Source: Gloeomargarita sp. SKYB120 (GTDB lineage: Bacteria; Cyanobacteriota; Cyanobacteriia; Gloeomargaritales; Gloeomargaritaceae). From it: DNA of 64,000 nt. The stretch lies in contig JANXAM010000006.1 in NCBI GenBank assembly GCA_025062155.1, positions 1 to 64,000 on the forward strand, given 5' to 3'. How positions within the stretch are numbered: position 1 is the stretch's first letter; each line of letters starts with the position of its first letter. Position numbers and translations under genes: made by a program. Of the stretch, positions 1 to 64,000 are shown piece by piece. A model generated the notes under the pieces. That model did no database searches, was not told where the DNA came from, and saw only the letters and a program-made list of their open reading frames with translations.

Positions 1-710
1 CCCGCGTTCAGGGTTTACTGGCCGTCGAACTGGATGGACAACTGGTGCAATTTCTCCAGAAAAAATATGGCCATTACTCCCATTTCTGGCTTGTGCAAGC
101 AGACATCTTAACCTTTAATTTACGGGCAACGCTGGACCAAAATCCCGACTTTCCTCCACCCAATAAGGTCGTCGCGAATATCCCTTATCACATCACCGGC
201 CCTTTGCTGAAATATCTGGTGGGTTCGCCGGCTCGTCCCTGGCCCTGGCCTTTCCAGCGCGTGGTGCTCCTCGTGCAAAAGGAAGTCGCGCAACGTCTCA
301 CCGCTCAGCCTGGAAGTAAAATCTTTGGTTCTTTGTCAGTCCTTCTTCAGTATGTTGCGCACTGTGAGTGGGTCTGTGATGTCCCATCTGACGCCTTTTA
401 TCCGCGACCGCAAGTAGATTCCGCCGTCATTTGTCTTACGCCCCGCCAGCCGGAACCAGCAGCGACTCATCCCCGCCGGTTTGAGCAGTGGGTACGTCAA
501 GGATTTAGCCAGCGCCGCAAGATGTTGCGCAATACGTTGCCTATAGACCGAACAATTTTAATTCCTATCTTGGAACAACTCGGTTATCCTGATACTGTGC
601 GAGCGGAAGCAATTAGCGCTACGGACTGGGTGCGTTTATGCAACGAACTACACAATCAGTTGTCGGATGAAACGCAGGTCCACCACTCCAAAGTGCAAGC
701 TGAAGGCTAA
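1..710 (+). CDS. rsmA: 16S rRNA adenine dimethyltransferase RsmA (KsgA), 5' end outside window
   Basis: Methylates two adjacent adenines near the 3' end of 16S rRNA during small-subunit maturation, using S-adenosylmethionine. The reading frame is open from base 3, so the N-terminal SAM-binding part is missing; about 235 residues remain. Visible motifs are the AVELD segment of the Rossmann domain and the catalytic NIPYHITGPLL motif, followed by the VQKEVAQRL region and a C-terminal domain with FSQRRKMLRN. The last 63 bases overlap the 3' end of the convergent hypothetical gene. Family assignment is firm. Confidence 0.95.
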   Translation, partial: RVQGLLAVELDGQLVQFLQKKYGHYSHFWLVQADILTFNLRATLDQNPDFPPPNKVVANIPYHITGPLLKYLVGSPARPWPWPFQRVVLLVQKEVAQRLTAQPGSKIFGSLSVLLQYVAHCEWVCDVPSDAFYPRPQVDSAVICLTPRQPEPAATHPRRFEQWVRQGFSQRRKMLRNTLPIDRTILIPILEQLGYPDTVRAEAISATDWVRLCNELHNQLSDETQVHHSKVQAEG

Positions 711-1901
711 CTTAAAATTCTCCAACACTTTAATCAGCCAGCGCACTTCTCCCTGCAATTTTTCGGCGTAGTAATTGAATAGGTGGCAGAGCAGCCGTTC
801 CAAATACCCCTTGACCTTGCGGCAAATCAACACAATTTTTAAGAGTAAACCCACTACTTTCGTTGGCCCCAATTGGCACAGCAAATCGATAAAGGTCTTG
901 TGATTACCGTTTTGGGCATTGTCAATCACGAGAAAATTTAACAAGCGGCTGCAGGTGCGAGTCAGGAGAAAATCATTGACGCCCTGGTGGTCGAACTGGG
1001 GGAATAGCTCATCTAAAAACTTATACAACTTGCGTGCAAAAATATCCCGATCTACCCCCGCCGGCATGGACGTAATGATGTAATTAGCCAAGTTTTGTTT
1101 GAACAACCGATAATTTTGGCCTTCGGAATTCTCCCGCAAAAACTTTTCCGCCCGCTCTTGATAGGTCATGCCGTTGTCCACCTTGCCGCCGAATAATTTG
1201 AGTGCCAGGTACAGTTCTTGATTGGTTAGAATGGTGGGGTTTTTCACGGGTTGGCAATTTTTATCGGCCCCGAGCGCCCGCCGGTATTCGTAGGTGACAT
1301 AGCGCGCCAACTGGTGTTCAAACTGGCGTTGGGCTTCGGTTTGGAGCTGCTGGACCACTTCCAACTGCTCCCGGAACTGCTGGCGGTCTTCTGTACCCGT
1401 CAGTTGGGCTTCGTAGAGATAGGGATAACGGCGCAATAAGCTCGCTAAGGGGCGGTCATCGGCTGGTTCGTCGCTGGCGTCTATGAGGGTGATGGTTTGG
1501 TACAACCGCAGGTACAAATCGGTCTGGGCAAAGCCTTGAAATAAGCGCCGCAAGGTTCCGACTGCCCGGCCTCGGTCGATCCCCCGCACTGGCGTCGGTC
1601 GAGTGAACATCTCTAACAACTGCTGCATCGCCCCCCGGTACTGGGACTGGTTGCGCCAGTGATTAACCAGGATGTAACAGCAGCGGTTCAGGATGTAGCG
1701 AAATCGCTTGGAGGCATCGGTGCGCAAAACCGCCCGTTCCAAAGCTGCGACGACATCTGGTTCACCTCGCAACTCGGTAAATAACTCCCAAAATCGGGCC
1801 AGTACCGCCTCGGGTGTTTCCTGCCGCACCCACCGGTACACACCGCTGTAGATGACCTCCTCGTCCGGGTTGTAGAGAATGTCCATTAAATAGTCCGCCA
1901 T
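648..1901 (-). CDS. Conserved cyanobacterial hypothetical protein (417 aa)
   Basis: I do not recognise a characterised function; the protein looks like a cyanobacteria-restricted hypothetical. It is soluble and mostly helical in character, rich in Arg, Leu and Gln, with a middle segment of coiled-coil appearance (EQLEVVQQLQTEAQRQFEH). No membrane segment or enzyme motif is seen. The frame stays open to 2066, but the ATG at 1901 (MADYLMDILYN) is preceded by GGAGG at proper spacing and the upstream extension is low-complexity, so I place the start here. Its 3' end runs tail-to-tail into rsmA. A tandem 10-bp repeat lies about 85 bp upstream of the start. Confidence 0.7.
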   Translation of the reverse strand: MADYLMDILYNPDEEVIYSGVYRWVRQETPEAVLARFWELFTELRGEPDVVAALERAVLRTDASKRFRYILNRCCYILVNHWRNQSQYRGAMQQLLEMFTRPTPVRGIDRGRAVGTLRRLFQGFAQTDLYLRLYQTITLIDASDEPADDRPLASLLRRYPYLYEAQLTGTEDRQQFREQLEVVQQLQTEAQRQFEHQLARYVTYEYRRALGADKNCQPVKNPTILTNQELYLALKLFGGKVDNGMTYQERAEKFLRENSEGQNYRLFKQNLANYIITSMPAGVDRDIFARKLYKFLDELFPQFDHQGVNDFLLTRTCSRLLNFLVIDNAQNGNHKTFIDLLCQLGPTKVVGLLLKIVLICRKVKGYLERLLCHLFNYYAEKLQGEVRWLIKVLENFKLAFSLHFGVVDLRFIRQLIV

Positions 1902-1976
1902 TCCTCCACCTCCCGACCTACGGCGACCAACCCCAGCATCGACTTCAGTAACAATACGGATAAATCGCAGTACATT

Positions 1977-2004
1977 GTTTACGCATTTACGTAGATTTAC
2001 GTAG
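1977..2004. repeat. Tandem ATTTACGTAG repeat upstream of the 417-aa hypothetical gene
   Basis: Two perfect copies of ATTTACGTAG lie head to tail at 1985-1994 and 1995-2004, with a partial third (GTTTACGC) at 1977-1984. The 10-bp period puts the copies on one face of the helix. They sit in the intergenic region between the leftward hypothetical gene and tRNA-Trp, 75-105 bp upstream of the gene start, where an operator is plausible. The function is inference only. Confidence 0.45.
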
Positions 2005-2199
2005 GCGACCTTGCCCGATGGAATGCCTGTTTCCTTAACTTTTATTAGACCGGAAAACGGTAGCAATCTGTGTAAGTCAGATCACAGGGGGATGGTGCTC
2101 CGAGTCATCTAGGCGTCCAGGGCCAAGTCCCGTTATTCTCACTCTGACCAATGCAGGTGGCTTCGCTATAGACTAGAAGATGGTAGGATCAATGGCCGT

Positions 2200-2272
2200 G
2201 CGTCCTTAGTTCAGTTGGTAGAACGTCGGTCTCCAAAACCGAAAGTCGGGGGTTCGAGTCCCTCAGGGCGCG
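2200..2272 (+). tRNA. trnW: tRNA-Trp (CCA anticodon)
   Basis: A 73-nt cloverleaf: acceptor stem GCGTCCT/AGGGCGC, D arm with GTTCAGTTGGTAGAAC, anticodon stem TCGGT/ACCGA with loop CTCCAAA (anticodon CCA), and T arm GGGGG-TTCGAGT-CCCTC. No CCA tail is encoded. The 3' half from 2228 is part of the left attachment site of an integrated element, so this tRNA is a hybrid: a chromosomal 5' half joined to a 3' half restored by the element. Confidence 0.95.
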
Positions 2273-2305
2273 TCGAAAACCTAAGCCCTAAAACGCAATA
2301 CCTGG
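2228..2305 (+). repeat. attL: left 78-bp copy of the attachment repeat
   Basis: It begins at GGTCTCC in the tRNA-Trp anticodon arm, covers the last 45 nt of the tRNA and continues 33 bp beyond it to CCTGG at 2305. It is identical at every base to 7571-7648. The neighbouring bases differ (C versus T on the left, G versus T on the right), which fixes the repeat ends. Strand exchange probably occurs in the anticodon-to-T-arm part, as for other tRNA-targeting integrases; the exact crossover cannot be read. Confidence 0.95.
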
Positions 2306-2381
2306 GCCGTTTCTAGCCGTTAGCGGGTCTGGGGGATGTTGTCCAAATGGGACTGATTCCGACTGGTTGCTGGCCATTTTC

Positions 2382-2400
2382 TAGTCAAGATTTAGTCAAG
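2382..2400 (+). repeat. Presumed integrase arm-type site (left copy)
   Basis: TAGTCAAGATTTAGTCAAG is two TAGTCAAG octamers separated by 3 bp (ATT). The same 19 bp recurs at 7494-7512, inside the other end of the element. This copy is 76 bp inside attL and overlaps the last codons and stop of the integrase gene. In the excised circle both copies would flank the core, the arrangement expected of P and P' arm sites. The binding role is inferred from position and repetition. Confidence 0.65.
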
Positions 2401-3521
2401 GCTAGGTTGGCCAGGGGTGGGGTAGGCCGGTCAGGGGCACGGCATACGCGGTTGTACTCCTGCTGGTACAGGTCAGCAGTGATCCAACGGTGGTAGGTTT
2501 GGGTGTGGACTTCCACCGAATGGCCCATCATCCGAGCAGCCAGGGCAATGGGTAGGTTGAACTGGATAGCCCGGATAGCCCAACAGTGGCGAAGTGCATA
2601 GGGCGTGAAAGGAACATTAGCCCGTCGAAAGGCTTGGGTGACCCGTTGACCAAGGTCTCGGTTAGTAGCCCCACTGCAAGGGGGGAGCATTTCCTGGTCT
2701 AAGCACCACTGGGTTGCCCATTCCGGGTACAGGGGATACACCAGGCGGCTACCTGTCTTACCATCTGTGACCCGCAACTGGGGAAAGTCTGACCACTCCA
2801 GGTGGAATACTTCGTGTGGGCGTAACCCGTAAGCAGCTAAAACACCATAAACCCATCGCCAATGGGGATTTTTTATCTGCTCCCGAGTGATGACAATTTG
2901 TTCATCGGTGGGTAGTTCCCGTTCCCCAACAGACCGGTGGGAGTAGTTACCCCGCAGGGGTTTCAGGTCAATCGAGGACAAACCGGCAAAATTGGCCAAA
3001 GCCTGACAAGCTTGAACCCATCGCCGTCGGGTACGGGTATTGGGCGGGGTTTGCTTGACTGCTTGCTCTAGCAAGTCACTGGTCAGGGGGAGATGCCCTG
3101 GCAAGTGTTTGAATACGGCTAGATAGTCCGTTTTCCAGGTCGTTTGAGTTTTATCTGTGCATCCCCTACGGGTGAAATAATCCTGCTCAAAACGGCTAAC
3201 CCAATCGGCCACAGTTGTCGGTTTCTTCTCATCTCTTAGATAGATTTCCCAGCTAAATTCTTTACGGGCAAGTAATCCTGATACTTTATGGGCTTCCTTT
3301 TCTGCTTCTTTAACTCCGGCTGGATTTGCTTCAATATACAATCGCGATAACGGTATGCGTTGTTGCTTCCTAATGGGACTGTTTTCCCTATTACGGATTG
3401 GGAACATTCCCCGCAAATACAAGGCACTACCAATCCGTTCTATACGGATACTGATGCCACCAGCTTTGAGCCTTTGGTTAGCTTGGTCAATTAACTGCTT
3501 AACCCGATCAGGTTTGGTCAT
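2385..3521 (-). CDS. int: Tyrosine recombinase (integrase) of the tRNA-Trp element
   Basis: Carries out site-specific integration and excision of the element. The 378-aa protein has an N-terminal DNA-binding part, a core-binding SAM-like region (about 100-185) and a C-terminal catalytic domain. Catalytic residues can be read as R234 (LRPHEV), K255 (DGKTGS), R311 in YALRH, H334 in GHS and nucleophile Y343 (TYHRW). The usual first His of HxxR is Tyr308, a substitution I believe occurs in other integrases. The gene is transcribed leftward towards attL; its stop lies inside the repeated TAGTCAAG site. The excisionase-like gene is upstream on the same strand. Only the DNA target (tRNA-Trp) is certain from context. 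Confidence 0.95.
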   Translation of the reverse strand: MTKPDRVKQLIDQANQRLKAGGISIRIERIGSALYLRGMFPIRNRENSPIRKQQRIPLSRLYIEANPAGVKEAEKEAHKVSGLLARKEFSWEIYLRDEKKPTTVADWVSRFEQDYFTRRGCTDKTQTTWKTDYLAVFKHLPGHLPLTSDLLEQAVKQTPPNTRTRRRWVQACQALANFAGLSSIDLKPLRGNYSHRSVGERELPTDEQIVITREQIKNPHWRWVYGVLAAYGLRPHEVFHLEWSDFPQLRVTDGKTGSRLVYPLYPEWATQWCLDQEMLPPCSGATNRDLGQRVTQAFRRANVPFTPYALRHCWAIRAIQFNLPIALAARMMGHSVEVHTQTYHRWITADLYQQEYNRVCRAPDRPTPPLANLALTKS

Positions 3522-3663
3522 ATTACGTTGTACTGCTAATGTTTACAACATCGCATTGGTTGGACTTTTGCAGCCAAATCAAGTGAAAAAAAATTGTTAC
3601 CCATGCATCCGGTACTATGACCTTATTTTACCGGATATATGGCTATTTGGTGATACTGGTTTT

Positions 3664-3891
3664 TCATAGTTTAATACCAAATGCTTCGGCAATACGTGTT
3701 TTATGCCAGCGATAAGTTGGTCGGTAAGCATCCGGATCAAGGGCATAATAATGAAAACCCTTAACCAGTTTATTGCCATGTATCAGGCGGTAGAGATGCT
3801 CACGAGAGACCCCCAGGAGATGGGTCATCTCTGTTGTTGATACCCACATCTTTTCCGACTTGGGGTTAGTTTTCTTGGTCATTGTCTTCAC
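3664..3891 (-). CDS. Small helix-turn-helix protein, excisionase/AlpA-like
   Basis: 75 aa. The segment WVSTTEMTHLLGVSREHLYR is a helix-turn-helix of the kind in AlpA/excisionase-type proteins, followed by a winged basic tail with RPTYRWHKTRI. It lies between the integrase and the XRE gene, and its start overlaps the end of the XRE gene by 26 bp, so the two are probably co-translated. By position it is the likely recombination directionality factor, or a regulator of int. It could start at the fourth residue (MTKKTNPK). Function is inferred from fold and context. Confidence 0.75.
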   Translation of the reverse strand: MKTMTKKTNPKSEKMWVSTTEMTHLLGVSREHLYRLIHGNKLVKGFHYYALDPDAYRPTYRWHKTRIAEAFGIKL

Positions 3892-4342
3892 TCTCCATTG
3901 CTTTTCTTTCTTGCTGCATATTGACGCTGATCCATTCGGTCAGCTTCATAGCTGGAGTGCCATCCTTAAATTTGGGAATCGTTTGCTTGGCCTGCTCTAG
4001 TAGGTCTGGGGTGGTTATCCCCAGCTTGAGCAGCGTGTCCAGCACAGCTTGGATATTTTCTGGTTTTTCCCGTTCGAGTATCTCAGGTTGAGAGACCGAC
4101 CGGGCTAGGTCGTAAAACTCGTCGGGGTACTTCAGCACTTCGTAGAAGGTCAACGTGGCCACAGGGTCAACCTGGCGTAACCCATCGGCCAGCTTCTCAA
4201 TGTCATCCCACATCAAGGACGCTTGCCGTCCCGTTATCACCTTGCTCAGGTTGGCTTTACTGACCCCAGATAACTTAGCCAGCCGGTAGGCCGTCAGGTT
4301 CCACCGAGAAAGAATCAACTGTATTGCCTTGCCAATGTTCAT
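3866..4342 (-). CDS. XRE-family transcriptional regulator (repressor candidate)
   Basis: 158 aa. The N-terminal Cro/C1-type helix-turn-helix is residues 5-60 (NLTAYRLAKLSGVSKANLSK then VITGR). The C-terminal part, from about residue 65, is acidic and helical with no protease (LexA-like Ser/Lys) signature, so RecA-stimulated self-cleavage is not expected. It is first in the leftward XRE-xis operon, with int further downstream, and diverges from the ribbon-helix-helix gene with only 43 bp between starts. That layout suggests a master repressor controlling both directions. No clear Shine-Dalgarno precedes the ATG. Confidence 0.88.
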   Translation of the reverse strand: MNIGKAIQLILSRWNLTAYRLAKLSGVSKANLSKVITGRQASLMWDDIEKLADGLRQVDPVATLTFYEVLKYPDEFYDLARSVSQPEILEREKPENIQAVLDTLLKLGITTPDLLEQAKQTIPKFKDGTPAMKLTEWISVNMQQERKAMESEDNDQEN

Positions 4343-4385
4343 GGTTTTGTTTTAGTATTTAGGTAGTCTCTATTAGGATACCACT
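4343..4385. promoter_or_regulatory. Divergent control region between XRE regulator and RHH gene
   Basis: Only 43 bp separate the two divergent start codons, so both promoters and any operator must overlap here or lie inside the genes. The sequence is AT-rich with GGTA and TACC half-sites spaced 14 bp apart (GGTAGT and GATACC). I could not fit good -10/-35 pairs. Assignment as the element's decision switch rests on gene arrangement. Confidence 0.45.
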
Positions 4386-4559
4386 ATGACCCGACGCTTT
4401 TCAAGCCAATTGTCGCCCATTAAGCTAAGCGATGACCTACGCCAAGCGTTACAGCAGATTGCTGATGAACGGGAAATACCCCTGGCACTTGCTGTTCGGG
4501 AAGCTATCCGGCTGTATGTGAAATTCCACGGCAAAAATTCATCGGTCGAAACTCTGTAA
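4386..4559 (+). CDS. Ribbon-helix-helix (CopG-like) DNA-binding protein, 57 aa
   Basis: The translation begins MTRRFSSQLSPIKLSDDLRQ and continues through ALQQIADEREIPLALAVREA to a VKFHGKNSS tail. The pattern beta strand (SPIKLSD), helix (DLRQALQQIADERE), helix (PLALAVREAIRLYV) is the ribbon-helix-helix fold of small repressors and copy-number regulators. It is divergent from the XRE gene and lies upstream of the primase/helicase gene, so it could control replication of the element. An inverted repeat (TGTAAAC/GTTTACA) begins over its stop codon. Confidence 0.72.
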   Translation: MTRRFSSQLSPIKLSDDLRQALQQIADEREIPLALAVREAIRLYVKFHGKNSSVETL

Positions 4560-4582
4560 ACAATGTACTGCTTTTGTTTACA
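4555..4582. promoter_or_regulatory. Inverted repeat TGTAAAC / GTTTACA upstream of the primase gene
   Basis: TGTAAAC at 4555-4561 and GTTTACA at 4576-4582 are perfect 7-bp arms with a 14-bp spacer. A third copy of the half-site, TGTAAACA, lies at 4703-4710, just before the primase ribosome-binding site. Three half-sites in 160 bp between a DNA-binding protein gene and the replication gene fit an operator for the RHH or XRE protein. Binding is inferred. Confidence 0.5.
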
Positions 4583-4607
4583 TTGTCGTTCTGATGGAGA
4601 TTTAGAG

Positions 4608-4733
4608 ATGAAGACGTACTTCAACATGGCATTGGTTTGGATGGGGTCTTTAGCCCATAAAAAATCGCCCCAGAGATTGGTCGTCTGGGGCAATTCTGCA
4701 ACTGTAAACATTAACACTCCAAAGGAGGTTTGA
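4608..4733 (+). CDS. Possible 41-aa leader ORF before the primase gene
   Basis: Open from ATG 4608 to TGA 4731-4733 (MKTYFNMALVWMGSLAHKKS then 21 more residues). It ends 2 bp before the primase ATG and contains the primase Shine-Dalgarno in its last codons, so translational coupling is possible. A GGAGATTTAGAG sequence precedes it. No similarity is recognised, and it contains a strong hairpin (4667-4691), so it may be non-coding leader instead. Confidence 0.25.
   Translation: MKTYFNMALVWMGSLAHKKSPQRLVVWGNSATVNINTPKEV
4667..4691 (-). terminator. Hairpin with terminator character on the minus strand
   Basis: GCCCCAGA (4667-4674) pairs perfectly with TCTGGGGC (4684-4691) around a 9-nt loop. 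An A-run at 4659-4664 on the plus strand becomes a U-run after the hairpin on the minus strand, the form of an intrinsic terminator for leftward transcription. It could block antisense transcription from reaching the switch region, or act as a leader structure for the primase mRNA in the plus direction. Confidence 0.5.
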
Positions 4734-4735
4734 TC

Positions 4736-7399
4736 ATGAATGTAACAGAAAAATTCTCCCACTCTAGTATGTCACATCCTTGTCCTGTTTGCGGTCGCAC
4801 CAAGGATGGTGACTGTCGGATAACGGCTGATAGTGTGTTTTGCCATACGCACCAGCATATCCGGCCAGGGGAGACGCTCAAGGGCCATGATGGCCAGACC
4901 TGGGCGTGTGTTAGTAAGACGGCCAAGGGTGCAGGATGGGGTATCTTTAAGCTGCATCAACCCCGCCAGTGGGTGAAACCCGCACGACCGAAACAGGAAA
5001 CCTACTACCAGTACCCTGGACGGGATGGAAAGCCACTGGTACGGGTCAAGCGGATTGATGATGGTCAAGGGCGCAAGCGCTTCATCCAGGAACGGTGGGA
5101 TGGCCACCGGTGGGTGGCTGGTCTGGGTGACCTGAACCGGCGCTTAATCCCGGTTTACCGGTATACCGATGTCCGGCGGGCAATCGAATTGGGGAATGGC
5201 CCCAAGCTGGACGGGAAACCCCTGGTGGTTTGGGTGGAAGGGGAGAAAACCGCAGATGCACTTTGGGAGGTTGGTATTCCGGCCACCACATCCATTGGGG
5301 GTAGCCAGGGGTTTACGTCCTACGGCGAGTATTACCACGACCTAGAAGGGGCTGTCTTGGTGATTGCCCCTGACCGTGATCAGAAGGGGTTGGAGTATGC
5401 TCGCCAGGTGGCTGCTGCCTTCAATGGCAACGTCAAGGGGTGGGTTTATGCCGGGGATAAGGCCCATTGGCAAGACCCCAGCGATGGCTATGACCTGGCG
5501 GACTGGATTGCCGAACTACGCCAGCAGGGACTTGATGATACGGCCATCCGTCAATTCATCCTGGGCGCTATTGGCCAAAAGAGAGAAATCGCTGTTCCGG
5601 TTTCATCCCGTGGCGATGGCGAAACTGAAGTTACCCATGAACTGGTGGGTCAGTTATTGGCACAAACCCAAGCCCGTTTTGACATCCACAAACTAGTTCA
5701 CCCCACCCTGGCAAAAGCCATCAGCTCAAAAGCCCAGTCGTTCAATTTGCCGCCAGAGATATTGCTGAGTGTGTTTCTGGTGGTGGCATCATCCTTGGTT
5801 CCCCACAAATTGCAACTAGGAGAAGACTACTTGATACCTGGTTTGCTTTGGCTCGGTCTGGTGGGAGACAGTGGCACTGGGAAAAGCCCTGTCTTAGACT
5901 TATTTACATCGCCATTGCAGAATCTGCAACTAGAAGCGTTTGAAAGCTATAAGCAAGAACTGAAAGAGTGGGAAAATACAGAAGATAGAGACGAAGACCT
6001 TAAGCCCAAACGACGGTTTTACTACATTTCCGATTTGACTTGGGAAGCCATCAAAAAAGCAATGGAAGCCCGTAGCCATTGCTTAGTTTATTCGGACGAG
6101 TTAGCTGGTTTTGTCAATGGCTTAGGCCAATACAAACCAAGGGCTGGGAATGACCGACAACGCTGGTTGACAGCATATAACGGTGGTTCAATTGACATTC
6201 TCAGGGTTGATGAGTCCCACCATATCCCTAGTGTACACCTAAGCATTTTGGGTGGTATCCAGCCCAGTGTCTTGCATAAACTCATCAAGAGTGATGGCGA
6301 AGTGGTAGATGGGTTTTGGGCACGGTTTATGTGGGTAGAAATGCCACATAGAAAAGTCCCCTGCCCACTGGATATGCCCAAATCAAACCTGCTCTCTGTC
6401 CTGGAATCGGTTTACCAGGTTTTAGATCGCAGGGCAAGCGTTTCCACCACATTTGAACTAGACGCCAAAGGAAAGCAAGTCTGGCGACAATGGTGGGATG
6501 AGATTGAGACCTTGAAAGACGATGAACTAAATCCGTTCATCCGTGCCCTGTATCCCAAATTGTTGGAACGGGCTGGACGGATTGCTCTGGTTGCTCATTG
6601 CGTGAACTGTGCAGTTGCCAATACCCCACCAGGGGAAACCATCCCAGTCGAAACCCTGAAGTGGGCAATTGCCTTTACCCGGTGGACACTTCAGCAAGCC
6701 AGGGCTGTTTATGGTGATTGTGGCTATGCCGAATCACCTGAAGCCCAACGAGTCGCCCGTTTTGTGCAACGCTTCCAAGGGAAGCAAGTGAACGGTCGGC
6801 GGGTTGTGACCTGGTGGACAGGTGGAAAGAAACCAAGCGCTAAGGATGCCCGGAATTGGTTGGCCAACTTGGTCAACCTGGGATATGCCCAGCCCGTTAA
6901 GGGAACCCCTGACCAACCTGATTACACCGTGCTGGTTTTAGGTACATCAGGTACATCACAGGTACAAAATCGCCCAAATGCCGACTATGACGATGTTCCA
7001 GCAGGTACATCGTCAGGTACATCACCAGGTACATCGCAGGTACATCCGGTACATGCCCCATGGGAGATACTGGATGATGTACCTGGGAATGTACCTGATG
7101 TACCTGGGAATGTACCTGATGCAGGTACACCGGAAAGTCTCTACCTGTCGGGCTTTCCGGAAATTGTACCTGATGTACCTGATGTACCTGACGATGTACC
7201 TGAAGAGCAGCCACCGACCCTGACGAAGGAAGAAATCCTGGAGCGATTTCCACTTGGTTCGCTGGTGTTGGCACCTAGACAGTCGAGGCCGTTGCCTGTA
7301 GTGGGTGTGGTGTCTACGTTCAATTTGCTGAAGCTTCAGCAGCCAAATGGCGAACCCTGGTACGTACATTGGGTAGATGCCAAGTTGGTAAAGGAGTAG
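4736..7399 (+). CDS. Primase/helicase (zinc finger, Toprim, DUF3987-type ATPase), 887 aa
   Basis: Likely replication protein of the element. Order of domains: CHC2-like zinc finger (C16, C19, C27, C36 with H37/H39), Toprim domain with VEGEK (167-171) and PDRD (212-215), then a DUF3987-like P-loop ATPase with Walker A GDSGTGKS (377-384) and an acidic strand near 448 (LVYSDELAG). After about residue 735 comes a low-complexity Gly/Thr/Ser then Asp/Val/Pro segment encoded by an iteron-like DNA array, then a conserved-looking tail (PWYVHWVDAK). The ATG at 4736 follows AAGGAGG at 7-nt spacing and is preferred over an upstream TTG. A shorter related N-terminal fragment lies at 34794-35055. The overall plan recalls phage P4 alpha and satellite primases, by analogy only. 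Confidence 0.9.
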   Translation: MNVTEKFSHSSMSHPCPVCGRTKDGDCRITADSVFCHTHQHIRPGETLKGHDGQTWACVSKTAKGAGWGIFKLHQPRQWVKPARPKQETYYQYPGRDGKPLVRVKRIDDGQGRKRFIQERWDGHRWVAGLGDLNRRLIPVYRYTDVRRAIELGNGPKLDGKPLVVWVEGEKTADALWEVGIPATTSIGGSQGFTSYGEYYHDLEGAVLVIAPDRDQKGLEYARQVAAAFNGNVKGWVYAGDKAHWQDPSDGYDLADWIAELRQQGLDDTAIRQFILGAIGQKREIAVPVSSRGDGETEVTHELVGQLLAQTQARFDIHKLVHPTLAKAISSKAQSFNLPPEILLSVFLVVASSLVPHKLQLGEDYLIPGLLWLGLVGDSGTGKSPVLDLFTSPLQNLQLEAFESYKQELKEWENTEDRDEDLKPKRRFYYISDLTWEAIKKAMEARSHCLVYSDELAGFVNGLGQYKPRAGNDRQRWLTAYNGGSIDILRVDESHHIPSVHLSILGGIQPSVLHKLIKSDGEVVDGFWARFMWVEMPHRKVPCPLDMPKSNLLSVLESVYQVLDRRASVSTTFELDAKGKQVWRQWWDEIETLKDDELNPFIRALYPKLLERAGRIALVAHCVNCAVANTPPGETIPVETLKWAIAFTRWTLQQARAVYGDCGYAESPEAQRVARFVQRFQGKQVNGRRVVTWWTGGKKPSAKDARNWLANLVNLGYAQPVKGTPDQPDYTVLVLGTSGTSQVQNRPNADYDDVPAGTSSGTSPGTSQVHPVHAPWEILDDVPGNVPDVPGNVPDAGTPESLYLSGFPEIVPDVPDVPDDVPEEQPPTLTKEEILERFPLGSLVLAPRQSRPLPVVGVVSTFNLLKLQQPNGEPWYVHWVDAKLVKE
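6941..7200. repeat. Iteron-like array of GGTACATC in two opposed blocks
   Basis: Exact GGTACATC at 6941, 6950, 7004, 7016, 7028 and 7039; variants at 6961, 7048 and 7124. Exact reverse complement GATGTACC at 7076, 7097, 7172, 7181 and 7193; variants at 7088, 7109 and 7163. Spacings of 9-12 bp dominate, near one helical turn. The left block is mainly forward and the right block mainly reverse. The same DNA word encodes Gly-Thr-Ser in one orientation and Asp-Val-Pro in the other within one reading frame, so DNA-level selection explains it better than protein repeats. A replication origin bound by the encoded primase is the simplest reading. Confidence 0.8.
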
Positions 7400-7493
7400 A
7401 TGCCTAATGGCCACCAGATGCCAAAGCTTTGGTTCAGCATCGGTGTTAAAGAGCGACGTTATACTTTCTGAAGCAATCCCCAGACGGTTGTTT

Positions 7494-7512
7494 TAGTCAA
7501 GATTTAGTCAAG
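7494..7512 (+). repeat. Presumed integrase arm-type site (right copy)
   Basis: Identical 19 bp to 2382-2400 (two TAGTCAAG octamers with a 3-bp spacer), in the same orientation and 58 bp inside attR. The stretch 7400-7570 between the primase stop and attR has no gene. It holds this site and otherwise nothing I can identify. Confidence 0.65.
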
Positions 7513-7570
7513 CTTCGGGGGGCTATGGCCAGAATGACGACTACAACGGTTCTTCCTGGTCTGCTGGTAT

Positions 7571-7648
7571 GGTCTCCAAAACCGAAAGTCGGGGGTTCGA
7601 GTCCCTCAGGGCGCGTCGAAAACCTAAGCCCTAAAACGCAATACCTGG
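7571..7648 (+). repeat. attR: right 78-bp copy of the attachment repeat
   Basis: Exact duplicate of 2228-2305. It contains the anticodon arm to 3' end of tRNA-Trp plus 33 bp downstream, but no acceptor 5' strand or D arm, so it is not a functional tRNA gene. It marks the junction where the chromosome resumes. The following 126 bp to the PsbP-like gene hold nothing recognisable. Confidence 0.95.
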
Positions 7649-7774
7649 TTTCCCTTGTACGACGAGGGCTGATCCAGAGGCGGGATGGGTGTAAATTGTT
7701 TGACGGGATACACCACTGACCTCTCACTTGCTGGCTCGTCCCTGCGCTTGGGTTGCAGTTTTGTCCTTAGCTTC

Positions 7775-8314
7775 TTAGTTCACTTGGAAGGAGTTGACCA
7801 CCTTTCGCGCTAGCGTCATGACCTTCGGCCAACGCTGTTCAGGAATAGAGACATTTAACGTATAGAGCTGGCCGTGGCGGGTAGTAATAGCAGCCAAGTT
7901 GTGGCGCGTCCCAGTAGCGGTGTTCACGACGTACTCCAAGGTGTAGTAGAGTTGCTGGTCAGTGGTTTGGCGACTTTCAGCGCTGAGAAGCTGGGGTTTA
8001 CGGTCCACGGCGGCTTGGGCCAGGGCAGTCTGCATCAATCGTTCCCCTAGTTCCGCCGGCGACCCTAACTCCGCCAGGGTTTTCCCGGATTTCACAGGAC
8101 TGATGACCAAACTCAAGGTCTCACTCGGGTCAATTAGGTCGTGAAACACCACGGCGTACTTCTGTGGCGGCGCTGGCACCTGCACCCAGCCGTTGGGATA
8201 AAGAAATTGATAGCGCCCTGCTGCGTCCACATAGGGATTCAAGCCCGCTGTGCCCACGCTGCAACCGGTTAACCCAACCACCAGCCACAACAACCCCAAC
8301 CAGACCCAACGCAT
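7775..8314 (-). CDS. psbP: PsbP-like lipoprotein (CyanoP), photosystem II assembly factor
   Basis: About 179 aa. A lipoprotein signal peptide (MRWVWLGLLWLVVGLTGC) puts the lipidated cysteine at residue 18. The mature part has the PsbP fold: YQFLYPNGW, then VVFHDLIDPSETLSLVISPV, and near the C-terminus the YTLNVSIPEQRWPK segment. CyanoP is known to bind D2-containing intermediates on the lumenal side of thylakoids during PSII assembly. A GTG three codons upstream (8323) is an alternative start. It is divergent from the carotenoid oxygenase gene with 106 bp between. It became the right-hand neighbour of the tRNA-Trp element on insertion. Confidence 0.88.
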   Translation of the reverse strand: MRWVWLGLLWLVVGLTGCSVGTAGLNPYVDAAGRYQFLYPNGWVQVPAPPQKYAVVFHDLIDPSETLSLVISPVKSGKTLAELGSPAELGERLMQTALAQAAVDRKPQLLSAESRQTTDQQLYYTLEYVVNTATGTRHNLAAITTRHGQLYTLNVSIPEQRWPKVMTLARKVVNSFQVN

Positions 8315-8420
8315 CGCTAGCACCTGTGACGCTACTCCTTCCTTTCGATTGTGCCACCCAACATCCCTACCCCTGGGTTAAAATCGAGCTATTAAGTTTC
8401 TTTAAGATTTGTGACGGGCC

Positions 8421-9854
8421 ATGACCACTGCGACGGCTGCCTATCGGCTGGAGGACTGGCGGGGAGGTCATCGCACCCAGCCCCAGGAATTTGCCTACTG
8501 GGTGGAGGAGGTCACGGGGCAGATACCAGCGGGGTTAACGGGGACGCTCTACCGCAACGGGCCGGGACGGTTGGACCGGGGAGGACAGCGCTATCATCAC
8601 CCGTTCGATGGAGATGGCATGGTGAACCAGGTGTGTTTTCGGGACGGACGCGCCTTCTATCGCAATCGCTATGTGCAAACTCCGGAATTGCTGGCCGAAG
8701 AACGGGCCAACCAGATTCTCTACCGGGGGGTCTTTGGCACCCAAAAACCGGGAGGTTGGTGGAATAATTTTCTCGATTTGCGCTTGAAAAATATCGCCAA
8801 CACCAACGTGGTGTACTGGGGCGACCGGTTACTCGCCCTGTGGGAAGCAGCTCACCCGTATCGCCTGGACCCTAAAACCTTAGCCACGCTGGGGTTAGAT
8901 AATCTTGGGGGCCTGATTCCCGACGGTCATGGGTTTTCGGCTCACCCCCGCATTGATCCCCAGGGATTACTGGTGAATTTCGGGGTCAAAACGGGCTTCA
9001 ACAGCGACCTGCGGCTTTATGAATTTGATGACCGCTGGGGGGTCGTGCGGCAGCATCAATACACCATCAGCGGGTTTGCCTTTCTGCACGACTTCATCCT
9101 GACAGAGCACTACTACGTGTTTTTCCAAAATCCGGTCACCTTTTTCCCGCTGCCCTACCTGTTGGGGTGGACAGGGGCGGCCCAATGCCTGCACTTTAAC
9201 CGGGAGCAACCCACACGCATCCTGGTGATTCCCCGCGCCGGTGGTCCGGTCCGCGTGTTTCTGACGGAACCCTGCTTTGTCTTTCACCACGCCAACGGCT
9301 ACGAGCAGGGGGAGGAGCTGGTCCTGGACTCCATCTGCTACAGCCACTTCCCCACGATTGACCAGCAGACGGACTACCGGTTTGTGGATTTTGCGTCGCT
9401 GCCGGCGGGGCAACTCAAGCGCTTTCGGGTAAATTTGACGACGCACCAAGTGCGTACCGAAATGCTCCTGCCCCGTTGCTGCGAATTTCCCCAGGTGCAT
9501 CCCCAGCGGGTGGGACGGCCCTACCGGTGGGTCTACCTGGGAGTTGCGGCGGACCCCGTGGCGAACGCGCCGTTGCAGGGGATCATGGCGCTGGAGGTGG
9601 AAACGGGTCAACAAAGTCTTTGGCTGGCAGGACCGCGCGGCTTTGTCGGCGAACCGGTGTTTGTGCCCCGCAGCGATGGGGAAACGGACGGCTGGTTACT
9701 CACGTTTGTCTATAACGCCGCCCGCCAATGCACAGATATTGTCATTCTAGATGCGGCGGAAGTGGCTGCTGGACCGGTGGCGACGCTGCACCTGCGGCAC
9801 CATGTGCCCTACGGGTTACACGGGTCGTTCACGCCGGTCTATTGGGGGCCGTGA
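8421..9854 (+). CDS. Carotenoid cleavage oxygenase (RPE65/ACO family)
   Basis: 477 aa, the usual size for cyanobacterial apocarotenoid oxygenase. The family binds one non-heme iron through four histidines in a seven-bladed propeller; matching His-containing segments are HPRID, HDFILTEHYYVFF, FHHANGYEQGEE and the terminal GLHGSF. HPFDGDGMV near residue 55 is also a family motif. It probably cleaves apocarotenoids to retinal-type products, but the substrate cannot be read from sequence. It is followed 32 bp later by the UPF0016 pair on the same strand. Confidence 0.93.
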   Translation: MTTATAAYRLEDWRGGHRTQPQEFAYWVEEVTGQIPAGLTGTLYRNGPGRLDRGGQRYHHPFDGDGMVNQVCFRDGRAFYRNRYVQTPELLAEERANQILYRGVFGTQKPGGWWNNFLDLRLKNIANTNVVYWGDRLLALWEAAHPYRLDPKTLATLGLDNLGGLIPDGHGFSAHPRIDPQGLLVNFGVKTGFNSDLRLYEFDDRWGVVRQHQYTISGFAFLHDFILTEHYYVFFQNPVTFFPLPYLLGWTGAAQCLHFNREQPTRILVIPRAGGPVRVFLTEPCFVFHHANGYEQGEELVLDSICYSHFPTIDQQTDYRFVDFASLPAGQLKRFRVNLTTHQVRTEMLLPRCCEFPQVHPQRVGRPYRWVYLGVAADPVANAPLQGIMALEVETGQQSLWLAGPRGFVGEPVFVPRSDGETDGWLLTFVYNAARQCTDIVILDAAEVAAGPVATLHLRHHVPYGLHGSFTPVYWGP

Positions 9855-9886
9855 TAGGATGAAGAGCGGGTGACAAGCATGCGGTC

Positions 9887-10186
9887 ATGGCCACGCATCC
9901 CGACGCTTCACGGCTAAAGATTGTCCTGGGGAGTTTTGGTACGGTGTTGCTTGCGGAATTGGGGGATAAGACCCAGGTGACCACGCTGCTGATGACGGGG
10001 TCTTCCCACCAACCGGGCGTGGTGTTTGCAGGTGCCGCGCTGGCTCTGCTCGTGACCAGCAGCCTAGGGGTGTGGGTGGGGCATTGGCTGAGTCAACGGT
10101 TGCCCCCTAGGCGCGTGGAGATGGTTTCGGGGTTGTTTTTTCTGCTGGTTGCCCTGTGGTTGGGCTGGGATTGGTGGCAGGCATGA
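9887..10186 (+). CDS. Half-size UPF0016 (GDT1/Mnx-type) transporter subunit 1
   Basis: 99 aa with three predicted membrane helices and one copy of the family motif ELGDKTQ, in LLAELGDKTQVTTLLM. Full-size members (GDT1, TMEM165, Synechocystis Mnx) carry two such motifs in one chain and move Mn2+ or Ca2+. This protein has only one and overlaps the next gene, which supplies the other, by ATGA. A heterodimer that exports manganese from the cytoplasm is likely. Membrane location (thylakoid or plasma) is unknown. Confidence 0.9.
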   Translation: MATHPDASRLKIVLGSFGTVLLAELGDKTQVTTLLMTGSSHQPGVVFAGAALALLVTSSLGVWVGHWLSQRLPPRRVEMVSGLFFLLVALWLGWDWWQA

Positions 10187-10470
10187 ATTGGCAACTGCTG
10201 GTGGTCACCTTTATCAGCGTTTTCTTGGCGGAGGTGGGGGATAAAAGTCAACTGGCAACGATTGCCCTCAGCAGTGGTTCCGGTGCGCCGCGCTGGGTGT
10301 TCCTGGGAACCGCCGCCGCTTTGCTCACTTCGAGTTTTTTGGGGGTGTTTGGGGGCGAGTGGCTCTGCCGAATGCTGCCCCTGGAGAACCTGCAACTGTT
10401 GGCGGCGCTAGGGTTTTTCTGGCTGGGATTGCGCAGTTTGTGGCCTAAAACCAAGGGGCCAGGCGCTTGA
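10183..10470 (+). CDS. Half-size UPF0016 transporter subunit 2
   Basis: 95 aa from the ATG that overlaps the previous stop (ATGA). It carries the second family motif EVGDKSQ, in FLAEVGDKSQLATIAL, and three hydrophobic helices. Its different motif variant and basic tail (RSLWPKTKG) fit the C-terminal half of a full-length Mnx-type carrier. Translational coupling should keep the two halves in equal amounts. It ends 24 bp from the convergent psbB. Confidence 0.9.
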   Translation: MNWQLLVVTFISVFLAEVGDKSQLATIALSSGSGAPRWVFLGTAAALLTSSFLGVFGGEWLCRMLPLENLQLLAALGFFWLGLRSLWPKTKGPGA

Positions 10471-10494
10471 CCCCTGACCCCCTGGGTCGGCAAA

Positions 10495-12030
10495 CTAGAC
10501 TGCTGTTTGCTCGGTGCGCCGTGTGGTCTTGTCGCCTACCTTCAGGAACGCCCCGAATTCCACCTGCTCGCCGATGCTTTCATCAATTCCGGCGAACACA
10601 TCTCGGAACAGGGTGCGCGCCCCGTGCCAGATATGCCCAAAGAAAAACAGCAGGGCAAAGGAGGCGTGGGCAAAGGTAAACCACCCGCGCGGGCTGGTGC
10701 GGAATACCCCGTCCGATTTGAAAATCTCCCGGTCAAACTCAAAGGGTTCGCCCAACTGGGCCTTGCGGGCGTAGTACTTGACCGTTGCCGGGTCAGTGAA
10801 GGTTTGGCCGTTGAGCTTGCCGCCATAGAAGGTGACCGTTACCCCCGTCTGCTCGATGCTGTACTTGGAGTCGGCCCGCCGGAAGGGAATATCGGCCCGC
10901 ACGATACCTTCCTCATCCACCAGGATCACCGGGAAGGTCTCGAAGAAGTTGGGCAAGCGCCGCACGGTCAAAATCCGACCTTCAGCGTCTTTGAACTCAG
11001 GGTGCCCCAACCAGGCGATGGCCAGGCCGTCCCCCTTGTTCATCGGACCCGCCCGGAAAAGGCCTCCTTTAGCTGGACTGTTGCCCACGTAGTCGTAAAA
11101 AGCCAGCTTTTCGGGAATCCGCGACCAGGCCTCCTGCTTGCTCAAACCCGCCGCTAGACCTTCCTGCACTCGCCGCTGAATTTCCTTTTGGAAATAGCCC
11201 TTGTCCCACTGGTAGCGCGTAGGGCCGAACAGTTCCACCGGCGTCGTTGCCGAACCATACCACATCGTCCCGGCCACCACAAACGCGGCGAAGAACACGG
11301 CGGCGATACTGCTGGAGAGCACCCCTTCAATATTCCCCATGCGCAGGGCGCGGTAGAGTCGCTGGGGCGGTCGCACCGTCAAATGGAACAACCCGGCGAT
11401 GATCCCGACAATCCCTGCGGCAATGTGGTGCGCCACCACACCCCCCGGATTAAAGGGGTTGAAGCCTTCGGGTCCCCAGGCGGGGGCCACTGGTTGCACA
11501 TGGCCGGTTAACCCGTAGGGGTCGGAAACCCACATCCCCGGCCCAAACAGGCCAGTCAGGTGAAACGCCCCAAACCCAAAGCACAGCAGACCTGCTAAAA
11601 ACAGGTGAATGCCGAATATCTTGGGCAAATCCAGCGCCGGTTCGCCGGTGCGGGGGTCGCGGAACAATTCCAGGTCCCAATACACCCAGTGCCAAATCGC
11701 CGCCAGGAACAACAGCCCCGACAGGATGATATGGGCCGCCGCCACCCCTTCAAACGACCACAGACCCGGGTCGGTAATCGCTTCCCCGTAGATATTCCAA
11801 CCGCCCCAGGAATTGGTCACTCCCAGGCGCACCATAAACGGCAACACAAACATCCCTTGCCGCCACATGGGATTGAGCACCGGGTCAGTATGGTCAAACA
11901 CCGCCAGCTCGTACAGGGCCATGGAGCCAGCCCAGCCCGCCACCAGCGACGTGTGCATTAAGTGAACAGAAATCAGCCGCCCTGGGTCGTTAATGACGAC
12001 TGTATGGACTCGGTACCAGGGTAGTCCCAT
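10495..12030 (-). CDS. psbB: Photosystem II CP47 chlorophyll-binding core antenna protein
   Basis: 511 aa, near full length for CP47. The N-terminus [19 protein letters not shown], conserved His residues in the six membrane helices ([40 protein letters not shown] and others) and the large lumenal loop E with [13 protein letters not shown] are diagnostic. It binds antenna chlorophylls and channels energy to the PSII reaction centre. A GGAGG sits upstream of the ATG. No psbT is seen at its 3' end, which is only 24 bp from the convergent transporter gene. The 186 bp upstream should hold the promoter, but I could not mark it. Confidence 0.99.
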
Positions 12031-12222
12031 TGACTACATGCCTCCTTTGTCTCAAACCGCTTTTACACCTACAGCTTCGATTGTAAGGGCGAGGTTGACC
12101 GGCCAAACCGACACTTTCCCCCTCCCCGACGGACACGAAACTTGAGTTACATTTTACTAAGAAGATCGGGGGCTATCCCCGCCAGTTCGCAATAGTACTT
12201 AACATGAGCTTTCAGATTGGCG

Positions 12223-13884
12223 GTGCCTAAGGTTTGGCCAGAGGAGCGGTGGCTGGTGACGCCGGTCGTGCCTGAGGCAACGGCGGTGCCGTTGGTGTGG
12301 GCTTATCCGAATACCTACAGCGTGGGGATTACCAGCCTGGGCTACCAGTTGATTTGGGGGTTGCTGGTGCAGCAGCCCCAGGTGCGGGTGAGTCGCTGGT
12401 TTATTGATGAACGGGAACCGCTTGCGACCCTGCCGGAACTGGTTGGGTTTTCCTTCGCTTGGGAGCTGGACTATCCGCATCTTTTCGATATCTTGGAACA
12501 ACTTGACACGCCCCTGTGGAGCCGCGACCGCCAGGCGGGAGACCCCCTGGTGTTTGGGGGCGGGCCCGTGCTGAGCGCCAACCCCGAACCCTTTGCCGAG
12601 ATTTTCGATGTGATTTTGCTGGGGGATGCGGAGGAACTCATCCCGCGCTTTTTAGAGGCCTACCTAGCGGTGCGTTCTGCCCCGCGGCAGGACCAACTGG
12701 GGCACCTGGCGCAGGTTCCCGGGGTGTATGTCCCCCAGTTCTATCAGCCGCGATACACCACGCCGACGGGGTTTCTGGAAACCGTTTGTCCTCATCCCGA
12801 CGTCCCAGCGCAGGTCCAGCGCCAGGTCTATCAGGGCCAGCGCCTGGCTGTATCCACGGTGGTGACCCCCCGCGCCGCCTGGGAAAACATCTACCTGGTG
12901 GAGGTGGTGCGCAGTTGCCCGGAGATGTGCCGGTTTTGCCTGGCCAGCTACCTCACCTTGCCATTTCGCAAAGCCGATGTGGGGGAAGGATTGCTACCCG
13001 CCATCTTGCAGGGGTTGACGGTGACAAACCGGATTGGCCTGCTGGGGCCGTCGGTGACCCAACACCCGGAATTCCCCGCCCTGCTGACCGCCTTGAACCA
13101 ACCGGAATTTGACCAGGTGCGGATAAGTATTGCGTCGGTGCGGGCGGCGACGGTGGATGCGTTGCTGGTGGAAACGCTGGCGCGCCATCACACCCAGTCT
13201 CTGACGATTGCCGTCGAAAGCGGGTCGGAGCGCCTGCGCCAGGTGATGAACAAAAAACTGGACCAGGCGGAGATTTACCGGGCGGCCCAGGTGGCCCAGC
13301 AGGGGGGTCTCAAGGGCCTGAAACTTTACACGATGGTGGGGGTGCCCACTGAAACCGAAGCGGACCTGGAGGCGACAGTGCAACTGGGCCGGGAGCTGCG
13401 GAAACTCACCCCCCGCCTGCGCTTGAGTTTTGGGTGCAGCACCTTTGTCCCCAAGGCCCAGACTCCCTGGCAATGGTGCGGTGTCAACCCCCAAGCGGAA
13501 AAGCGGCTGCAATTGCTGGCCAAGCAACTGGGGAAACTGGGGGTGGACTTTCGCCCAGAACCCTACAAGGATTCGCTGGTGCAGGCGTTGCTCTCGCGCG
13601 GCGACCGGCGGTTGGGGCCGTTGCTGCTGTTAACCCGCGAGTACGGCGTTTCCCTGGGGGGCATCCGGCGCGCCTTCAAGGCGTTGCAGGACCAGTTGCC
13701 GCCTTTGGATTTCTACGTGCATCAAGACTGGCCGCCCGACGCGCCCCTTCCCTGGCAACACTTGACGGGGACGGTGACGCTGGCGATGCTCCACCAGCAC
13801 TGGCAGCGCTCCCTAGGGCGCTATGATGAAAGAAACGGGGGAGCGGCCGATGGAACTGGAACAGCAGTTGCAACAACTCATTGA
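12223..13884 (+). CDS. Radical SAM protein with N-terminal B12-binding-like domain
   Basis: About 553 aa. The N-terminal 170 residues have a B12-binding-like Rossmann pattern (GFSFAWELDYPHLFDIL, GDPLVFGGGPVLSANPEP). The radical SAM cluster motif is CPEMCRFC (CxxxCxxC), followed by ESGSERLR and a C-terminal extension rich in Leu and Pro. The family is uncharacterised; relatives act on RNA or small metabolites. The start is uncertain: GTG at 12223 or TTG at 12217, since the only nearby ATG (12204) is out of frame. Its 3' end overlaps the next gene by 35 bp. Confidence 0.85.
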   Translation: MPKVWPEERWLVTPVVPEATAVPLVWAYPNTYSVGITSLGYQLIWGLLVQQPQVRVSRWFIDEREPLATLPELVGFSFAWELDYPHLFDILEQLDTPLWSRDRQAGDPLVFGGGPVLSANPEPFAEIFDVILLGDAEELIPRFLEAYLAVRSAPRQDQLGHLAQVPGVYVPQFYQPRYTTPTGFLETVCPHPDVPAQVQRQVYQGQRLAVSTVVTPRAAWENIYLVEVVRSCPEMCRFCLASYLTLPFRKADVGEGLLPAILQGLTVTNRIGLLGPSVTQHPEFPALLTALNQPEFDQVRISIASVRAATVDALLVETLARHHTQSLTIAVESGSERLRQVMNKKLDQAEIYRAAQVAQQGGLKGLKLYTMVGVPTETEADLEATVQLGRELRKLTPRLRLSFGCSTFVPKAQTPWQWCGVNPQAEKRLQLLAKQLGKLGVDFRPEPYKDSLVQALLSRGDRRLGPLLLLTREYGVSLGGIRRAFKALQDQLPPLDFYVHQDWPPDAPLPWQHLTGTVTLAMLHQHWQRSLGRYDERNGGAADGTGTAVATTH

Positions 13885-14311
13885 CGAGGCCCCCAAAACG
13901 GACAACACGGCTCAACTGGTCCAGGTCATTGGTCCCCTGCTGCTGGAGGTCGCCAGGAACTTTCGCCATCGGCAGTACTACATCGTCCAAACGCTAGACA
14001 AACGCTGGCAGACGACCACCTACACCCCTGTGGGTCAACCCGGCCCGGAGCAGACGCTGGTGTATGCCTACTGCAGTCTCGAAGACGCCACCAACAGTAT
14101 CCCCCTACCTAAAGACCCCTGGCTCATCGCTCTACCTGTGCCCGTGGTGCATATTATTTTTCAACTGCTGGCGCTGGAACCGGTCACGGGTGTGGTTTTT
14201 TGGGAAGAGCCAGGGCCGCGCTTAGGAACCCAGCTTCGCCGCAGCGAACTGCAGGCCTGCATCCAAAACTACCTGCTGCAACTGTCGGGGCCACCGCCGG
14301 ATTTGGCCTGA
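13850..14311 (+). CDS. Conserved cyanobacterial hypothetical protein (153 aa)
   Basis: Not recognised. Soluble, with an N-terminal helix (MELEQQLQQLIDEAPK) and a mixed core containing FRHRQYYIVQTLDKRW and VVFWEEPGPRLG. The ATG at 13850 has GGGGGAG upstream; an in-frame ATG at 13823 is possible. It overlaps the radical SAM gene by 35 bp, suggesting co-translation, and its 3' end overlaps the convergent phosphatase gene by 43 bp. Confidence 0.7.
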   Translation: MELEQQLQQLIDEAPKTDNTAQLVQVIGPLLLEVARNFRHRQYYIVQTLDKRWQTTTYTPVGQPGPEQTLVYAYCSLEDATNSIPLPKDPWLIALPVPVVHIIFQLLALEPVTGVVFWEEPGPRLGTQLRRSELQACIQNYLLQLSGPPPDLA

Positions 14312-15156
14312 ATTTCCGTCACATACACCGCCTCCTGCATCAGCGGCAGGAGTTTAGGGAGAAATTCCGGCCAGCCAATGACAATCCGCTGGCGATGGCA
14401 CAGGGTGTCGCTTTCTATCGCCTGGGGGTCAAACCGCAGGGGTTCGCCGTTGAGGTCGCAGCAGGTCAATCCCGCGCCCCGCGCTAGGGCGATGGGGCCA
14501 ACCGTATCCCACAGCTTCACCCGCCGGTTGAAGTACACATAGGCCAAAGCCCGTCCCCGGATGACCTGCACCACCTTCAGCCCAAAACTCCCCATCGTCT
14601 GCAAGTCAGCACCCGGAATCAGTTGGGTCAACGCAGGGCCATAGCGCTGGCGGTCCTTGTCCCCAATCATCAACGGGCAATACCAGACCGACGGGGGTTC
14701 CGGACGTTTTTGGGGAAGGGGGGTCACCCGCTGGTCCGGCAATTGCTGATAGACGCCGTAGTGAGGTCCTCCCCAGTACAGCCGCTCCAGCACGGGCGCG
14801 TAGACCCAGCCAGCGGTCGGCTGGTACTGCTCCAACAACCCCACCATCAGGGCGTAGTAGGGACGCTGATGCACAAAATCGTCCGTGCCGTCAATTGGGT
14901 CAATGCACCAGAGCCGAGAACGACCGGCGTGATAGGCGTGACGGGAGTCGGGATTTTCTTCGCTAATCAGGCCGTCACTGGGAAACCACTGGCGAAACTG
15001 CTGTGTCAGCCGAGCATCCAACGCCTGGTCCACCGTGGTGACGTAGTCCGCCGGGCCTTTTTCCATGACCGAAAACCCGGTTTCGCTCATCTGTCGAGCC
15101 TGCGCGCCACATTCCCGGAGTAACGCGCGAATCGCCCCGTCCCACCGCCAGTCCAT
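14269..15156 (-). CDS. Inositol monophosphatase-family phosphatase (SuhB/CysQ type)
   Basis: 295 aa. Metal-binding motifs of the family are present: SEENPDS (motif 1 Glu) near residue 80, WCIDPIDGTDDF near 103 and LWDTVGPIALARGAG near the C-terminus. Such enzymes hydrolyse inositol phosphates, 3'-phosphoadenosine 5'-phosphate or fructose/sedoheptulose bisphosphates with Mg2+ and are Li+ sensitive. The exact substrate cannot be assigned. The start codon is well placed before MDWRWDGAIRALL. It faces tRNA-Pro 60 bp upstream, on the same strand. Confidence 0.88.
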   Translation of the reverse strand: MDWRWDGAIRALLRECGAQARQMSETGFSVMEKGPADYVTTVDQALDARLTQQFRQWFPSDGLISEENPDSRHAYHAGRSRLWCIDPIDGTDDFVHQRPYYALMVGLLEQYQPTAGWVYAPVLERLYWGGPHYGVYQQLPDQRVTPLPQKRPEPPSVWYCPLMIGDKDRQRYGPALTQLIPGADLQTMGSFGLKVVQVIRGRALAYVYFNRRVKLWDTVGPIALARGAGLTCCDLNGEPLRFDPQAIESDTLCHRQRIVIGWPEFLPKLLPLMQEAVYVTEIQAKSGGGPDSCSR

Positions 15157-15215
15157 ATCCGGCCCCCCACAGCAACCACTCTGTTACATTAGCCATTGTG
15201 GGGCAAGGGGGTCTA

Positions 15216-15289
<74 letters not shown>

Positions 15290-15291
15290 TC

Positions 15292-15972
15292 ATGACCTGC
15301 ACAGGCACTAGCTTAGCATTCTCTGGCCCCTGGCGGTTTGAACCGCTGCAGGTCGCTGACGGTCACACCCAGATGCAAAGGGACCTGGCGCTCTTGGCGG
15401 CTCACCAGCGGGGCGAACTGGCCGGCGCGGTACGGTTTTACCAATGGCAACCGGCGGCGATTTCCCTGGGCTATCACCAGTACCACTGGCCTGAGCATTG
15501 GGCACAGCTCACCTATCGGGGTCAACCCCTGCACTTGGTGCGCCGTCCGTCAGGGGGAAGCGCCGTGCTGCACCAGGGAGACCTGTGCTACGCGGTGGTG
15601 ATAGGGGTCCCACCGGGCACTTACCGCCAGCAGATACAACGCTTGCAAAACTGGTTAATTCAGGGCTGGCGCGAACTGGGGATTTCCCTCCAACCGGGGA
15701 CGGAAAAACCGCAACCAGGCGTTGCCCATTGTTTTGCCCAAGCGGCCATCACCGACCTCGTGACCCCCGCCGGCCACAAGTTCATTGGCAGCGCCCAACT
15801 GCGCCGGGGACGCAGCTTGTTGCAGCATGGGTCTATCCAGCTCCATCCCGACCCTGAGCTATGGCGTCGGGTTTTCGGCACGGAACCGCCGCCGCCTGTG
15901 GCAACCCCGCCGCTTCCGGAGCTGGTTGCCCATTTCACCGCTCTCGCCCGCACCGAATTGGCCGCCCCCTGA
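15292..15972 (+). CDS. Lipoate-protein ligase A family protein
   Basis: 226 aa of the biotin/lipoate ligase (BPL_LPL) fold. RRPSGGSAVLHQGDLCYAVV matches the substrate-binding RRxSGGGAVxHxGxL motif, and HKFIGSAQLRRGRSLLQHGS holds the conserved Lys of the AMP/lipoate pocket. It may attach lipoate or octanoate to dehydrogenase E2 or H protein. The frame is open back through tRNA-Pro, but ATG 15292 lies just outside the tRNA and is the sensible start. Residues from MQRDLALLAAH onward carry the fold. Confidence 0.88.
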   Translation: MTCTGTSLAFSGPWRFEPLQVADGHTQMQRDLALLAAHQRGELAGAVRFYQWQPAAISLGYHQYHWPEHWAQLTYRGQPLHLVRRPSGGSAVLHQGDLCYAVVIGVPPGTYRQQIQRLQNWLIQGWRELGISLQPGTEKPQPGVAHCFAQAAITDLVTPAGHKFIGSAQLRRGRSLLQHGSIQLHPDPELWRRVFGTEPPPPVATPPLPELVAHFTALARTELAAP

Positions 15973-16034
15973 CGAAAAGTTTTGCTTATCACTCCCTACT
16001 CGCCCATGTGTAAAGTTTTATAAATAAAGCGGTT

Positions 16035-16144
16035 GTAACAATCGTTACTTAAGATGGAGATAAGAAGAATTTCAGTCGAGTCACAGTTATCACGCTGAGG
16101 CTGGACTGAGGTTATTCGCTCCTGAGAAGGCTTGGTTTGGTTTC
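16035..16144 (+). ncRNA. Candidate small RNA with possible NtcA site
   Basis: The interval between the lipoate ligase gene and the kinase gene (15973-16170) has no ORF. It contains GTAACAATCGTTAC at 16035-16048, a perfect GTA-N8-TAC word as bound by NtcA. A potential stem follows, TCAGTC (16072-16077) with GACTGA (16104-16109), and then a terminator-like hairpin at 16145-16172 on the same strand. That layout fits a plus-strand sRNA of roughly 80-100 nt. The NtcA word occurs by chance about once in 4 kb, and the -10 spacing is not ideal, so this is tentative. Confidence 0.25.
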
Positions 16145-16172
16145 AGCCGGTAAGGTGGCCGGCTCTTTCTTT
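16145..16172 (+). terminator. Rho-independent terminator-like hairpin
   Basis: AGCCGG (16145-16150) and CCGGCT (16159-16164) form a 6-bp GC-rich stem with an 8-nt loop, followed by CTTTCTTT. It points rightward, so it would end transcription coming from the lipoate ligase gene or from a small RNA, not from the leftward kinase gene, whose stop overlaps the T-rich tail. Confidence 0.5.
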
Positions 16173-17541
16173 AGGGACATTCGCCCCACAGGACGTTCTG
16201 GCAGGCTTGGATCCGAGTTTCTAACTGGCGAATTTCCTGCGTACACTGCTGTTGCAGTTGGTGGACCTGCTCGGCAATGGCGCCGGGCCGTTCAATTTGC
16301 TGCAGCAGGGCGAGGGCCTTTTCCCACTGGGCCTTGGCGACTTGCAACTGTTCGAGGGTTTTGGCTTGGGTGGTCTGTTGGCTGGCCTGGGCAACCAGCG
16401 CTTGGGCTTGCGCGAATTCCGCTGGTACGGGTCGGGGCGCCCACCGTTGCCAGAGCCACCAGCCGCCGCAGACCGCCAGCACCAGAGCAGCGCCGCTGCT
16501 GACCAGCCAGGGCCACCGGTGACGGGTGGAGGGTGTCAAAACGGTCGGAGCCGGGCGCGTGGCCTCCGTTGCGGGAGTGGTCTGCTGGGGAGAAACGACC
16601 GTCGCTTCCAGGTCAGCAGGCGTCGTGGGTTCGATTTCGATGGGTTGGGTCGCCATCTCCCGATGGGTAGGTTCAGCCATGCGCAGAGCTAGGTTCGCCG
16701 CTGGCACCGGCGGCGCAATCTGCGGCAACTGGGCCAACAGCGGTTGCAAGTCCTGGAGCACCTCCTCGGCCCGCTGGTAGCGCTGGCTGAAGTGATAGCG
16801 CACCATCTTGGTCAAAATACGGGCGAGGGCGGGACTGACCTGGGCGCGGTCTTGCCAGAGAATTTCCCCTGTGTCTACGTCTTCGGGTAAATCGCGGGGA
16901 TGCACCCCCGTCAGGGCCTGGATGGCCATCATCCCCAGGGCGTACAAGTCGCTGCTAAACCGGGGTTTACCGCTGGATTGTTCCGTGGGCATGTAGCCTT
17001 GGGTGCCAATCCCCACCGTTTGGCTGGCCTCGGTGGGCGTCGCGCCAATCGGCAACTGCTTCACCGCGCCAAAGTCAATGAGCACCAAATTCCCATCCCC
17101 TTGCCGGCGGATTAGGTTGCTGGGTTTCAGGTCGCGGTGGATGACACCTCGGTCGTGGATGAATTTCAAAATCTGCAGCACGTCCACCAGAAAGGTCAAC
17201 ACCCAGCCTTCGTCAAACACCCGCCCCGGCACCAGCTCCTGGGCCAGGGTGTGCCCCGGAATGAATTCCTCGACTAGGTAAAACTCCTGATTTTGCTCAA
17301 AAAAAGCCAGCAGTTGGGGGATTTGGGGATGGCGCAGTTTTTCTAGGATTTCTGCTTCCTTATAAAACAGGCGCCGCGCGACCTCCATCGCCTTGGGGTC
17401 CTGACTGCCGTGCAGCATCTTCACGACGCACTGGGGCTGACCAGGGCGCTTGGTGTCCTGGGCGAGAAAGGTTTTGCCGAACCCCCCCGCCGCCAGGGTG
17501 GCGATGATGCGATACCGCCCGTCCAGCAGTTGGTTGATCAC
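16171..17541 (-). CDS. Membrane-anchored serine/threonine protein kinase
   Basis: 456 aa. Kinase domain: glycine loop GGFGKT (19-24), ATP-binding Lys near 41, HRDLKPSN (135-142), DFG (156-158) and GTQGYMPTEQ activation segment. A Pro/Thr-rich linker leads to one membrane helix (WLVSSGAALVLAVCGGWWLW) and a C-terminal coiled coil rich in Gln and Ala (QVAKAQWEKALALLQQI). I start it at GTG 17541 because it overlaps the stop of the FIST gene (GTGA), a coupled arrangement; the frame extends further but into that gene. Probably phosphorylates proteins in response to the FIST partner; targets are unknown. Confidence 0.92.
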   Translation of the reverse strand: MINQLLDGRYRIIATLAAGGFGKTFLAQDTKRPGQPQCVVKMLHGSQDPKAMEVARRLFYKEAEILEKLRHPQIPQLLAFFEQNQEFYLVEEFIPGHTLAQELVPGRVFDEGWVLTFLVDVLQILKFIHDRGVIHRDLKPSNLIRRQGDGNLVLIDFGAVKQLPIGATPTEASQTVGIGTQGYMPTEQSSGKPRFSSDLYALGMMAIQALTGVHPRDLPEDVDTGEILWQDRAQVSPALARILTKMVRYHFSQRYQRAEEVLQDLQPLLAQLPQIAPPVPAANLALRMAEPTHREMATQPIEIEPTTPADLEATVVSPQQTTPATEATRPAPTVLTPSTRHRWPWLVSSGAALVLAVCGGWWLWQRWAPRPVPAEFAQAQALVAQASQQTTQAKTLEQLQVAKAQWEKALALLQQIERPGAIAEQVHQLQQQCTQEIRQLETRIQACQNVLWGECP

Positions 17542-18740
17542 GGCGTCCCGACGTACCACAACGCAAAGACGGCGGTGTAGCCGTGCAGGTGCGTGGTGTG
17601 GCCCACCGGCCCGATTTCCCCGTTGCAAAAGCACCCCGCCAGCGTGGTCCCCGGTAAATAGCGCTGGAACAGGTGGGAGTCCACGTTGGGTCGCCCGTAC
17701 AGGTGTTGCCCCCGCCCCAAACAGGCAAACATCAGGGCACCCAAAGGAGGTTCAGGATGGTGCCGGACATGGGCCGCCAAGAGCTGCTGCAGGTCGGTCA
17801 GGGAAGCCTGGGCGTCCCGCAGGTGAAATTGCACCCGTTGCCCCGGTCGCACCCGGTCGCCGATGGCAATCGCGCCGTGCCGTGGGTCAATTCCCAGCAA
17901 ATTGCGGATCAAAAAATCGGTGGGCGCCAGCTCCTGCTTGAACTCGTCGCTCACAACGCCGATGTGCAACCCCGATTGCGCCAGTTGCCGGTCGGCCTCG
18001 TCCAGGTTTTGGATCAGGGTTTGCAGCACCTGCAAAGGCGGCCGGTCCTCTAGCCCCAAGATGATGTTGCGCTCGCCACGGGTGACCCGGTAGGGCTGGC
18101 CAATCGGACGACACCCCTGGGCTACAATCGCTTCCGCCCGTAGGCCCGACAAGGCGACGCCCACAACCCCTTGGGAGAGCACCTCCTGCTGGTAGAACAA
18201 CCCATCGCCGACCAACCCGCCGACTTTGACGCTGCGGGGATAGGCGTAGTCTAACCCCTGGAGCACATCGGGAATCCGGCTGGTGGCGGGGTCGGCCAAC
18301 AGGATGAAATGGGGTTCTTGGGCGGGGTCCACGCCAATGAGGTCTATCCAGGCCTGGGGCGGGCTATCCAAATCCGGTAAATCCTGGGGATACAGCACAA
18401 ACGGCTGCACCTGCACCCCCGGTAGACGGGCCACGCTCAGGGCCAGGGCGGGTTTGCCCTCCACCTCTTGCGCCACGCCACTGGGCAACGACCCCACAAC
18501 GCCGCTGGCCCCACAGCCAATCAAACACCGGATGGGGAGTGCTTCATGCAACAGGGGCAACAACCGCACATACTCGCTGGCAAAACTGTCGCTGATGAAC
18601 ACCAGGGCCACGTCTGCCGTCCCGACCGACCGCACCTGGGCTGTTACCTCCTGAATCGCCCGCTCCAGGGACACTTGCGTGGACAGGGCGTTGAGCCACT
18701 GGGGTGACGGCTGGGTTTCCGCAGGGATAAAGCGTTCCAT
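17538..18740 (-). CDS. FIST-domain sensory protein
   Basis: 400 aa. FIST_N is recognisable in VALVFISDSFASEY and IGCGASGVVG, FIST_C in LGIDPRHGAIAIGDRVRPG and the final CFCNGEIGPVG motif. FIST domains are thought to bind small ligands such as amino acids in signal transduction. The ATG at 18740 (MERFIPAET) is chosen over an upstream in-frame start; no strong ribosome-binding site is visible. It is directly coupled to a Ser/Thr kinase by a GTGA overlap, so a ligand-sensing input to the kinase is a reasonable inference. Confidence 0.9.
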   Translation of the reverse strand: MERFIPAETQPSPQWLNALSTQVSLERAIQEVTAQVRSVGTADVALVFISDSFASEYVRLLPLLHEALPIRCLIGCGASGVVGSLPSGVAQEVEGKPALALSVARLPGVQVQPFVLYPQDLPDLDSPPQAWIDLIGVDPAQEPHFILLADPATSRIPDVLQGLDYAYPRSVKVGGLVGDGLFYQQEVLSQGVVGVALSGLRAEAIVAQGCRPIGQPYRVTRGERNIILGLEDRPPLQVLQTLIQNLDEADRQLAQSGLHIGVVSDEFKQELAPTDFLIRNLLGIDPRHGAIAIGDRVRPGQRVQFHLRDAQASLTDLQQLLAAHVRHHPEPPLGALMFACLGRGQHLYGRPNVDSHLFQRYLPGTTLAGCFCNGEIGPVGHTTHLHGYTAVFALWYVGTP

Positions 18741-18802
18741 TGCCGAATTAAAATTAGGTCGCTTTTTTCCTATTATCAATACCAGTCAGTGTAGCCGATG
18801 GG

Positions 18803-19723
18803 ATGGCATTTGTGGACGGGCCGTATCAGGTGGCGACCATCAGGGCAACGGACGGCCCCCAGGTGGTGATCCACGGTGGCGCTGGGGCCACGTTGAAATC
18901 CCAACAGTCGGTGATGCCTATTCGGGCTTCGCTCCACCGCATTGTCCGTACCCTCTATGACCAGTTGCAGCAGGGGGCCAGCGCCATTGCGGTGGTGGTG
19001 CAGGGGTGTCAGATGCTCGAGGACGACCCTCTGTTCAACGCGGGGACGGGGGCGGTGTTGCAGTCCGACGGGCAAGTGCGTCTGAGCGCAGCCCTGATGG
19101 ACGGCCATACCCAGACCTTCAGCGGCGTGATCAACGCCCAGCGGGTGCGCTACCCGATTCAACTGGCCCACTTTTTGCAAACCCAACCTGACCGAGTGAT
19201 TGCCGATGTGGGGGCTATCGAGCTGGCGCGCGAGTTGCAGCTCCCGCCCTACAACCCGGTAACGCCCCAGCGCCTGCAGGAATGGGTAAACCAGACCCGG
19301 GATGGGGCCGTGATGAACCTGGTAGCAGACATGGGCACGATTGGCGTGGTGGCGCGCGATAACCACGGGCGTCTGGCGGTGGGCACCTCCACCGGCGGCA
19401 AGGGCGGCGAACGCATCGGGCGGGTGAGCGATTCGGCTATGCCCGCCGGTACCTATGCCAACCACCAGGCGGCGGTCAGTTGTACTGGGATCGGCGAAGA
19501 CATTATTGACGAATGCCTAGCGGCGCGGATTGTGATTCGGGTAACGGATGGGTTGACGCTGGCCGAGGCGTTTGAGCGGTCGTTTCGAGAAGCGGCGCAA
19601 CGCGGACGAGACTTGGGCGCCATTGGCCTGGATGTTCACGGCAACATCGCTTGGGGGAAGACCACCGACATCCTCCTGGCCGCCTACGCCAATGGGACGG
19701 GTATCCAGGACACCTTGAGTTAA
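18803..19723 (+). CDS. Isoaspartyl peptidase / plant-type L-asparaginase
   Basis: 306 aa N-terminal nucleophile hydrolase made as a proenzyme. VVIHGGAGA near residue 21 and the autocleavage region MGTIGVVARD (cut before the Thr near residue 176) are typical, followed by TSTGGKGGERIGRVSDS. The mature enzyme hydrolyses beta-aspartyl dipeptides and asparagine, helping degrade damaged proteins and possibly cyanophycin-derived dipeptides. The beta subunit retains GTSTGGK and CTGIGEDI. It converges with the NADAR gene, overlapping by 4 bp. Confidence 0.92.
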   Translation: MAFVDGPYQVATIRATDGPQVVIHGGAGATLKSQQSVMPIRASLHRIVRTLYDQLQQGASAIAVVVQGCQMLEDDPLFNAGTGAVLQSDGQVRLSAALMDGHTQTFSGVINAQRVRYPIQLAHFLQTQPDRVIADVGAIELARELQLPPYNPVTPQRLQEWVNQTRDGAVMNLVADMGTIGVVARDNHGRLAVGTSTGGKGGERIGRVSDSAMPAGTYANHQAAVSCTGIGEDIIDECLAARIVIRVTDGLTLAEAFERSFREAAQRGRDLGAIGLDVHGNIAWGKTTDILLAAYANGTGIQDTLS

Positions 19724-20169
19724 CGGGCCTGCCGCAATTCGGCCCGCACCTGCATGAGAATCCGGCCTAGGTGGTTGCAACCACTGCCATCGGGACCGCA
19801 CCCCCAGTAGCCATCGGTGGGGGAATTTTCGATGAGTTCGGCGTCGCCCGTGGCCAACAACTTCTCGGCCAGGTCAGGGTGGCTGCGAAATTTACAGCGC
19901 ACTGCTTTGAGCATCACGTCGCGTTTGATGTGGTCCCAGTCGGGTCGCCGCTGATATTGGGGATTTCTGCCAGTTTGCGCCGCCTGCTCAGGGGTCGGTA
20001 GTCGCCGAATGTGCTCCACCAAGTCCGCATGGGGCGTCCCGACAAACTTCTGGGCCTGGTAGTAATGCTCGACGGTGGGCCAGGTGTGCCCGTCGAGGTC
20101 AATGGGGTGAGGTGAAAAATTCGACAAAAAACCGTAGGGCTCATCCACGCGGTAGAAGTAAATCTTCAT
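19720..20169 (-). CDS. ybiA: NADAR-family N-glycosidase (YbiA-like)
   Basis: 149 aa from the ATG at 20169, which overlaps the stop of the glycosyltransferase gene (ATGA). Family motifs: FLSNFSPHPI, WPTVEHYYQAQKF, ENSPTDGYWGCGPDG and NHLGRILMQVR. Members hydrolyse toxic early riboflavin-pathway intermediates or ADP-ribose adducts. The length is normal for the single-domain form. It is last in a leftward run recA-raf1-glycosyltransferase-NADAR in which every junction is an overlap or under 10 bp. Confidence 0.92.
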   Translation of the reverse strand: MKIYFYRVDEPYGFLSNFSPHPIDLDGHTWPTVEHYYQAQKFVGTPHADLVEHIRRLPTPEQAAQTGRNPQYQRRPDWDHIKRDVMLKAVRCKFRSHPDLAEKLLATGDAELIENSPTDGYWGCGPDGSGCNHLGRILMQVRAELRQAR

Positions 20170-21101
20170 GGCTGTCGGGTCTGCTGCTGCCATTGCCGGT
20201 AAGCGGCATAGACCGCCTGCACCTGGTAGCGGTTGAGAAACAGGCGGGAGAGTTCCCAGGCCCAATCGCCGCGTCCCTGGTCAATCAGCCACTGCAGCAA
20301 GGGCGCCAGGGTGCGCTCGTTCAACAGGCCCCCAAGCGACAACACCTCCCACAAAAGCCAGTGTAGCCACGTCATCTGAATCATCAGCCGCACCTCCCAG
20401 GTGGGATGTTTTTGGTAGAAAAGCAAACCCATTTTGGCCCGCTGGATTTCCTTGTCAATCAGGCGGGGAATTTGCTCCAGGGTAAAAGGCGGACGCCAAT
20501 GATACCCCACCGCCTGCGGGCACGGCACCAGCACCAACCCTAGTTTTTTCAAGCGCACCCCCAGTTCCAAATCCTCCCAGCCGTAGAACTGAAAATCCGG
20601 GTCAAAGCCGCCTGCCGCCTCTAACCAGGTTTTGGCAATCGCGACGTTACCGGTGGCAAAAAACGCCCGCGACATATCTGTTAATTTGAAGGGTTCCTGC
20701 GTGGGGTTCTCGAAATTGGAGGTATTCACCACCCGCCCATAGGTGAAACATTTGCAATGCCCCAATCGCCGGTACGCCGCCTGGAGTTGTTCCGCATGGG
20801 CGCGCAAAAACACTGGCGTCACCACCAGGTCGCTATCAATAAACACAATCGTATCGCCCTGGGCTTGGGCCACCCCCAAGTTGCGGGCGGCTGCCGGTCC
20901 CTGGTGCGCCTGGGTGTACCACCGCACTCGGGGCAATTCCGCTTGGTGAGCCTGTAACCACGTCAAGGTATCGTCCGTTGACCCGTCGTCTACCACAATC
21001 ACTTCATACGGCCCCGCCCAATCCTGGTGCGCCAGGGCGTATAGGGCCTTGGCCAGGATAGGCCGCCGGTTGTAGGTGGGAATGACCACACTCAAAAACA
21101 T
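20166..21101 (-). CDS. Family 2 glycosyltransferase
   Basis: 311 aa. The GT-A fold is clear: SVVIPTYNRRPILAKAL at the N-terminus, VIVVDDGSTDDT, FIDSDLVV (DXD) and FYGWEDLELGVRLKK as the acceptor-side ED motif. The C-terminal third is basic/hydrophobic and may touch the membrane. ATG 21101 is taken as start: the frame continues upstream, but that part overlaps raf1 and is Gly/Ala/Pro-rich nonsense. Sugar donor and product cannot be read. Confidence 0.92.
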   Translation of the reverse strand: MFLSVVIPTYNRRPILAKALYALAHQDWAGPYEVIVVDDGSTDDTLTWLQAHQAELPRVRWYTQAHQGPAAARNLGVAQAQGDTIVFIDSDLVVTPVFLRAHAEQLQAAYRRLGHCKCFTYGRVVNTSNFENPTQEPFKLTDMSRAFFATGNVAIAKTWLEAAGGFDPDFQFYGWEDLELGVRLKKLGLVLVPCPQAVGYHWRPPFTLEQIPRLIDKEIQRAKMGLLFYQKHPTWEVRLMIQMTWLHWLLWEVLSLGGLLNERTLAPLLQWLIDQGRGDWAWELSRLFLNRYQVQAVYAAYRQWQQQTRQP

Positions 21102-21109
21102 GGCCGCCC

Positions 21110-22126
21110 CTACTCCTCGTACTGCCAGGGTTCCGTCAGGTGTTCGGGGTCGAAAATTTGGGGCGCCCGCAGGGCCAGAATCAATCGTCCCAACAGCGGT
21201 GCCGTCGGTAACGCCGGGAACCAACGCAATTCCACCCGCCCTTCCTGGACGGCCAAAAAATAGGCATCGCTTTGCCAGTCTGTGGCTTCCCGGTCCACCA
21301 CCAGCAACACGGGTTCCTGCACCCCCATTTCCGGTAACTGCGGAGCCAGGAGAGCTAGCGGCGCTTGCGCTGCCCGGAGCACGGGCCATCCCGGCAAAGC
21401 CACCACCTGGGGCATCCCCGTCACGACGCCAAACGGCGGCTGGGGCTGGGCCACCGGCGTCTCCCGCCACTGGGCCTCGCTGATGGGTAACTGGCCCGCC
21501 AGCGTCAAAATCAGGGGCTGCTCCAGGGCCGATTCCAACCGGTACCAGGGCAAGCGAGGCGGCGTGGGTAACGGCTCCAGCTGGCCAGGGTCTAACAGTT
21601 GCTCCAGGGCGACACGGGCGCTTTCGCTGTGGGCAAACCGCAACCCCCGCGCCAGTAAACGGCTCCGGTCGGCGCTCGTAGGTTTTTGGCGCAGCAGTCG
21701 CCAGCACTGGAATGCCACCGCATCCCCCGGATGGTCACTGAATTCGGGCGGCACGCGGTACTGGCTCAATTCCTTCATCGCTTTGACCACATCGCGGGTG
21801 GTGGCGGCATCCAGGCGCTTTTCGCGGACAAAGGCGGCGCAGGCTAGGCGCTGGGACTGGGACAACAGCCGCAGTTCGTAGAGCAGGTCGCTCCCCTGGT
21901 GACGGAAATAGTCCTGCAGGTCCGGCTGGGCTTGCAGCGAGCTGAACACTTGGCTGGCGACGATCAGGCGATTTTGGGTGCTGGGTTCAATGCCCGTCTC
22001 CTCAAAGATGGCCTCGGCGCGCCAACCGGCTTTTTGCAACTGCTGGCACAGGTATCCCCATTCCACCCAGGTGCCTTCGCGCCGCCGCAGTTGTTGCAAC
22101 CAGGACTGGTGCTGGGGGTCACTCAT
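21110..22126 (-). CDS. raf1: Rubisco accumulation factor 1
   Basis: 338 aa assembly chaperone that stabilises RbcL dimers after GroEL release until RbcS binds. The N-terminal alpha domain has [20 protein letters not shown] and [18 protein letters not shown]; a linker near residue 170 leads to the C-terminal beta domain with dimer contacts ([12 protein letters not shown]). Start at ATG 22126 overlaps the last codons of recA by 8 bp. No rbc genes are in the window; the placement after recA is unusual to me. Confidence 0.93.
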
Positions 22127-23186
22127 CAGCGGGTTCCACGTCCGGTTCCAGGTCCTCAAGGGTGGGAGTCGCCGTCGGAATGGTCACGGCACCCATCTCC
22201 AGTTGCTGGCGCACCTGTTGTTCAATCGCCTCTCGCACCGCCGGATTTTCCTCCAAAAATTGCAGGACGTTTTCCCGCCCCTGGGCCAGGTTTTCGCCCT
22301 GATAGCTGTACCAGGCGCCCTTGCGCTTGACAATCCCCACCTGCTCGGCGATGTCCAGCACGCACCCGGCCTGGGAGATGCCCTTGCCAAAAATAATGTC
22401 AAATTCCGCCAGCCGGAAGGGGGGGGCCACCTTGTTTTTGGCGACCTTCGCTCGGACGCGAATCCCGTACTCCTCCGTCCCCCGTTTCAAGGTTTGCAGC
22501 CGCCGCACATCCAGCCGCACCGACGCATAGAACTTCAGGGCGTTGCCGCCGGTGGTGGTTTCGGGGTTGCCGTAGGTGACGCCGATTTTTTGCCGCAGTT
22601 GGTTCAAAAAGATCAAAATGCAACCGGTTTTGCTGATGTTGCCAGTGATTTTGCGCAGGGCCTGGCTCATCAAGCGCGCCTGCAACCCCATGTAGGCGTC
22701 CCCCATTTCCCCCTCGATTTCCGCCTTAGGCACCAGGGCCGCCACCGAGTCTACCACCACGATGTCTACCGCCGCCGAGCGCACCAGGGAGTCCACAATT
22801 TCTAGGGCGGCTTCCCCGTAGTCCGGTTGCGACACCAGCAGGTTAGCGACATCCACCCCCAAAGCAGCCGCGTAGGCGGGGTCGAGGGCGTGCTCTGCAT
22901 CCACAAACGCGGCAATGCCCCCCCGCTTTTGCACCTCCGCCACGGCGTGCAGGGCCACCGTCGTTTTCCCCGAACTCTCGGGACCGTAAATTTCGATGAC
23001 CCGTCCTTTCGGCAGTCCACCGCCAAGGGCCAAATCCAGGGTCAGGGCGCCGCTGGGCACGGTTTCCACCCGGATGCGCGAGGCGTCCCCCAGGCGCATG
23101 ATCGCCCCCTTGCCAAAGGACTTTTCAATCTGCTGCATGGCCAGGGTCAAAGCTTTTTGCTTATCGGAGTTGGGGGCGGTGGTCAT
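22119..23186 (-). CDS. recA: RecA recombinase
   Basis: 355 aa. Walker [10 protein letters not shown] (69-77), the L1/L2 DNA-binding region with [17 protein letters not shown], and an acidic C-terminus ([12 protein letters not shown]) are as in typical RecA. It catalyses homologous strand exchange and stimulates LexA-type cleavage. It leads a leftward gene run ending with the NADAR gene. The start ATG lies 32 bp downstream of the gshA stop, so it may be co-transcribed with gshA. Confidence 0.98.
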
Positions 23187-23218
23187 AGGCGGTCGGAAAC
23201 GCAGGGTGTGGTTCTATT

Positions 23219-24358
23219 TTACGCCGCCTGCGGCAAACACAGGGCCTCGGCCAGGGCGAGTTCCCGCTGGTGCATGGTTCGGATGGCCTGTTGCAAGATA
23301 GCCGGCAGCGATTGCCCCTGCGCGTGGGCGGCCAACCACTGCTGGGCCTCGTTGCCCTCGGCAAGAATGGTGCGCAGCGGCGACAAAAAACAGGCAAACC
23401 CCTGGGCGGTCGGGGTGACCTGCTCCAGAAGCTCGGCAATCCAATCCCTAGCGCGGATAGAACGCCCGTCCTGCCAGTGGGTCAACACGCTGTCGAGGCT
23501 GTGGCGTGCGGCGGCCTGGGCGTTGGCGTCGGCTTGAACCCGCAAGTCTTCGGCGCGCGCGCGCGGCCAGGGATGGTCGTACAGGGGGTCGAGACGTGGG
23601 TCCTGCAGCAGTTGCAGCAGGCGGGCCTCCAGCAGGGCGGTCACGGCCAGCAGATGCACCGGATCACTTATAAGGTCACAGATGCGCAGTTCCAGTCGGT
23701 TGAGGTCGTAGGGGCGCCGGTTGCCGTTGGGTCGCACGCTGCACCACAGATGCCGCACATTCTGCATCACGCCCGCCTGGAGTTGGGTCTCGGTCCAGCG
23801 GATGAAGTGGCGGTGATTGAGAAATAAGGGCACATGCGGCGGCGTATGGGGAAAGATATGCCAGCGGGTGCTGTGCCAACCGGTCAGGTGCCCATCCAGC
23901 CAGGGGGACGAGGCGCTCAAGGCCAGGTACAGGGGGGCTTCTACCCGCACCAGCCGACAGGCCCGCAGCAGGGTTTCCGGCTCGTCAATCCCGATATTGA
24001 TGTGGACGCTGGCGGTCACCACCCGGGCGCCGTAGGTGCGTTCGATGAAGCTGTGGTAGGGGTTGCGGGGGTCGGCCCGCTCAAAGACGCTGCTATCGCC
24101 GAGCGCCAGGGTGCTGCCAGGAATGAGGGTATAATCCCCCAGGGTGCGCAAAAACTGCCGCAGTCGCTGGCGCGGTTGCACTAGGTCGCACAGGAGTTGC
24201 TCGTAGCGCTGGCGGGGGGGCGTGGTGTACTCCACATTGCGGCGGTCCGGCTCCCAGGCAAATCCTGGCAAGGCCCGCACAATCTGGTCTGCCAGCCCAA
24301 CAACGGTTCCCTGGGGCGTGCCCGTGTAGAGTTCGATTTCAAAGCCCTTGCACAGCAT
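23219..24358 (-). CDS. gshA: Glutamate-cysteine ligase, cyanobacterial type
   Basis: 379 aa. First step of glutathione synthesis: ATP-dependent joining of glutamate gamma-carboxyl and cysteine. Segments KGFEIELYTG, RNVEYTTPP, SVHINIGID and RLELRICDLISDP are those of the cyanobacterial/plant-related GshA group. ATG 24358 (MLCKGFEIEL) is preferred to an in-frame start 36 bp upstream because homologues begin close to KGFE. It is divergent from the ABC permease with 71 bp between. Confidence 0.9.
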   Translation of the reverse strand: MLCKGFEIELYTGTPQGTVVGLADQIVRALPGFAWEPDRRNVEYTTPPRQRYEQLLCDLVQPRQRLRQFLRTLGDYTLIPGSTLALGDSSVFERADPRNPYHSFIERTYGARVVTASVHINIGIDEPETLLRACRLVRVEAPLYLALSASSPWLDGHLTGWHSTRWHIFPHTPPHVPLFLNHRHFIRWTETQLQAGVMQNVRHLWCSVRPNGNRRPYDLNRLELRICDLISDPVHLLAVTALLEARLLQLLQDPRLDPLYDHPWPRARAEDLRVQADANAQAAARHSLDSVLTHWQDGRSIRARDWIAELLEQVTPTAQGFACFLSPLRTILAEGNEAQQWLAAHAQGQSLPAILQQAIRTMHQRELALAEALCLPQAA

Positions 24359-24429
24359 TGGCAGTCCACCCTCTACACTAGGAAGCCAGGGCACGCAGCC
24401 ATCATCCCAATGTTCGGAGTCAACGGGTC

Positions 24430-25224
24430 ATGGGTTGGAGAAAGGGGGTCCAAGGGAGCATCAGCGCTTGGGGAGTTTATTCCGTCTGGCGACGCCACCT
24501 GAAAGTCTATCAGAATACCTGGTTGGTGAATAGCTTACCGCCCCTGTCGGAGCCCATTCTCTATCTCATTGCCTTTGGGTTTGGCCTGACGCCCTTGATC
24601 CCCACCCTAGACTACCAGGGGCAAACCGTGACCTACATGCAATTTATTGGGCCAGGGATGATTGCTGTGGGGGTGCTCTTCCAGAGTTTTTTTGAGGGGG
24701 CCTACGGCAGTTTCATCCGGCTGCAGATGCAAAAGACCTGGCACGCGCTGCTGACGGCGCCTTTGACCTTTACTGAGGTGTTTTTAGGGGATTGGCTGTG
24801 GGCGGCCACGCGGGGACTCTTTGCCGGTCTGACCACCGGTTTGGTGGTGGTGGGGCTGGGGCTCTATCCGGCGGTGGGGTTGCTGGTCTCCCTGCCGTGG
24901 CTCGTCCTGGGGGCGCTCCTTTTTGGGGGCATTGGTCTGTTGACGGCGGGGATGGTGCGCACGGTGGACCAGATCAACGTGCCTACGTTTCTGGTGGTGG
25001 TGCCCATGTTTGTCCTGTGCGGGACGTATTTCCCACGCGACAACCTACCGCCGGTGTTGGCCGTCTTGGCCCAGCTTTTACCCCTGTCGGCCCTGGTGGA
25101 CCTATTGCGCTGGCCGTTGGCCTGGCCACCTTTTGCTCCGCTGCTGGTAGCCTGGCTGCTGGTGTGGGTGGCCGGTTTGGGGCTATGGGCCTGGCGGACT
25201 ATTTATCCCCTGGTGTATCGCTGA
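24430..25224 (+). CDS. ABC-2 type transporter permease (NodJ-like)
   Basis: 264 aa, six predicted membrane helices. The segment VYQNTWLVNSLPPLSEPILY at the N-terminus and FPRDNLPPVLAVLAQLLPLS near the end are characteristic of ABC-2 permeases exporting polysaccharides, lipids or drugs. No ATPase partner is adjacent, so it must pair with one encoded elsewhere. Its end overlaps the convergent WG-repeat gene by 26 bp. Confidence 0.88.
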   Translation: MGWRKGVQGSISAWGVYSVWRRHLKVYQNTWLVNSLPPLSEPILYLIAFGFGLTPLIPTLDYQGQTVTYMQFIGPGMIAVGVLFQSFFEGAYGSFIRLQMQKTWHALLTAPLTFTEVFLGDWLWAATRGLFAGLTTGLVVVGLGLYPAVGLLVSLPWLVLGALLFGGIGLLTAGMVRTVDQINVPTFLVVVPMFVLCGTYFPRDNLPPVLAVLAQLLPLSALVDLLRWPLAWPPFAPLLVAWLLVWVAGLGLWAWRTIYPLVYR

Positions 25225-26290
25225 GGGACTGTTCCATGGCAATGCGCAGCGCCGGCGGAAACACCGGCTGACCGCTGCGATTGATGTAGCCCCACTCGTT
25301 GTGGAACTTCACCGGCGCTACCCCTTCGGCAAAGGATTCGGCGTTGTCAAACTGGCAGGGAATCACCAGCGTCCCTGTGCTGTCAATGTAGCCCCACTTG
25401 CCGTTTTGGCGCACCAGGGCCAGCCCCTCGCTAAAGTACCACGCCTCGTCAAAGCGGTAGGGAATGACCAACTGCCCTTGGCGGTTGATATAGCCCCAGC
25501 GGAACCGCCATTGTACCGCCGCCAGCCCCTCGGTAAATTTGAGGGCTTGGTGGAATTGGGGGCCGATTTCCCATTGCCCGCTGGTGTTGATATAGCCCCA
25601 CAGGCCGTCCTGGTTGACCGCCGCTAAGCCCTCATGAAACGGCTGCGCCCAGTTAAAAAACTCGCCGATGACCACCCGCCCTTTTTCGTCAATATAACTC
25701 CAGGCGTTGCCCTGCTTGACCCGCGCTAAACCATCGGAAAAGCTGAAGACATTATCGAACCGGCAGGGGATCACCAGGCGTCCGGAACGGTTGATGTAGC
25801 CCCATCGGTTACCCCGTTGGACTGCCGCCAAGCCCTCTTTGAAGTTCAACACCCGGTCGTACTGGCAGGGGACCACCACCTGACCCGCCTTGTTGATGAA
25901 GCCCCACTTACCGCCCTGCTTCACCGCCGCCAGGCCCTCACTGAAATCCAGCGCCCGTTCAAAGGTCAGGGGAATCACCCCATCGCCTTTCTTGTTGATG
26001 TAGCCCCACTTGTCCTCCAACTCGACCGCCGCCAACCCTTCGCTGAAGGAGCGGGCATCGGTGTAGCGCAACGGGATCACCAGCGTTCCTGAATGGTCAA
26101 TGTAGCCGTGCCAGTTTCCCTGCTTGACCAGCGCTCGGCCACCGACAAACCGCTGCGCGCCGTCAAAGTGAAAGGCAAACGACGGGCGAAGGCGTTCAAC
26201 ATAGGCTAGCCCCTGGGGGAGAAACCACCCTTCCACCAGCGCAGTTACTCCCATTCCCAGGAACAACCGACGACGCCAGCCTCGCGGCAT
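25199..26290 (-). CDS. WG-repeat protein with signal peptide
   Basis: 363 aa. After an N-terminal basic/hydrophobic leader (RRRLFLGMGVTALVEGWFL), there are about ten WG repeats of roughly 30 residues, each of the form WGYINxxGxxVIPxxFDxAxxFSEGLAxVK. WG repeats form beta-rich binding surfaces; function is unknown and the protein is probably periplasmic or surface-exposed. Repeats are even along the length with no break. Confidence 0.88.
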   Translation of the reverse strand: MPRGWRRRLFLGMGVTALVEGWFLPQGLAYVERLRPSFAFHFDGAQRFVGGRALVKQGNWHGYIDHSGTLVIPLRYTDARSFSEGLAAVELEDKWGYINKKGDGVIPLTFERALDFSEGLAAVKQGGKWGFINKAGQVVVPCQYDRVLNFKEGLAAVQRGNRWGYINRSGRLVIPCRFDNVFSFSDGLARVKQGNAWSYIDEKGRVVIGEFFNWAQPFHEGLAAVNQDGLWGYINTSGQWEIGPQFHQALKFTEGLAAVQWRFRWGYINRQGQLVIPYRFDEAWYFSEGLALVRQNGKWGYIDSTGTLVIPCQFDNAESFAEGVAPVKFHNEWGYINRSGQPVFPPALRIAMEQSLSDTPGDK

Positions 26291-26370
26291 ACCCCATGTG
26301 AGTGTGAGAGATCTCTTCTGTTTTCAGACATCTCCCACCCGTTGTCGAGCTTTATGACGAAATCGTTACA

Positions 26371-27531
26371 TCAAGACGGTAGGGTTTGGAGCAGGGCGAC
26401 GGTCACGGCTAGGCTTTCCTGGAAGAGCAGGCTCTGCTGGCCCCAGCGCTGGATTTGTTGACCCAGCAGGGTTTCCGCCGGTATATCTCGCAGGGTGGTT
26501 ACCTGTTCCACGCGGCAAAATTCCGCCTTGCCGCCCCCTTCTAGGCGCATACAACCGCTGGTTTCTGAGCAGAGCACGGTGCAGCACTTGGCTTCCGGTT
26601 GAGTCGAATCTAGCCGCAGTCCCAGCAAGTCGCCGATGACTGTGCCGCTATCTGCCACCGGCAGCCCCACCAGTTCGGCCTTGATTTCCTGACCCGTGGG
26701 AGCGTGACAGACAAAGCGATACACATCGGCGTCCCCCCGCTCGATAGCGGAGGACTGGGGCACCCAATGCAAGCGGCTGGCCAGCCAGCCGAGAAAGAGC
26801 AACGCCTGGGCGGGATTCCCCTTTTCGTAATCAATCCGCACTTGGTCAATCTTGGGTAGGTCGGCGCGCCGGTCGGGGGGGTCAAAGGCCTCCGCTGTCA
26901 ACTCCTGCCAGCTACTCAACCGGCTCCAGTTCAGATCCGCCAGGGGCACATTCAGTCGCACCAGCCGGTCTAGCGCCAGTAGTCCCTGAACGGCGTCGGG
27001 AAAGGTGGCCGAGTCCACCAGCACCCGCATACCCCCCGTCTCCCGCAGGTGCAACAGTCCCTGTAACAAGGGGTCATCGGGGTCCGGCTGGGCTTGCCAC
27101 CACAAGTAGGTCGGCAAATCCCCAATCAACAGGGCGTTGATGAGTCCGAGAGAACGCTCCAGCACCGCTCGCGAACCCGTCAATGTAATGTACTCGCAGC
27201 AGATGAGATTGCTTTGGTATCGCTTTTGCAGAGGACAGTAGGCCGCCACCTGCGCCGACAGGGGTACCTCCTCTGGGTCGTTCTGGGAACGTAGGTGGAT
27301 GACGCGGCAGGGATTTTGCACCGCCAACCCCTCGACCGATAGCGCGGTCTGGGCGGCCACATCTGGCGATTCATAGACCACGAGGGTAAACGTTGCTGCC
27401 CGAACCGCTTGGGGCCCTGCGTCCTCATCTCCACCCACCCCCAGCCAAATTTGGCTTAACTCCGATTCAATCTGACCAATGGAAACCTCTTTGGGGGTTT
27501 GCAGAGCCATAACCGCTTCGGTTGTCACCAT
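26371..27531 (-). CDS. opcA: Glucose-6-phosphate dehydrogenase assembly protein OpcA
   Basis: 386 aa. OpcA is the redox-sensitive allosteric activator of Zwf in cyanobacteria, controlling the oxidative pentose phosphate pathway in the dark. Supporting segments: LVVYESPDVAAQ, HLRSQNDPEE, YITLTGSRAVLERSLGLINALLIGDLPTYLWWQA and cysteines in CCTVLCSETSGC (possible thioredoxin targets). zwf, its usual upstream partner, is absent here. Start at ATG 27531; an ATG seven codons later is possible. Confidence 0.93.
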   Translation of the reverse strand: MVTTEAVMALQTPKEVSIGQIESELSQIWLGVGGDEDAGPQAVRAATFTLVVYESPDVAAQTALSVEGLAVQNPCRVIHLRSQNDPEEVPLSAQVAAYCPLQKRYQSNLICCEYITLTGSRAVLERSLGLINALLIGDLPTYLWWQAQPDPDDPLLQGLLHLRETGGMRVLVDSATFPDAVQGLLALDRLVRLNVPLADLNWSRLSSWQELTAEAFDPPDRRADLPKIDQVRIDYEKGNPAQALLFLGWLASRLHWVPQSSAIERGDADVYRFVCHAPTGQEIKAELVGLPVADSGTVIGDLLGLRLDSTQPEAKCCTVLCSETSGCMRLEGGGKAEFCRVEQVTTLRDIPAETLLGQQIQRWGQQSLLFQESLAVTVALLQTLPS

Positions 27532-27632
27532 CGCTTTTACGACCCTCCCACTGCCCTGCACTTCCTATGGTAAGGGTCGTACCGCACTTGCCCACCGGAA
27601 TTTAAGACCGGCTACAGGTTCACCCAGCAAGA

Positions 27633-27660
27633 CAGGTCATCGCTTGGGTCGCAGGGCGCA
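27633..27660. repeat. 28-bp dispersed repeat, inverted copy at 57321-57348
   Basis: The reverse complement of 27633-27660 matches 57321-57348 at 25 of 28 positions. Both copies are in the non-coding space between two genes, this one between opcA and queG (27532-27714), which otherwise has nothing I recognise. It could be a decayed mobile fragment or a conserved regulatory motif. Confidence 0.5.
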
Positions 27661-27714
27661 GCTCCATCCTTCCTGAGACCTACGACACTGGGAAATCTTC
27701 AGGTTGTCGGGCGG

Positions 27715-28644
27715 TTAACTATCTTCAGAGTGGCCGTTTTTTCTGGGGATATTCAACAAAGCCCGCGCATTCCGTCGCCACATGGCGGGTTTGATGCGTC
27801 GCAAGGCGGACCCCCGCAGCGTCCGGTCCCACGTGTCAGTATCCATTTCTGCCCATGCCTGCAGAGGGAGTTGGGGTAACCGGGGTTTGAATTCGTCCAC
27901 ATCGGTGGGCTGGGCAAAACGCTGGTTCCAGGGACAGACCTCTTGGCAAATGTCACAGCCGGCCAACCAACCCTCTAAACGCGCAGCGATGTCCGGGGGC
28001 AATTCCGGTTGCCGGTTTTCGATGGTGTGATAGGCCAAACAACGACGGCTATCCACGACAAAGGGACGGACGATGGCCCCGGTCGGACAAGCAGTTATAC
28101 AGCGGGTGCAGGTGCCGCAGTGTTCCGTGTGGGGTGGGTCGGGTTCTAACGCCAGGGTGGTCAATAGTTCCCCCAGCACCACCCAAGAACCGTACTGGCG
28201 GGTGATGAGATTGGCGTTTTTCCCGACCCATCCTAAACCGGCCCATTCCGCCCAGAGTTTATCTTCCACCGGCCCCGTATCAACATAGACACGGGTTTGA
28301 CAGTCGGGAGCTTGGTCTTTGAGCCATTGCGCCAGCGCTTTCAGTCGTCGCCCGACAACCCGGTGATAGTCCCGACCCCAGGCGTAACGAGCAATTTTGC
28401 CAACTTTTGGTTGTTCTCCTGGCCAGTAGTAATTCAGGGCAACGGCGATAACCGACTTCACGCCCGGTAAAACCCGCTCGATGCGCTGGCGTCGCTCATC
28501 GGTTAACCAATGCATGTCGGCATGGTAACCCGCCGCTAACCACTCGGCCAAGTGTGAGCGGGGCGCCGGTTCGACCGCCGCAATCCCAACTCGATGAAAC
28601 CCCAATCGCCGCGCCTGCTCTTTGACTTGCTGGGCATTGACCAT
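27715..28644 (-). CDS. queG: Epoxyqueuosine reductase
   Basis: 309 aa cobalamin- and iron-sulfur-dependent enzyme doing the last step of queuosine synthesis in tRNA. Two 4Fe-4S sites are readable as [16 protein letters not shown] and [11 protein letters not shown]. The N-terminal cobalamin-binding domain has GIAAVEPAP and [11 protein letters not shown]-like segments. ATG 28644 has AAAGGGGAG upstream and gives [16 protein letters not shown]; the frame extends 30 codons further, which I reject. Divergent from the SIMPL gene. Confidence 0.95.
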
Positions 28645-28728
28645 CGACGCTGCTCCCCTTTCCATTCTAGGGCGGAACTCTGGGACAGGGACGCGGGTCT
28701 GAAGGCGGTGGTTTTGGGGTAACGCGTT

Positions 28729-29394
28729 ATGCAACGGTGGATAGGGTTGAGTGTCTTGCTGCTAGGGTTATGGCAACCGGTGGCCGGGGCGCAGATGAAA
28801 GAACGGGTTTTGCAAGTAACAGGCCAGGGAATGGTGACCTTGCCCACCCAACTGGCGGAAGTGGAAGTCGGAGTGGAAATTCGGGGCAACAGCGCCAACC
28901 AGGTGCAAACCGAAATTGCCCAGCGCATGAATCGCCTGGTCCAAACACTCCGGCAACGCCAGGCTGAAAAAATTAACACCACTGCCTTGAGTTTAAGCCC
29001 GCTCTACGGCGAACGTCAGCAACTCGTTGGGTTTCTTGGTCGCAGCGCCGTTGAATTTCGCCTACCCATCCCGCAAGCAGGCGCTGTGGTGGATGAACTG
29101 ATTGCCCAAGGTGCGAATCAAATCACTCGGTTACAATTCATCGCCAGCGATACGGCCCTCGAACAGGGACGCACGCAAGCCCTACAGATGGCGGTTCAGG
29201 ACGCCCAACGCCAGGCCCAAACGGTGTTAGCTGCGCTCCAACTAACGCCTAAAGAGGTGGTCAATGTCCAAATTCTCAGTGCCAGCTTGCCGGCGCCCCA
29301 ACCGGTAGCCTTTGCTGAACGGCGCTTCAGCACCCCCATCGTTGGCGGGGAACAGATGGTGCAGGCCCAAGTGCGGCTGGAGATTCGCTACTGA
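28729..29394 (+). CDS. SIMPL-domain (DUF541) periplasmic protein
   Basis: 221 aa with a signal peptide ([21 protein letters not shown], cut near residue 22). The mature protein has the DUF541/SIMPL pattern: [24 protein letters not shown] at the start, [11 protein letters not shown] in the middle and [25 protein letters not shown]-type end. Members are linked to oxidative stress in other bacteria, but the role is unclear. ycf51 follows 37 bp later on the same strand. Confidence 0.88.
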
Positions 29395-29431
29395 GTTAAG
29401 CTACAAAAGGAGTCGCTGCACAAGCCGCTGG

Positions 29432-29962
29432 ATGACCATTCCCACGCCTGCTGAATTTGCCCAAGCGGCGCGCTGGGTCGGGGGATTTACCCTGGTGATG
29501 ATGGTGTTAACGCTGGTGGCGTTTGCCGCCCGGTGGGGAATTCGCTTCCGGTTGGTAGGGATCACGGCCTTTTCCCTAGTGGTGACGGGGGGATTGTTTG
29601 CCCTGGGGTTAACGCCAGTGACCCGTACCGTCTTGCCGGATGCGGTGCGCTATACGACCGTGTATGACAATGGCGGCACCCAAGCGGTGATTGCTGTGCC
29701 CCGAGACATCACCCCCACCCAGTTACGGGCCACCTTGCAGCAGGCAGCCAACGATTTGTTTTCCTACGGGCGATTGGCCAAGGGGGAACCGGTGCTGACT
29801 ATCCGAGCGCGGACGTTACTGCATCCCGAACCCGGCGTCACTGAACCAGTGTATTTGGGCTATGTCCGGCGGTCGTTGCGCCAGCGGGAAGACCCAGCGA
29901 TGGTGATAGAATTAGATATTCAGGCCCTAGCGCGGGTCAACGCCAACAGTCCTGGTTCGTAG
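29432..29962 (+). CDS. ycf51: Ycf51-family membrane protein
   Basis: 176 aa. Two N-terminal membrane helices (VGGFTLVMMVLTLVAFAARW and LVGITAFSLVVTGGLFALGL) are followed by a soluble domain with RYTTVYDNGGTQAVIAVP and RARTLLHPEPGV, typical of the Ycf51 (DUF2518) family conserved in cyanobacteria and some plastids. Function unknown. ATG 29432 gives the family N-terminus. The next gene starts on the base after the stop. Confidence 0.88.
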   Translation: MTIPTPAEFAQAARWVGGFTLVMMVLTLVAFAARWGIRFRLVGITAFSLVVTGGLFALGLTPVTRTVLPDAVRYTTVYDNGGTQAVIAVPRDITPTQLRATLQQAANDLFSYGRLAKGEPVLTIRARTLLHPEPGVTEPVYLGYVRRSLRQREDPAMVIELDIQALARVNANSPGS

Positions 29963-31054
29963 ATGGCGGAATTACGAGTGGCTCCCCGGACAGTGGTGCG
30001 GGGACGGCGATTAATCCCTGAATACGGCGAACGGTTGCAGGCCCTGGCGCGGCGCTGGTTGCTGGTTGGGGGACCAACAGCGCTATCGTTGGTGTGGCCC
30101 CAGCTCCGGGCGGCGGGCGTCGAACCAGTACAGGTGGCGGTTGTCCAGGAATGTACAGAGGCGGTACGCCAGGAAGGGGGGCAAACGGTGGTCACAGCGC
30201 GCCTGGAGGGGGTCCTGGCCTGCGGTGGTGGCAAAGCCCTGGATGCAGGGAAGTTGATCGCGCACGACCAGGGGTTGCCGGTGGTCACGATTCCCACTTC
30301 TGGGGCAACCTGTGCTGCCTGGACCGCCTTGAGCAATATCTATTCCCCCCAGGGCGCGTTTCAGTACGACGTACCGCTACGGGCTTGTCCAGAACTGTTG
30401 CTGCTGGATTACGACCTGGTACAAACGGCGCCGGTGCGCACCCTGGTGGCGGGGATTGGCGATGCCCTGGCCAAGTGGTATGAGGCGTCGGTCAGCGCGG
30501 GCCAGTCCACTGAAACACCGGTGGTCATGGCAGTGCAGCAGGCGCGGGTGTTGCGAGACCTGCTGTTGCAGAAGGCGGCAGCGGCCCTCGCGCAACCGGG
30601 TTCGGCGGTGTGGGAGCAGGTGGTGGACGCGACCGTGCTGATGGCGGGATTAATTGGGGGTCTCGGTGGCGCACCCTGTCGCACAGTGGCGGCTCATGCC
30701 GTTCACAACGGGTTGACCCACTGGCCGGTGACCCACCGTTGGTTGCACGGGGAAAAGGTGGCCTTTGGCATTCTAGTGCAATTGCGCCTGGAGGAAATGC
30801 AGGGCCAGCAGTTGGCCGGTGTTGCCCGCACCCAATTACTGACGCTGTATCAACAAATTGGCCTGCCCTGCACCCTGGCGGATTTGGGGTTGGGCAATGC
30901 CTCTCCAGCGGAGTTGCAAGCCCTAGCGACCTGTATCTGCCGGCCCGAGAGTGACATTCACCGGCTGCCGTTTCCGGTGACGGCGGCGCAGGTGGTGCAG
31001 GCGATGACGACGACCACCCAGGCATGGCCTTCCCCCGTCGTACCTGCGAGCTAA
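29963..31054 (+). CDS. Iron-containing alcohol dehydrogenase family protein (GldA-like)
   Basis: 363 aa. NAD-binding half with GVLACGGGKALDAGK (GGGS-type) and IPTSGATCAAWT; metal ligands likely D in GIGDALAKWYE and His in AAHAVHNGLTHWP and WLHGEKVAFG. Related to glycerol dehydrogenase and glycerol-1-phosphate dehydrogenase; the exact substrate is unknown. It directly abuts ycf51 upstream and overlaps the MBL-fold gene by 31 bp, so the genes form one operon. Confidence 0.9.
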   Translation: MAELRVAPRTVVRGRRLIPEYGERLQALARRWLLVGGPTALSLVWPQLRAAGVEPVQVAVVQECTEAVRQEGGQTVVTARLEGVLACGGGKALDAGKLIAHDQGLPVVTIPTSGATCAAWTALSNIYSPQGAFQYDVPLRACPELLLLDYDLVQTAPVRTLVAGIGDALAKWYEASVSAGQSTETPVVMAVQQARVLRDLLLQKAAAALAQPGSAVWEQVVDATVLMAGLIGGLGGAPCRTVAAHAVHNGLTHWPVTHRWLHGEKVAFGILVQLRLEEMQGQQLAGVARTQLLTLYQQIGLPCTLADLGLGNASPAELQALATCICRPESDIHRLPFPVTAAQVVQAMTTTTQAWPSPVVPAS

Positions 31055-31713
31055 TTCCCAAGGCGCTGCTCGATGGGATTTGGGCCTTTCCCCCCAACCG
31101 GCAAACGCTGGGAGGAACGAGTTATTTTCTAGCCGGACAGGTACTAGACTTACCTGGCAATGTGCTGGTGGACTGCCCGGACATCGCCTGGCAGGACTGG
31201 TGCCAGGCGCAGGGAGGCGTGCAGTATCTGGTACTGACGAACCGGGACGGGGCAGACCAAGTGGACCGCTGGCAACAGGTGTTTGAATGTCCCGTCTATA
31301 CCCAGCAGCAGGAGGCGTATTTATATCCTGGGGTGTGGGTGCGGCCATTTGACGTAACGGCGGACCTTGCCCCTGGACTGACGCTGGTCTGGACACCTGG
31401 CTACAGCCCCGGCAGCAGTTGCCTCTATCTCGACCGCTTGGGGGGTCTTTTGTTTACCGGACGCCATATCCTGCCGAATCCGCAGGGGGATCTGGTTTTG
31501 TACCGCACGCGCAAGACGTTCCACTGGCCCAGGCAACAACGCAGCTTGGAGACGCTGAAAGCGTGGTTAGGCGACCGGCCCGTGCGGTATATCTTTCCGG
31601 GAGCGCACACAGGTTTTTTGCGCGGGCGGGGCTATGTCACCTTCGGTCCGGGAAGCAATTGGTATGATGAGATCAAGGGGCGTCTGACGACTGGCGTTCC
31701 GCAGGTGAGGTAG
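31024..31713 (+). CDS. Metallo-beta-lactamase-fold protein with altered metal site
   Basis: 229 aa. The fold is suggested by GGTSYFLAG, NVLVDCPDIAWQDW, VWTPGYSPGSSCLYL and GLLFTGRHILPN. However, the usual HxHxDH or HRDDVADH loop reads NRDGADQVDRW, the PGHTPGS histidine is Tyr and the GDxL position is RHIL. Several metal ligands thus appear lost and hydrolase activity is doubtful. Its ATG lies in the last 31 bp of the dehydrogenase gene and its TAG overlaps the GTG of the next gene. Confidence 0.75.
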   Translation: MAFPRRTCELIPKALLDGIWAFPPNRQTLGGTSYFLAGQVLDLPGNVLVDCPDIAWQDWCQAQGGVQYLVLTNRDGADQVDRWQQVFECPVYTQQQEAYLYPGVWVRPFDVTADLAPGLTLVWTPGYSPGSSCLYLDRLGGLLFTGRHILPNPQGDLVLYRTRKTFHWPRQQRSLETLKAWLGDRPVRYIFPGAHTGFLRGRGYVTFGPGSNWYDEIKGRLTTGVPQVR

Positions 31714-32783
31714 TGACCCGTCGCTTTCTGTTTGTTGGTTCCACGCAGGCCTACAGTGGCAAGTCCACGGCCATTCTTGGGATTGCCCAGCAGTTACAGG
31801 CCCGGCACTGGCGGATTGGTTATGGAAAGCCAGTAGGCCAGAGTCAAGTCACGACCGACCCGGTGGCGTTAGACATGGATGGGCAGTTGGCGGCGCGGGT
31901 CTTGCGATTACCCCCTGACTGTCTGGCGCCAACGCTGGTGTTTTTGCAGGATTGGCTGAAATATCCTGAGCGCCTGGCCCAAGCAACTCCCCTGACGTCG
32001 GCGCTGGACAGTTATCGCAACTTGACAACCCCCGATGTCATGCTGCTGGAGGCGCCCGCCAATTTCCACGAAGGGTATTGGTTCGGGCTGGAGTTTGCCG
32101 GCATGGTGAAGGCCCTGGATGCCGCTGTCGTGCTGGTGGTGCGGGTGGAATCGCTGCTGGTGGTAGACGAATTGCTCATGGCCAAAGCGCAGTTAGGCCG
32201 ACGGCTCCTAGGGGTGCTGTTGAATGCGGTGCCAACCGACCAGCCGCTGGTGTCAGAGGTCTTGGTGCCGATGCTGGAACAACGGGGGATTCCGGTGCTA
32301 GGAATTTTGCCTCGTAGTCGGTTGTTGCGCAGTGTGCGGGTGGGCGAGCTGGCGGAGCAGTTGCAGGCTCAGGTACTCTGCTGCCCAGACCGGCTGGACT
32401 TGCTGGTGGAGCACTTGTCCATCGGAGCCATGAGCGTCAATGCCGCTCTAGACTATTTCCGCCAGGGGGTCAACATGGTGGTGGTCACCGGTGCAGGACG
32501 CACGGACATTCAAATGGCGGCGCTGGAGGCTGCCACCCAATGCCTGGTGTTGACCGGCCCCAACGACCCGGAACCCATGGTGCTAGCCCGTGCCGAGGAA
32601 ATGGAGGTGCCCATTTTGCGGGTAGATATGGACACCCTGACGGCGGTAGAAACCATCGAGCGGGCCTTTGAGCGGGTGCGGCTGCAGGAGCCGGTGAAAA
32701 TTCAGTACGTGCAGCAGATGATTGCCCAGCATCTGAACCTGGAGCGATTGCTGAATTTATGGGACGCAGTCTGTCCAGCGTAA
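31713..32783 (+). CDS. BioD-like P-loop / DRTGG-domain protein (phosphotransacetylase N-terminal type)
   Basis: 356 aa. N-terminal dethiobiotin-synthetase-like P-loop domain (FVGSTQAYSGKSTAILG) followed by a DRTGG domain (SIGAMSVNAALDYFRQGVNMVVV ... GRTDIQMAALEA). This pair occurs fused to Pta in some bacteria; here it stands alone, as in many cyanobacteria, and its function is not settled. It starts with GTG overlapping the previous stop by one base. Confidence 0.85.
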   Translation: MTRRFLFVGSTQAYSGKSTAILGIAQQLQARHWRIGYGKPVGQSQVTTDPVALDMDGQLAARVLRLPPDCLAPTLVFLQDWLKYPERLAQATPLTSALDSYRNLTTPDVMLLEAPANFHEGYWFGLEFAGMVKALDAAVVLVVRVESLLVVDELLMAKAQLGRRLLGVLLNAVPTDQPLVSEVLVPMLEQRGIPVLGILPRSRLLRSVRVGELAEQLQAQVLCCPDRLDLLVEHLSIGAMSVNAALDYFRQGVNMVVVTGAGRTDIQMAALEAATQCLVLTGPNDPEPMVLARAEEMEVPILRVDMDTLTAVETIERAFERVRLQEPVKIQYVQQMIAQHLNLERLLNLWDAVCPA

Positions 32784-32983
32784 AGGTGGGGTCGGCCTGG
32801 ACAGCGCAACAGCCCACCTGGGGATGGCGGCACTTTCAGGTGAAAAATCGCAAGCGCCAGGGGCGTTTTATCTTTGTGGAGCTGGCGGCGGTGTGCGATC
32901 CCCGGGTGCGCTTTTGGGTGAATGCCCGGCAATTGGGCGACCGGAACTTATGGCAACCGGGGTGGCAATCGTTACTCGAATGA
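32759..32983 (+). CDS. Trp-rich small protein of the TIGR02450 type
   Basis: 74 aa. The pattern GSAWTAQQPTWGWRHFQVKNRKRQG then FVELAAVCDPRVRFWV and DRNLWQPGW matches the small tryptophan-rich family common in cyanobacteria. Function unknown. The ATG overlaps the DRTGG gene by 25 bp; a GTG at 32786 just after that stop is an equally good start. The remaining 98 bp to the IS1 copy contain TTGACATA-type words resembling part of the IS630 copy at 35.1 kb. Confidence 0.8.
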   Translation: MGRSLSSVKVGSAWTAQQPTWGWRHFQVKNRKRQGRFIFVELAAVCDPRVRFWVNARQLGDRNLWQPGWQSLLE

Positions 32984-33081
32984 GCGTTTGCAGTTTGGCG
33001 ATGACTTTCGTGTAGCTAGGCCGACGAAGGTTAACATAGTTGACATATATGACAGACAACATTGGCAATCCTATCTCTAAG

Positions 33082-33784
33082 GGGTAGTCCTGTTATTGTA
33101 ATGGTTAAAATAGGTGTAGTCGGATTTGGGTGAAACCATGAGTACAGTTACTTGCCCCCGTTGCCGGTCTCAAAAGATTGTGAAGTACGGTCGTATCCAT
33201 AATGGAAAACAGCCATCGGCAATTTACACCTGAAGCTAGGAAGAAATACATTTCTCAAGCCCAAAGGCAACTGGTCGATAAAATGTTGTTAGAGCGACTC
33301 TCAATTGCCGCCATCTCACGGGTGACTGGCATCTCACAATCTTGGCTGTATAAATATGTAAAGCCAAAGGCAATTTATACGTCAGAAATGATGGATATTC
33401 AGCTCGGCGACGATGAAGAGATAGAGCTGGAATGCGACGAGATAGGGTTGTTTTGCGGCTCGAAAAAGTATCTCCAATGGCTCTGGCTAGTTTTAGAGAG
33501 AAAGACACGGATGATTGTCGCGGCCTGTGTAGAATATGGGAGAGAGTGCCAATTATTTGACAAAAACAGGCAAAATCTTATACTGATTGCTGGTCGGTTT
33601 ATCGGAAGGTAATTCCGCAATCTCAACACGTCGCCAGTGCCAAGGGGAGTGGTAGGACGTCCTTGATTGAGTGCTTCAACAACACGCTTTGACAGTGAAT
33701 TAGTCGCTTAACTGGGAGAACTCTGTCCTTAATATCCAACTTCATTCACCACTATAATGCATCATTACTTACATAGCACTACCC
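33082..33784 (+). mobile_element. Decayed IS1-family insertion sequence
   Basis: 703 bp bounded by imperfect inverted ends: GGGTAGTCCT at 33082 and, reading inward from 33784, GGGTAGTGCT. GTAATG also matches at the same distance in both ends. Length is close to the roughly 770 bp of IS1. I see no convincing target duplication. The transposase gene inside is broken. Confidence 0.8.
33138..33776 (+). pseudogene. IS1 transposase (InsA/InsB) pseudogene
   Basis: MSTVTCPRCRSQKIVKYGRI starts at 33138 as InsA, but a small deletion after GKQ removes the second CxxC of the zinc finger and shifts frame to a stop. The next frame resumes with RQFTPEARKKYISQAQ and the HTH SIAAISRVTGISQSWLYKYV, then the InsB catalytic part (ELECDEIGLFCGSKK, WLWLVLERKTR). 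A further shift and an in-frame stop (FNNTL then TGA) precede the C-terminal NFIHHYNAS signature ending at 33776. At least three lesions make it inactive. Confidence 0.85.
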
Positions 33785-33811
33785 ACAATGTCTCAATCTT
33801 ATTTGAAACAG

Positions 33812-34222
33812 TTATGTATGGCTAAGCACAGAATGCTTGACACAGGCAGCAACCAGAACCCTAGATGTTTCCACGTTACTTGCTCCCCAAGGACGATAAC
33901 CTAAATGTTTTCTGCTATAAAAGCGCCCATTTGACAATGACAAAAGACTCCTAGTAGGCCCATGCCACCGGCGCCGCCGATAATCCTGCAACGTCCGCAT
34001 CAGACGCAAACCTGGCTGTATCCCAACAACTCCCAGGAGCAGCCACAGTAGAATTTGCAAATACAAAGGCGGTACATCAATACCATCGAGATTCGGCAGT
34101 TGTTTACCCAGTTGTTGCAGTGTCCATTCCCACCACTCCTGGAATTGTTGTTGCCACAACTGAATTTGCCAAGTCCAATTGGTCTGCTGATGAGACACCT
34201 GCATGGTGCCAAATCGAGCCAT
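33812..34222 (-). CDS. Truncated cyanobacterial membrane protein (DUF4129-like N-terminus)
   Basis: 136 aa. The N-terminal 90 residues look real: a Gln/Trp-rich amphipathic part (WTWQIQLWQQQFQEWWEWTL), then a hydrophobic helix (LYLQILLWLLLGVVGIQPGL). This resembles the start of cyanobacterial DUF4129 proteins, which should be longer. The last 15 or so residues are encoded by an IS630-end-like sequence at 33817-33870, so the native C-terminus seems lost to an insertion. Probably a broken gene. Confidence 0.45.
   Translation of the reverse strand: MARFGTMQVSHQQTNWTWQIQLWQQQFQEWWEWTLQQLGKQLPNLDGIDVPPLYLQILLWLLLGVVGIQPGLRLMRTLQDYRRRRWHGPTRSLLSLSNGRFYSRKHLGYRPWGASNVETSRVLVAACVKHSVLSHT
33817..33870 (+). 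repeat. Lone diverged copy of an IS630 left end
   Basis: TATGGCTAAGCACAGAATGC and the following 30 bp align with the left end of the IS630 copy (35048 onward, TATAGCTAAGTACAGAATGT), mostly with transition differences. No second end or transposase belongs to it. It replaces the 3' end of the DUF4129-like gene, so it may be what broke that gene. Confidence 0.55.
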
Positions 34223-34245
34223 ATTGACTATACTAGAGTCTCAGT

Positions 34246-34316
34246 GCGGGCATAGTTTAGTGGTAAAACCACAGTCTTCCAAACTGTTGTCGCGGGTTCG
34301 ATTCCCGCTGCCCGCT
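34246..34316 (+). tRNA. trnG: tRNA-Gly (TCC anticodon)
   Basis: 71 nt. Acceptor GCGGGCA/TGCCCGC, D arm GTTTAGTGGTAAAAC, anticodon stem CACAG/CTGTT (with a wobble/mismatch at the base) with loop TCTTCCAAA (anticodon TCC), T arm CGCGGG-TTCGATT-CCCGCT. The remnants of a second integrative element begin right after it, consistent with tRNA-Gly having been the integration target. I found no direct repeat of its 3' end nearby. Confidence 0.93.
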
Positions 34317-34429
34317 TCCCCCAATAAAGACGCTAAAAGCCGCATCAGTCGCCACTCCAGCCGAAAGTCCCGTTAGTACACCAGCAGAAGTAGGGATTAG
34401 TACGGCACTGTAGCTGAAACTAGAAATTT

Positions 34430-34459
34430 GGGCCTAAGATGGGACTAAGGCTTAGGCCC
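34430..34459. other. Perfect 9-bp inverted repeat downstream of tRNA-Gly
   Basis: GGGCCTAAG (34430-34438) and CTTAGGCCC (34451-34459) form a stem with a 12-nt loop just before the small ORF at 34471. No T-run follows, so it is not a standard terminator; an operator or attachment-related structure of the decayed element is possible. Confidence 0.4.
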
Positions 34460-34470
34460 GATGCCAGGGG

Positions 34471-34692
34471 ATGAGCAACCAAAAGCACCCAAGTCAAAAA
34501 GCCTACAAAGGGGCTGACAAGCTTGGTGTCCACTGGAGCTGGCTTAGGGACAGGCGACGCAAAGGGGACTTCATTAAAGGCATCCAGGGCTACTGTTACA
34601 ACGCAGAGCTGTGCGCCCATTGGATTGACGTGGGCGGCGATCCCGTGCTGCACCAGAAGGCGATTGATGAATACTCGGCCACTACTGGCTAA
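34471..34692 (+). CDS. Small DNA-binding-like protein of the decayed tRNA-Gly element
   Basis: 73 aa: KGADKLGVHWSWLRDRRRKG followed by a basic/aromatic tail. The spacing LGV-x3-WLRDR-x-RKGDFIKG recalls the excisionase-like protein of the tRNA-Trp element (LGVSREHLYR, then KLVKGFHYY), suggesting another AlpA/Xis-type winged HTH. AGGGG sits directly against the ATG, which is unusually close. It lies between tRNA-Gly and the primase remnant and is probably left from the same element. Function is inferred. Confidence 0.5.
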   Translation: MSNQKHPSQKAYKGADKLGVHWSWLRDRRRKGDFIKGIQGYCYNAELCAHWIDVGGDPVLHQKAIDEYSATTG

Positions 34693-34793
34693 GTCGCCGC
34701 GCCAGGGGCGTTGCGCCGGCCGCCTAATGAGAAACATGCCCCCCGCCAGCATCCTAAGGGGGCAAACTTACTAAGGAATCAAAAACAACCGAC

Positions 34794-35055
34794 AAGTTAC
34801 ACCCGTCTGGCCCCCACCATCCCTGTCCAGTGTGTGGCCGTGTGAAAGACGGGGATTGCTGCACCACAGATGGTACCCTACTGTTGTGCCATACTTACCG
34901 AGATTTACGGGTTGGGATACCATCCAGGGCCACAACGGGCAATTGTGGAAGTGTGTCGGCATCACGGAAACGGGTGCGGGGTGGGGCCAGTTTATCCCAC
35001 AACCCGAACCTTGGGTGAAACCCTACCGCCCGGTTGGGGAGACGTACTATAGCTA
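34794..35055 (+). pseudogene. 5' remnant of a primase gene related to the tRNA-Trp element
   Basis: Two frames together read HHPCPVCGRVKDGDCCTTDG, LLLCHTYRDLRVG, then after a frameshift TIQGHNGQLWKCVGITETGA and WVKPYRPVGETYY. This parallels HPCPVCGRTKDGDCRITADS to WVKPARPKQETYYQ in the intact primase (about residues 14-92), including the zinc-binding cysteines. It stops exactly where the IS630 left end begins. No Toprim or ATPase part remains. Confidence 0.85.
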
Positions 35056-35905
35056 AGTACAGAATGTTTGACATGGGTGACGGCTGAAATCCCTGAGCTG
35101 CCAGCCCTAATTCCTGTCTGTCCGCGACAAACTGACTGTTTTTAGCTACAGCTAAGCTGACAAAGTTTGACATACAAGACAGACAGCTTCATCCACGAGA
35201 GAACGTAGGTTCCGTTTGGTTAAACTCCACGCATGGTTGACCCACCGTTTTATCAATCGGATTCAAATCAGGTGAATATCTTGGTAACTAAACCAAGCGA
35301 CACCCAGCCGCTTCCACGACCTGTCTCACCGCCGCATGGCTTTCCCAGGACTTATCCTGGTAAAAGATAATAGCCTATCCAAGTAAATGGTTCCATCACA
35401 TGCCCTGATAGGTAAGCCGCCATCATGCTAATTCGTTTTTCGGCGCCCAACTATATTCATCAATATCCCGGTAATCCACGCCAGATTGGTCCATATAGAC
35501 CACCCGCTCTGGCGGTATTCACCATAAGCCCGTCGCTCTTAGAAATACGTTTTTTTGTGGGTATAGCGTATAGCCTATCTTTTTCAGGGCCTTCCAAATC
35601 GTGGCACGGCTGACACCGAAGTGAGCGGCCATCTCCCGCTGAGTCAGGCCGGGGTTGGCATCCACAAACTGCTGAAATTCTTCTAAGTCTTTCAGCTTAT
35701 GACGATGGCCTTTTTGATAGCCTTCCTTGGGGTGAATGTCTCCCGTTTCTGACCCTCGTCTGAGCTAGCGTTGTACCGTTCGATAAGCTGACGTTTAGGA
35801 ACTGACTGACTTCCATGATGGTTTCTACCGCCTTATTGTCTGGGCATTTTCTCACTCCCTAGCAACACGTTCATCATATGACAAACTTAAAAAGCTTGGC
35901 TATAG
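35047..35905 (-). mobile_element. Decayed IS630-family insertion sequence
   Basis: About 859 bp bounded by inverted ends: CTATAGCTAAG...GTTTGACAT at 35047 and, reading inward from 35905, CTATAGCCAAG...GTTTGTCAT. IS630 elements insert at TA, consistent with the TATA at each edge. It lies inside the former primase gene of the tRNA-Gly element, whose sequence is cut at its left end. A diverged solo copy of the same end lies at 33817. Confidence 0.8.
35190..35860 (-). pseudogene. IS630-family transposase pseudogene
   Basis: Reading leftward, broken frames contain the N-terminal HTH region (KDLEEFQQFVDANPGLTQRE, MAAHFGVSRATIWKALKKIG), the DDE-domain segment MDQSGVDYRDIDEYSWAPKN and the late motif LPRYSPDLNPID. 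Stops and shifts separate them (for example a stop just before PRYSPDLNP). The order and motifs are those of cyanobacterial IS630 transposases; the gene is dead. Confidence 0.82.
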
Positions 35906-36025
35906 CATTTTGAACGGGAGAATGACATTGATAGGCTCCCGACTGCCAGCACTCTTTCGCTCTAGCTGGTGTAGGGAATTTGTTCCGCCTCTCTTGCTTA
36001 TCCTAAAATCCCTGTTATCTCCAAG

Positions 36026-37336
36026 TCACTTCATAGAAGTGCCCTCGGGTTTGGCGGCTACTTTTTGGATTAGCTCCATGATCTGTTGATACATCGCCTG
36101 GTCGCCCCGATGCTCAAACAAGGACGCTGCCTTGCGAAAGTCCGCCAGCGCTTCCCGCTTGTTCCCGAGCCGTAGTCGCGCTAGGCCGCGGTTGAGGTAG
36201 GCATCGGCAAAATTGGGGTCGAGACGCAGGGTGCGGTTGTAGTCCTCGATTTCGCCTAGCACGTCGCCCAGGTCAAACCGCGCTGTCGCCCGGTTGTAAT
36301 AGGCCACCGCGTAATCGGGGTTGATGCGAATCGCTTCGGTGTAGTCCTCAATGGCTCCAGCCACATCCCCTAGGTCAAACCGGGCGTTCCCCCGCTTGCT
36401 ATAAACCTCTGCGAGGTTGGGGTCCAGTTCCAAGGCTTTGGTGTAGTCAGCAATCGCCTCTTGCAACCGGTTCAAGCTGTGGTAAGCGAACCCACGATTG
36501 CTGTAGCCCCGCGCGTCGTCAGGATTGAGTTGAATGGCCTTGGTGTAATCCGCCAGCGCACCCTCCTTGTCGCCTATCATAAACCGCGCAATCCCTCGGT
36601 TGTAATAGGCTTCGGCAAAATCAGGGTTAAAGCGAATCGCCTCCGTATAGTCCTCAATTTCCCGCTGCACCTGGCCCAGTTCCCCATAGGCCACCCCCCG
36701 GTTGTAGTAGGCTTCCGCCAGCGTGGGGTTTAAGCGGATAGCCTCGTTGTAATCCCGCAGCGCCTCCTGGATTTGCCCGAGTTCAAAGTAGGCGCTCCCC
36801 CGCTTGTTGTAAGCTTCGGCAAATTCCGGGTTGTACTGCAACGCCTGGTTCAAGTCCGCCAGCGCTGCGGCATATTGTTCTAAACCCAGGTAGGCCACCC
36901 CCCGGTTGTAGTAGGACTTGGCATCTTCGGGTTGCAACGCCAAGGCCGCTGTGTAGTCGGCAATCGCCTGGGTGTAGTTCTTCAGCATCAGGTGGGCAAA
37001 TCCCCGATTGCCGTGGGCCTTGGGGTCGTGGGGGCGCAGTTGAATCGCCTGGGTGTAATCGGCAATCGCCCCTTCGTAATCCCCCACCATGAAGCGGGCA
37101 ATTCCTCGGTTGTAATAGGCCTCGCCGAAGCGGGGGTCAATTTGTAGAGCGCTGGTGTAGTCCTGAATCGCCCGTTCGTAATCCCCCAGCATAAAATGGG
37201 CATACCCCCGGTTGTTAAACGCCTTGGCATCTCCCGGATTGACTTGCAACGCCTGGGTATAGTCTAAAATCGCTCCCTGGTAATCCCCGCGTCGCGCCTT
37301 ATCAAAAGCCCGGATGAAGAAATTTTCGACAATCAT
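36026..37336 (-). CDS. TPR-repeat protein (436 aa)
   Basis: About twelve tetratricopeptide repeats of 34 residues in tandem, each like GDYEGAIADYTQAIQLRPHDPKAHGNRGFAH (shown with variations), ending in a short Lys/Glu tail. TPR arrays bind partner proteins; the target is unknown. No signal peptide or membrane helix at the N-terminus (MIVENFFIRAFDKARRGDYQ). The repeats are very regular at the DNA level too. It is the first intact gene beyond the mobile-DNA region; the 120 bp between the IS630 copy and its end hold nothing clear. Confidence 0.9.
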   Translation of the reverse strand: MIVENFFIRAFDKARRGDYQGAILDYTQALQVNPGDAKAFNNRGYAHFMLGDYERAIQDYTSALQIDPRFGEAYYNRGIARFMVGDYEGAIADYTQAIQLRPHDPKAHGNRGFAHLMLKNYTQAIADYTAALALQPEDAKSYYNRGVAYLGLEQYAAALADLNQALQYNPEFAEAYNKRGSAYFELGQIQEALRDYNEAIRLNPTLAEAYYNRGVAYGELGQVQREIEDYTEAIRFNPDFAEAYYNRGIARFMIGDKEGALADYTKAIQLNPDDARGYSNRGFAYHSLNRLQEAIADYTKALELDPNLAEVYSKRGNARFDLGDVAGAIEDYTEAIRINPDYAVAYYNRATARFDLGDVLGEIEDYNRTLRLDPNFADAYLNRGLARLRLGNKREALADFRKAASLFEHRGDQAMYQQIMELIQKVAAKPEGTSMK

Positions 37337-37551
37337 CGTGGGCAGCCCGGTAAACGATAAGCCCTCGGCGAACCATCAGGGAAGTCGTTTTGACGACAAT
37401 AGGGGAACCAGTCTGGTTCATTTCCATCTTAAATCTCTGGTTTCCCCGGAATGGAACTTTTTCCCTCACTCGCCGTCCACTAGGTTAGTGAAATCATCGA
37501 GATAACGAGATTGAGCTATCAAGAAACCAGTCAGTAAGAGGTGGTGATTCT

Positions 37552-38004
37552 ATGCGTATCCGACTGCCGCTTCTCACCCTTGGGTTACTAGCTCTGTTCG
37601 TGTTGCCGGCCCATGGCGCTGAACCGGAGCACGTGCGCCAACTGCTGCGCACCAACAAATGCACCGACTGCGACCTGCGGGAAGCCGACCTGCAGCGGAT
37701 GGAACTGCGCAACGCCGACTTGGCCGGTTCTGACCTGCGCCGCGCCAACTTGCAGGAGGCCGATTTGAGCGGGGCTAACCTGCGCAACACTGACCTGCGG
37801 GGCGCTAATTTCCGCAACGCCAACCTGCGTTACGCCGACCTGCGGGGCGCGGACATCCGAGGCGCGGATTTTACTGGCGCAAATCTGACGGGCACTGAGC
37901 TGGAAGACAGTATTCGATTCCGGGGATTTATTGACATTCCCGGGCGGGCGATGCTCCGGCAAATGCCGCCCCCAGTGCAACGGCGGCGTTTCCAGCCCTA
38001 CTAA
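37552..38004 (+). CDS. Secreted pentapeptide-repeat protein
   Basis: 150 aa. Signal peptide (MRIRLPLLTLGLLALFVLPAHGA) then a short CTDCDL segment and about sixteen A(D/N)Lxx pentapeptides (for example LREADLQRMELRNADLAGSD), which fold as a right-handed quadrilateral beta helix. A Pro-rich basic tail ends the protein. Common in cyanobacteria, function unknown. Two cysteines in the N-terminal KCTDCD may form a disulfide. GGTGG before the ATG is a weak ribosome-binding site. Confidence 0.88.
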   Translation: MRIRLPLLTLGLLALFVLPAHGAEPEHVRQLLRTNKCTDCDLREADLQRMELRNADLAGSDLRRANLQEADLSGANLRNTDLRGANFRNANLRYADLRGADIRGADFTGANLTGTELEDSIRFRGFIDIPGRAMLRQMPPPVQRRRFQPY

Positions 38005-38067
38005 GCTTAGGCTTGCGACGAACCCCCACCTGTGCGAACATGGACACAGGCCATGCGGGGTTCGACC

Positions 38068-38958
38068 ATGGAACTGCGCGAGCAAATCGGCCAGTACATT
38101 GCTGAAGGAGTGCAGCAAGCGCTGCAGGGAGAAGGCGCAACCGCTCTGGCCGCTTTACGCCAGGCCCTCGCCCTGCAACCTCACCAAGCAGAAACCCATC
38201 TGTTGCAGGCGCTGATTTACACGCAGCAGGAAAAATTCCCGGAAGCCCTGGCCGCCTGTCAACGGGCGCTGTACCTGGATGAGCACTTGACGGAGGCGCT
38301 GGTCTTGCGAGGTTATCTCTACTGCCGAGGCAAAAAAGCAGCGGCGGCGCTAGCGGATTTAGACCGGGTACAAGCGCTCCGTCCTCGTTGGTGGCCGGTT
38401 TACGTCATCCGGGCCTGGGTGCATAGTCGTTTGGAGCGCTGGCAAGACGCGGAACGGGATTTGCAACAGGCCCTGAAGCTGGAGCCGGCAAGCGGGGAAA
38501 TCTGTTACAATTTGGGACTAGTGTATCAGGCGCTGGGACGGAAGGACGCGGCTTTAGAGTATTGGGGCAGAGCGCTGTTGTTGCAGCCAGACTTGACCGA
38601 AGCCCACGCCCAAAGGGCAGCGGTTTACGGGGAGATGAAAGACTACGCTCGCAGCCTGGCAGAGTATGACGAGTGGTTACGCAGCCAGCCGGAGGAACCC
38701 CGCGCCTACTATGGACGTGGTCGTGTGCGAGCTGCTAGCGGAGACCGATGGGGGGCGATTGAGGATTTCAGTCGCGTGTTGGCTCTGAACCCCAACTACG
38801 GAGAAGCTTGGTTGCAACGGGGCTTGGCCTATTCGGTGCTGGGACAAACGGAGGCCGCGTTGGCCGATGCCCGCCAGGCCGCCCAAATTTTTCATCAACA
38901 GGGGAACACCACCGCCTACCATCGCGCCCGGGGGTTGGTGGCCTACTTGCAAAAATGA
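38068..38958 (+). CDS. TPR-repeat protein (296 aa)
   Basis: Seven to eight tetratricopeptide repeats, starting around ATALAALRQALALQPHQAET and ending AALADARQAAQIFHQQGN. No signal peptide. ATG 38068 (MELREQIGQYI) is preferred; GTG 38032 and ATG 38053 are alternatives. Its stop overlaps the rqcH start (ATGA), so the two are translationally coupled. Partner unknown. Confidence 0.88.
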   Translation: MELREQIGQYIAEGVQQALQGEGATALAALRQALALQPHQAETHLLQALIYTQQEKFPEALAACQRALYLDEHLTEALVLRGYLYCRGKKAAAALADLDRVQALRPRWWPVYVIRAWVHSRLERWQDAERDLQQALKLEPASGEICYNLGLVYQALGRKDAALEYWGRALLLQPDLTEAHAQRAAVYGEMKDYARSLAEYDEWLRSQPEEPRAYYGRGRVRAASGDRWGAIEDFSRVLALNPNYGEAWLQRGLAYSVLGQTEAALADARQAAQIFHQQGNTTAYHRARGLVAYLQK

Positions 38959-40730
38959 CCTTACAGCCTTGCGATTTGACCACCCTGGTGGCTGTCTGCC
39001 AGGAGTTGTACCGGGATTGGCTACCGGCTCGCCTGGAACGCGTGATTCAAACTGATAAACACCATCTGTACCTGGGATTGCGCACCCTGGAGCGGCGGGG
39101 GTGGTGGTTGCTCTCGTGGCATCCCCAGGCGGCGCGGTTGCACCGGAGCGATGGTCCCCCTGACCTCCCCGATACGTTCACCTTCAGCCAGCAGCTCTGG
39201 CATCAACTGGGACAGTTGGCCTTGACGGACCTGCGGTTGCTAGACCCCTGGGAGCGGGTGGTGGTCTTGTCCTTTGCGCCGCGCCCGGGTGAGTCTCCCC
39301 ACTGGCACTTGTACCTGGAGGTCATGGGCCGCTATAGCAATGCCATTCTTACGCAGGCTGATGGCACAATCGTCACCTGCGCCCACCAGGTCAGCGCCCA
39401 GGAATCGCGTGTCCGACCTCTGCAAACCGGCGACCGCTACCAGCCGCCGCCGGCCCTGACCCAGACGATTCCCCGCCTGGAGGAACCCTTCGCCCAATGG
39501 CACCAACGGTTAACCGTTCTCCCGCTGCCGTTGCGCCGCGCGCTGTTGGCGAGCTACCGGGGGCTGAGCGGGAAATTAGTGCGGGAAATGGCGGCCCAAC
39601 TAGCCCTTGACCCGGAAACCCCTGTCACGCACCTGACACCCGCCCAGTGGCAGCACCTGTGGGAACTCTGGCAAAGCTGGCTGCGGGCGTTACAGGCTGG
39701 TCAATTCACGCCCGGCTTCACCGACCAGGGCTACACCGTTCTCGGTTGGGGTATCACGCAACCGGTTCCCAACGTCAGCCACCTGTTGCAACAGTATTAC
39801 CACCATCATTTGACACTCCAGGCGCTCCAACATCAACGCCAACATCTCCAGCAAAAACTGCACCAGCAGCAGCAAAAACTCCGGCAAAAACTCCACGTGT
39901 TTCAGGAGAAATTACGGGACATGGCTCAGGCGGAAACCTACCGCCAGCAGGCCGACTTACTCATGGCTCACTTGCATCTCTGGGCACCAGGGATGACCGA
40001 AATCCACGTGCCGGATTTCGCTGCCGATAGGATGGTCACCCTAACCATTCCCCCGGATCAAACTGCCCTGCAGGCTGCCCAGGCCCTGTACAAGCGCTAT
40101 CAAAAACTGAAGCGGGCTGGGGCTGCCGTTGTGCCTCTCCTGGCGGACGTTCAAACTCAATTGGCGTACCTGGAACAAATCGCAACCCAGGTGGAGCAAC
40201 TGGAAGCTGTGGCAACCGAAGACGCCCTGGCGCTCCTGGCCGAAATTTACCAGGAATTGGCGCAGCAGGGCTATGACTGGCAGCCAGCCACCTACCGGCC
40301 ACGCCCGCGACCAACGGCTGTTCCCTTCTTAACCTTCACCAGCCCCGGCGGACATCCCATCTACGTCGGGCGCAACAATCGCCAAAACGAAGCCCTGACC
40401 TTTAGCTACGCCGGCGACTACGACTGGTGGTTCCACGCCCAGGAAATTCCGGGGAGTCATGTGCTGTTGCGACTGCCCGCCGGTGTGCCCCTGGAGGATG
40501 CCGATGTGCAAGCCGCCGCCAATATTGCCGCCTACTACAGCCGCAGCCGCCGGAGCCAGCAGGTGCCCGTGATTTACACCCGCGCCCGTTACGTCCAACG
40601 GCTCAAGGGTTATCCCCCCGGCACGGTCCACTACCGGCACGAACAGGTGGTCTGGGGGTATCCCGACCAAGCGCCCATCGCCCAATCAACGTGGCAACAT
40701 CCCCAGCAGCCCCAGCGCCAGCCACGTTAG
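38955..40730 (+). CDS. rqcH: RqcH (Rqc2/NEMF family) ribosome quality-control factor
   Basis: 591 aa. RqcH binds stalled 50S subunits with peptidyl-tRNA and directs alanine tailing. Order: NFACT-N domain (residues 1-200, with LYLGLRTLERRGWWLL), helix-hairpin-helix region, a Gln/Leu-rich coiled coil (LHQQQQKLRQKLHVFQEKL), then the NFACT-R domain with GHPIYVGRNNRQNEALTF and WWFHAQEIPGSHVLLR. ATG 38955 overlaps the TPR stop. The 3' end overlaps the convergent cobD gene by 45 bp. Confidence 0.93.
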   Translation: MTLQPCDLTTLVAVCQELYRDWLPARLERVIQTDKHHLYLGLRTLERRGWWLLSWHPQAARLHRSDGPPDLPDTFTFSQQLWHQLGQLALTDLRLLDPWERVVVLSFAPRPGESPHWHLYLEVMGRYSNAILTQADGTIVTCAHQVSAQESRVRPLQTGDRYQPPPALTQTIPRLEEPFAQWHQRLTVLPLPLRRALLASYRGLSGKLVREMAAQLALDPETPVTHLTPAQWQHLWELWQSWLRALQAGQFTPGFTDQGYTVLGWGITQPVPNVSHLLQQYYHHHLTLQALQHQRQHLQQKLHQQQQKLRQKLHVFQEKLRDMAQAETYRQQADLLMAHLHLWAPGMTEIHVPDFAADRMVTLTIPPDQTALQAAQALYKRYQKLKRAGAAVVPLLADVQTQLAYLEQIATQVEQLEAVATEDALALLAEIYQELAQQGYDWQPATYRPRPRPTAVPFLTFTSPGGHPIYVGRNNRQNEALTFSYAGDYDWWFHAQEIPGSHVLLRLPAGVPLEDADVQAAANIAAYYSRSRRSQQVPVIYTRARYVQRLKGYPPGTVHYRHEQVVWGYPDQAPIAQSTWQHPQQPQRQPR

Positions 40731-41666
40731 AAAACACCAGCGGTTTAAGGTGAGAGCTTGGTGAACGACTGCGGGTGTGATGGGACGGCCAGGGTCGCCC
40801 AGTTTGGGTTTGACCTTGACCACACCCCGGTACACATTCACCCCGCCCATTTGAACGCCAAGGGCCGCTGCATAGCAGCATTCGCTCCAACCGGCATTGG
40901 GACTTGGGTCGTAGGGAGCATCCCGGCAGCAAACGCGCCAGACGTAGCGGGGTCGGCCCGACAGTAGGGCGATGGTGACCACCACCAACCGGCAGGGCAA
41001 CCAGGTCAGACCATCCTCGAGCCGGGCGCTGGCCCACCCTAGGTGCGTGTAGGGCGGGCTGCGATACCCCACCATCGAGTCCAACGTGCTGACTGCCTTG
41101 TAGGCCAAGGCCCACACCGCCGGTGAGGGACCCACCGCCGCTCCAACCAAGGCGTAAAACAAGGGAGCCATCACCCCATCCGTGGCGTTTTCGGTCACCG
41201 TCTCCAGCACCGCCCGCAGGATTTCCGCTTCAGGCAATTGGGCCGTATCGCGTCCCACGTACTGGCTGAGAGCTTGCCGCGCCTGGGCCAAATCTCCTGC
41301 CTGGAGTGGTTCTAACACTTCCAGTGCCGCCCGCCGTAAACTGCGTCCTGCCAGCGCGCTCGCTACCCAGACCGTTTCCAGCACCACCGCTAGGACTGAA
41401 GAGACCCGGCGGGCGATGAGTAAACACCCTAGCGTCGCCCCGACCGTCAATCCCACCGTTAGCACCACCAGCCCGACCCCGGCGAGCTTTTCCCTCGATG
41501 GCGGCCACTGGCGCGCCCATACCCACTGGCTGTAGCGTTCGATACCCCAGCCCATCACCTGCACCGGATGAAGCCACTGGGGCGGGTCGCCAATGAGATA
41601 GTCCAGCAGCGCTGCGCCTGCCATCACTAGCAGGGACGGTCGCGCCATCCACCCAGCCCAATCCAT
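40686..41666 (-). CDS. cobD: Adenosylcobinamide-phosphate synthase (CbiB/CobD)
   Basis: 326 aa polytopic membrane enzyme attaching aminopropanol (phosphate) to adenosylcobyric acid in B12 synthesis. Family segments: LDYLIGDPPQWLHPVQVMGWGI, SQYVGRDTAQL, VETVTENATDGVMAPLFYAL-like region and STLDSMVGYRSPPY. Cyanobacteria usually make pseudocobalamin. No other cob genes lie here. Confidence 0.93.
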   Translation of the reverse strand: MDWAGWMARPSLLVMAGAALLDYLIGDPPQWLHPVQVMGWGIERYSQWVWARQWPPSREKLAGVGLVVLTVGLTVGATLGCLLIARRVSSVLAVVLETVWVASALAGRSLRRAALEVLEPLQAGDLAQARQALSQYVGRDTAQLPEAEILRAVLETVTENATDGVMAPLFYALVGAAVGPSPAVWALAYKAVSTLDSMVGYRSPPYTHLGWASARLEDGLTWLPCRLVVVTIALLSGRPRYVWRVCCRDAPYDPSPNAGWSECCYAAALGVQMGGVNVYRGVVKVKPKLGDPGRPITPAVVHQALTLNRWCFLTWLALGLLGMLPR

Positions 41667-41767
41667 ACCCCCACCCTAAGCCACAACGGAAAACGAATCA
41701 ACGGTGGCGGGGCGGCTTTTCTGATAAACTCTTAATGAAATGTAAAAAACTCTTTTATCACAGGCGC

Positions 41768-42775
41768 ATGAAGATTTTGGTGGTTGGGGCGACGGGGACG
41801 TTGGGGCGGCAGGTCGTGCGGCGGGCATTGCAGGAGGGACATACGGTGCGCTGTTTAGTGCGCAGTTTGGCAAAGGCGACCTTCTTGCGGGAATGGGGCG
41901 CTGAACTGGTGCCCGGCAATCTCTGGTGGCCTGAAACCCTGGAACCGGCCTTGGCGGGGATGGAGGTCGTCATTGACGCGGCGACGGCGCGACCCACCGA
42001 CGCCATCGGCATTCGGGAAGTGGACTGGCAGGGCAAGGTAAGTCTGATCCAAGCAATGGTGCGCGCGGGCGTCCGACGGCTGCTCTTTTTTTCCATCTTG
42101 GGCTGCGAGCGCTATCCCCAAATTCCCCTGATGAGCGTCAAAGCGGCGACCGAGGCCTTCCTAGCTGAGTCCGGTTTAGATTACACCATCTTGGCCCCGG
42201 CGGGGTTTTACCAGGGGTTAATCGGCCAGTTTGCCATTCCCATCCTGGAGGAGCAAGCCGTGTGGCTAACGGGGACTTCCACAGCGGTAGCCTACATGGA
42301 TGCCCAGGATGTTGCCCGGTTAGCGCTGCGGTGCTTGGACGTCCCGACGACGATTGGGCAAAAACTCCCGGTGGTTGGCCCCCGCGCCTGGACTTCGGAG
42401 GACATCATTGCCCTGTGCGAGCGCCTGAGCGGGAAAACGGCCAAAGTGCTGCGGGTGCCCCTAAGCGTGTTGACCACCACGCGCCAGATTTTGCGGGCAT
42501 TTCAGTGGACCTGGAACATTGCCGACCGCCTGGCCTTTGCCGCCCTGTTGGCCCGAGGGGAAGCCTTGGACGCGGACATGACACCCGTCTATCAACTATT
42601 GGGTCTTTCACCAGCAGAAACCACTCCCCTGGAGAAGTATTTGGCCGAGTACTTCGCCCGAATTTTGCAGAAGTTAAAAGAGCGCAACTACGAACTGGAC
42701 CGGCAAAAGCGGCAGGAGCAGGAGAAACGCCAGCGTCGCCGTCCCTTCAAGGCTTCGGCCAAAACCGGCAGTTGA
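41768..42775 (+). CDS. ycf39: Ycf39-type NAD(P)-binding protein (HCF244-like)
   Basis: 335 aa atypical short-chain dehydrogenase. MKILVVGATGTLGRQVVRRA is the dinucleotide-binding start; the YxxxK catalytic pair is absent, as usual in this family. Ycf39 binds high-light-inducible proteins and helps D1 synthesis and early PSII assembly. A charged C-terminal tail (about 40 residues, rich in Arg/Gln/Lys) extends beyond the core. ATG 41768 is chosen; the frame begins 33 bp upstream without ribosome-binding site. Confidence 0.9.
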   Translation: MKILVVGATGTLGRQVVRRALQEGHTVRCLVRSLAKATFLREWGAELVPGNLWWPETLEPALAGMEVVIDAATARPTDAIGIREVDWQGKVSLIQAMVRAGVRRLLFFSILGCERYPQIPLMSVKAATEAFLAESGLDYTILAPAGFYQGLIGQFAIPILEEQAVWLTGTSTAVAYMDAQDVARLALRCLDVPTTIGQKLPVVGPRAWTSEDIIALCERLSGKTAKVLRVPLSVLTTTRQILRAFQWTWNIADRLAFAALLARGEALDADMTPVYQLLGLSPAETTPLEKYLAEYFARILQKLKERNYELDRQKRQEQEKRQRRRPFKASAKTGS

Positions 42776-42808
42776 CCTATAATCGCAGATTACAGGCAAG
42801 GGGCAGGC

Positions 42809-43714
42809 GTGGGCAAAATCGGCATTATCTACAACGACGGCAAACCGGAGGCCGCACAATTCGCCCAGGAACTGCAGGAGTGGCTCCAGCAACGGGGGCG
42901 ACAGGTGTGCGTGGCTACGGGCGTTGGCGGACTGCTAGGTTACGCCCAGCCGGGGAGTCCCGTGTGCCATACGCCTGTGGAATGGCTGGTGCCGCCGGGC
43001 TTCGACCGGGATGTGGAATTGACGATTGTGCTCGGAGGCGACGGCACTGTGCTGGCTGCCAGCCGCCAATGCGCGCCCTTGGGGATTCCCCTGTTAACCG
43101 TCAACACCGGACACCTAGGGTTTTTGACCGAGATTTACGTGGAGTCGTTGCCGAGCGTCCTGGAGACCGTCTTGAGCGGCGATTACCAGGTCGAAGAGCG
43201 CATCACGTTGTTGGTGCAGGTGTGGGAAGGGGATACCCGCATCTGGGAAGCCCTGGCCCTGAATGAGGTGGTGCTGCACCGGGAACCCCTGGCGAAACTC
43301 TGTCACTTTGAGGTGCAGGTGGGATGTCATGCAGTGGTGGACATTCCGGCAGACGGTGTAATCGTCTCAACCCCGACCGGTTCGACAGCCTACGCCCTGT
43401 CGGCGGGGGGACCCGTCCTAGCGCCCGGTGTGGCGGCGTTGTTGTTGATTCCTATCTGTCCCCATTCCCTGGCATCGCGAGCGCTGGTGTTTAACGACCG
43501 GGAGACGGTCCACATCTGGGCTGCCAACGCATCCCGCCTGGTGCTAGTGGCCGATGGCAACGCTGGGTGTTACGTCCAGCCGGGGTATCATGTGACCATC
43601 CAGCGGTCTCCGTACATGGCCCGGTTTGTGCGGCTGCGTCCCCCTGAGTTTTTCCATGTCTTACGGCAGAAGCTGGGTTGGGGGTTGCCCCACCAAGCCA
43701 AACCCAAAGGCTAG
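42809..43714 (+). CDS. nadK: NAD kinase
   Basis: 301 aa, phosphorylates NAD to NADP. Diagnostic motifs: [13 protein letters not shown] (GGDG), [10 protein letters not shown] and the substrate loop [24 protein letters not shown] start at 42809 gives the usual N-terminus GKIGIIYND. It follows ycf39 by 33 bp and its end overlaps the convergent purB by 4 bp. Many cyanobacteria have two NAD kinases; which group this belongs to needs alignment. Confidence 0.96.
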
Positions 43715-45006
43715 ATGTTCAAGCGTTGGTAGATGGTCTCTAGGTGCTGGAGATGGGCGGTGGGGTCAAAACAGGCGGCGATTTCCTGGGGTGACAAGTA
43801 CTGCTTCACCGTTTCGTCTTGCTCTACCAGTGCCCGAAAGTTTCCGTCTTCTCGGTTCCAGGCGTGGTGAGCCAGGCGTTGTACCAGAGCGTAAGCTTCT
43901 TCGCGGGTCATGCCTTTGTCCACCAAAGCCAGCATCACGGGCTGACTGAAAATGACACCCCCAAAGCGGTAGAGATTCCGGCGCATGTTATCCGGATACA
44001 CCTGCAAGGTTTGCACGAGGTCTGTCAACTCCACCAACATAAAGTGCAGGACAATGCTGGCGTCGGCCAGGGCTACCCGTTCCACCGCGCTGTGGGAAAT
44101 GTCCCGCTCATGCCAGAGAGCGACGTTTTCCAAGCCAGCGGTGGCATAGCCCCGCAATAAGCGCGCCAGACCCGTCAACCGCTCCGAGCGCACGGGATTC
44201 CGTTTGTGGGGCATTGCAGACGACCCCTTCTGTCCCGGTGCGAAGTATTCCTCAACTTCCAGGACTTCCGTGCGCTGCAAGTGGCGGATTTCCACGGCAA
44301 ACCGTTCAATTGAAGCCCCTACCAGGGCCAAGACCTGCAGGTATTCCGCATGGCGGTCGCGGCTGATGACCTGGGTGGCAGCGGTATCGGGCGTCAACCC
44401 CAAGCGCTGGCAGGCCAGGACCTCCACTTGCGGGTCAAGGTGGGCATAGGTGCCGACTGCTCCCGAAATTTTCCCGACGGCCACCTGGCTGCGCAGGCGC
44501 GTCAGGCGTTCCCGGTGCCGCAGCAGTTCCGCCAGCCACCCTGCCAACTTAAACCCAAAGGTAATCGGTTCGGCATGAATCCCGTGGGAGCGGCCCACCA
44601 TGACTGTGTAGCGATGGTGTTGCGCCTGGGTGCGCACCGCTTGGATGAGTTGTTCTAGTTGGGTTAGCAGCACTTCCAAACTAGCCACCAATTGCAGCGC
44701 CAGGCCCGTGTCCAGCACGTCGGAACTGGTCAACCCTAGATGCACGTACCGCCCTGCGTCCCCCAAGTATTCGTTGAGATTGGTCAGAAACGCGATGACA
44801 TCGTGGCGCACCGTTTGTTCGATTTCGCGGATGCGGGCCGGGTCGAACCGGGCGTGAGCGCGGATATGGTCCATGACCTCGGGGGGAATTCGTCCCAGGG
44901 TTGTCTGGGCTTCACACACGGCCAACTCCACCTGCAACCAGGTGTGGAACTTGTATTCATCCGTCCAGAGCTGGCCCATTGCCGGCAACGTGTAGCGTTC
45001 AATCAC
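43711..45006 (-). CDS. purB: Adenylosuccinate lyase
   Basis: 431 aa. Fumarase/aspartase superfamily enzyme acting twice in purine synthesis (SAICAR and adenylosuccinate cleavage). The N-terminus [20 protein letters not shown], the loop [10 protein letters not shown], the catalytic-His region [13 protein letters not shown] and the flexible signature loop [11 protein letters not shown] are all present. Gene ends tail-to-tail with nadK. Confidence 0.97.
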
Positions 45007-45181
45007 AGGGAGACATCTCGAGACAGCAGTTCTATCCTAAGCGTCCGGTGCGTGGGATCACAGCTGGACGCCTGCGGCGGTCACCCAAGCTGCTCTGGCG
45101 CTCAACTACCCTAGGATGTAGGCCGGAACATTTCTTCCAGCTTTTCCTTCGTACCGTATGTCCCAGAGGAGTCTTGTCATC

Positions 45182-45943
45182 ATGGCTCGCTTCCGTTCCT
45201 TGTTCCTGGCGACTACCTGTGCTCTTACCCTGACCGCTACGCCGGTGCTGGCCAATCCTTTACAAGACTGGGTCGGACGACTGTTGGAGTGGAGCCGGCG
45301 GCGTCCTACGGCATCCCCCACGGTGACCGTCACCGGATTTGTGCCACCAGCGGCGGGATTACCTGGCAATCGGGAAGGCGGAGCGACGCGCGGGGCCGTT
45401 TGTCCTGTGAGCAGTAAACCCCTGACGGCTCTGATCCCAACCAGGCATCTAGGGCTCACGGCGGCGGCACGTCCCAGTTTCTTCTTCTACTTGCCCCCGG
45501 TCGAAGGTCGCACCGTGGAGTTTGTCCTGATGGATAGTCGTGGCGCTGAAGTTTTCACCTACACCGGTCGCGCCCAGCAAAGCGGGATTGTGCGCTTGGA
45601 TTTACCGGAGAATGCCCCAGCGTTGCAGGTGGGTGAACTTTACCAGTGGTATTTCTCGGTGGTCTGTGACCCGCAGGACCGGACTGCTGACTTGTATGTG
45701 CGGGGGTCGGTGCAGCGGGTAGCCCTACCGGCGTCCTTCCAACAGCAACTCCAGCGTGTGCCCCGCAATGAGCATCCCTACATTTATGCCAGCGCCGGTT
45801 TGTGGCACGAAACCCTGGCGGCCCTGCTGGACCTGCGCCAATCCCAACCCCAAAACGGTCAACTGATGGCGGATTGGCAATCGTTGCTCCAGATCGAGGG
45901 GTTAGGGAAGGTCGCTCAGGAACCCCTAGCCGGCAAGCTGTAA
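45182..45943 (+). CDS. DUF928 family periplasmic protein
   Basis: 253 aa with a signal peptide (MARFRSLFLATTCALTLTATPVLA). The mature part has the DUF928 pattern: GLTAAARPSFFFYLPP, QSGIVRLDLPENAPALQVGE, YQWYFSVVCDPQDRT and YASAGLWHETLAALLDLR. Common in cyanobacteria, function unknown; often near secreted signalling proteins. ATG 45182 has AGAGGAG upstream; an in-frame ATG at 45158 is less likely. Confidence 0.88.
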   Translation: MARFRSLFLATTCALTLTATPVLANPLQDWVGRLLEWSRRRPTASPTVTVTGFVPPAAGLPGNREGGATRGAVCPVSSKPLTALIPTRHLGLTAAARPSFFFYLPPVEGRTVEFVLMDSRGAEVFTYTGRAQQSGIVRLDLPENAPALQVGELYQWYFSVVCDPQDRTADLYVRGSVQRVALPASFQQQLQRVPRNEHPYIYASAGLWHETLAALLDLRQSQPQNGQLMADWQSLLQIEGLGKVAQEPLAGKL

Positions 45944-46020
45944 TTCCCTGGTTCCTGACCTTGACAGAACCCCTAGCTCCTGGCTAGTCTGAAGCTGGCT
46001 GTCTGCAAGGATAGCGCGGT

Positions 46021-46638
46021 ATGACCGAGCGCCTCACTCGCGAGCAGTTGAACCAGCTCATTGCCGAAGTGCAGCGTATTGCAGACCGCCAGCTCGATAC
46101 CATTGGCCTTGCCCAGGCTAGGGAAATTCTCAGGGAACTCAATCTGCCCGATGACCTATTAGAAGAAGCCCTGCTCCAAATCCGACGTCGCCAGGCGGCC
46201 AAGCAGCAGCAATTGCTAAACCGGCTGGTTGTGGGCGGCGTTGCGTTATTTTTGGCTGTGGCCATTGGGGGCTATGTTTACCTTGAACGACGAAAGGAAA
46301 GCCTGATTGCCAACGTCCGCAGCCAAGCCGCCCAAGTGACCCTAGCGCAACGGCCCGAGCAACCTGTGCAGGTGGTGATGCGCCCCAGCGAGGTGGTCTA
46401 TCGGGTCACGTTGGTGAATGCGCCCGTTGGTCAAAAACTCCCGATGGCTTGTGATTGGGTCAATCCCCAAGGCACGGTCGTTCACCAGAATCGTTATCAA
46501 ACCAAACAAATTAGCACTCCACTTTGGAATACCCGTTGCCGGTACCGGCTGAGCACGGCGGATGCCACCGGCCTCTGGACGGTCAGGATGTATGTCAAAG
46601 ATCGGCTAGTCTCGACCACTTCCTTTGAAGTCCGGTGA
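46021..46638 (+). CDS. Single-pass membrane protein, first gene of the 46-51 kb operon (205 aa)
   Basis: Not assigned to a characterised family. Cytoplasmic N-terminal helical part (EQLNQLIAEVQRIADRQLDT), one membrane helix (LVVGGVALFLAVAIGGYVYL) and an outer domain with CDWVNPQGTVVHQNRYQTK and WNTRCRYRLSTADATGLWTV, where two cysteines may form a disulfide. A beta-rich extracytoplasmic domain is likely. Its TGA overlaps the ATG of the next gene, which links it to the following enzymes, though the protein also looks like a generic cyanobacterial hypothetical. Confidence 0.8.
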   Translation: MTERLTREQLNQLIAEVQRIADRQLDTIGLAQAREILRELNLPDDLLEEALLQIRRRQAAKQQQLLNRLVVGGVALFLAVAIGGYVYLERRKESLIANVRSQAAQVTLAQRPEQPVQVVMRPSEVVYRVTLVNAPVGQKLPMACDWVNPQGTVVHQNRYQTKQISTPLWNTRCRYRLSTADATGLWTVRMYVKDRLVSTTSFEVR

Positions 46639-48296
46639 TGCAGGTGGCCGTTAGTCCAGCAGGCTTCCTCGGGGCTTGGGGTGCCGACCTCCAGGACCTG
46701 CTGGCAAAGCAGCCTGACCATGCCTGGCGGCTCCTGCAGGTGCAATCCATTGGTCTAGACGCAGGCCAAGGCATCGTCCAAACCGGCGGTGAGGCGTGGG
46801 CAAACGCAACAGGCACCACTTTAACACTGGGGCGGCATCCCTTTGGACGGGTCACCTTGTACTGGTATCAGGGCGAGAAAGGTCTTTGGTTTGCGACACG
46901 CTGGCGCTGGTTGACACCCTTGGTCACCCCTGAAATAGACCCCTTAGCTGTCTATGGCTATGCCTGCTTTTCTTACGTGCCAACGCCGTGGACCCCTTAC
47001 AAATCCATTCGAGCCATCGAAGCCGGCTGGCAATACACGTGGGAAGCGGGAAAGTTGACCAGCCAAAAAGCGTCTCCCGTGTTGGCTGATTGGCACGAGC
47101 AGGCTGACCCTTTAGCTGATGAAGCCATTGCCGTTCAGGAGTTGCGAGACCTGCTCGAAGAAGCCGTTGCCCGCCAGACCTGTGACCTCCACCAGAAAAC
47201 GGTGGGAATTTTGTTATCGGGGGGCTTAGATTCCTCCACCATTGCGGTGCTGCTAAAGCGCGCCGGCCTTAAAGTCCGCGCTTACACGTTAGATTTCGGT
47301 TCATACGGCATTTCTGAAATGGCCTATGCCCAAAAAGTCGCCCAGCATTTGCAGATTCCCTTGGTCAAGGTTGAATGCTCACCCCGCCGTGTCAAGCAGT
47401 CGCTCAGTGCCGCAACCAAAGCGCTCGATTTACCCTATGGCGATGGCGTTTGTATTCCCCTATGGTTGCTGTATCAAACGGCGCGACAAGAGTGCGAAGT
47501 CTTATTCAATGGCGAAGGGGGTGACCAGTTATTTGCTGGCTGGACAAATAAACCTCTAATTGCCGCCTACGTTTATCAGAACCAGCCTGTGTCTTTTGTT
47601 GACCAGTATCTCCAAACCTTCCATCGTTTGTGGGGCTACGGCCCAGCAGTTTTCGCGCCTTCCTTTTGGCAACAAGTTAAACATTGGTATCCGGGCGATT
47701 GCTTACAGGATGCCCTAGCCGGAAAGGGTTCATTTTTGGCTCGCTTGCGACGGGCAACGTTGATGCTCAAAGGTGCGCAAAATATCCATCCCCGTGCAAC
47801 CAACCTTGCCCTGGCATTGGGGTTGCGCTTGCGCTCTCCTTTCTGCGATGAACACTTGGCGAAATGGGCCTTTACGGTCAAGGCAGAACTATTCTTGCGG
47901 GGGGCCTGTGAAAAGTACATTTTGAAACGAGCGGTTGAACCTTGGTTGCCGGCAGAAGTGGTCTGGCGAGAAAAACGGGGGATGGGTGTGCCCTTGACTC
48001 AATGGTGTTTGGGACCTTTGTGGCGCGATTTGGGGCAGTGGTTAAATCCTAAACGCCTAGAAGCAGAAGGAATTTGGCGACCGGATTTAGCAGCCAGGGT
48101 GGCCTTTGGTGGCTTGGGAAGTGAGTTGCGCAAACGACGCATCGGGGAAATTTTATGGCTGCTTTTGGCTTGGCAATGTTGGCGCTCTCAATTGGGCGAG
48201 ATTCGCCAGGGAAATAGCTGGTGGCATCCCTTTGTGCTCCCTTACGAGTTCTGGCGTCGTACAGGTTTATATCGCTGCTGGAGAGACTCCATATGA
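46638..48296 (+). CDS. Asparagine-synthetase-like protein lacking the glutaminase cysteine (copy 1)
   Basis: 552 aa. C-terminal AsnB-type ATP-pyrophosphatase domain is intact by motif: PP-loop SGGLDSS (194-200), DLPYGDGVCIP and FNGEGGDQLFAGW. The N-terminal class II glutaminase-like domain remains (GRHPFGRVTLYWYQ) but starts MQVAVSPAGF, without the catalytic Cys2 of MCGI. So glutamine hydrolysis is unlikely; such proteins include beta-lactam synthetases and lasso cyclases, which form amides with other amines. It overlaps the gene before (TGATG) and after (ATGATGA). Confidence 0.88.
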   Translation: MQVAVSPAGFLGAWGADLQDLLAKQPDHAWRLLQVQSIGLDAGQGIVQTGGEAWANATGTTLTLGRHPFGRVTLYWYQGEKGLWFATRWRWLTPLVTPEIDPLAVYGYACFSYVPTPWTPYKSIRAIEAGWQYTWEAGKLTSQKASPVLADWHEQADPLADEAIAVQELRDLLEEAVARQTCDLHQKTVGILLSGGLDSSTIAVLLKRAGLKVRAYTLDFGSYGISEMAYAQKVAQHLQIPLVKVECSPRRVKQSLSAATKALDLPYGDGVCIPLWLLYQTARQECEVLFNGEGGDQLFAGWTNKPLIAAYVYQNQPVSFVDQYLQTFHRLWGYGPAVFAPSFWQQVKHWYPGDCLQDALAGKGSFLARLRRATLMLKGAQNIHPRATNLALALGLRLRSPFCDEHLAKWAFTVKAELFLRGACEKYILKRAVEPWLPAEVVWREKRGMGVPLTQWCLGPLWRDLGQWLNPKRLEAEGIWRPDLAARVAFGGLGSELRKRRIGEILWLLLAWQCWRSQLGEIRQGNSWWHPFVLPYEFWRRTGLYRCWRDSI

Positions 48297-49477
48297 TGAA
48301 CACCGAGTTACTCCTAAAACTGCTCGATATCTACGGGTCACCCTTATACGTCTATGACGCTGAACATTTTTGGCAAATGCTCCAGCGCATTCCCCAGCAG
48401 GTGGGCTATAAGCCAACGACCTACTGCTTTGCTGCCGTGACCAATGGTAGTTTAGCACTTTTGCAACTGGTGCGACGGGCGGGCTGGAGTATTCATGCCA
48501 ATACACCAGGTGATATTTATCTAGGACTAAAGGCCGGTTTTTTGCCTGAACAAATTGTCTATAGCGGCAGCAATCTTAGCCCCGCCGATATGCAACAGGT
48601 GTTGGCCTGGGGTGTAACGACTTTCAACTTAGACAGCGTTGCCCAGGTGCAACAGCTCTGTGAATTGGCTAAAGACGTCCCCTGTCTGCAATTAGGGCTA
48701 CGTTTAAATCATCCCCCACTGACGGGTGACAGCCGCATTGGTGTGCAACCCCATGAGTTTCCCGAAGCCGTTGCGATTGCGCGTCGGTACAACCGTTCTA
48801 TCCAAGGATTGCACTTTTATCGAGGTACAGGGACAAATGCTACCCAAGCATTCATTGCCGTCATTGATCAGCTACTAGAGATAGGAAGAAGCTTACCTGA
48901 CTGGAAATACCTGGACTTTGGTGGAGGTTTTGGGTACCCCTACCGGCACGGCAAGGTGGTATTTGACTGGCAAGCGTTTGGACAGGCGCTATCACAAGCA
49001 CTCAACGGGACAGGAATTCATCTTATTCTTGAGCCAGGACGCAATGTGATAGCTGGCTGCGGCGTCTTACTTACCACGGTTGTATCCGTCAAATACCAGG
49101 GAGAAAAGCAAATTGTTGGGGTAGATACGACCATTGCTAACCTGACTGCTCCGAGTGTCTATGGCGACTATCGCCAGATCATTACCCTGAACAAAAACGG
49201 TGTGACTCTCCCAACGGATGTGTGTGGAAATACGACCTACTCACGGGATTACTTAGGAAGAAACATGGCATTGCCTCCCCTGGAAATTGGAGACCGGTTA
49301 GCCATTTTGGATGTAGGGGCCTATGGATATGCAATGGCGTCTCATTTTCTTCATCGTCCAAAACCCGCTGAAGTTTTAGTCAAAGGTGAACACCATTTCT
49401 TGATTCGAGAGCGGGAAGACTACAGCGTTCTTTTATCCAACCAGTGCAATATGGAGCAGGCTTATGCGTTGTATTAA
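48293..49477 (+). CDS. Fold-type III PLP decarboxylase-like protein (LysA-like) without catalytic lysine
   Basis: 394 aa. It keeps the diaminopimelate/ornithine decarboxylase scaffold: YGSPLYVYDAEH, LDFGGGFGYPY (GGG 210-212), LILEPGRNVIAG (247-250) and the C-terminal GAYGYAMASHF. But the PLP Lys is Val49 (FAAVTNGS where FAxKACSN-like is expected), the PLP-stacking His is Tyr176 (HFYRGTG) and the Cys-Glu of the second active-site strand are Thr315-Tyr316. Normal decarboxylation cannot be expected. It may bind a phosphate ligand or act as a partner of the AsnB-like enzyme, with which it overlaps by 4 bp. Confidence 0.85.
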   Translation: MMNTELLLKLLDIYGSPLYVYDAEHFWQMLQRIPQQVGYKPTTYCFAAVTNGSLALLQLVRRAGWSIHANTPGDIYLGLKAGFLPEQIVYSGSNLSPADMQQVLAWGVTTFNLDSVAQVQQLCELAKDVPCLQLGLRLNHPPLTGDSRIGVQPHEFPEAVAIARRYNRSIQGLHFYRGTGTNATQAFIAVIDQLLEIGRSLPDWKYLDFGGGFGYPYRHGKVVFDWQAFGQALSQALNGTGIHLILEPGRNVIAGCGVLLTTVVSVKYQGEKQIVGVDTTIANLTAPSVYGDYRQIITLNKNGVTLPTDVCGNTTYSRDYLGRNMALPPLEIGDRLAILDVGAYGYAMASHFLHRPKPAEVLVKGEHHFLIREREDYSVLLSNQCNMEQAYALY

Positions 49478-50786
49478 CTGCGGAACAAACAATAACCTGC
49501 GCGACCGCCAGGCTAATCAGGGCCGGTGCAAGCAGTGCGGAACGCCCTTTGCCTTTGAGCCAACTGATATGCCGTTGAATTTCCGGCTAACTGACCTGGC
49601 GTTTCAGCGAGTGATAGGGAAACTCTCAGCTAATGGTGCTCTGTGTTTCACAAAAAAGCAACTGTACTATGAGCTGTGCCGGTTAAAGGAAAGGCGTGAT
49701 AAGGTACCCGAATTTCTCTTTGTCATTGTTTGGATTATTTCATTTTTTATTCTCCTTGGACCACTTCTGATTATCTTATCTGTAATTGCTTTTCTAGGCC
49801 ATTTCAACTTCGATTTTCTAGTATATGCAATCTATCCAGTATATGCAGCTTCTCACTTCATAGGCCTGTGGTTTGCCAGTCAGGACCTGAAGCATTCCCG
49901 TCGCGACCGACTGGCTTATGCCTATTGTCTCATAGCCCTTGGGTTTATTTTGCTTATTTCCGGCGGTGCGAATATGCAACAGTGGTTTTTGATGGTTGTT
50001 CTAATGATTTTTGGTGTTGGTGCTATAAGTTTAGGTTCATGGCAAGCCAGACGGATTCCTAATACACCCGAAGCACCGCCGTCCCTAACCCAGGAACTAT
50101 TCAACTCTCTTATTGACCGCTGGACAAGAGCGCATGGGCCGCTGGATAAGTTACTGCCAAGGGCTACGAAAAATGATTTTGCCACTGCCTTGCCAGCAGC
50201 CGATGTGACCAACTACAGCTTTGACCGGTTGATTGTTTGCCAGAGTGACGACATTGCCAAAATGCTTCTGGCGAATAACTTTCACTTTGAATACAACAGT
50301 GGCGTTGTCAGTATCAAAGGCTATCCGTCCAGCATCTTTGATACAGTGATGACGATGGCCAAACGCAATCCTGATCTCAAGGTCTTTGTCTTGCATGACT
50401 GTAGCCCGGAGGGAATACGCACAGTGCATCGGGTTAAACAGAACCCCCGCTGGTTTGGGCAGCAAAATGTGACGGTGATTGATGCTGGGATTTCTCCCCG
50501 CCAGGTTCTGTCAGCGCGACGACCAATTTTCTGTTTATCGAGTGATGAGATGCAGCGGGATTTTTTGACCTTGGCTAAAGAGATTCGAGACACGTTAACC
50601 CCGGCTGAGCAGCGATGGCTTTACGCCGGCAATTACATTCCCCTTGAGTTTTTCAGACCTGAGCAGATTATCAACCTGCTAAGCCGCAGTATCCAACTCA
50701 CTCTGCAGGTGAGCAGGGTTGAGGAGGACGAGCCCTTAATCGCTTTGGGTGATAGTGGGATTTATGTCGTTGATACGTTTGGTTGA
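49464..50786 (+). CDS. Zinc-ribbon membrane protein of unknown function (440 aa)
   Basis: Not recognised. Residues 1-30 form a zinc ribbon (CINCGTNNNLRDRQANQGRC then KQC). Four hydrophobic segments lie between about 85 and 195. The C-terminal 240 residues are soluble with alternating strands and helices: DRLIVCQSDDIAKMLLANNF, GVVSIKGYP and KVFVLHDCSPEGIRTV, an acidic loop that recalls Toprim or Rossmann-type sites, then RRPIFCLSS. A role in handling a ligand or nucleic acid at the membrane cannot be told apart. It overlaps the LysA-like gene by 14 bp and looks AT-richer than the flanks. Confidence 0.8.
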   Translation: MRCINCGTNNNLRDRQANQGRCKQCGTPFAFEPTDMPLNFRLTDLAFQRVIGKLSANGALCFTKKQLYYELCRLKERRDKVPEFLFVIVWIISFFILLGPLLIILSVIAFLGHFNFDFLVYAIYPVYAASHFIGLWFASQDLKHSRRDRLAYAYCLIALGFILLISGGANMQQWFLMVVLMIFGVGAISLGSWQARRIPNTPEAPPSLTQELFNSLIDRWTRAHGPLDKLLPRATKNDFATALPAADVTNYSFDRLIVCQSDDIAKMLLANNFHFEYNSGVVSIKGYPSSIFDTVMTMAKRNPDLKVFVLHDCSPEGIRTVHRVKQNPRWFGQQNVTVIDAGISPRQVLSARRPIFCLSSDEMQRDFLTLAKEIRDTLTPAEQRWLYAGNYIPLEFFRPEQIINLLSRSIQLTLQVSRVEEDEPLIALGDSGIYVVDTFG

Positions 50787-52402
50787 AATGAGCGATGTTG
50801 TTGAAGCCAGAGTTCTAGGCTTGCTAGTAACCATAGCTTCACACCGTAGCGTCGCCAGGGGTCGCCTTGATAGTCCAACCATGACTGGATGAGATGGGGC
50901 TGCAGGTAGGCGGAAATAGCTGCATGTTTTCCCAACAATAAATCCCTAGCCTGCCGGTTCCAATACTTCTGAAACCCTAGTTGTACCGGCACCATCATCC
51001 CGCTTTTTGGACGGTGAATGATCTCCGGTGGCAATAGGGATTGCATGGCGCGTTTGAGCACCGCTTTTTCTTCGGCGCCCGCAACCTTACATCCCACCGG
51101 AATCCGCAGGCTAAAATCCACCACGCGCCGGTCAAATAAGGGCGACCTTCCTTCTAACCCCACCGCTCCCAACAAGTTATTCACTTTGGTTAGGATGTGG
51201 TCAGCACCCTTGAATTTGATGTTGATCAAAAACAAACGCTGTAGCAACTCCATATCTCTGTGCAAGTCATCGGCGAAAAAGAACGGAGCATTTTTAACTT
51301 CAGCCCAAACATCTGGTTTGAGTAATTGGGACAAGTCGTCAAAACACTTTTGGAAGGAACGGGCGTAGTGACTCACGAGAGAACCGCCGTAAACCTGACT
51401 GAGTAACATGGGCTGGTTTTTCGGACCGCCAAAACAGGGGTCGCCTCCTTCACCGTTCAAAATCAAAGAAACGGAGGACTTGGCAAATCTGGCCAGTCGT
51501 AGATTGGGCACGGTTAACGGGTCGCCAATCGGGTCATCTAACTCGGCCATTGTTTCCGGCAAGTAGTCCCACATCTCCCGGAAAGAAATTTCCAACGGGC
51601 GATGCTCTAGCCCGTACTGCTGCGCCACCAGGCGAGAAAAGAACAGTTCATTGGGTACTTCCGAACCGAAGTGAATCGAATAACAAATCACCTTGCCGCT
51701 ATGAAGTTGAGCGCTTAAGGCGGTGACAGCACTGGAATCAATTCCCCCCGAAAGAAAAATCCCCACCTTGTCGTGGCCCATTAATTTTTCTTGCACAACC
51801 TGCTGCAAAAGCTCCAGCAACTCCTCTCCGTAACGCTCCACATCCCGGGCATCTGCTGTCGGGGGAACCCGCGATTCGGGTTGCCAAAAGATGCTCGTTT
51901 CCTTTTGGGGGAGACGCAAAACGGTTCCCGGTCGCAGCTCCTGCACTTCTTGCCATAGCGTCTGGCTACCCGGCACAAACGCACAGCATAGATAATCCCG
52001 CAACGCCACGAGGTTGATTTCCCCGCTGTGATAGGGCCGCAGGGTTTTTAGGCGCGGCGCAATCCAGGTTACGCGCCCCTGGTGGGTGTAGTACAATGTC
52101 CGACCGCCCACCCCATCCCGACACAAGTACAGCACTTGGTCTTGCCGGTCCCATACGACTAGGGCGAAAAACGCAGTGATGGAGTTGAGAAGGCTAATTC
52201 CGTGCTGTTCCCAGCCGTTGGCAATGGTTGCTAGGGAGCACTCACCAGTGGTTTCTCCGACGACGACGTAGCGTTGCGATGGACTCCAGCACAGGGCGGT
52301 TGACGGCCCAAAAAACAGGAACTTGCCTTGGTCATGCCAGGTCGGGGTTGGACTCGTTGGCAGCGCGACCACGCCAAACCCAATCCACCAGGAACGTCCC
52401 AT
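50762..52402 (-). CDS. Asparagine-synthetase-like protein lacking the glutaminase cysteine (copy 2)
   Basis: 546 aa. The PP-loop ATPase domain is present: FLSGGIDSSAVTAL near 238, LDDPIGDPLTVPN and LNGEGGDPCFGG. The N-terminal domain keeps CRDGVGGRTLYYTHQG but starts MGRSWWIGFG, so the nucleophile position is Gly and no N-terminal Cys is available. It is only distantly similar to copy 1 and faces it across 1.3 kb, converging with the zinc-ribbon gene (25-bp overlap). Upstream, the GGDEF/EAL gene ends 5 bp before its ATG. A two-enzyme amide-forming pathway is inferred from proximity. Confidence 0.85.
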   Translation of the reverse strand: MGRSWWIGFGVVALPTSPTPTWHDQGKFLFFGPSTALCWSPSQRYVVVGETTGECSLATIANGWEQHGISLLNSITAFFALVVWDRQDQVLYLCRDGVGGRTLYYTHQGRVTWIAPRLKTLRPYHSGEINLVALRDYLCCAFVPGSQTLWQEVQELRPGTVLRLPQKETSIFWQPESRVPPTADARDVERYGEELLELLQQVVQEKLMGHDKVGIFLSGGIDSSAVTALSAQLHSGKVICYSIHFGSEVPNELFFSRLVAQQYGLEHRPLEISFREMWDYLPETMAELDDPIGDPLTVPNLRLARFAKSSVSLILNGEGGDPCFGGPKNQPMLLSQVYGGSLVSHYARSFQKCFDDLSQLLKPDVWAEVKNAPFFFADDLHRDMELLQRLFLINIKFKGADHILTKVNNLLGAVGLEGRSPLFDRRVVDFSLRIPVGCKVAGAEEKAVLKRAMQSLLPPEIIHRPKSGMMVPVQLGFQKYWNRQARDLLLGKHAAISAYLQPHLIQSWLDYQGDPWRRYGVKLWLLASLELWLQQHRSFQPNVSTT

Positions 52403-52407
52403 CCCAC

Positions 52408-54096
52408 CTACCAGCGGGGCGGCTGTTGCAGGAGTTTTTCCACTTGAGCAACCTCTAGCGGCGGCGAGAACAAATACCCTTGCCCAAAAGCACAATTCAT
52501 GAGCCGCAACTGACGCAACTGCTCCTGGGTTTCCACGCCCTCGACCACCACTGCTTTCCCCATGGCATGGGCCAGCCCCACCATGCCCTGCACAAAAGTC
52601 CAGGCGTCCGCATCAGCCGCTTGGATAAAGGATTTATCAATCTTGACCATGTCAATCGGCAGGGTGCGTAGCCGGTTCAGGTTGGAATAGCCCGTGCCAA
52701 AGTCGTCCATCAAAATCTGCAACCCCAAGTCCCGCAGTTGCGAGAGCATGGTGGTGACGGTCTCGATGTCCTCCATAATCAGGCTTTCGGTGAGTTCTAA
52801 CTTCAGGTGATTTCCCGGCAAACCCGTTTCCTGCAACACCTGGGTAATCTGGGTCACCAAATCCGCCTGCAGAAATTGCTTACTGGAGACGTTCACACTG
52901 ACGGTCAAGGGACGCAAGTCGGGAAACTGCTGGTGCCACCGACATAACTGAGCACAGGCTGTCCGCAACACCCACAGCCCAATCGAGGCAATCAAACCGG
53001 TTTCCTCTGCCAGGGCAATCAATTGGTCGGAGGGAACGGCACCCGCTTGGGGGTGGTGCCAGCGCACCAACGCCTCAAACCCGACAATCTGCCCGCTAGT
53101 CAGTGCGACGATGGGTTGATAGCGCAGGGACAATTCCCCCCGTTCGATAGCACGGCTCAGGTCCGTCTCCAACCGCAGGCGCTGGCCTGAGTTTTCCATC
53201 CCCGGGCGAAAAATCTCCAGACGTCCTCGCCCCAGTTGTTTGGCTTTCTGGGTGGCCGCGCGAGCAAACCGCAACCAGTCCTCCGGCTGTTGCACCGGCA
53301 GATAGCTCCAGGCAACCCCCATGCTCACCGTAATAAACACTTCCTGGTTTTCCAACTCGAAGGGGGTGTGCAGGTCCTTTTGAATCGCCTCTAACCGCGC
53401 CAGCGCTTCCTCGGGCGATGTAATGCTTTCCAGAATCAGGGCAAATTCATCTCCCTCCAACCGCGCCGCAGTATCGCCAGGAGCCAGTCGTTGCCGTAAT
53501 TGCCGGGCCACCGCCGCCAGTAACTTATCCCCCATGCGGTAGCCCAGGCTGTCGTTGACCTGTTGCAGGCGGTCAATATCCAGATGCACCACGGCAAACA
53601 GCAGCGAGGTTTCCACTGGCAGCCGCTCCTGCATCGTCTGCAACAGGGACATCAGCATATTGCGGTTGGGTAAGCCCGTTAGAGAGTCGTGGTACACCCC
53701 TGGTACGACCGCCGTTCTGTCGGTGAGGGATGGGGGCGTCGTTGGCGCTTGATCCAGTGCGCTGAGGTAAATTTTGTAGGGGCCAATCTGGAGACGGTCG
53801 CCGTGTTGAACCCGCCGGTTGGTGCCCAAGCAATGCTGCCCATTTAAAAAGGTGCCGTTGGTGCTTTTGTCCACGAGTTCTAAGCCATCTTCCCGCGCCA
53901 GGATCAGGGCATGACAGCGGGAGACCTGCTTGTGGGAAAGGACCACCAGCGTTCCTGGCTCTTGGAGAGCCGCCCGCATGGCCTGTTCATCTCGCCCAAA
54001 AATCACCGGCACCCTGACCCGCCGCTTTTGCAGCGTTCCCGTGGTCAAATCTTCCCAGCTCAGTTCCAACTCCACCGCTGTCTGGCATCGGGTCAT
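52408..54096 (-). CDS. FHA-GGDEF-EAL protein (cyclic di-GMP turnover)
   Basis: 562 aa. FHA domain (residues 25-110; FGRDEQ, SHKQVSRCHALI, DKSTNGTFLN) reads phosphothreonine, linking it to Ser/Thr kinases. The GGDEF half has EGDEF (RLEGDEFALI) instead of GGDEF; a first-position change is tolerated in some cyclases. The EAL half is intact (GFEALVRW, ELTESLIMED, DDFGTGYSNL, KIDKSFI), so phosphodiesterase activity is likely and cyclase activity uncertain. It is followed 5 bp later by the AsnB-like gene on the same strand. Confidence 0.93.
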   Translation of the reverse strand: MTRCQTAVELELSWEDLTTGTLQKRRVRVPVIFGRDEQAMRAALQEPGTLVVLSHKQVSRCHALILAREDGLELVDKSTNGTFLNGQHCLGTNRRVQHGDRLQIGPYKIYLSALDQAPTTPPSLTDRTAVVPGVYHDSLTGLPNRNMLMSLLQTMQERLPVETSLLFAVVHLDIDRLQQVNDSLGYRMGDKLLAAVARQLRQRLAPGDTAARLEGDEFALILESITSPEEALARLEAIQKDLHTPFELENQEVFITVSMGVAWSYLPVQQPEDWLRFARAATQKAKQLGRGRLEIFRPGMENSGQRLRLETDLSRAIERGELSLRYQPIVALTSGQIVGFEALVRWHHPQAGAVPSDQLIALAEETGLIASIGLWVLRTACAQLCRWHQQFPDLRPLTVSVNVSSKQFLQADLVTQITQVLQETGLPGNHLKLELTESLIMEDIETVTTMLSQLRDLGLQILMDDFGTGYSNLNRLRTLPIDMVKIDKSFIQAADADAWTFVQGMVGLAHAMGKAVVVEGVETQEQLRQLRLMNCAFGQGYLFSPPLEVAQVEKLLQQPPRW

Positions 54097-54198
54097 GACT
54101 CTATAGTTAGTTTAGCGACCGGCTGTTCCCCCATCGCTCAGGGCCGCCGATTTTTATACTAGAACCAGAATGTTTACTGCATGAGTGGGGAGTTACCT

Positions 54199-54486
54199 AT
54201 GGCTTCGCAAACGCTTCTGGAAAAAGGGAGTCAAGCCACCACCAAGCACTATCCCAACTACAAGGTGATTGTCCTCAATGACAATGTGAACACCTTCGAG
54301 CACGTGGCCCGTTGCCTGATGCAGTACATCCCGGCCATGACGCCCGACCGTGCCTGGGAACTCACCAACCAAGTGCATTACGAAGGTCAGGCAGTGGTGT
54401 GGGTCGGTCCTCAGGAACCGGCGGAACTCTACCATGAACAACTCAAACGTGCCGGTCTGACCATGGCCCCTCTTGAACCCGCATGA
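54199..54486 (+). CDS. clpS: ATP-dependent Clp protease adaptor ClpS
   Basis: 95 aa. ClpS binds N-degron substrates and the ClpC/ClpA N-domain. [20 protein letters not shown] contains the substrate pocket motif (NDxxNTxxxV), then [19 protein letters not shown]. The ATG at 54199 has GGGGAG at 7-nt distance; an ATG 18 bp upstream is in frame but weaker. The stop overlaps the uvrB start (ATGA). Confidence 0.94.
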
Positions 54487-56483
54487 GCCGCCTTTTTCAA
54501 CTGCACGCACCCTTTGCCCCCACAGGGGACCAGCCCCAGGCGATTGAACAACTGGTGCGGGGGGTGCAGGCGGGCTACCGCTACCAAACCCTGCTGGGGG
54601 CTACGGGTACGGGCAAAACTTTTGTGATGGCCAATGTCATTGCCCAGGTGGGACGACCAACCCTGGTGCTGGCCCACAACAAAACCCTAGCGGCCCAACT
54701 GTGCAATGAGTTGCGGGAATTTTTCCCCCACAACGCCGTCGAATACTTCATCAGTTATTACGACTACTACCAGCCAGAGGCCTATATCCCCGTCACCGAC
54801 ACCTACATCGCCAAAAGCGCCTCCATCAATGACGAAATTGATATGCTGCGGCATTCGGCCACCCGGTCGCTCTTTGAACGGCGGGACGTAATTGTCGTGG
54901 CTTCGATTAGTTGTATCTACGGGCTAGGAATTCCCAGTGAATACTTGAATGCTGCTGTGCATTTGGAGGTGGGATTAACAGCGGAACCGGTGCAAGTCGC
55001 CCAGGCGCTGGTCAATATCCAATACGACCGCAACGATGTGGAACTGGGACGGGGCCGATTCCGCTTGCGGGGCGATGTCCTAGAAATTGGGCCCGCTTAC
55101 GAAGACCGCGTCATTCGGGTGGAATTCTGGGGCGATGAAATCGAGCGAATTGAACTGCGCGACCCCCTCACCGGCGCGGTTTTAGAATCGGTGCAGGCCA
55201 TTAACATTTATCCGGCGCGCCACTTTGTGACACCGGCGGAACAATTGGAGCGAGCTTGCCGGGCGATTGAGCAAGAGCTGGAAGAACGCTTGGCGGAGTT
55301 GGAAGCGGAAGGCAAACTCCTGGAAGCGCAGCGGCTCAAACAACGCACCCGCTACGACCTGGAACTCCTGCGCACCGTGGGCTACTGCAATGGGGTTGAA
55401 AATTATTCGCGTCATTTAGCGGGCCGGCCAGCGGGTTCGCCCCCGGAATGCCTGGTGGATTACTTCCCGGAGGATTGGCTGCTGATTGTGGACGAGTCCC
55501 ACGTCACTGTGCCCCAATTGCGGGGGATGTATGAGGGGGATCAATCCCGCAAACGAGTCTTAATTGAACATGGATTTCGCTTGCCGAGCGCTGCCGATAA
55601 CCGCCCCCTCAAAGCCGATGAATTTTGGGCCAAGGTGAACCAGTGTATTTTTGTGTCGGCCACGCCGGGGGATTGGGAACTGGAGGTGTCCGAGCAGGTG
55701 GTGGAGCTGATCATCCGTCCCACCGGGGTGCTGGACCCGGACATTTCGGTGCGTCCGACGGTCAACCAGGTGGAAGATTTGACGGGGGAAATCTACCGGC
55801 GTGTCGAACGGGGCGAAAAGGTGCTGGTGACCACCCTGACCAAACGCATGGCGGAGGATTTAACTAGCTACTGGCAAGAGCAGGGGTTGCGGGTGCAATA
55901 CCTGCACTCGGAAATTGACGCGATTGGTCGCATTGAAATCCTGCAGGGACTGCGGGCGGATGAATGTGATGTCATTGTGGGGGTGAACTTGCTGCGGGAG
56001 GGATTGGATTTACCAGAAGTCTCGCTCGTCGCCATCTTAGACGCAGATAAGGAAGGGTTCTTGCGCTCCGAGCGGTCCTTGATTCAAACCATTGGGCGAG
56101 CCGCGCGACATGTGAATGGACAGGCCATTTTATACGCCGACATCATCACCGAAAGTATGCAGCGAGCAATTCAGGAAACCCAGCGGCGCCGGCAGAAACA
56201 GATTGCTTACAATCAAGCGCATGGTATAACGCCGCAACCCATTCGTCGGAAACCCGCCAACCGCATCTTGCAAACCCTGGAGTTTTCTCGGCGGATTCAA
56301 GCCAAGGAAAGCCCGGCGGACTACCGGGTGACCTCCCTAGAGGCCAGCGACATCCCCGCCTATATCCAGGAACTCGAGCAAAAAATGCGTGAAGCAGCTC
56401 GCAATTTAGAATTTGAACAAGCGGCCATCTACCGGGACCAAATCCAAAAACTCAAACAACAACTGACTACCTCAGAACCATGA
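54483..56483 (+). CDS. uvrB: UvrABC excision nuclease subunit B
   Basis: 666 aa. DNA-damage verification helicase of nucleotide excision repair. Walker A GATGTGKT (39-46), beta-hairpin [12 protein letters not shown] (about 92-103) and the C-terminal UVR motif region ([23 protein letters not shown]) that binds UvrC are intact. Translationally coupled to clpS before it and to the Anbu-type protease gene after it (both ATGA overlaps). Confidence 0.98.
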
Positions 56484-57253
56484 CCTACTGCCTAGGCATC
56501 TTGACGCGGTACGGATTGGTGATGGCTGCCGATTCCCGTACTCATGCCGGTGTGGACTACATTTCCACCTATCGGAAACTGTTTGATTTCTCTCTACCTG
56601 GCCAGCGCGTTTTATTTCTCTGCACGTCCGGTAATCTTGGCATTACCCAGGCGGTGGTGGCCCAACTGCGCCAGGATATTCATCAACAACACCCAGAGAA
56701 CCTGCATACAATTGGCTGCATGTACGAAATTGCGACGTATATCGGGAGAAAACTTCGCAAATTACAGGAGGAAAATCGGCCCTGGCTAGAGCGGGACCAT
56801 ATTGATTTTCAATGCAACTTTTTGGTGGGGGGGCAAATTCAGGGCGATGAACCACAACTATTCCTTATTTATCCCCAAGGCAACTGCATCCACGCCACAC
56901 CAGAAACCCCTTTCTTGCAAATTGGGGAAACCAAATATGGCAAACCCATTCTAGACCGCACCCTCACCTACGAAACGCCGCTCGCAGCCGCCGCCAAATG
57001 TGCCCTGCTATCCATTGATTCCACAATGAAATCCAATATCTCTGTTGGGCCGCCGATCCACCTCATTGCCTACGAGCGAGACAGTTTTCAGGTACACTAC
57101 CGGCTAGAACTGGGGTTGGGAGACCCTTATCTGCTCGAAATGCGTCGCTCCTGGGAGTGTTCTCTCAAAGAAGCCTTCGCTAATGTCCCTGACCCCCAGT
57201 GGCACACCAGTCCAACCCACCCAACCCACCACACTAATGACTTGGTGACCTAG
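56480..57253 (+). CDS. Proteasome-related peptidase Anbu
   Basis: 257 aa. [20 protein letters not shown] and [13 protein letters not shown] are hallmarks of the Anbu (ancestral beta subunit) family; Thr2 would be the N-terminal nucleophile after Met removal. The family forms open rings of proteasome-like subunits and is usually near transglutaminase-like and alpha-E genes, which are absent here. It overlaps uvrB by ATGA, so it is expressed with a DNA repair and an N-degron adaptor gene. Substrates unknown. Confidence 0.9.
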
Positions 57254-57497
57254 TTGCAAGTGGGTTTTGTCAGATAGCCAAGCCGCTTGCGTTGGTCAGC
57301 GAGAGAACCCGCAACGAGTCTGCGCCCTGCGACTCAAGCAATGACCAGCATAGATGATCTGGCACACGGATTTTGGTTACCTACAGCTACGTCATGGGAG
57401 TTGATTCGGACAAAAGATAGGACTGCGCCCTGCCACCTGCCATTGAGCGACCTCGAATGACCCGGCTACAGGGCGTGTGCGATCAAAGGCTGCCCGG
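57254..57497. other. Intergenic region with a dispersed repeat (57321-57348)
   Basis: No gene is seen in these 244 bp. 57321-57348 matches the reverse complement of 27633-27660 at 25 of 28 bases. TGCGCCCTGC recurs at 57424-57433, 103 bp from its first copy. Both neighbouring genes end here (convergent), but I see no clear terminator. Confidence 0.5.
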
Positions 57498-58817
57498 CTA
57501 GTAACGATGCACCAAGCGGTTAATTGGCTTGAAGATGTCCGCCTCAAACGCTTTCCCCTTGAGCATCCGGTTCCAGTACAGCCATGGCAGGACATGCACC
57601 TTGACCAAGTACATGGAGTAGCGCTCCTGGGTGGGGTCTAGCGGGAACGAAGGCAGCAGCTTGCCATCATAACCAAACTCGGCCATGATGGCAGAGTTAT
57701 AGCCCGTAATCAAGGGACAACAAGTGTAACCGTCGTAACGGGCCGCCAGCGGTTGACCATCCATCGCCGCCAGGAGATTTTGGGCTGCTACTGGCGCTTG
57801 CTTGCGAGCCGCCGCTGCGGTTTTGGACGTTGGCAACGACGAGGCATCCCCTAGGGCAAAAACATTGGGATAACGCACGTGTTGCAGGGTATGTTTATCC
57901 ACGTCAACCCAACCCCCAGCGCCCGCTAGAGGACTGTTTTTGATAAAGTCCGGCGCGCTCATGGGAGGCGTCACGTGAATCATGTCATAGTGAATGCTGA
58001 CCTCGTGAACCCCTGCATCCGTCGTGACATCAAAAATGGCTTCCTGGGTCTCCGGTCGGATTTCCTTGAGATTGTGCTTGAACTTGACCACAATCCCGCG
58101 CCGGGCCACAACTTTTTCCAAGCTGGCGGAGTATTCGGGGACGCTAAACATCGCTCCCGCCGCCGTGCAGAACATCACCGTCGTGTTGACGCCCACACCA
58201 CTTTTACTCTTGAAGTAGTCGTCGGCCATGTACATAATCTTTTGGGGCGCTCCCCCGCATTTAATTGGCGTCGCCGGTTGTGTAAAGATGGCCGTCCCAC
58301 CTCGGAAGTTGCGAATCGTTTCCCAGGTGTAAGGCGCATAATCTTTGGAATAATTGCTAGTGACGCCCCCTTTGCCCAATGCTTCTTTTAAGCCTTTGAT
58401 CAAATGCCAGTTGATTTGAATTCCTGGGCAGACCACCAGGTAATCGTATTGAACCGCCAGCCCCGACTCAGTGATCACGGTGTTGTGATCTGGGTCCAGT
58501 TGGGTCACCCGGTCTTGAATCCAAGCTGTTCCTGGGGGTAGTACGTCCTTTTCATGGCGAATGAAATGGTGTAACGGACGAATCCCCCCGCCAACGAGCG
58601 TCCAACCCGGCTGGTAATAGTGCTTATCCGAAGGCTCAATAATGGCAATATCTAACCCCCGTCGCCGCTTGAGGAGTTGAGCAGCTACACTTACCCCGGC
58701 TGCCCCACCACCCACAATGACCACCTGGTGATGGCGACTGGTCATAGGAGCGGCGGCGCCACTGCCAGAGTGCTCAGCGACCGGCACAGACTGATTTGGT
58801 ATAGCAGTTGGTGACAC
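57498..58817 (-). CDS. sqr: Sulfide:quinone oxidoreductase, type II-like
   Basis: 439 aa FAD enzyme oxidising sulfide and reducing quinone at the membrane. FAD motifs: QVVIVGGGAAGVSVAAQLL near residue 32, GDASSLPTSKTAAAARKQ near 340. Active-site cysteine in PATPIKCGGAPQK and another in GYTCCPLITGY fit the type II group. Start is set at GTG 58817 with GGGGG upstream; ATG 58745 (MTSRHHQVV) is possible. Divergent from a TSUP exporter gene, suggesting sulfide detoxification rather than anoxygenic growth. Confidence 0.92.
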   Translation of the reverse strand: MSPTAIPNQSVPVAEHSGSGAAAPMTSRHHQVVIVGGGAAGVSVAAQLLKRRRGLDIAIIEPSDKHYYQPGWTLVGGGIRPLHHFIRHEKDVLPPGTAWIQDRVTQLDPDHNTVITESGLAVQYDYLVVCPGIQINWHLIKGLKEALGKGGVTSNYSKDYAPYTWETIRNFRGGTAIFTQPATPIKCGGAPQKIMYMADDYFKSKSGVGVNTTVMFCTAAGAMFSVPEYSASLEKVVARRGIVVKFKHNLKEIRPETQEAIFDVTTDAGVHEVSIHYDMIHVTPPMSAPDFIKNSPLAGAGGWVDVDKHTLQHVRYPNVFALGDASSLPTSKTAAAARKQAPVAAQNLLAAMDGQPLAARYDGYTCCPLITGYNSAIMAEFGYDGKLLPSFPLDPTQERYSMYLVKVHVLPWLYWNRMLKGKAFEADIFKPINRLVHRY

Positions 58818-59152
58818 GGCAATCCCCCATACACATCGTGACCGTATTACAGTATAGCCTGAAATTACTGAATCGTTATGGATTCATACGGTTAATCTTT
58901 GAGACATTTATTGAACAACGCCAATATCAGTGAAACATAAATTGACAAAAATAAACTTTTTAACCAGATTACTATATGGTAGTTTAATAAAGTAATCAGC
59001 TCTTGGGGGGGGTAGATGCGTCGTGGCAGGGACGGCGATGTTGCGCCCGTGCTTGACGATGACATGGCAATTGCCCATGTCCGTTACTCGCCAGCGCCGG
59101 GATGCAAGTGGTACAAGCGTAGGTTACACATCAAGCGTTTGGGGATGAAGCG
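58818..59152. promoter_or_regulatory. Divergent control region between SQR and TSUP genes
   Basis: 335 bp, AT-rich. TATACT on the minus strand (complement of AGTATA near 58852) can serve as the SQR -10 box. TGAATC (58869-58874) and GATTCA (58881-58886) form a perfect 6-bp inverted repeat about where its -35 should be. A second inverted repeat, GATTACT (58967-58973) and AGTAATC (58991-58997), lies toward the exporter side, after TTGACA. A 54-codon ORF at 59016-59180 with a poly-G ribosome-binding site is open but unconvincing. A sulfide-responsive repressor acting here is plausible. Confidence 0.45.
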
Positions 59153-59968
59153 ATGCAACTGGTTCTTGGTTATGGGCTAGCGTTATTGATAGGAATTTCG
59201 CTGGGTCTCATTGGCGCCGGTGGCTCGATTCTGACGGTGCCGGTTTTGGTTTATGTGATGGGTGTCAATCCGACGTTGGCAACGGCGTATTCACTCTTTA
59301 TTGTGGGTATTACGGCTTTGGTTGGCTCATGGGATTACTTCCGCAAAGGACTCATTAGTCTCAAAACAGCCTTCGTTTTTGCGATTCCAGCTTTTAGTTC
59401 CGTCTTCCTAGTGCGCCGATTCCTCATACCAGCAATTCCACCCAAGATTGTGCAACTAGGAACACTGACCCTGACCAGGGATATTCTCTTAATGATTGTC
59501 TTTGCGGTGTTAATGATTTTGGCATCCCTTTCCATGATCAGAAATGGCAAGGGTGATACTCGTCATCTCCCCGTAGAAGACAAACCACCTGAATTCAATT
59601 TCCCATTAATTTTTGGCGAGGGTATAGTGGTTGGAGCGCTGACGGGTCTGGTTGGTGCTGGCGGCGGTTTTCTAATCATTCCAGCGCTGGTCGTTTTGGC
59701 GGGATTACCGATGAAAATGGCTGTGGGCACATCTCTGTTGGTCATTGCCGCTAAGTCGTTGATTGGTTTTCTAGGGGATGTGCAAAACCCTGAGTTGCAG
59801 ATTGATTGGGGATTGCTTATGCTTTTTGCTGGCGTGGCTAGTATTGGTATTTTTGTGGGGTCCTACCTGTCCACTTTTATTTCAGGGCGGAAATTAAAAA
59901 AAGGATTTGGTTGGTTTGTGGCTGTGATGGGTGTTTACATATTGATTAAGGAAGCTCGGGGAGGCTGA
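59153..59968 (+). CDS. TSUP-family (TauE/SafE) anion exporter
   Basis: 271 aa with eight membrane segments in two repeats: GLIGAGGSILTVPVLVYVMG in the first half and GLVGAGGGFLIIPALVVLAG in the second, the paired GAGG motifs of the family. Members move sulfite, thiosulfate, sulfonates or other organic anions. Opposite the sulfide:quinone oxidoreductase, it likely exports a sulfur product such as sulfite or thiosulfate; that is inference from context. Confidence 0.9.
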   Translation: MQLVLGYGLALLIGISLGLIGAGGSILTVPVLVYVMGVNPTLATAYSLFIVGITALVGSWDYFRKGLISLKTAFVFAIPAFSSVFLVRRFLIPAIPPKIVQLGTLTLTRDILLMIVFAVLMILASLSMIRNGKGDTRHLPVEDKPPEFNFPLIFGEGIVVGALTGLVGAGGGFLIIPALVVLAGLPMKMAVGTSLLVIAAKSLIGFLGDVQNPELQIDWGLLMLFAGVASIGIFVGSYLSTFISGRKLKKGFGWFVAVMGVYILIKEARGG

Positions 59969-60214
59969 CAGCACTGTCACTCAGCAGCTCTAGCTCAGCC
60001 GCCGGGGAGAAACCCCACATCAGGCGGAGACCAATGTACCGTCGCGCCCGAACTTAACTCGCTAACCCGTAGTACAAACGCACTACATCGGCGGTCACCC
60101 ATTTTTGTCACAAAACTATAAGATAAGCTCTCATTTTATTGAGGATTGCAACGAATTGTACTTGTCGGAAAAATCCCTTTGGTACGATCACGGGTACTGG
60201 TTCTGGGAGGGGTC

Positions 60215-60394
60215 ATGGCTGACAAGGTGAAACACTTGAGTGTCCGGCTCAGCGATGATGAAAATCGCGCGCTGGAGAATTACTGTCAGCGAACCAGTCA
60301 ATCCAAAACGGAAGTGATCCGCCAATTTATTCGCTCGTTAATTCATGCCCAAACTAACGGTCATTCCAATTCTGGCAGCAGTCAATCCGCCTGA
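60215..60394 (+). CDS. Ribbon-helix-helix regulator (59 aa)
   Basis: MADKVKHLSVRLSDDENRAL then a second helix with KTEVIRQFIRSL: strand-helix-helix as in CopG/Arc proteins. ATG 60215 is taken because the 23 codons before it have no ribosome-binding logic. Its 3' end overlaps a small membrane-protein gene by 50 bp. Could be an antitoxin or local repressor; the partner and target are unknown. Confidence 0.75.
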   Translation: MADKVKHLSVRLSDDENRALENYCQRTSQSKTEVIRQFIRSLIHAQTNGHSNSGSSQSA

Positions 60395-60665
60395 ACCGCC
60401 TCCAGAAGATACGTGGTTACCTTTAATCTCACTGGTCGCCAGTCTGGTACAGGGAATCATTTTTTTGTTGGGGTTTACGTTTTCGGGTTTGGTGGTCATT
60501 CTCCAGTGGTTTGCAGCGTTGCTGACTTTGGGCTTGGGGTTCATTTGGACGCCGTTACAGGCCATTTTGACAGCAATTCTCATGCCGTTTTTCACAATCG
60601 GGCTGGGGCTGCTCTTGCCGCTGTTGCTCCTGGGGTTGGTGGTCGCACTGGTGACGCGGCGATAA
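60345..60665 (+). CDS. Small hydrophobic membrane protein (106 aa)
   Basis: Starts inside the RHH gene in another frame (MPKLTVIPILAAVNPPEPPP) and contains three membrane helices: ISLVASLVQGIIFLLGF, FAALLTLGLGFIWTPLQAIL and IGLGLLLPLLLLGLVVAL. A Pro-rich N-terminal stretch precedes them. No known family. Ends 5 bp before the groEL terminator hairpin region. The overlap with the RHH gene suggests a functional pair. Confidence 0.65.
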   Translation: MPKLTVIPILAAVNPPEPPPEDTWLPLISLVASLVQGIIFLLGFTFSGLVVILQWFAALLTLGLGFIWTPLQAILTAILMPFFTIGLGLLLPLLLLGLVVALVTRR

Positions 60666-60687
60666 AAAAGCTCCCCAACTGGGGAGC
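60664..60687 (-). terminator. Rho-independent terminator of groESL
   Basis: GCTCCCC (60670-60676) and GGGGAGC (60681-60687) form a 7-bp stem with an AACT loop; the A-run 60664-60669 gives six U's after the stem on the minus strand. It lies 30 bp past the groEL stop at 60717, so it ends the groES-groEL transcript. Confidence 0.88.
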
Positions 60688-60716
60688 CTTTGGGGCAGGG
60701 TTAATGGAAACAGGCC

Positions 60717-62354
<1,638 letters not shown>

Positions 62355-62363
62355 TCAACCTCC

Positions 62364-62675
62364 TTAGCTCACAGTCGCCAGGATGTCTTTTTCCGCCAGC
62401 AGGACGTAGTCATCCATGCCAATTTTCAATTCGGTGCCAGCGTATTTGGAGTACAGCACCTTGTCGCCGACTTTGACTTCTATTGGAATCCGCTGACCGT
62501 TCTCATCCCGTCGACCAGGGCCAACGGCCACTACTTCGCCTACCTGAGGCTTTTCTTTGGCCGTATCGGGTAACAGGATGCCACCAGCTGTTTTTTCTTC
62601 CGATTGACTTACCTTGACTAGCACTCGGTCCCCCAAGGGGGTGACGGTCGAGACGCTCAACGTAATGGTTGCCAT
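62364..62675 (-). CDS. groS: Co-chaperonin GroES
   Basis: 103 aa. [20 protein letters not shown] (mobile-loop region) and [18 protein letters not shown] are characteristic. ATG 62675 is the real start; 18 codons upstream are open but not conserved. It leads the operon under a CIRCE element 65 bp upstream. Confidence 0.97.
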
Positions 62676-62739
62676 AGGCGATGACACTCCCACTGCTACA
62701 AAAGGGTTTGTTGCCTGGAGCGGCCCCACCCATTAGGTG

Positions 62740-62766
62740 TTAGCACTCTCCGCTTCCGAGTGCTAA
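62740..62766. promoter_or_regulatory. CIRCE operator (HrcA-binding)
   Basis: TTAGCACTC (62740-62748), a 9-bp spacer, and GAGTGCTAA (62758-62766): a perfect match to the consensus inverted repeat. HrcA binds it and represses groESL until heat stress. It lies upstream of groES on the minus strand, as expected. Confidence 0.97.
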
Positions 62767-62922
62767 TGTAACCGAGACGACTGCAGGGGCGGAGTACGGG
62801 TTTCCGAACTGGCCAGGCTGTAAATTTGGGCTAAGTTTTGTGGGGAAGTGTTACAGGGACGCTGGGAACGGGTTGGGGTGGGTCTTAGGATGGGGGAGAG
62901 TTTGCAAGTTGGGAGGAGGCTA

Positions 62923-63180
62923 ATGTACTCAGTGTTGTTGGCAGTGCCGACGACGGTGCCCTGGTCGCCGCGTGTGGCGCTAGTCATGGTGGGATGCAAT
63001 TTGTTTGCGGTGGCGATTGGGTACTGGGCAATTCAAGCCAAGGGGGTTGCCGGGCCGAAGTTGCCCTTGCCGGAGTTGTTTCGGGGCTTTGGCGTGCCGG
63101 AGTTGCTGGCGACGGCGGCCTTTGGGCATATCTTGGGTACGGGGATGACGCTAGGGCTGGCCAACGCTGGCTTGTTGTAA
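62923..63180 (+). CDS. psaK: Photosystem I reaction centre subunit X (PsaK)
   Basis: 85 aa, the normal size. Two membrane helices, WSPRVALVMVGCNLFAVAIGYW and LLATAAFGHILGTGMTLGLA, flank a cytoplasmic loop with KLPLPELFRGFGVPE, typical for PsaK. It sits at the edge of PSI and binds chlorophylls and antenna. ATG 62923 follows GGGAGGAGG; the upstream frame extension is rejected. Divergent from groESL, sharing a 247-bp spacer that contains CIRCE. Confidence 0.95.
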   Translation: MYSVLLAVPTTVPWSPRVALVMVGCNLFAVAIGYWAIQAKGVAGPKLPLPELFRGFGVPELLATAAFGHILGTGMTLGLANAGLL

Positions 63181-63242
63181 TCACACCTGCGCTTCCCCCG
63201 ATTTCTACAATAGAGATCAATCGCGAAGGGGGATTAACTGCT

Positions 63243-64000
63243 ATGCATGGGGGAATCAGGGTGGGTTCGCTGTTTGGGATTCCCCTGTACCTAGACCCTT
63301 CGTGGTTTGTCGTTGCCCTGTTGGTCACCTGGGGCAACAGCCTCCGCTGGCAACAGCTTTACCCCAACTGGCCGGGCTGGTGGGTTTGGGGTGTAGGATT
63401 TTCCCTGGCGCTAGGGCTATTTGGCTCGGTGGTGTTGCACGAGTTGGGCCACAGTTTGGTGGCGAAGGCCCAAGGGGTGAAGGTGCGTTCTATCACCCTG
63501 TTTTTGTTTGGGGGGGTGGCGACGTTGGAGCAGGAGTCGCGGACCCCGATGCAGGCGCTGCGGGTGGCGTTGGCGGGTCCGGCGGTCAGCCTGGGGTTGG
63601 CCTTGGGGTTTATGCGGCTGACCCAATGGTTGGGAGGCGTCGCGTCCCCCTGGGGTCGGATCACCCAGGAACTCATGGCGATGAATTTCGTGCTGGGCCT
63701 TTTTAATCTGGTGCCTGGCTTGCCGCTGGATGGAGGCCAGGTGCTCAAGGCCGTGATTTGGCAAATCACAGGCAGCCCGTTTCGGGGGATCCAGTGGGCG
63801 GCGGCCTTCGGCTGGGCGCTCGGCACAATGGCCATGCTGTTAGGTATCTTCGCATTTTTGAGCGGGGCGGGGGGCGGGCTATGGCTGGCGCTGATTGGCT
63901 GGTTTATGGCCAGCAACGCCCAAACTTATCGCCAGTACAGCTTGGTGCAGGAGATTCTGCTCAAGACGAAGGTGCGGGACGTGATGAGTCGGGATTTCCG
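63243..64000 (+). CDS. Site-2 protease (M50) with C-terminal CBS region, 3' end outside window
   Basis: At least 252 aa visible. Zinc-binding HELGH at 66-70 in a membrane helix and the second ligand motif NLVPGLPLDGG near 158-168 define the SpoIVFB/rhomboid-like M50B intramembrane metalloprotease group. After four to six helices comes VRDVMSRDF, the start of a CBS domain pair expected from the family. It cleaves membrane-anchored regulators within the bilayer; substrate unknown. Start ATG 63243 (MHGGIRVGSLFGIPLYL) is standard. Confidence 0.93.
   Translation, partial: MHGGIRVGSLFGIPLYLDPSWFVVALLVTWGNSLRWQQLYPNWPGWWVWGVGFSLALGLFGSVVLHELGHSLVAKAQGVKVRSITLFLFGGVATLEQESRTPMQALRVALAGPAVSLGLALGFMRLTQWLGGVASPWGRITQELMAMNFVLGLFNLVPGLPLDGGQVLKAVIWQITGSPFRGIQWAAAFGWALGTMAMLLGIFAFLSGAGGGLWLALIGWFMASNAQTYRQYSLVQEILLKTKVRDVMSRDF

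Follow-up and report, generated by a model that had tools for sequence, protein, structure and literature searches.

An array of short DNA words in two opposed halves lies inside the primase-helicase gene of a small integrative element in the stretch of DNA analysed here (64,000 nucleotides, hereafter the window), and is likely to function as the element's replication origin. The reading that we favour, with good confidence, is that these words are iterons for the initiator, recognised, as in SaPIs, by the C-terminal domain of the helicase itself and placed, as in phage lambda, within the initiator gene itself. The element measures 5.3 kb, is integrated in a tRNA-Trp gene and is bounded by 78-bp direct repeats that include the 3' end of the tRNA. 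Its features are as follows.

2199..2274, plus strand: tRNA-Trp (CCA), the integration target (ARAGORN; Rfam tRNA, 70.8 bits), with its 3' end within the left att site
2228..2305, no strand assigned: attL, a 78-bp direct repeat identical to 7571-7648; a DNA search found the same repeat
2385..3521, minus strand: tyrosine integrase (Pfam PF00589, 2.3e-6; PHROG integrase, 2.6e-20)
3664..3891, minus strand: small HTH protein, excisionase-like (HTH_17, 1.1e-4, and TIGR01764 excise, 9.9e-5, both below cutoff)
3866..4342, minus strand: Cro/C1-type regulator (HTH_26, 22.4 bits against a cutoff of 22; HTH_31)
4386..4559, plus strand: 57-aa ribbon-helix-helix-like (RHH-like) protein (NCBIfam ORF56 plasmid copy control, 7.3e-4, 19.6 bits against a cutoff of 50)
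4730..7399, plus strand: primase-helicase, an 889-codon ORF (PF13148 (DUF3987), 4.4e-50; PHROG helicase/primase)
6545..6937, plus strand: C-terminal part of the helicase with a predicted winged-helix domain (AlphaFold2, pLDDT 81), ending just 5' of the array
6940..7053, plus strand: left half of the array, with forward sites of the CAGGTACATC type (outer group at 6940/6949/6960; cluster at 7003/7015/7027/7038/7047)
7077..7203, minus strand: right half of the array, with the reversed word (cluster at 7077/7089/7098/7110; outer group at 7164/7173/7182/7194; one forward copy at 7123)
7204..7399, plus strand: C-terminal tail past the array, mostly missing from the two nearest relatives in the alignment
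7571..7648, no strand assigned: attR, a 78-bp direct repeat identical to 2228-2305

No structural phage genes were seen in the 5.3-kb element, the Rfam scan returned the tRNA as its sole match, and promoter and terminator scans gave results at or below chance level. The primase-helicase joins a primase-like N-terminal part to a DUF3987 helicase-like domain. The ORF caller starts it at a TTG at 4730; an AGGAGG lies a few bases before an ATG at 4736, which is probably the true start. The 57-aa RHH-like protein is possibly a copy-control repressor, to go by a weak match to the ORF56 family that falls far below the cutoff.

An earlier note on this DNA had counted an octamer, GGTACATC, six times in one orientation and five times in the other between 6941 and 7200. 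These counts are exact, with forward copies at 6941, 6950, 7004, 7016, 7028 and 7039 and reverse complements at 7076, 7097, 7172, 7181 and 7193; elsewhere in the 64-kb window the octamer occurs once (shuffles: mean 1.15, maximum 5). All 13 copies of AGGTACAT in the window lie inside the array, out of 34 genome-wide, and the core GGTACA is present 17 times in the array, nine times forward and eight times in reverse. When the copies are aligned on GGTACA, the six core columns reach 2 bits and the two columns upstream of them 1.7 bits, with at most 0.8 bits in the columns beyond those and past position +6. The spacing of 9-12 bp described earlier holds approximately within the clusters, where steps measure 9-13 bp, but not for the array as a whole: each half consists of a tight cluster and an outer group some 41-54 bp distant, and one forward copy (7124) sits within the reverse half.

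Codon choice is insufficient to produce these words. In a synonymous-codon resampling that kept the peptide and the gene's own codon usage, AGGTACAT arose 0.24 times on average and never more than 3 times (13 observed), and AGGTACA 0.61 times on average and at most 4 times (16 observed). Within the array, 11 of 12 valine codons are GTA and 6 of 6 threonine codons are ACA, compared with 9 of 66 and 8 of 38, respectively, in the rest of the gene. Gly-Thr-Ser, the reading previously assigned to all the forward octamers, applies to five of the six, whereas the copy at 7039 lies in another frame and encodes Gln-Val-His; a near copy at 7048 encodes Pro-Val-His. The reverse copies encode Asp-Val-Pro, as had been noted, or Asn-Val-Pro. 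No single peptide is therefore kept, since the word is read in two forward frames (Gly-Thr-Ser; Gln/Pro-Val-His) and one reverse frame, and the existence of three readings for a single DNA word adds weight to the argument for the DNA level. That selection acts on the DNA of the array and not on the peptide, as the earlier note proposed, is strongly supported by these readings and by the resampling, and a DNA-level function of the array is very likely.

At the same point, the nearest relatives of the helicase, from Gloeomargarita sp. SKYG116 (locus L001; 65% in the best segment) and from genome G085 (locus L063; 56%), have an array whose word, AGGTGCA, differs from that of the window by a single base throughout and is again present in both orientations. 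In the alignment of both with the window protein, the tail peptides match poorly and the helicase and winged-helix parts well. The comparison of homologues suggested in the earlier note thus finds the position of the array kept, its word uniformly altered and its peptide poorly conserved.

A wider survey of cyanobacterial loci revealed the same organisation. A 7-mer present at least six times in the C-terminal part of the gene plus the 500 bp beyond was found at 40 of 61 related loci, just past the predicted winged-helix domain, whereas control intervals gave 0 of 61 for the gene body, 2 of 57 for the upstream side and 2 of 56 for the downstream side. The word of each locus was taken as the one with the maximum count, which favours array detection, and the same procedure left the control intervals nearly empty; the surveyed loci share ancestry and so are not independent. 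By this measure (a 7-mer at least six times) about a third of the loci lacked a clear array. Most loci have one dominant, locus-specific word, and the words differ between replicons (AGGTACA, AGGTGCA, AAAGTAGAC, CAGTAGTC). VapE and D5/DUF5906 helicases bear arrays of their own, and the array travels with the helicase module, not with the other genes of the element. For CyRepA1 of pSYSA, a Rep from a different family that has been defined by experiment (PMC9978351), no comparable array was found at the replication gene (L103).

Eight viral contigs were added after the cyanobacterial survey, seven of them with a DUF3987-type helicase. At five of these seven loci a word is repeated 7-11 times at the stop codon or past it, and a further locus has five copies. 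In four of those six, at most about 30 bp separate the end of the helicase ORF from the first copy; in one further viral locus (L144) the array begins 180 bp past the stop, and in another (L142) it spans the stop. The helicase ORF of most cyanobacterial elements reads through the array, and at some loci the array lies downstream of the stop or across it. Because the viral arrays lie at or after the stop and the cyanobacterial ORFs mostly continue through, the simplest direction to infer from the sequences is that the origin would first have stood beside the gene and later been read into the ORF.

The arrays also share a geometry. They are mostly convergent (>>>><<<<), with a mean AUC of 0.78 against 0.57 for the null (null maximum 0.67) and p < 0.01 by permutation in 10 of 32 loci, in a statistic for which the orientation was fixed by the left half and the null was handled in the same way. 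Steps between sites of the same orientation measure 8-13 bp, about one helical turn, in 185 of 243 cases, and a typical half consists of a cluster of 3-5 sites with two or three more sites 33-58 bp off. Of 430 sites, 278 agree with their mirror position to within 2 bp, compared with 194 expected from gap shuffling (combined p ~6e-10); L001 (12/12), L063 (10/10), L072, L095 and L118 are examples. Mirror symmetry is marginal in the window (10/14, p 0.043) and missing in several surveyed loci. Arrays have a median of 11.5 sites, a number that, as a hypothesis, would match two hexamers in which every subunit takes one site.

Several lines of evidence point to the C-terminal domain of the helicase itself as the putative binder of the array. 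Words tend to be more alike where the 130 residues preceding the array are more alike (Mantel r 0.41, p 2e-4). The locus L063 has a different N-terminal part (DUF3854), yet keeps its relative's AGGTGCA, and three co-resident Crinalium plasmids have three words, two of them differing in word even with proteins that are 74% identical. For the stretch preceding the array, AlphaFold2 predicts helices and then a winged helix (pLDDT 81), and a Foldseek search with this model returned mostly winged-helix folds, with weak E-values from 0.01 up. Sequence searches against solved structures gave nothing significant, and the full-length model is of low confidence (mean pLDDT 37, from too few sequences), with residues 737-832 having no predicted structure. 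The RHH protein is disfavoured as the binder. An origin bound by the encoded protein, as first proposed for this DNA, is upheld as the best reading of the sequence comparisons, in which the array is tied to the helicase module across loci.

We propose that the array consists of initiator-binding iterons inside the gene of a self-loading primase-helicase, in the linker-coding stretch that follows the winged-helix domain. The C-terminal winged-helix domain would recognise AGGTACA / AGGTACATC. One helicase ring would then be recruited to each of the opposed halves, the two facing head to head, as the convergent and mirror-symmetric layout suggests, and the rings would open the DNA, allowing the primase-like N-terminal part to prime bidirectional replication after excision. 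Neither skew nor AT content singles out the window as an origin.

This arrangement can be compared with those of known replicons. The SaPI origin has two iteron sets around an AT-rich melting region. Two opposed sets are present in the window as well, but the AT-rich centre is absent there (45% AT between the halves compared with 47-48% in the flanks) and weak across loci, with a mean AT excess of 5.6 points at the array centres of the 20 loci whose gaps measure 25 bp or more. In SaPIs, the Rep helicase uses its C-terminal domain to recognise iterons immediately 3' of its own gene (PMC7581432). SaPI Rep/ori and SCCmec Cch2, with its putative origin, resemble the window, where the initiator role is a proposed one, in having a helicase with multiple short repeats at the 3' end of its gene. 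The C-terminal domain of SaPI Rep reads the origin, and binding by two hexamers has been proposed; its counterpart in the window is a predicted domain. The window array is located inside the ORF, directly 3' of the conserved helicase part, whereas that of SaPIs lies downstream of the gene, and the DUF3987 helicase-like domain (VapE or D5 in other loci) is, unlike in SaPIs, fused to a primase-like N-terminal part. For placement within the initiator's own coding sequence the precedent is ori-lambda, which lies within the O gene (PMC4488673), the origin role being a proposed one in the window. The lambda origin has four 19-bp iterons next to an AT-rich stretch, and the O and P proteins together recruit a host helicase; the window, in contrast, has about 17 words of about 10 bp in two opposed halves without an AT-rich neighbour, and its initiator carries a helicase-like domain of its own. 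The alpha protein of phage P4 binds short iterons in both orientations, which lie outside the alpha gene. The window resembles the P4 system (alpha, with ori and crr) in general arrangement, as a primase-helicase with short iterons in both orientations. The analogy with P4 drawn in the earlier note is looser than those with SaPI Rep/ori in mechanism and with lambda O/ori in the position within the gene.

Iteron arrays of other plasmids also act in copy control, and the array might be bound by the replication protein for copy control, incompatibility or partition, with the origin elsewhere in the element. The missing AT-rich melting region in the window would be in line with such a role, as would the GC skew of five complete plasmids, which has its maximum near the array in two and no consistent relation to it overall. 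We nevertheless consider it unlikely, given that a search of the window element detected no further array (at most 3 copies upstream), that the two mirrored halves fit bidirectional loading better than titration, and that the placement after the helicase gene agrees with the SaPI and SCCmec origins (PMC7581432).

A hairpin origin is conceivable because the strands of the array fold strongly: the inverted halves could form a large hairpin or cruciform that is read by structure, as proposed for the pRN1 family, the word being secondary. In the ORF56/ORF904 region of pRN1 a small repressor gene adjoins a primase-helicase with a C-terminal winged helix, as do their putative and predicted counterparts in the window, and pRN1 requires an essential stem-loop just downstream of the replication gene (PMC4234260). 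Single strands outfold shuffles in the window (z -10.7), L001 (z -9.5), L011 (z -8.5) and L144 (z -4.4). The pRN1 element is, however, a conserved stem-loop and not an array of repeated words, and identical copies within one arm would be unnecessary for a hairpin. In mirrored register, moreover, motif positions pair at 91%, whereas spacers pair at 34% (composition alone predicts 24%); those of the window, at 22% compared with 25% expected, remain unpaired in register. These data make a structure-read origin improbable.

The three small DNA-binding proteins adjoining the helicase gene suggest a further role for the array, as an operator or assembly site of the RHH, Cro/C1 or excisionase-like protein. 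Since the arrays are always found at the helicase gene despite varied neighbours (on plasmids, phage contigs and chromosomes), these regulators are disfavoured as binders, and AGGTACAT is confined to the array within the window; this explanation is very improbable. Local tandem units and visible peptide repeats such as KVDKVD and VPDVPD notwithstanding, a lineage-specific tandem expansion or protein-level repeat with no DNA function is largely refuted by the homologues and scarcely credible, being hard to reconcile with a word in both orientations and several frames, spacers that diverge around a core that does not, the recurrence of the same architecture with unrelated words, and arrays outside the ORF in viral contigs.

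If the array is indeed an origin bound by its own initiator, dozens of plasmids and integrative elements of cyanobacteria gain a likely origin and binding word, the divergent words suggest a way for co-resident plasmids to avoid incompatibility, and compact replicons become available for vector design. The array is also a clean natural case of shared DNA and protein coding, in which the linker frees the peptide and the DNA is conserved, and its precise mirror geometry renders the two-hexamer loading model directly testable. More tentatively, and with somewhat less than even confidence in the combination, we suggest that cyanobacteria harbour a large, so far unrecognised class of replicons in which the origin is overprinted on the linker of the initiator, each with its own word and with mirrored halves of about six sites that each take one hexamer. 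The downstream origin of a SaPI-like ancestor would have become coding DNA once the stop codon was lost, and an own word with one hexamer per mirrored half would make initiator-origin specificity readable from sequence alone. Published work places DUF3987 proteins among the predicted helicases of mobile elements (PMC5862659); in the open literature, of which our coverage was incomplete, we found neither DUF3987 together with iterons nor iterons within genes of this family.

The tRNA-Trp gene appears to be occupied by other elements in related genomes. In genome G241 it holds one whose integrase is 75% and whose regulator is 53% identical to those of the window, and in G386 one with a VapE-type helicase. 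In the G386 element (L138, at tRNA-Trp) the helicase gene has an array of its own, in which CATCAGTAA occurs seven times exactly, and the tail contains a further repeat, ATCCGATCC. The motif CAGTACA occurs upstream of both the integrase (3529-3535) and helicase (4564-4570) genes of the window, and four copies are present at 3402-3522 in the G241 element (L137), 5' of a primase region masked as N (3627-5106, 1480 bases); it is possibly an operator of some regulator. Further along the window, a broken N-terminal remnant of a related primase-helicase (34785-35055; 59% identical over 47 residues) adjoins a tRNA-Gly (34246-34316) and is probably the relic of a second element. The single GGTACATC outside the array, at 34071, lies close to this remnant, and its count is within chance expectation. 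Finally, second arrays were seen at two loci: in L072 a dense array of ATCAACA (12 copies; 9025-9368 in reverse-complement coordinates) lies 3' of the first, GATCGACA, and in L143 two adjoining arrays with different words (8351-8690 and 8718-8991) follow one helicase gene, the second word, ACCCGTG, being shared with L144.

Follow-up and report, generated by a model that had tools for sequence, protein, structure and literature searches.

A conserved branch of diaminopimelate decarboxylase-like proteins in Cyanobacteria and rhizobia that has lost the PLP lysine and kept the PLP cup

A clade of fold-type III proteins related to diaminopimelate (DAP) decarboxylase, present in Cyanobacteria and on rhizobial plasmids, lacks the lysine that forms the Schiff base with pyridoxal phosphate (PLP) and keeps the residues that surround the cofactor. 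The cyanobacterial protein is found only alongside two asparagine synthetase (AsnB)-type ligases and a Toprim-like protein ending in Phe-Gly, and usually also alongside a small membrane protein. This lysine-less family is either a fold-type III pseudoenzyme family or a repurposed enzyme family. The reading that we favour, tentatively and at somewhat less than an even chance, is that of a branch kept by selection that does not decarboxylate, that would hold vitamin B6, or a phosphorylated ligand resembling it, without a covalent bond, and that would serve the AsnB ligases. In the literature searched we found no description of the lysine-less family or of the five-gene cassette to which the cyanobacterial gene belongs.

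The gene lies at positions 48293 to 49477 on the forward strand of the window, the whole 64,000-nucleotide stretch of Gloeomargarita sp. SKYB120 DNA analysed here; its ATG is at 48293, its stop codon ends at 49477, and it codes for a protein of 394 residues. This protein matches PF02784 (69.9 bits, cut-off 23.4) and PF00278 (64.9 bits, cut-off 23), and has the fold-type III Orn/DAP/Arg decarboxylase architecture of an N-terminal barrel followed by a C-terminal beta domain. Solved DAP decarboxylases align with it end to end (2p3e, E 8e-45), and a profile built from the lysine-less clade again has DAP decarboxylases as its best matches (2p3e, 5e-64). In these alignments CYAVKAN of DAP decarboxylase faces CFAAVTN, placing V49 at the Schiff-base lysine; GIHCHIGS faces GLHFYRGT, placing Y176 at the stacking histidine; and CETGD faces TYSRD, placing T315-Y316 at the Cys-Glu of the partner subunit. 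An earlier note on this DNA had proposed these same three replacements, and its numbering proved exact against the solved enzymes; the GGG, EPGR and GAYG motifs that it described as retained are all present. In full, V49, H68, D74, Y176, T315 and Y316 replace Lys, Asp, Glu, His, Cys and Glu, respectively, and the substrate arginine is also gone, position 286 being Val or Ala. The LysA model TIGR01048 scores the protein at 243.4 bits, below its curated cut-off of 297.9, and the same genome codes for a separate, intact LysA that scores 468 bits against that model. Its residues predict that the 394-residue protein neither forms an internal aldimine nor carries out the decarboxylation catalysed by its relatives. 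An AlphaFold2 model from a two-sequence alignment had a mean pLDDT of 45, too poor for inspection of the pocket.

Orthologues have a patchy spread, occurring in 48 of 388 Cyanobacteriia genomes and 29 of 160 genera, and in six further genomes from the same genus as the window none was found. V49, Y176, T315 and Y316 are unvarying in all 41-42 orthologues in which the column is present. At the same positions a reference set of 43 PLP proteins has Lys in 42, His in 40, Cys in 39 and Glu in 37; its sole member without Lys is itself a lysine-less protein, L109, discussed below. Residues unvarying among the aligned orthologues are V49, T50, N51, G52, H68, N70, D74, Y176, T315, Y316, D319 and Y344. 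Non-synonymous change is low (pN 0.14) against a pS of 0.8, at which synonymous sites are saturated. Judging from these patterns, the lysine-less branch is kept by selection and is a conserved protein rather than a broken gene. In two orthologues (L057 and L058) and their relatives, low-complexity stretches up to about 100 residues long are inserted between barrel strands and ahead of the C-terminal domain motif.

Beyond Cyanobacteria, relatives were looked for among plasmid records, among phage records and in a single scan of genomes by peptide pattern. A scan of viral contigs gave no relative of the lysine-less protein, and matches in the phage collection were just 28-29% identical, those with an annotation being called DAP decarboxylase. 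Rhizobial plasmids hold lysine-less relatives of about 31% identity, in Sinorhizobium medicae (L109, 31%), Sinorhizobium meliloti GR4 (pRmeGR4a) and Mesorhizobium, with Met for Lys, Tyr for His, and Thr-Phe or Thr-Tyr for Cys-Glu; the SRD motif and the full PLP cup are common to both branches. GenBank labels these rhizobial proteins as DAP decarboxylase or alanine racemase. Lysine-less proteins from Cyanobacteria and rhizobia group together (support 100/99) in a tree whose long branches and midpoint root, as drawn, call for caution over the nearest relatives of the group. The earlier note had suggested a family tree as a check on whether the substitutions are clade-wide, and all sampled cyanobacterial orthologues carry them. 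It had also named a lysine in the site, for example K40, or relatives with an intact site as observations that would speak against its view; K40 is unconserved (R, H, P or other in relatives), and no relative within the clade has an intact site. Its description of the protein as a repurposed scaffold is supported by the loss across the family, by low non-synonymous change where synonymous sites are saturated, and by conservation of the partner genes.

The rhizobial genes have as neighbours a SPASM radical SAM protein and an ApyD-like B12 radical SAM protein, not AsnB ligases, so that the link to ligases is confined to the cyanobacterial branch. These radical-SAM clusters (L109, L119 and L120) also hold QueA-like, CPBP peptidase, DUF3050 or TldD-related genes, and are possibly peptide or natural-product pathways. 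In Mesorhizobium huakuii 7653R (pMHb 1399-2934, L122) the L120 gene recurs at 98% identity in four pieces, frame-shifted several times, which reflects either sequencing errors or a decaying copy.

The PLP contacts listed for ornithine decarboxylase (ODC) are R154, S200, G235-237, E274, R277 and Y389 (PMC5518511), and all eight positions are invariant in the lysine-less family, as R137, T179, G210-212, E247, R250 and Y344. The residues holding the phosphate, the ring nitrogen and the ring oxygen are all kept. With 54 of 394 columns invariant overall, this enrichment has a hypergeometric p of 8e-8, which is indicative only, since folding, too, constrains glycine motifs. The K36A mutant of YggS still binds PLP, its position almost unchanged, without a Schiff base (PMC9601805), and the lysine is therefore not required for holding PLP in this fold. 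Because the PLP phosphate and ring cup is fully invariant across Cyanobacteria and rhizobia, a B6-type phosphate ligand would be more likely than an unrelated one, which refines the option of a PLP-independent ligand-binding protein raised in the earlier note. As a counterpoint, GGG and EPGR could have been retained for folding alone.

In the window the gene is one of five that span positions 46021-52402, adjacent genes overlapping, a membership that the earlier note had missed. The cassette's first gene (46021 to 46638, forward strand) codes for a protein of 205 residues that has a single predicted membrane helix (at about residues 64-89) and whose beta-rich C-terminal domain matches MG2 and DUF3859 weakly, below the cut-offs. 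It is followed by AsnB1 (46635 to 48296, forward strand), an asparagine-synthetase-type ligase (PF00733) that keeps SGGLDSS, GEGGDQLF and the catalytic lysine; no GATase domain was detected in it with Pfam. Downstream of the lysine-less gene, positions 49464 to 50786 of the forward strand code for a 440-residue protein with a zinc ribbon (CxxC...CxxC) at its N-terminus, some four predicted membrane helices and a Toprim-like domain of the TopoVI-A/Spo11 type. The convergent AsnB2 (50762 to 52402, reverse strand) is a second asparagine-synthetase-type ligase with PF00733 and a degenerate GATase_7; its start was set at the ATG at 52402 (M32 of the long open reading frame), on which homology to relatives and the edge of the insertion agree. 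The PP-loop SGGxDS and the synthetase lysine are invariant in both ligase families, one broken AsnB1 copy excepted, and neither family has the conserved Met-Cys start that would provide the Cys2 glutaminase nucleophile. The missing cysteine is a trait shared with lasso and beta-lactam synthetases, members of the AsnB group that work without glutamine. Of 27 members of the 440-residue family, 25 match PF21180, the Toprim-like domain (best 7e-7), and the catalytic acidic residues of this domain are unconserved; a variable linker leads to a C-terminus that reads Phe-Gly in all 45 orthologues. An AlphaFold2 model of the C-terminal domain of this protein, also from a two-sequence alignment, reached a pLDDT of 38.5, too poor for use. 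Some genomes have two or three tandem copies of the gene.

The five genes and nothing else make up a block at positions 45945 to 52397 that has been inserted here or lost elsewhere. In cassette-free genomes of the same genus the flanking DUF928 and GGDEF/EAL genes adjoin; in one of them (G006) homology to the window ends at 45944 and restarts at 52398. The site is empty in this sister genome, so all five genes came or went together, as one block. The block has a G+C content of 52%, against 60% and 55% in its flanks. Insertion in the window's lineage is the simpler reading, the closest orthologues being Pseudanabaenaceae-like, and loss of the cassette in the other members of the genus is a possible alternative. 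DUF928 is present in all seven genomes of the genus, with extra paralogues in several, and in three of them (G001, G003 and G004) the neighbour of DUF928 is unlike that in the window, so the locus has been rearranged within the genus. PADLOC gave no convincing defence match, and Rfam gave no match inside the block. A RiPP precursor within the block was considered and set aside, because the overlapping genes and the mere 77 bases ahead of the first one leave no room for it.

The same arrangement recurs at otherwise unrelated sites, any further gene family being present in at most 6 of 43 loci, and Gloeothece PCC 7822 has it on a conjugative plasmid. Of the 388 genomes, the 48 with the lysine-less protein are precisely those that also code for the 440-residue Toprim-like partner. 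AsnB1 is present in 47 of these 48 carriers and in no other of the 388 genomes, and in the single carrier without it the lysine-less gene is at the start of a contig. AsnB2, searched for within carriers, was found in 46 of 47; in roughly half of these it lies outside the cassette. The carrier that lacks AsnB2 (G330) also has a broken gene fusion (locus L056), in which residues 1-421 of AsnB1 run in frame into the C-terminal half of the lysine-less protein.

A related locus in Streptomyces sp. NBC_01237 (L139; NZ_CP108509.1, about 1.088-1.095 Mb, in a record almost unannotated) has an AsnB2 relative (40% identity, 7e-94), three tandem Toprim-like relatives, a cupin, and a small membrane protein of 179 residues that itself ends in ...DDDFG; no lysine-less protein is present beside these genes. 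This locus suggests that the pair of AsnB2 and Toprim-like genes is the older core. One of its Toprim-like copies has HDADPLG, and its Toprim acids may be intact.

The lysine-less protein resembles several known systems and differs from each. It shares with LysA (TIGR01048; 2p3e, 1knw, 1hkv) both Pfam domains, the end-to-end alignment and the cup around the PLP phosphate and ring, but lacks the Schiff-base lysine, the stacking histidine, the Cys-Glu and the substrate arginine, and is always beside other genes. YggS/PLPBP (COG0325) likewise has a fold-type III barrel and no known catalysis, but keeps the lysine and is a single barrel without the C-terminal beta domain, whereas the lysine-less protein has two domains and no lysine. 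BtrK and the exosortase-A-associated PLP decarboxylase (TIGR03099) are also LysA-like proteins of dedicated biosynthetic pathways, and TIGR03099 loci likewise carry an AsnB-type amidotransferase, TIGR03108, which is the best NCBIfam match of both AsnB genes of the cassette. Against TIGR03099 itself the 394-residue protein scores 98 bits, with a cut-off of 478, and both BtrK and the TIGR03099 proteins keep the PLP lysine.

Several other explanations have to be weighed against a ligand-holding barrel. That the gene is a decaying or mis-assembled copy of lysA would fit the missing active-site residues taken alone, but the same residues are fixed in dozens of genomes, pN is far below pS, the frame is intact and LysA is coded separately; the alignment of the clade refutes this reading, whose probability we regard as negligible. 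A still active amino-acid decarboxylase holding PLP through another lysine is very improbable. The family does score with DAP decarboxylases, and YggS K36A is able to use other lysines (PMC9601805), but there is no new clade-specific invariant lysine, the sole invariant one (K267) being common in ordinary PLP enzymes too (13 of 15), and the His, the Cys-Glu and the substrate Arg (to Val or Ala) have been lost as well.

Two further explanations carry more weight. The protein might be a pure scaffold that binds no small molecule and acts through protein contact only, as an allosteric or assembly subunit of AsnB1 and AsnB2 or of the membrane Toprim-like protein, in the manner of prozyme or antizyme inhibitor. 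The complete loss of catalytic groups and the strict co-occurrence with AsnB and the 440-residue protein agree with this, catalytically dead paralogues that activate a partner are well known, and AZIN1 is an ODC-derived pseudoenzyme of the fold-type III decarboxylases, without catalysis, that does not bind PLP (PMC6313458). AZIN1 is nevertheless the mirror image of the present family: it has lost the cup, with Arg277 changed to Ser and Tyr389 to Asp (PMC6313458), whereas the lysine-less protein has lost the lysine and keeps R250, Y344 and six more cup residues invariant. This counts against the scaffold, because one free of ligand should let some cup residues drift, and we consider it unlikely, although the strongest of the competing accounts. 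Less likely again is a lysine-free enzyme that uses PMP or PLP non-covalently, with Y176, Y316 or H68 as acid or base, as a fold-type III counterpart of ColD/E1. The ring-nitrogen Glu (E247) and the phosphate cup are invariant, and so are the new polar residues H68, N70, Y176, R177, Y316, R318 and H351 of the pocket region; but the rhizobial branch differs at H68 (C/F), R177 (V/F) and D74 (H), and since these are unshared, the family as a whole has no one general base in common. ColD and E1, furthermore, are fold type I PMP enzymes in which Lys became His, whereas in these fold type III proteins it became Val or Met.

Under the favoured reading, the barrel would hold a B6 vitamer or similar phosphorylated ligand non-covalently, as a cofactor, a presented co-substrate or a signal, and the protein would serve AsnB1 and AsnB2 as putative glutaminase-less adenylating ligases that form an amide on a carboxylate. 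More speculatively, the acceptor carboxylate might be the -FG C-terminus of the Toprim-like protein, and PMP might be the presented amine. What counts for the favoured reading is the clade-wide fixation of the replacements and their sharing with rhizobia, the invariance of the cup, the low pN, the separate LysA, the co-occurrence, the five-gene block, the intact synthetase motifs, the -FG terminus and the precedent of YggS K36A. Against it stand the radical-SAM context in rhizobia, the Streptomyces locus with AsnB2 and Toprim-like genes and without the lysine-less protein, and residue 49, which is Val or Met and not the His of lysine-less PMP enzymes. The most specific form, a new B6-handling protein whose lysine-free barrel presents PMP or PLP to the AsnB ligases, with the amide perhaps formed on the Toprim-like -Phe-Gly, is a long shot; if it were true, the cassette would be a protein- or metabolite-modification system in a five-gene transferable block.

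The analysis brings to light a clade, in Cyanobacteria and on rhizobial plasmids, in which the PLP lysine is lost and the PLP cup kept, and whose members are publicly annotated as decarboxylases. It offers a natural test of the role of the pocket of this superfamily without a Schiff base, and the co-inheritance of the five genes, together with the invariant C-terminal tail, makes both partner and substrate directly testable.
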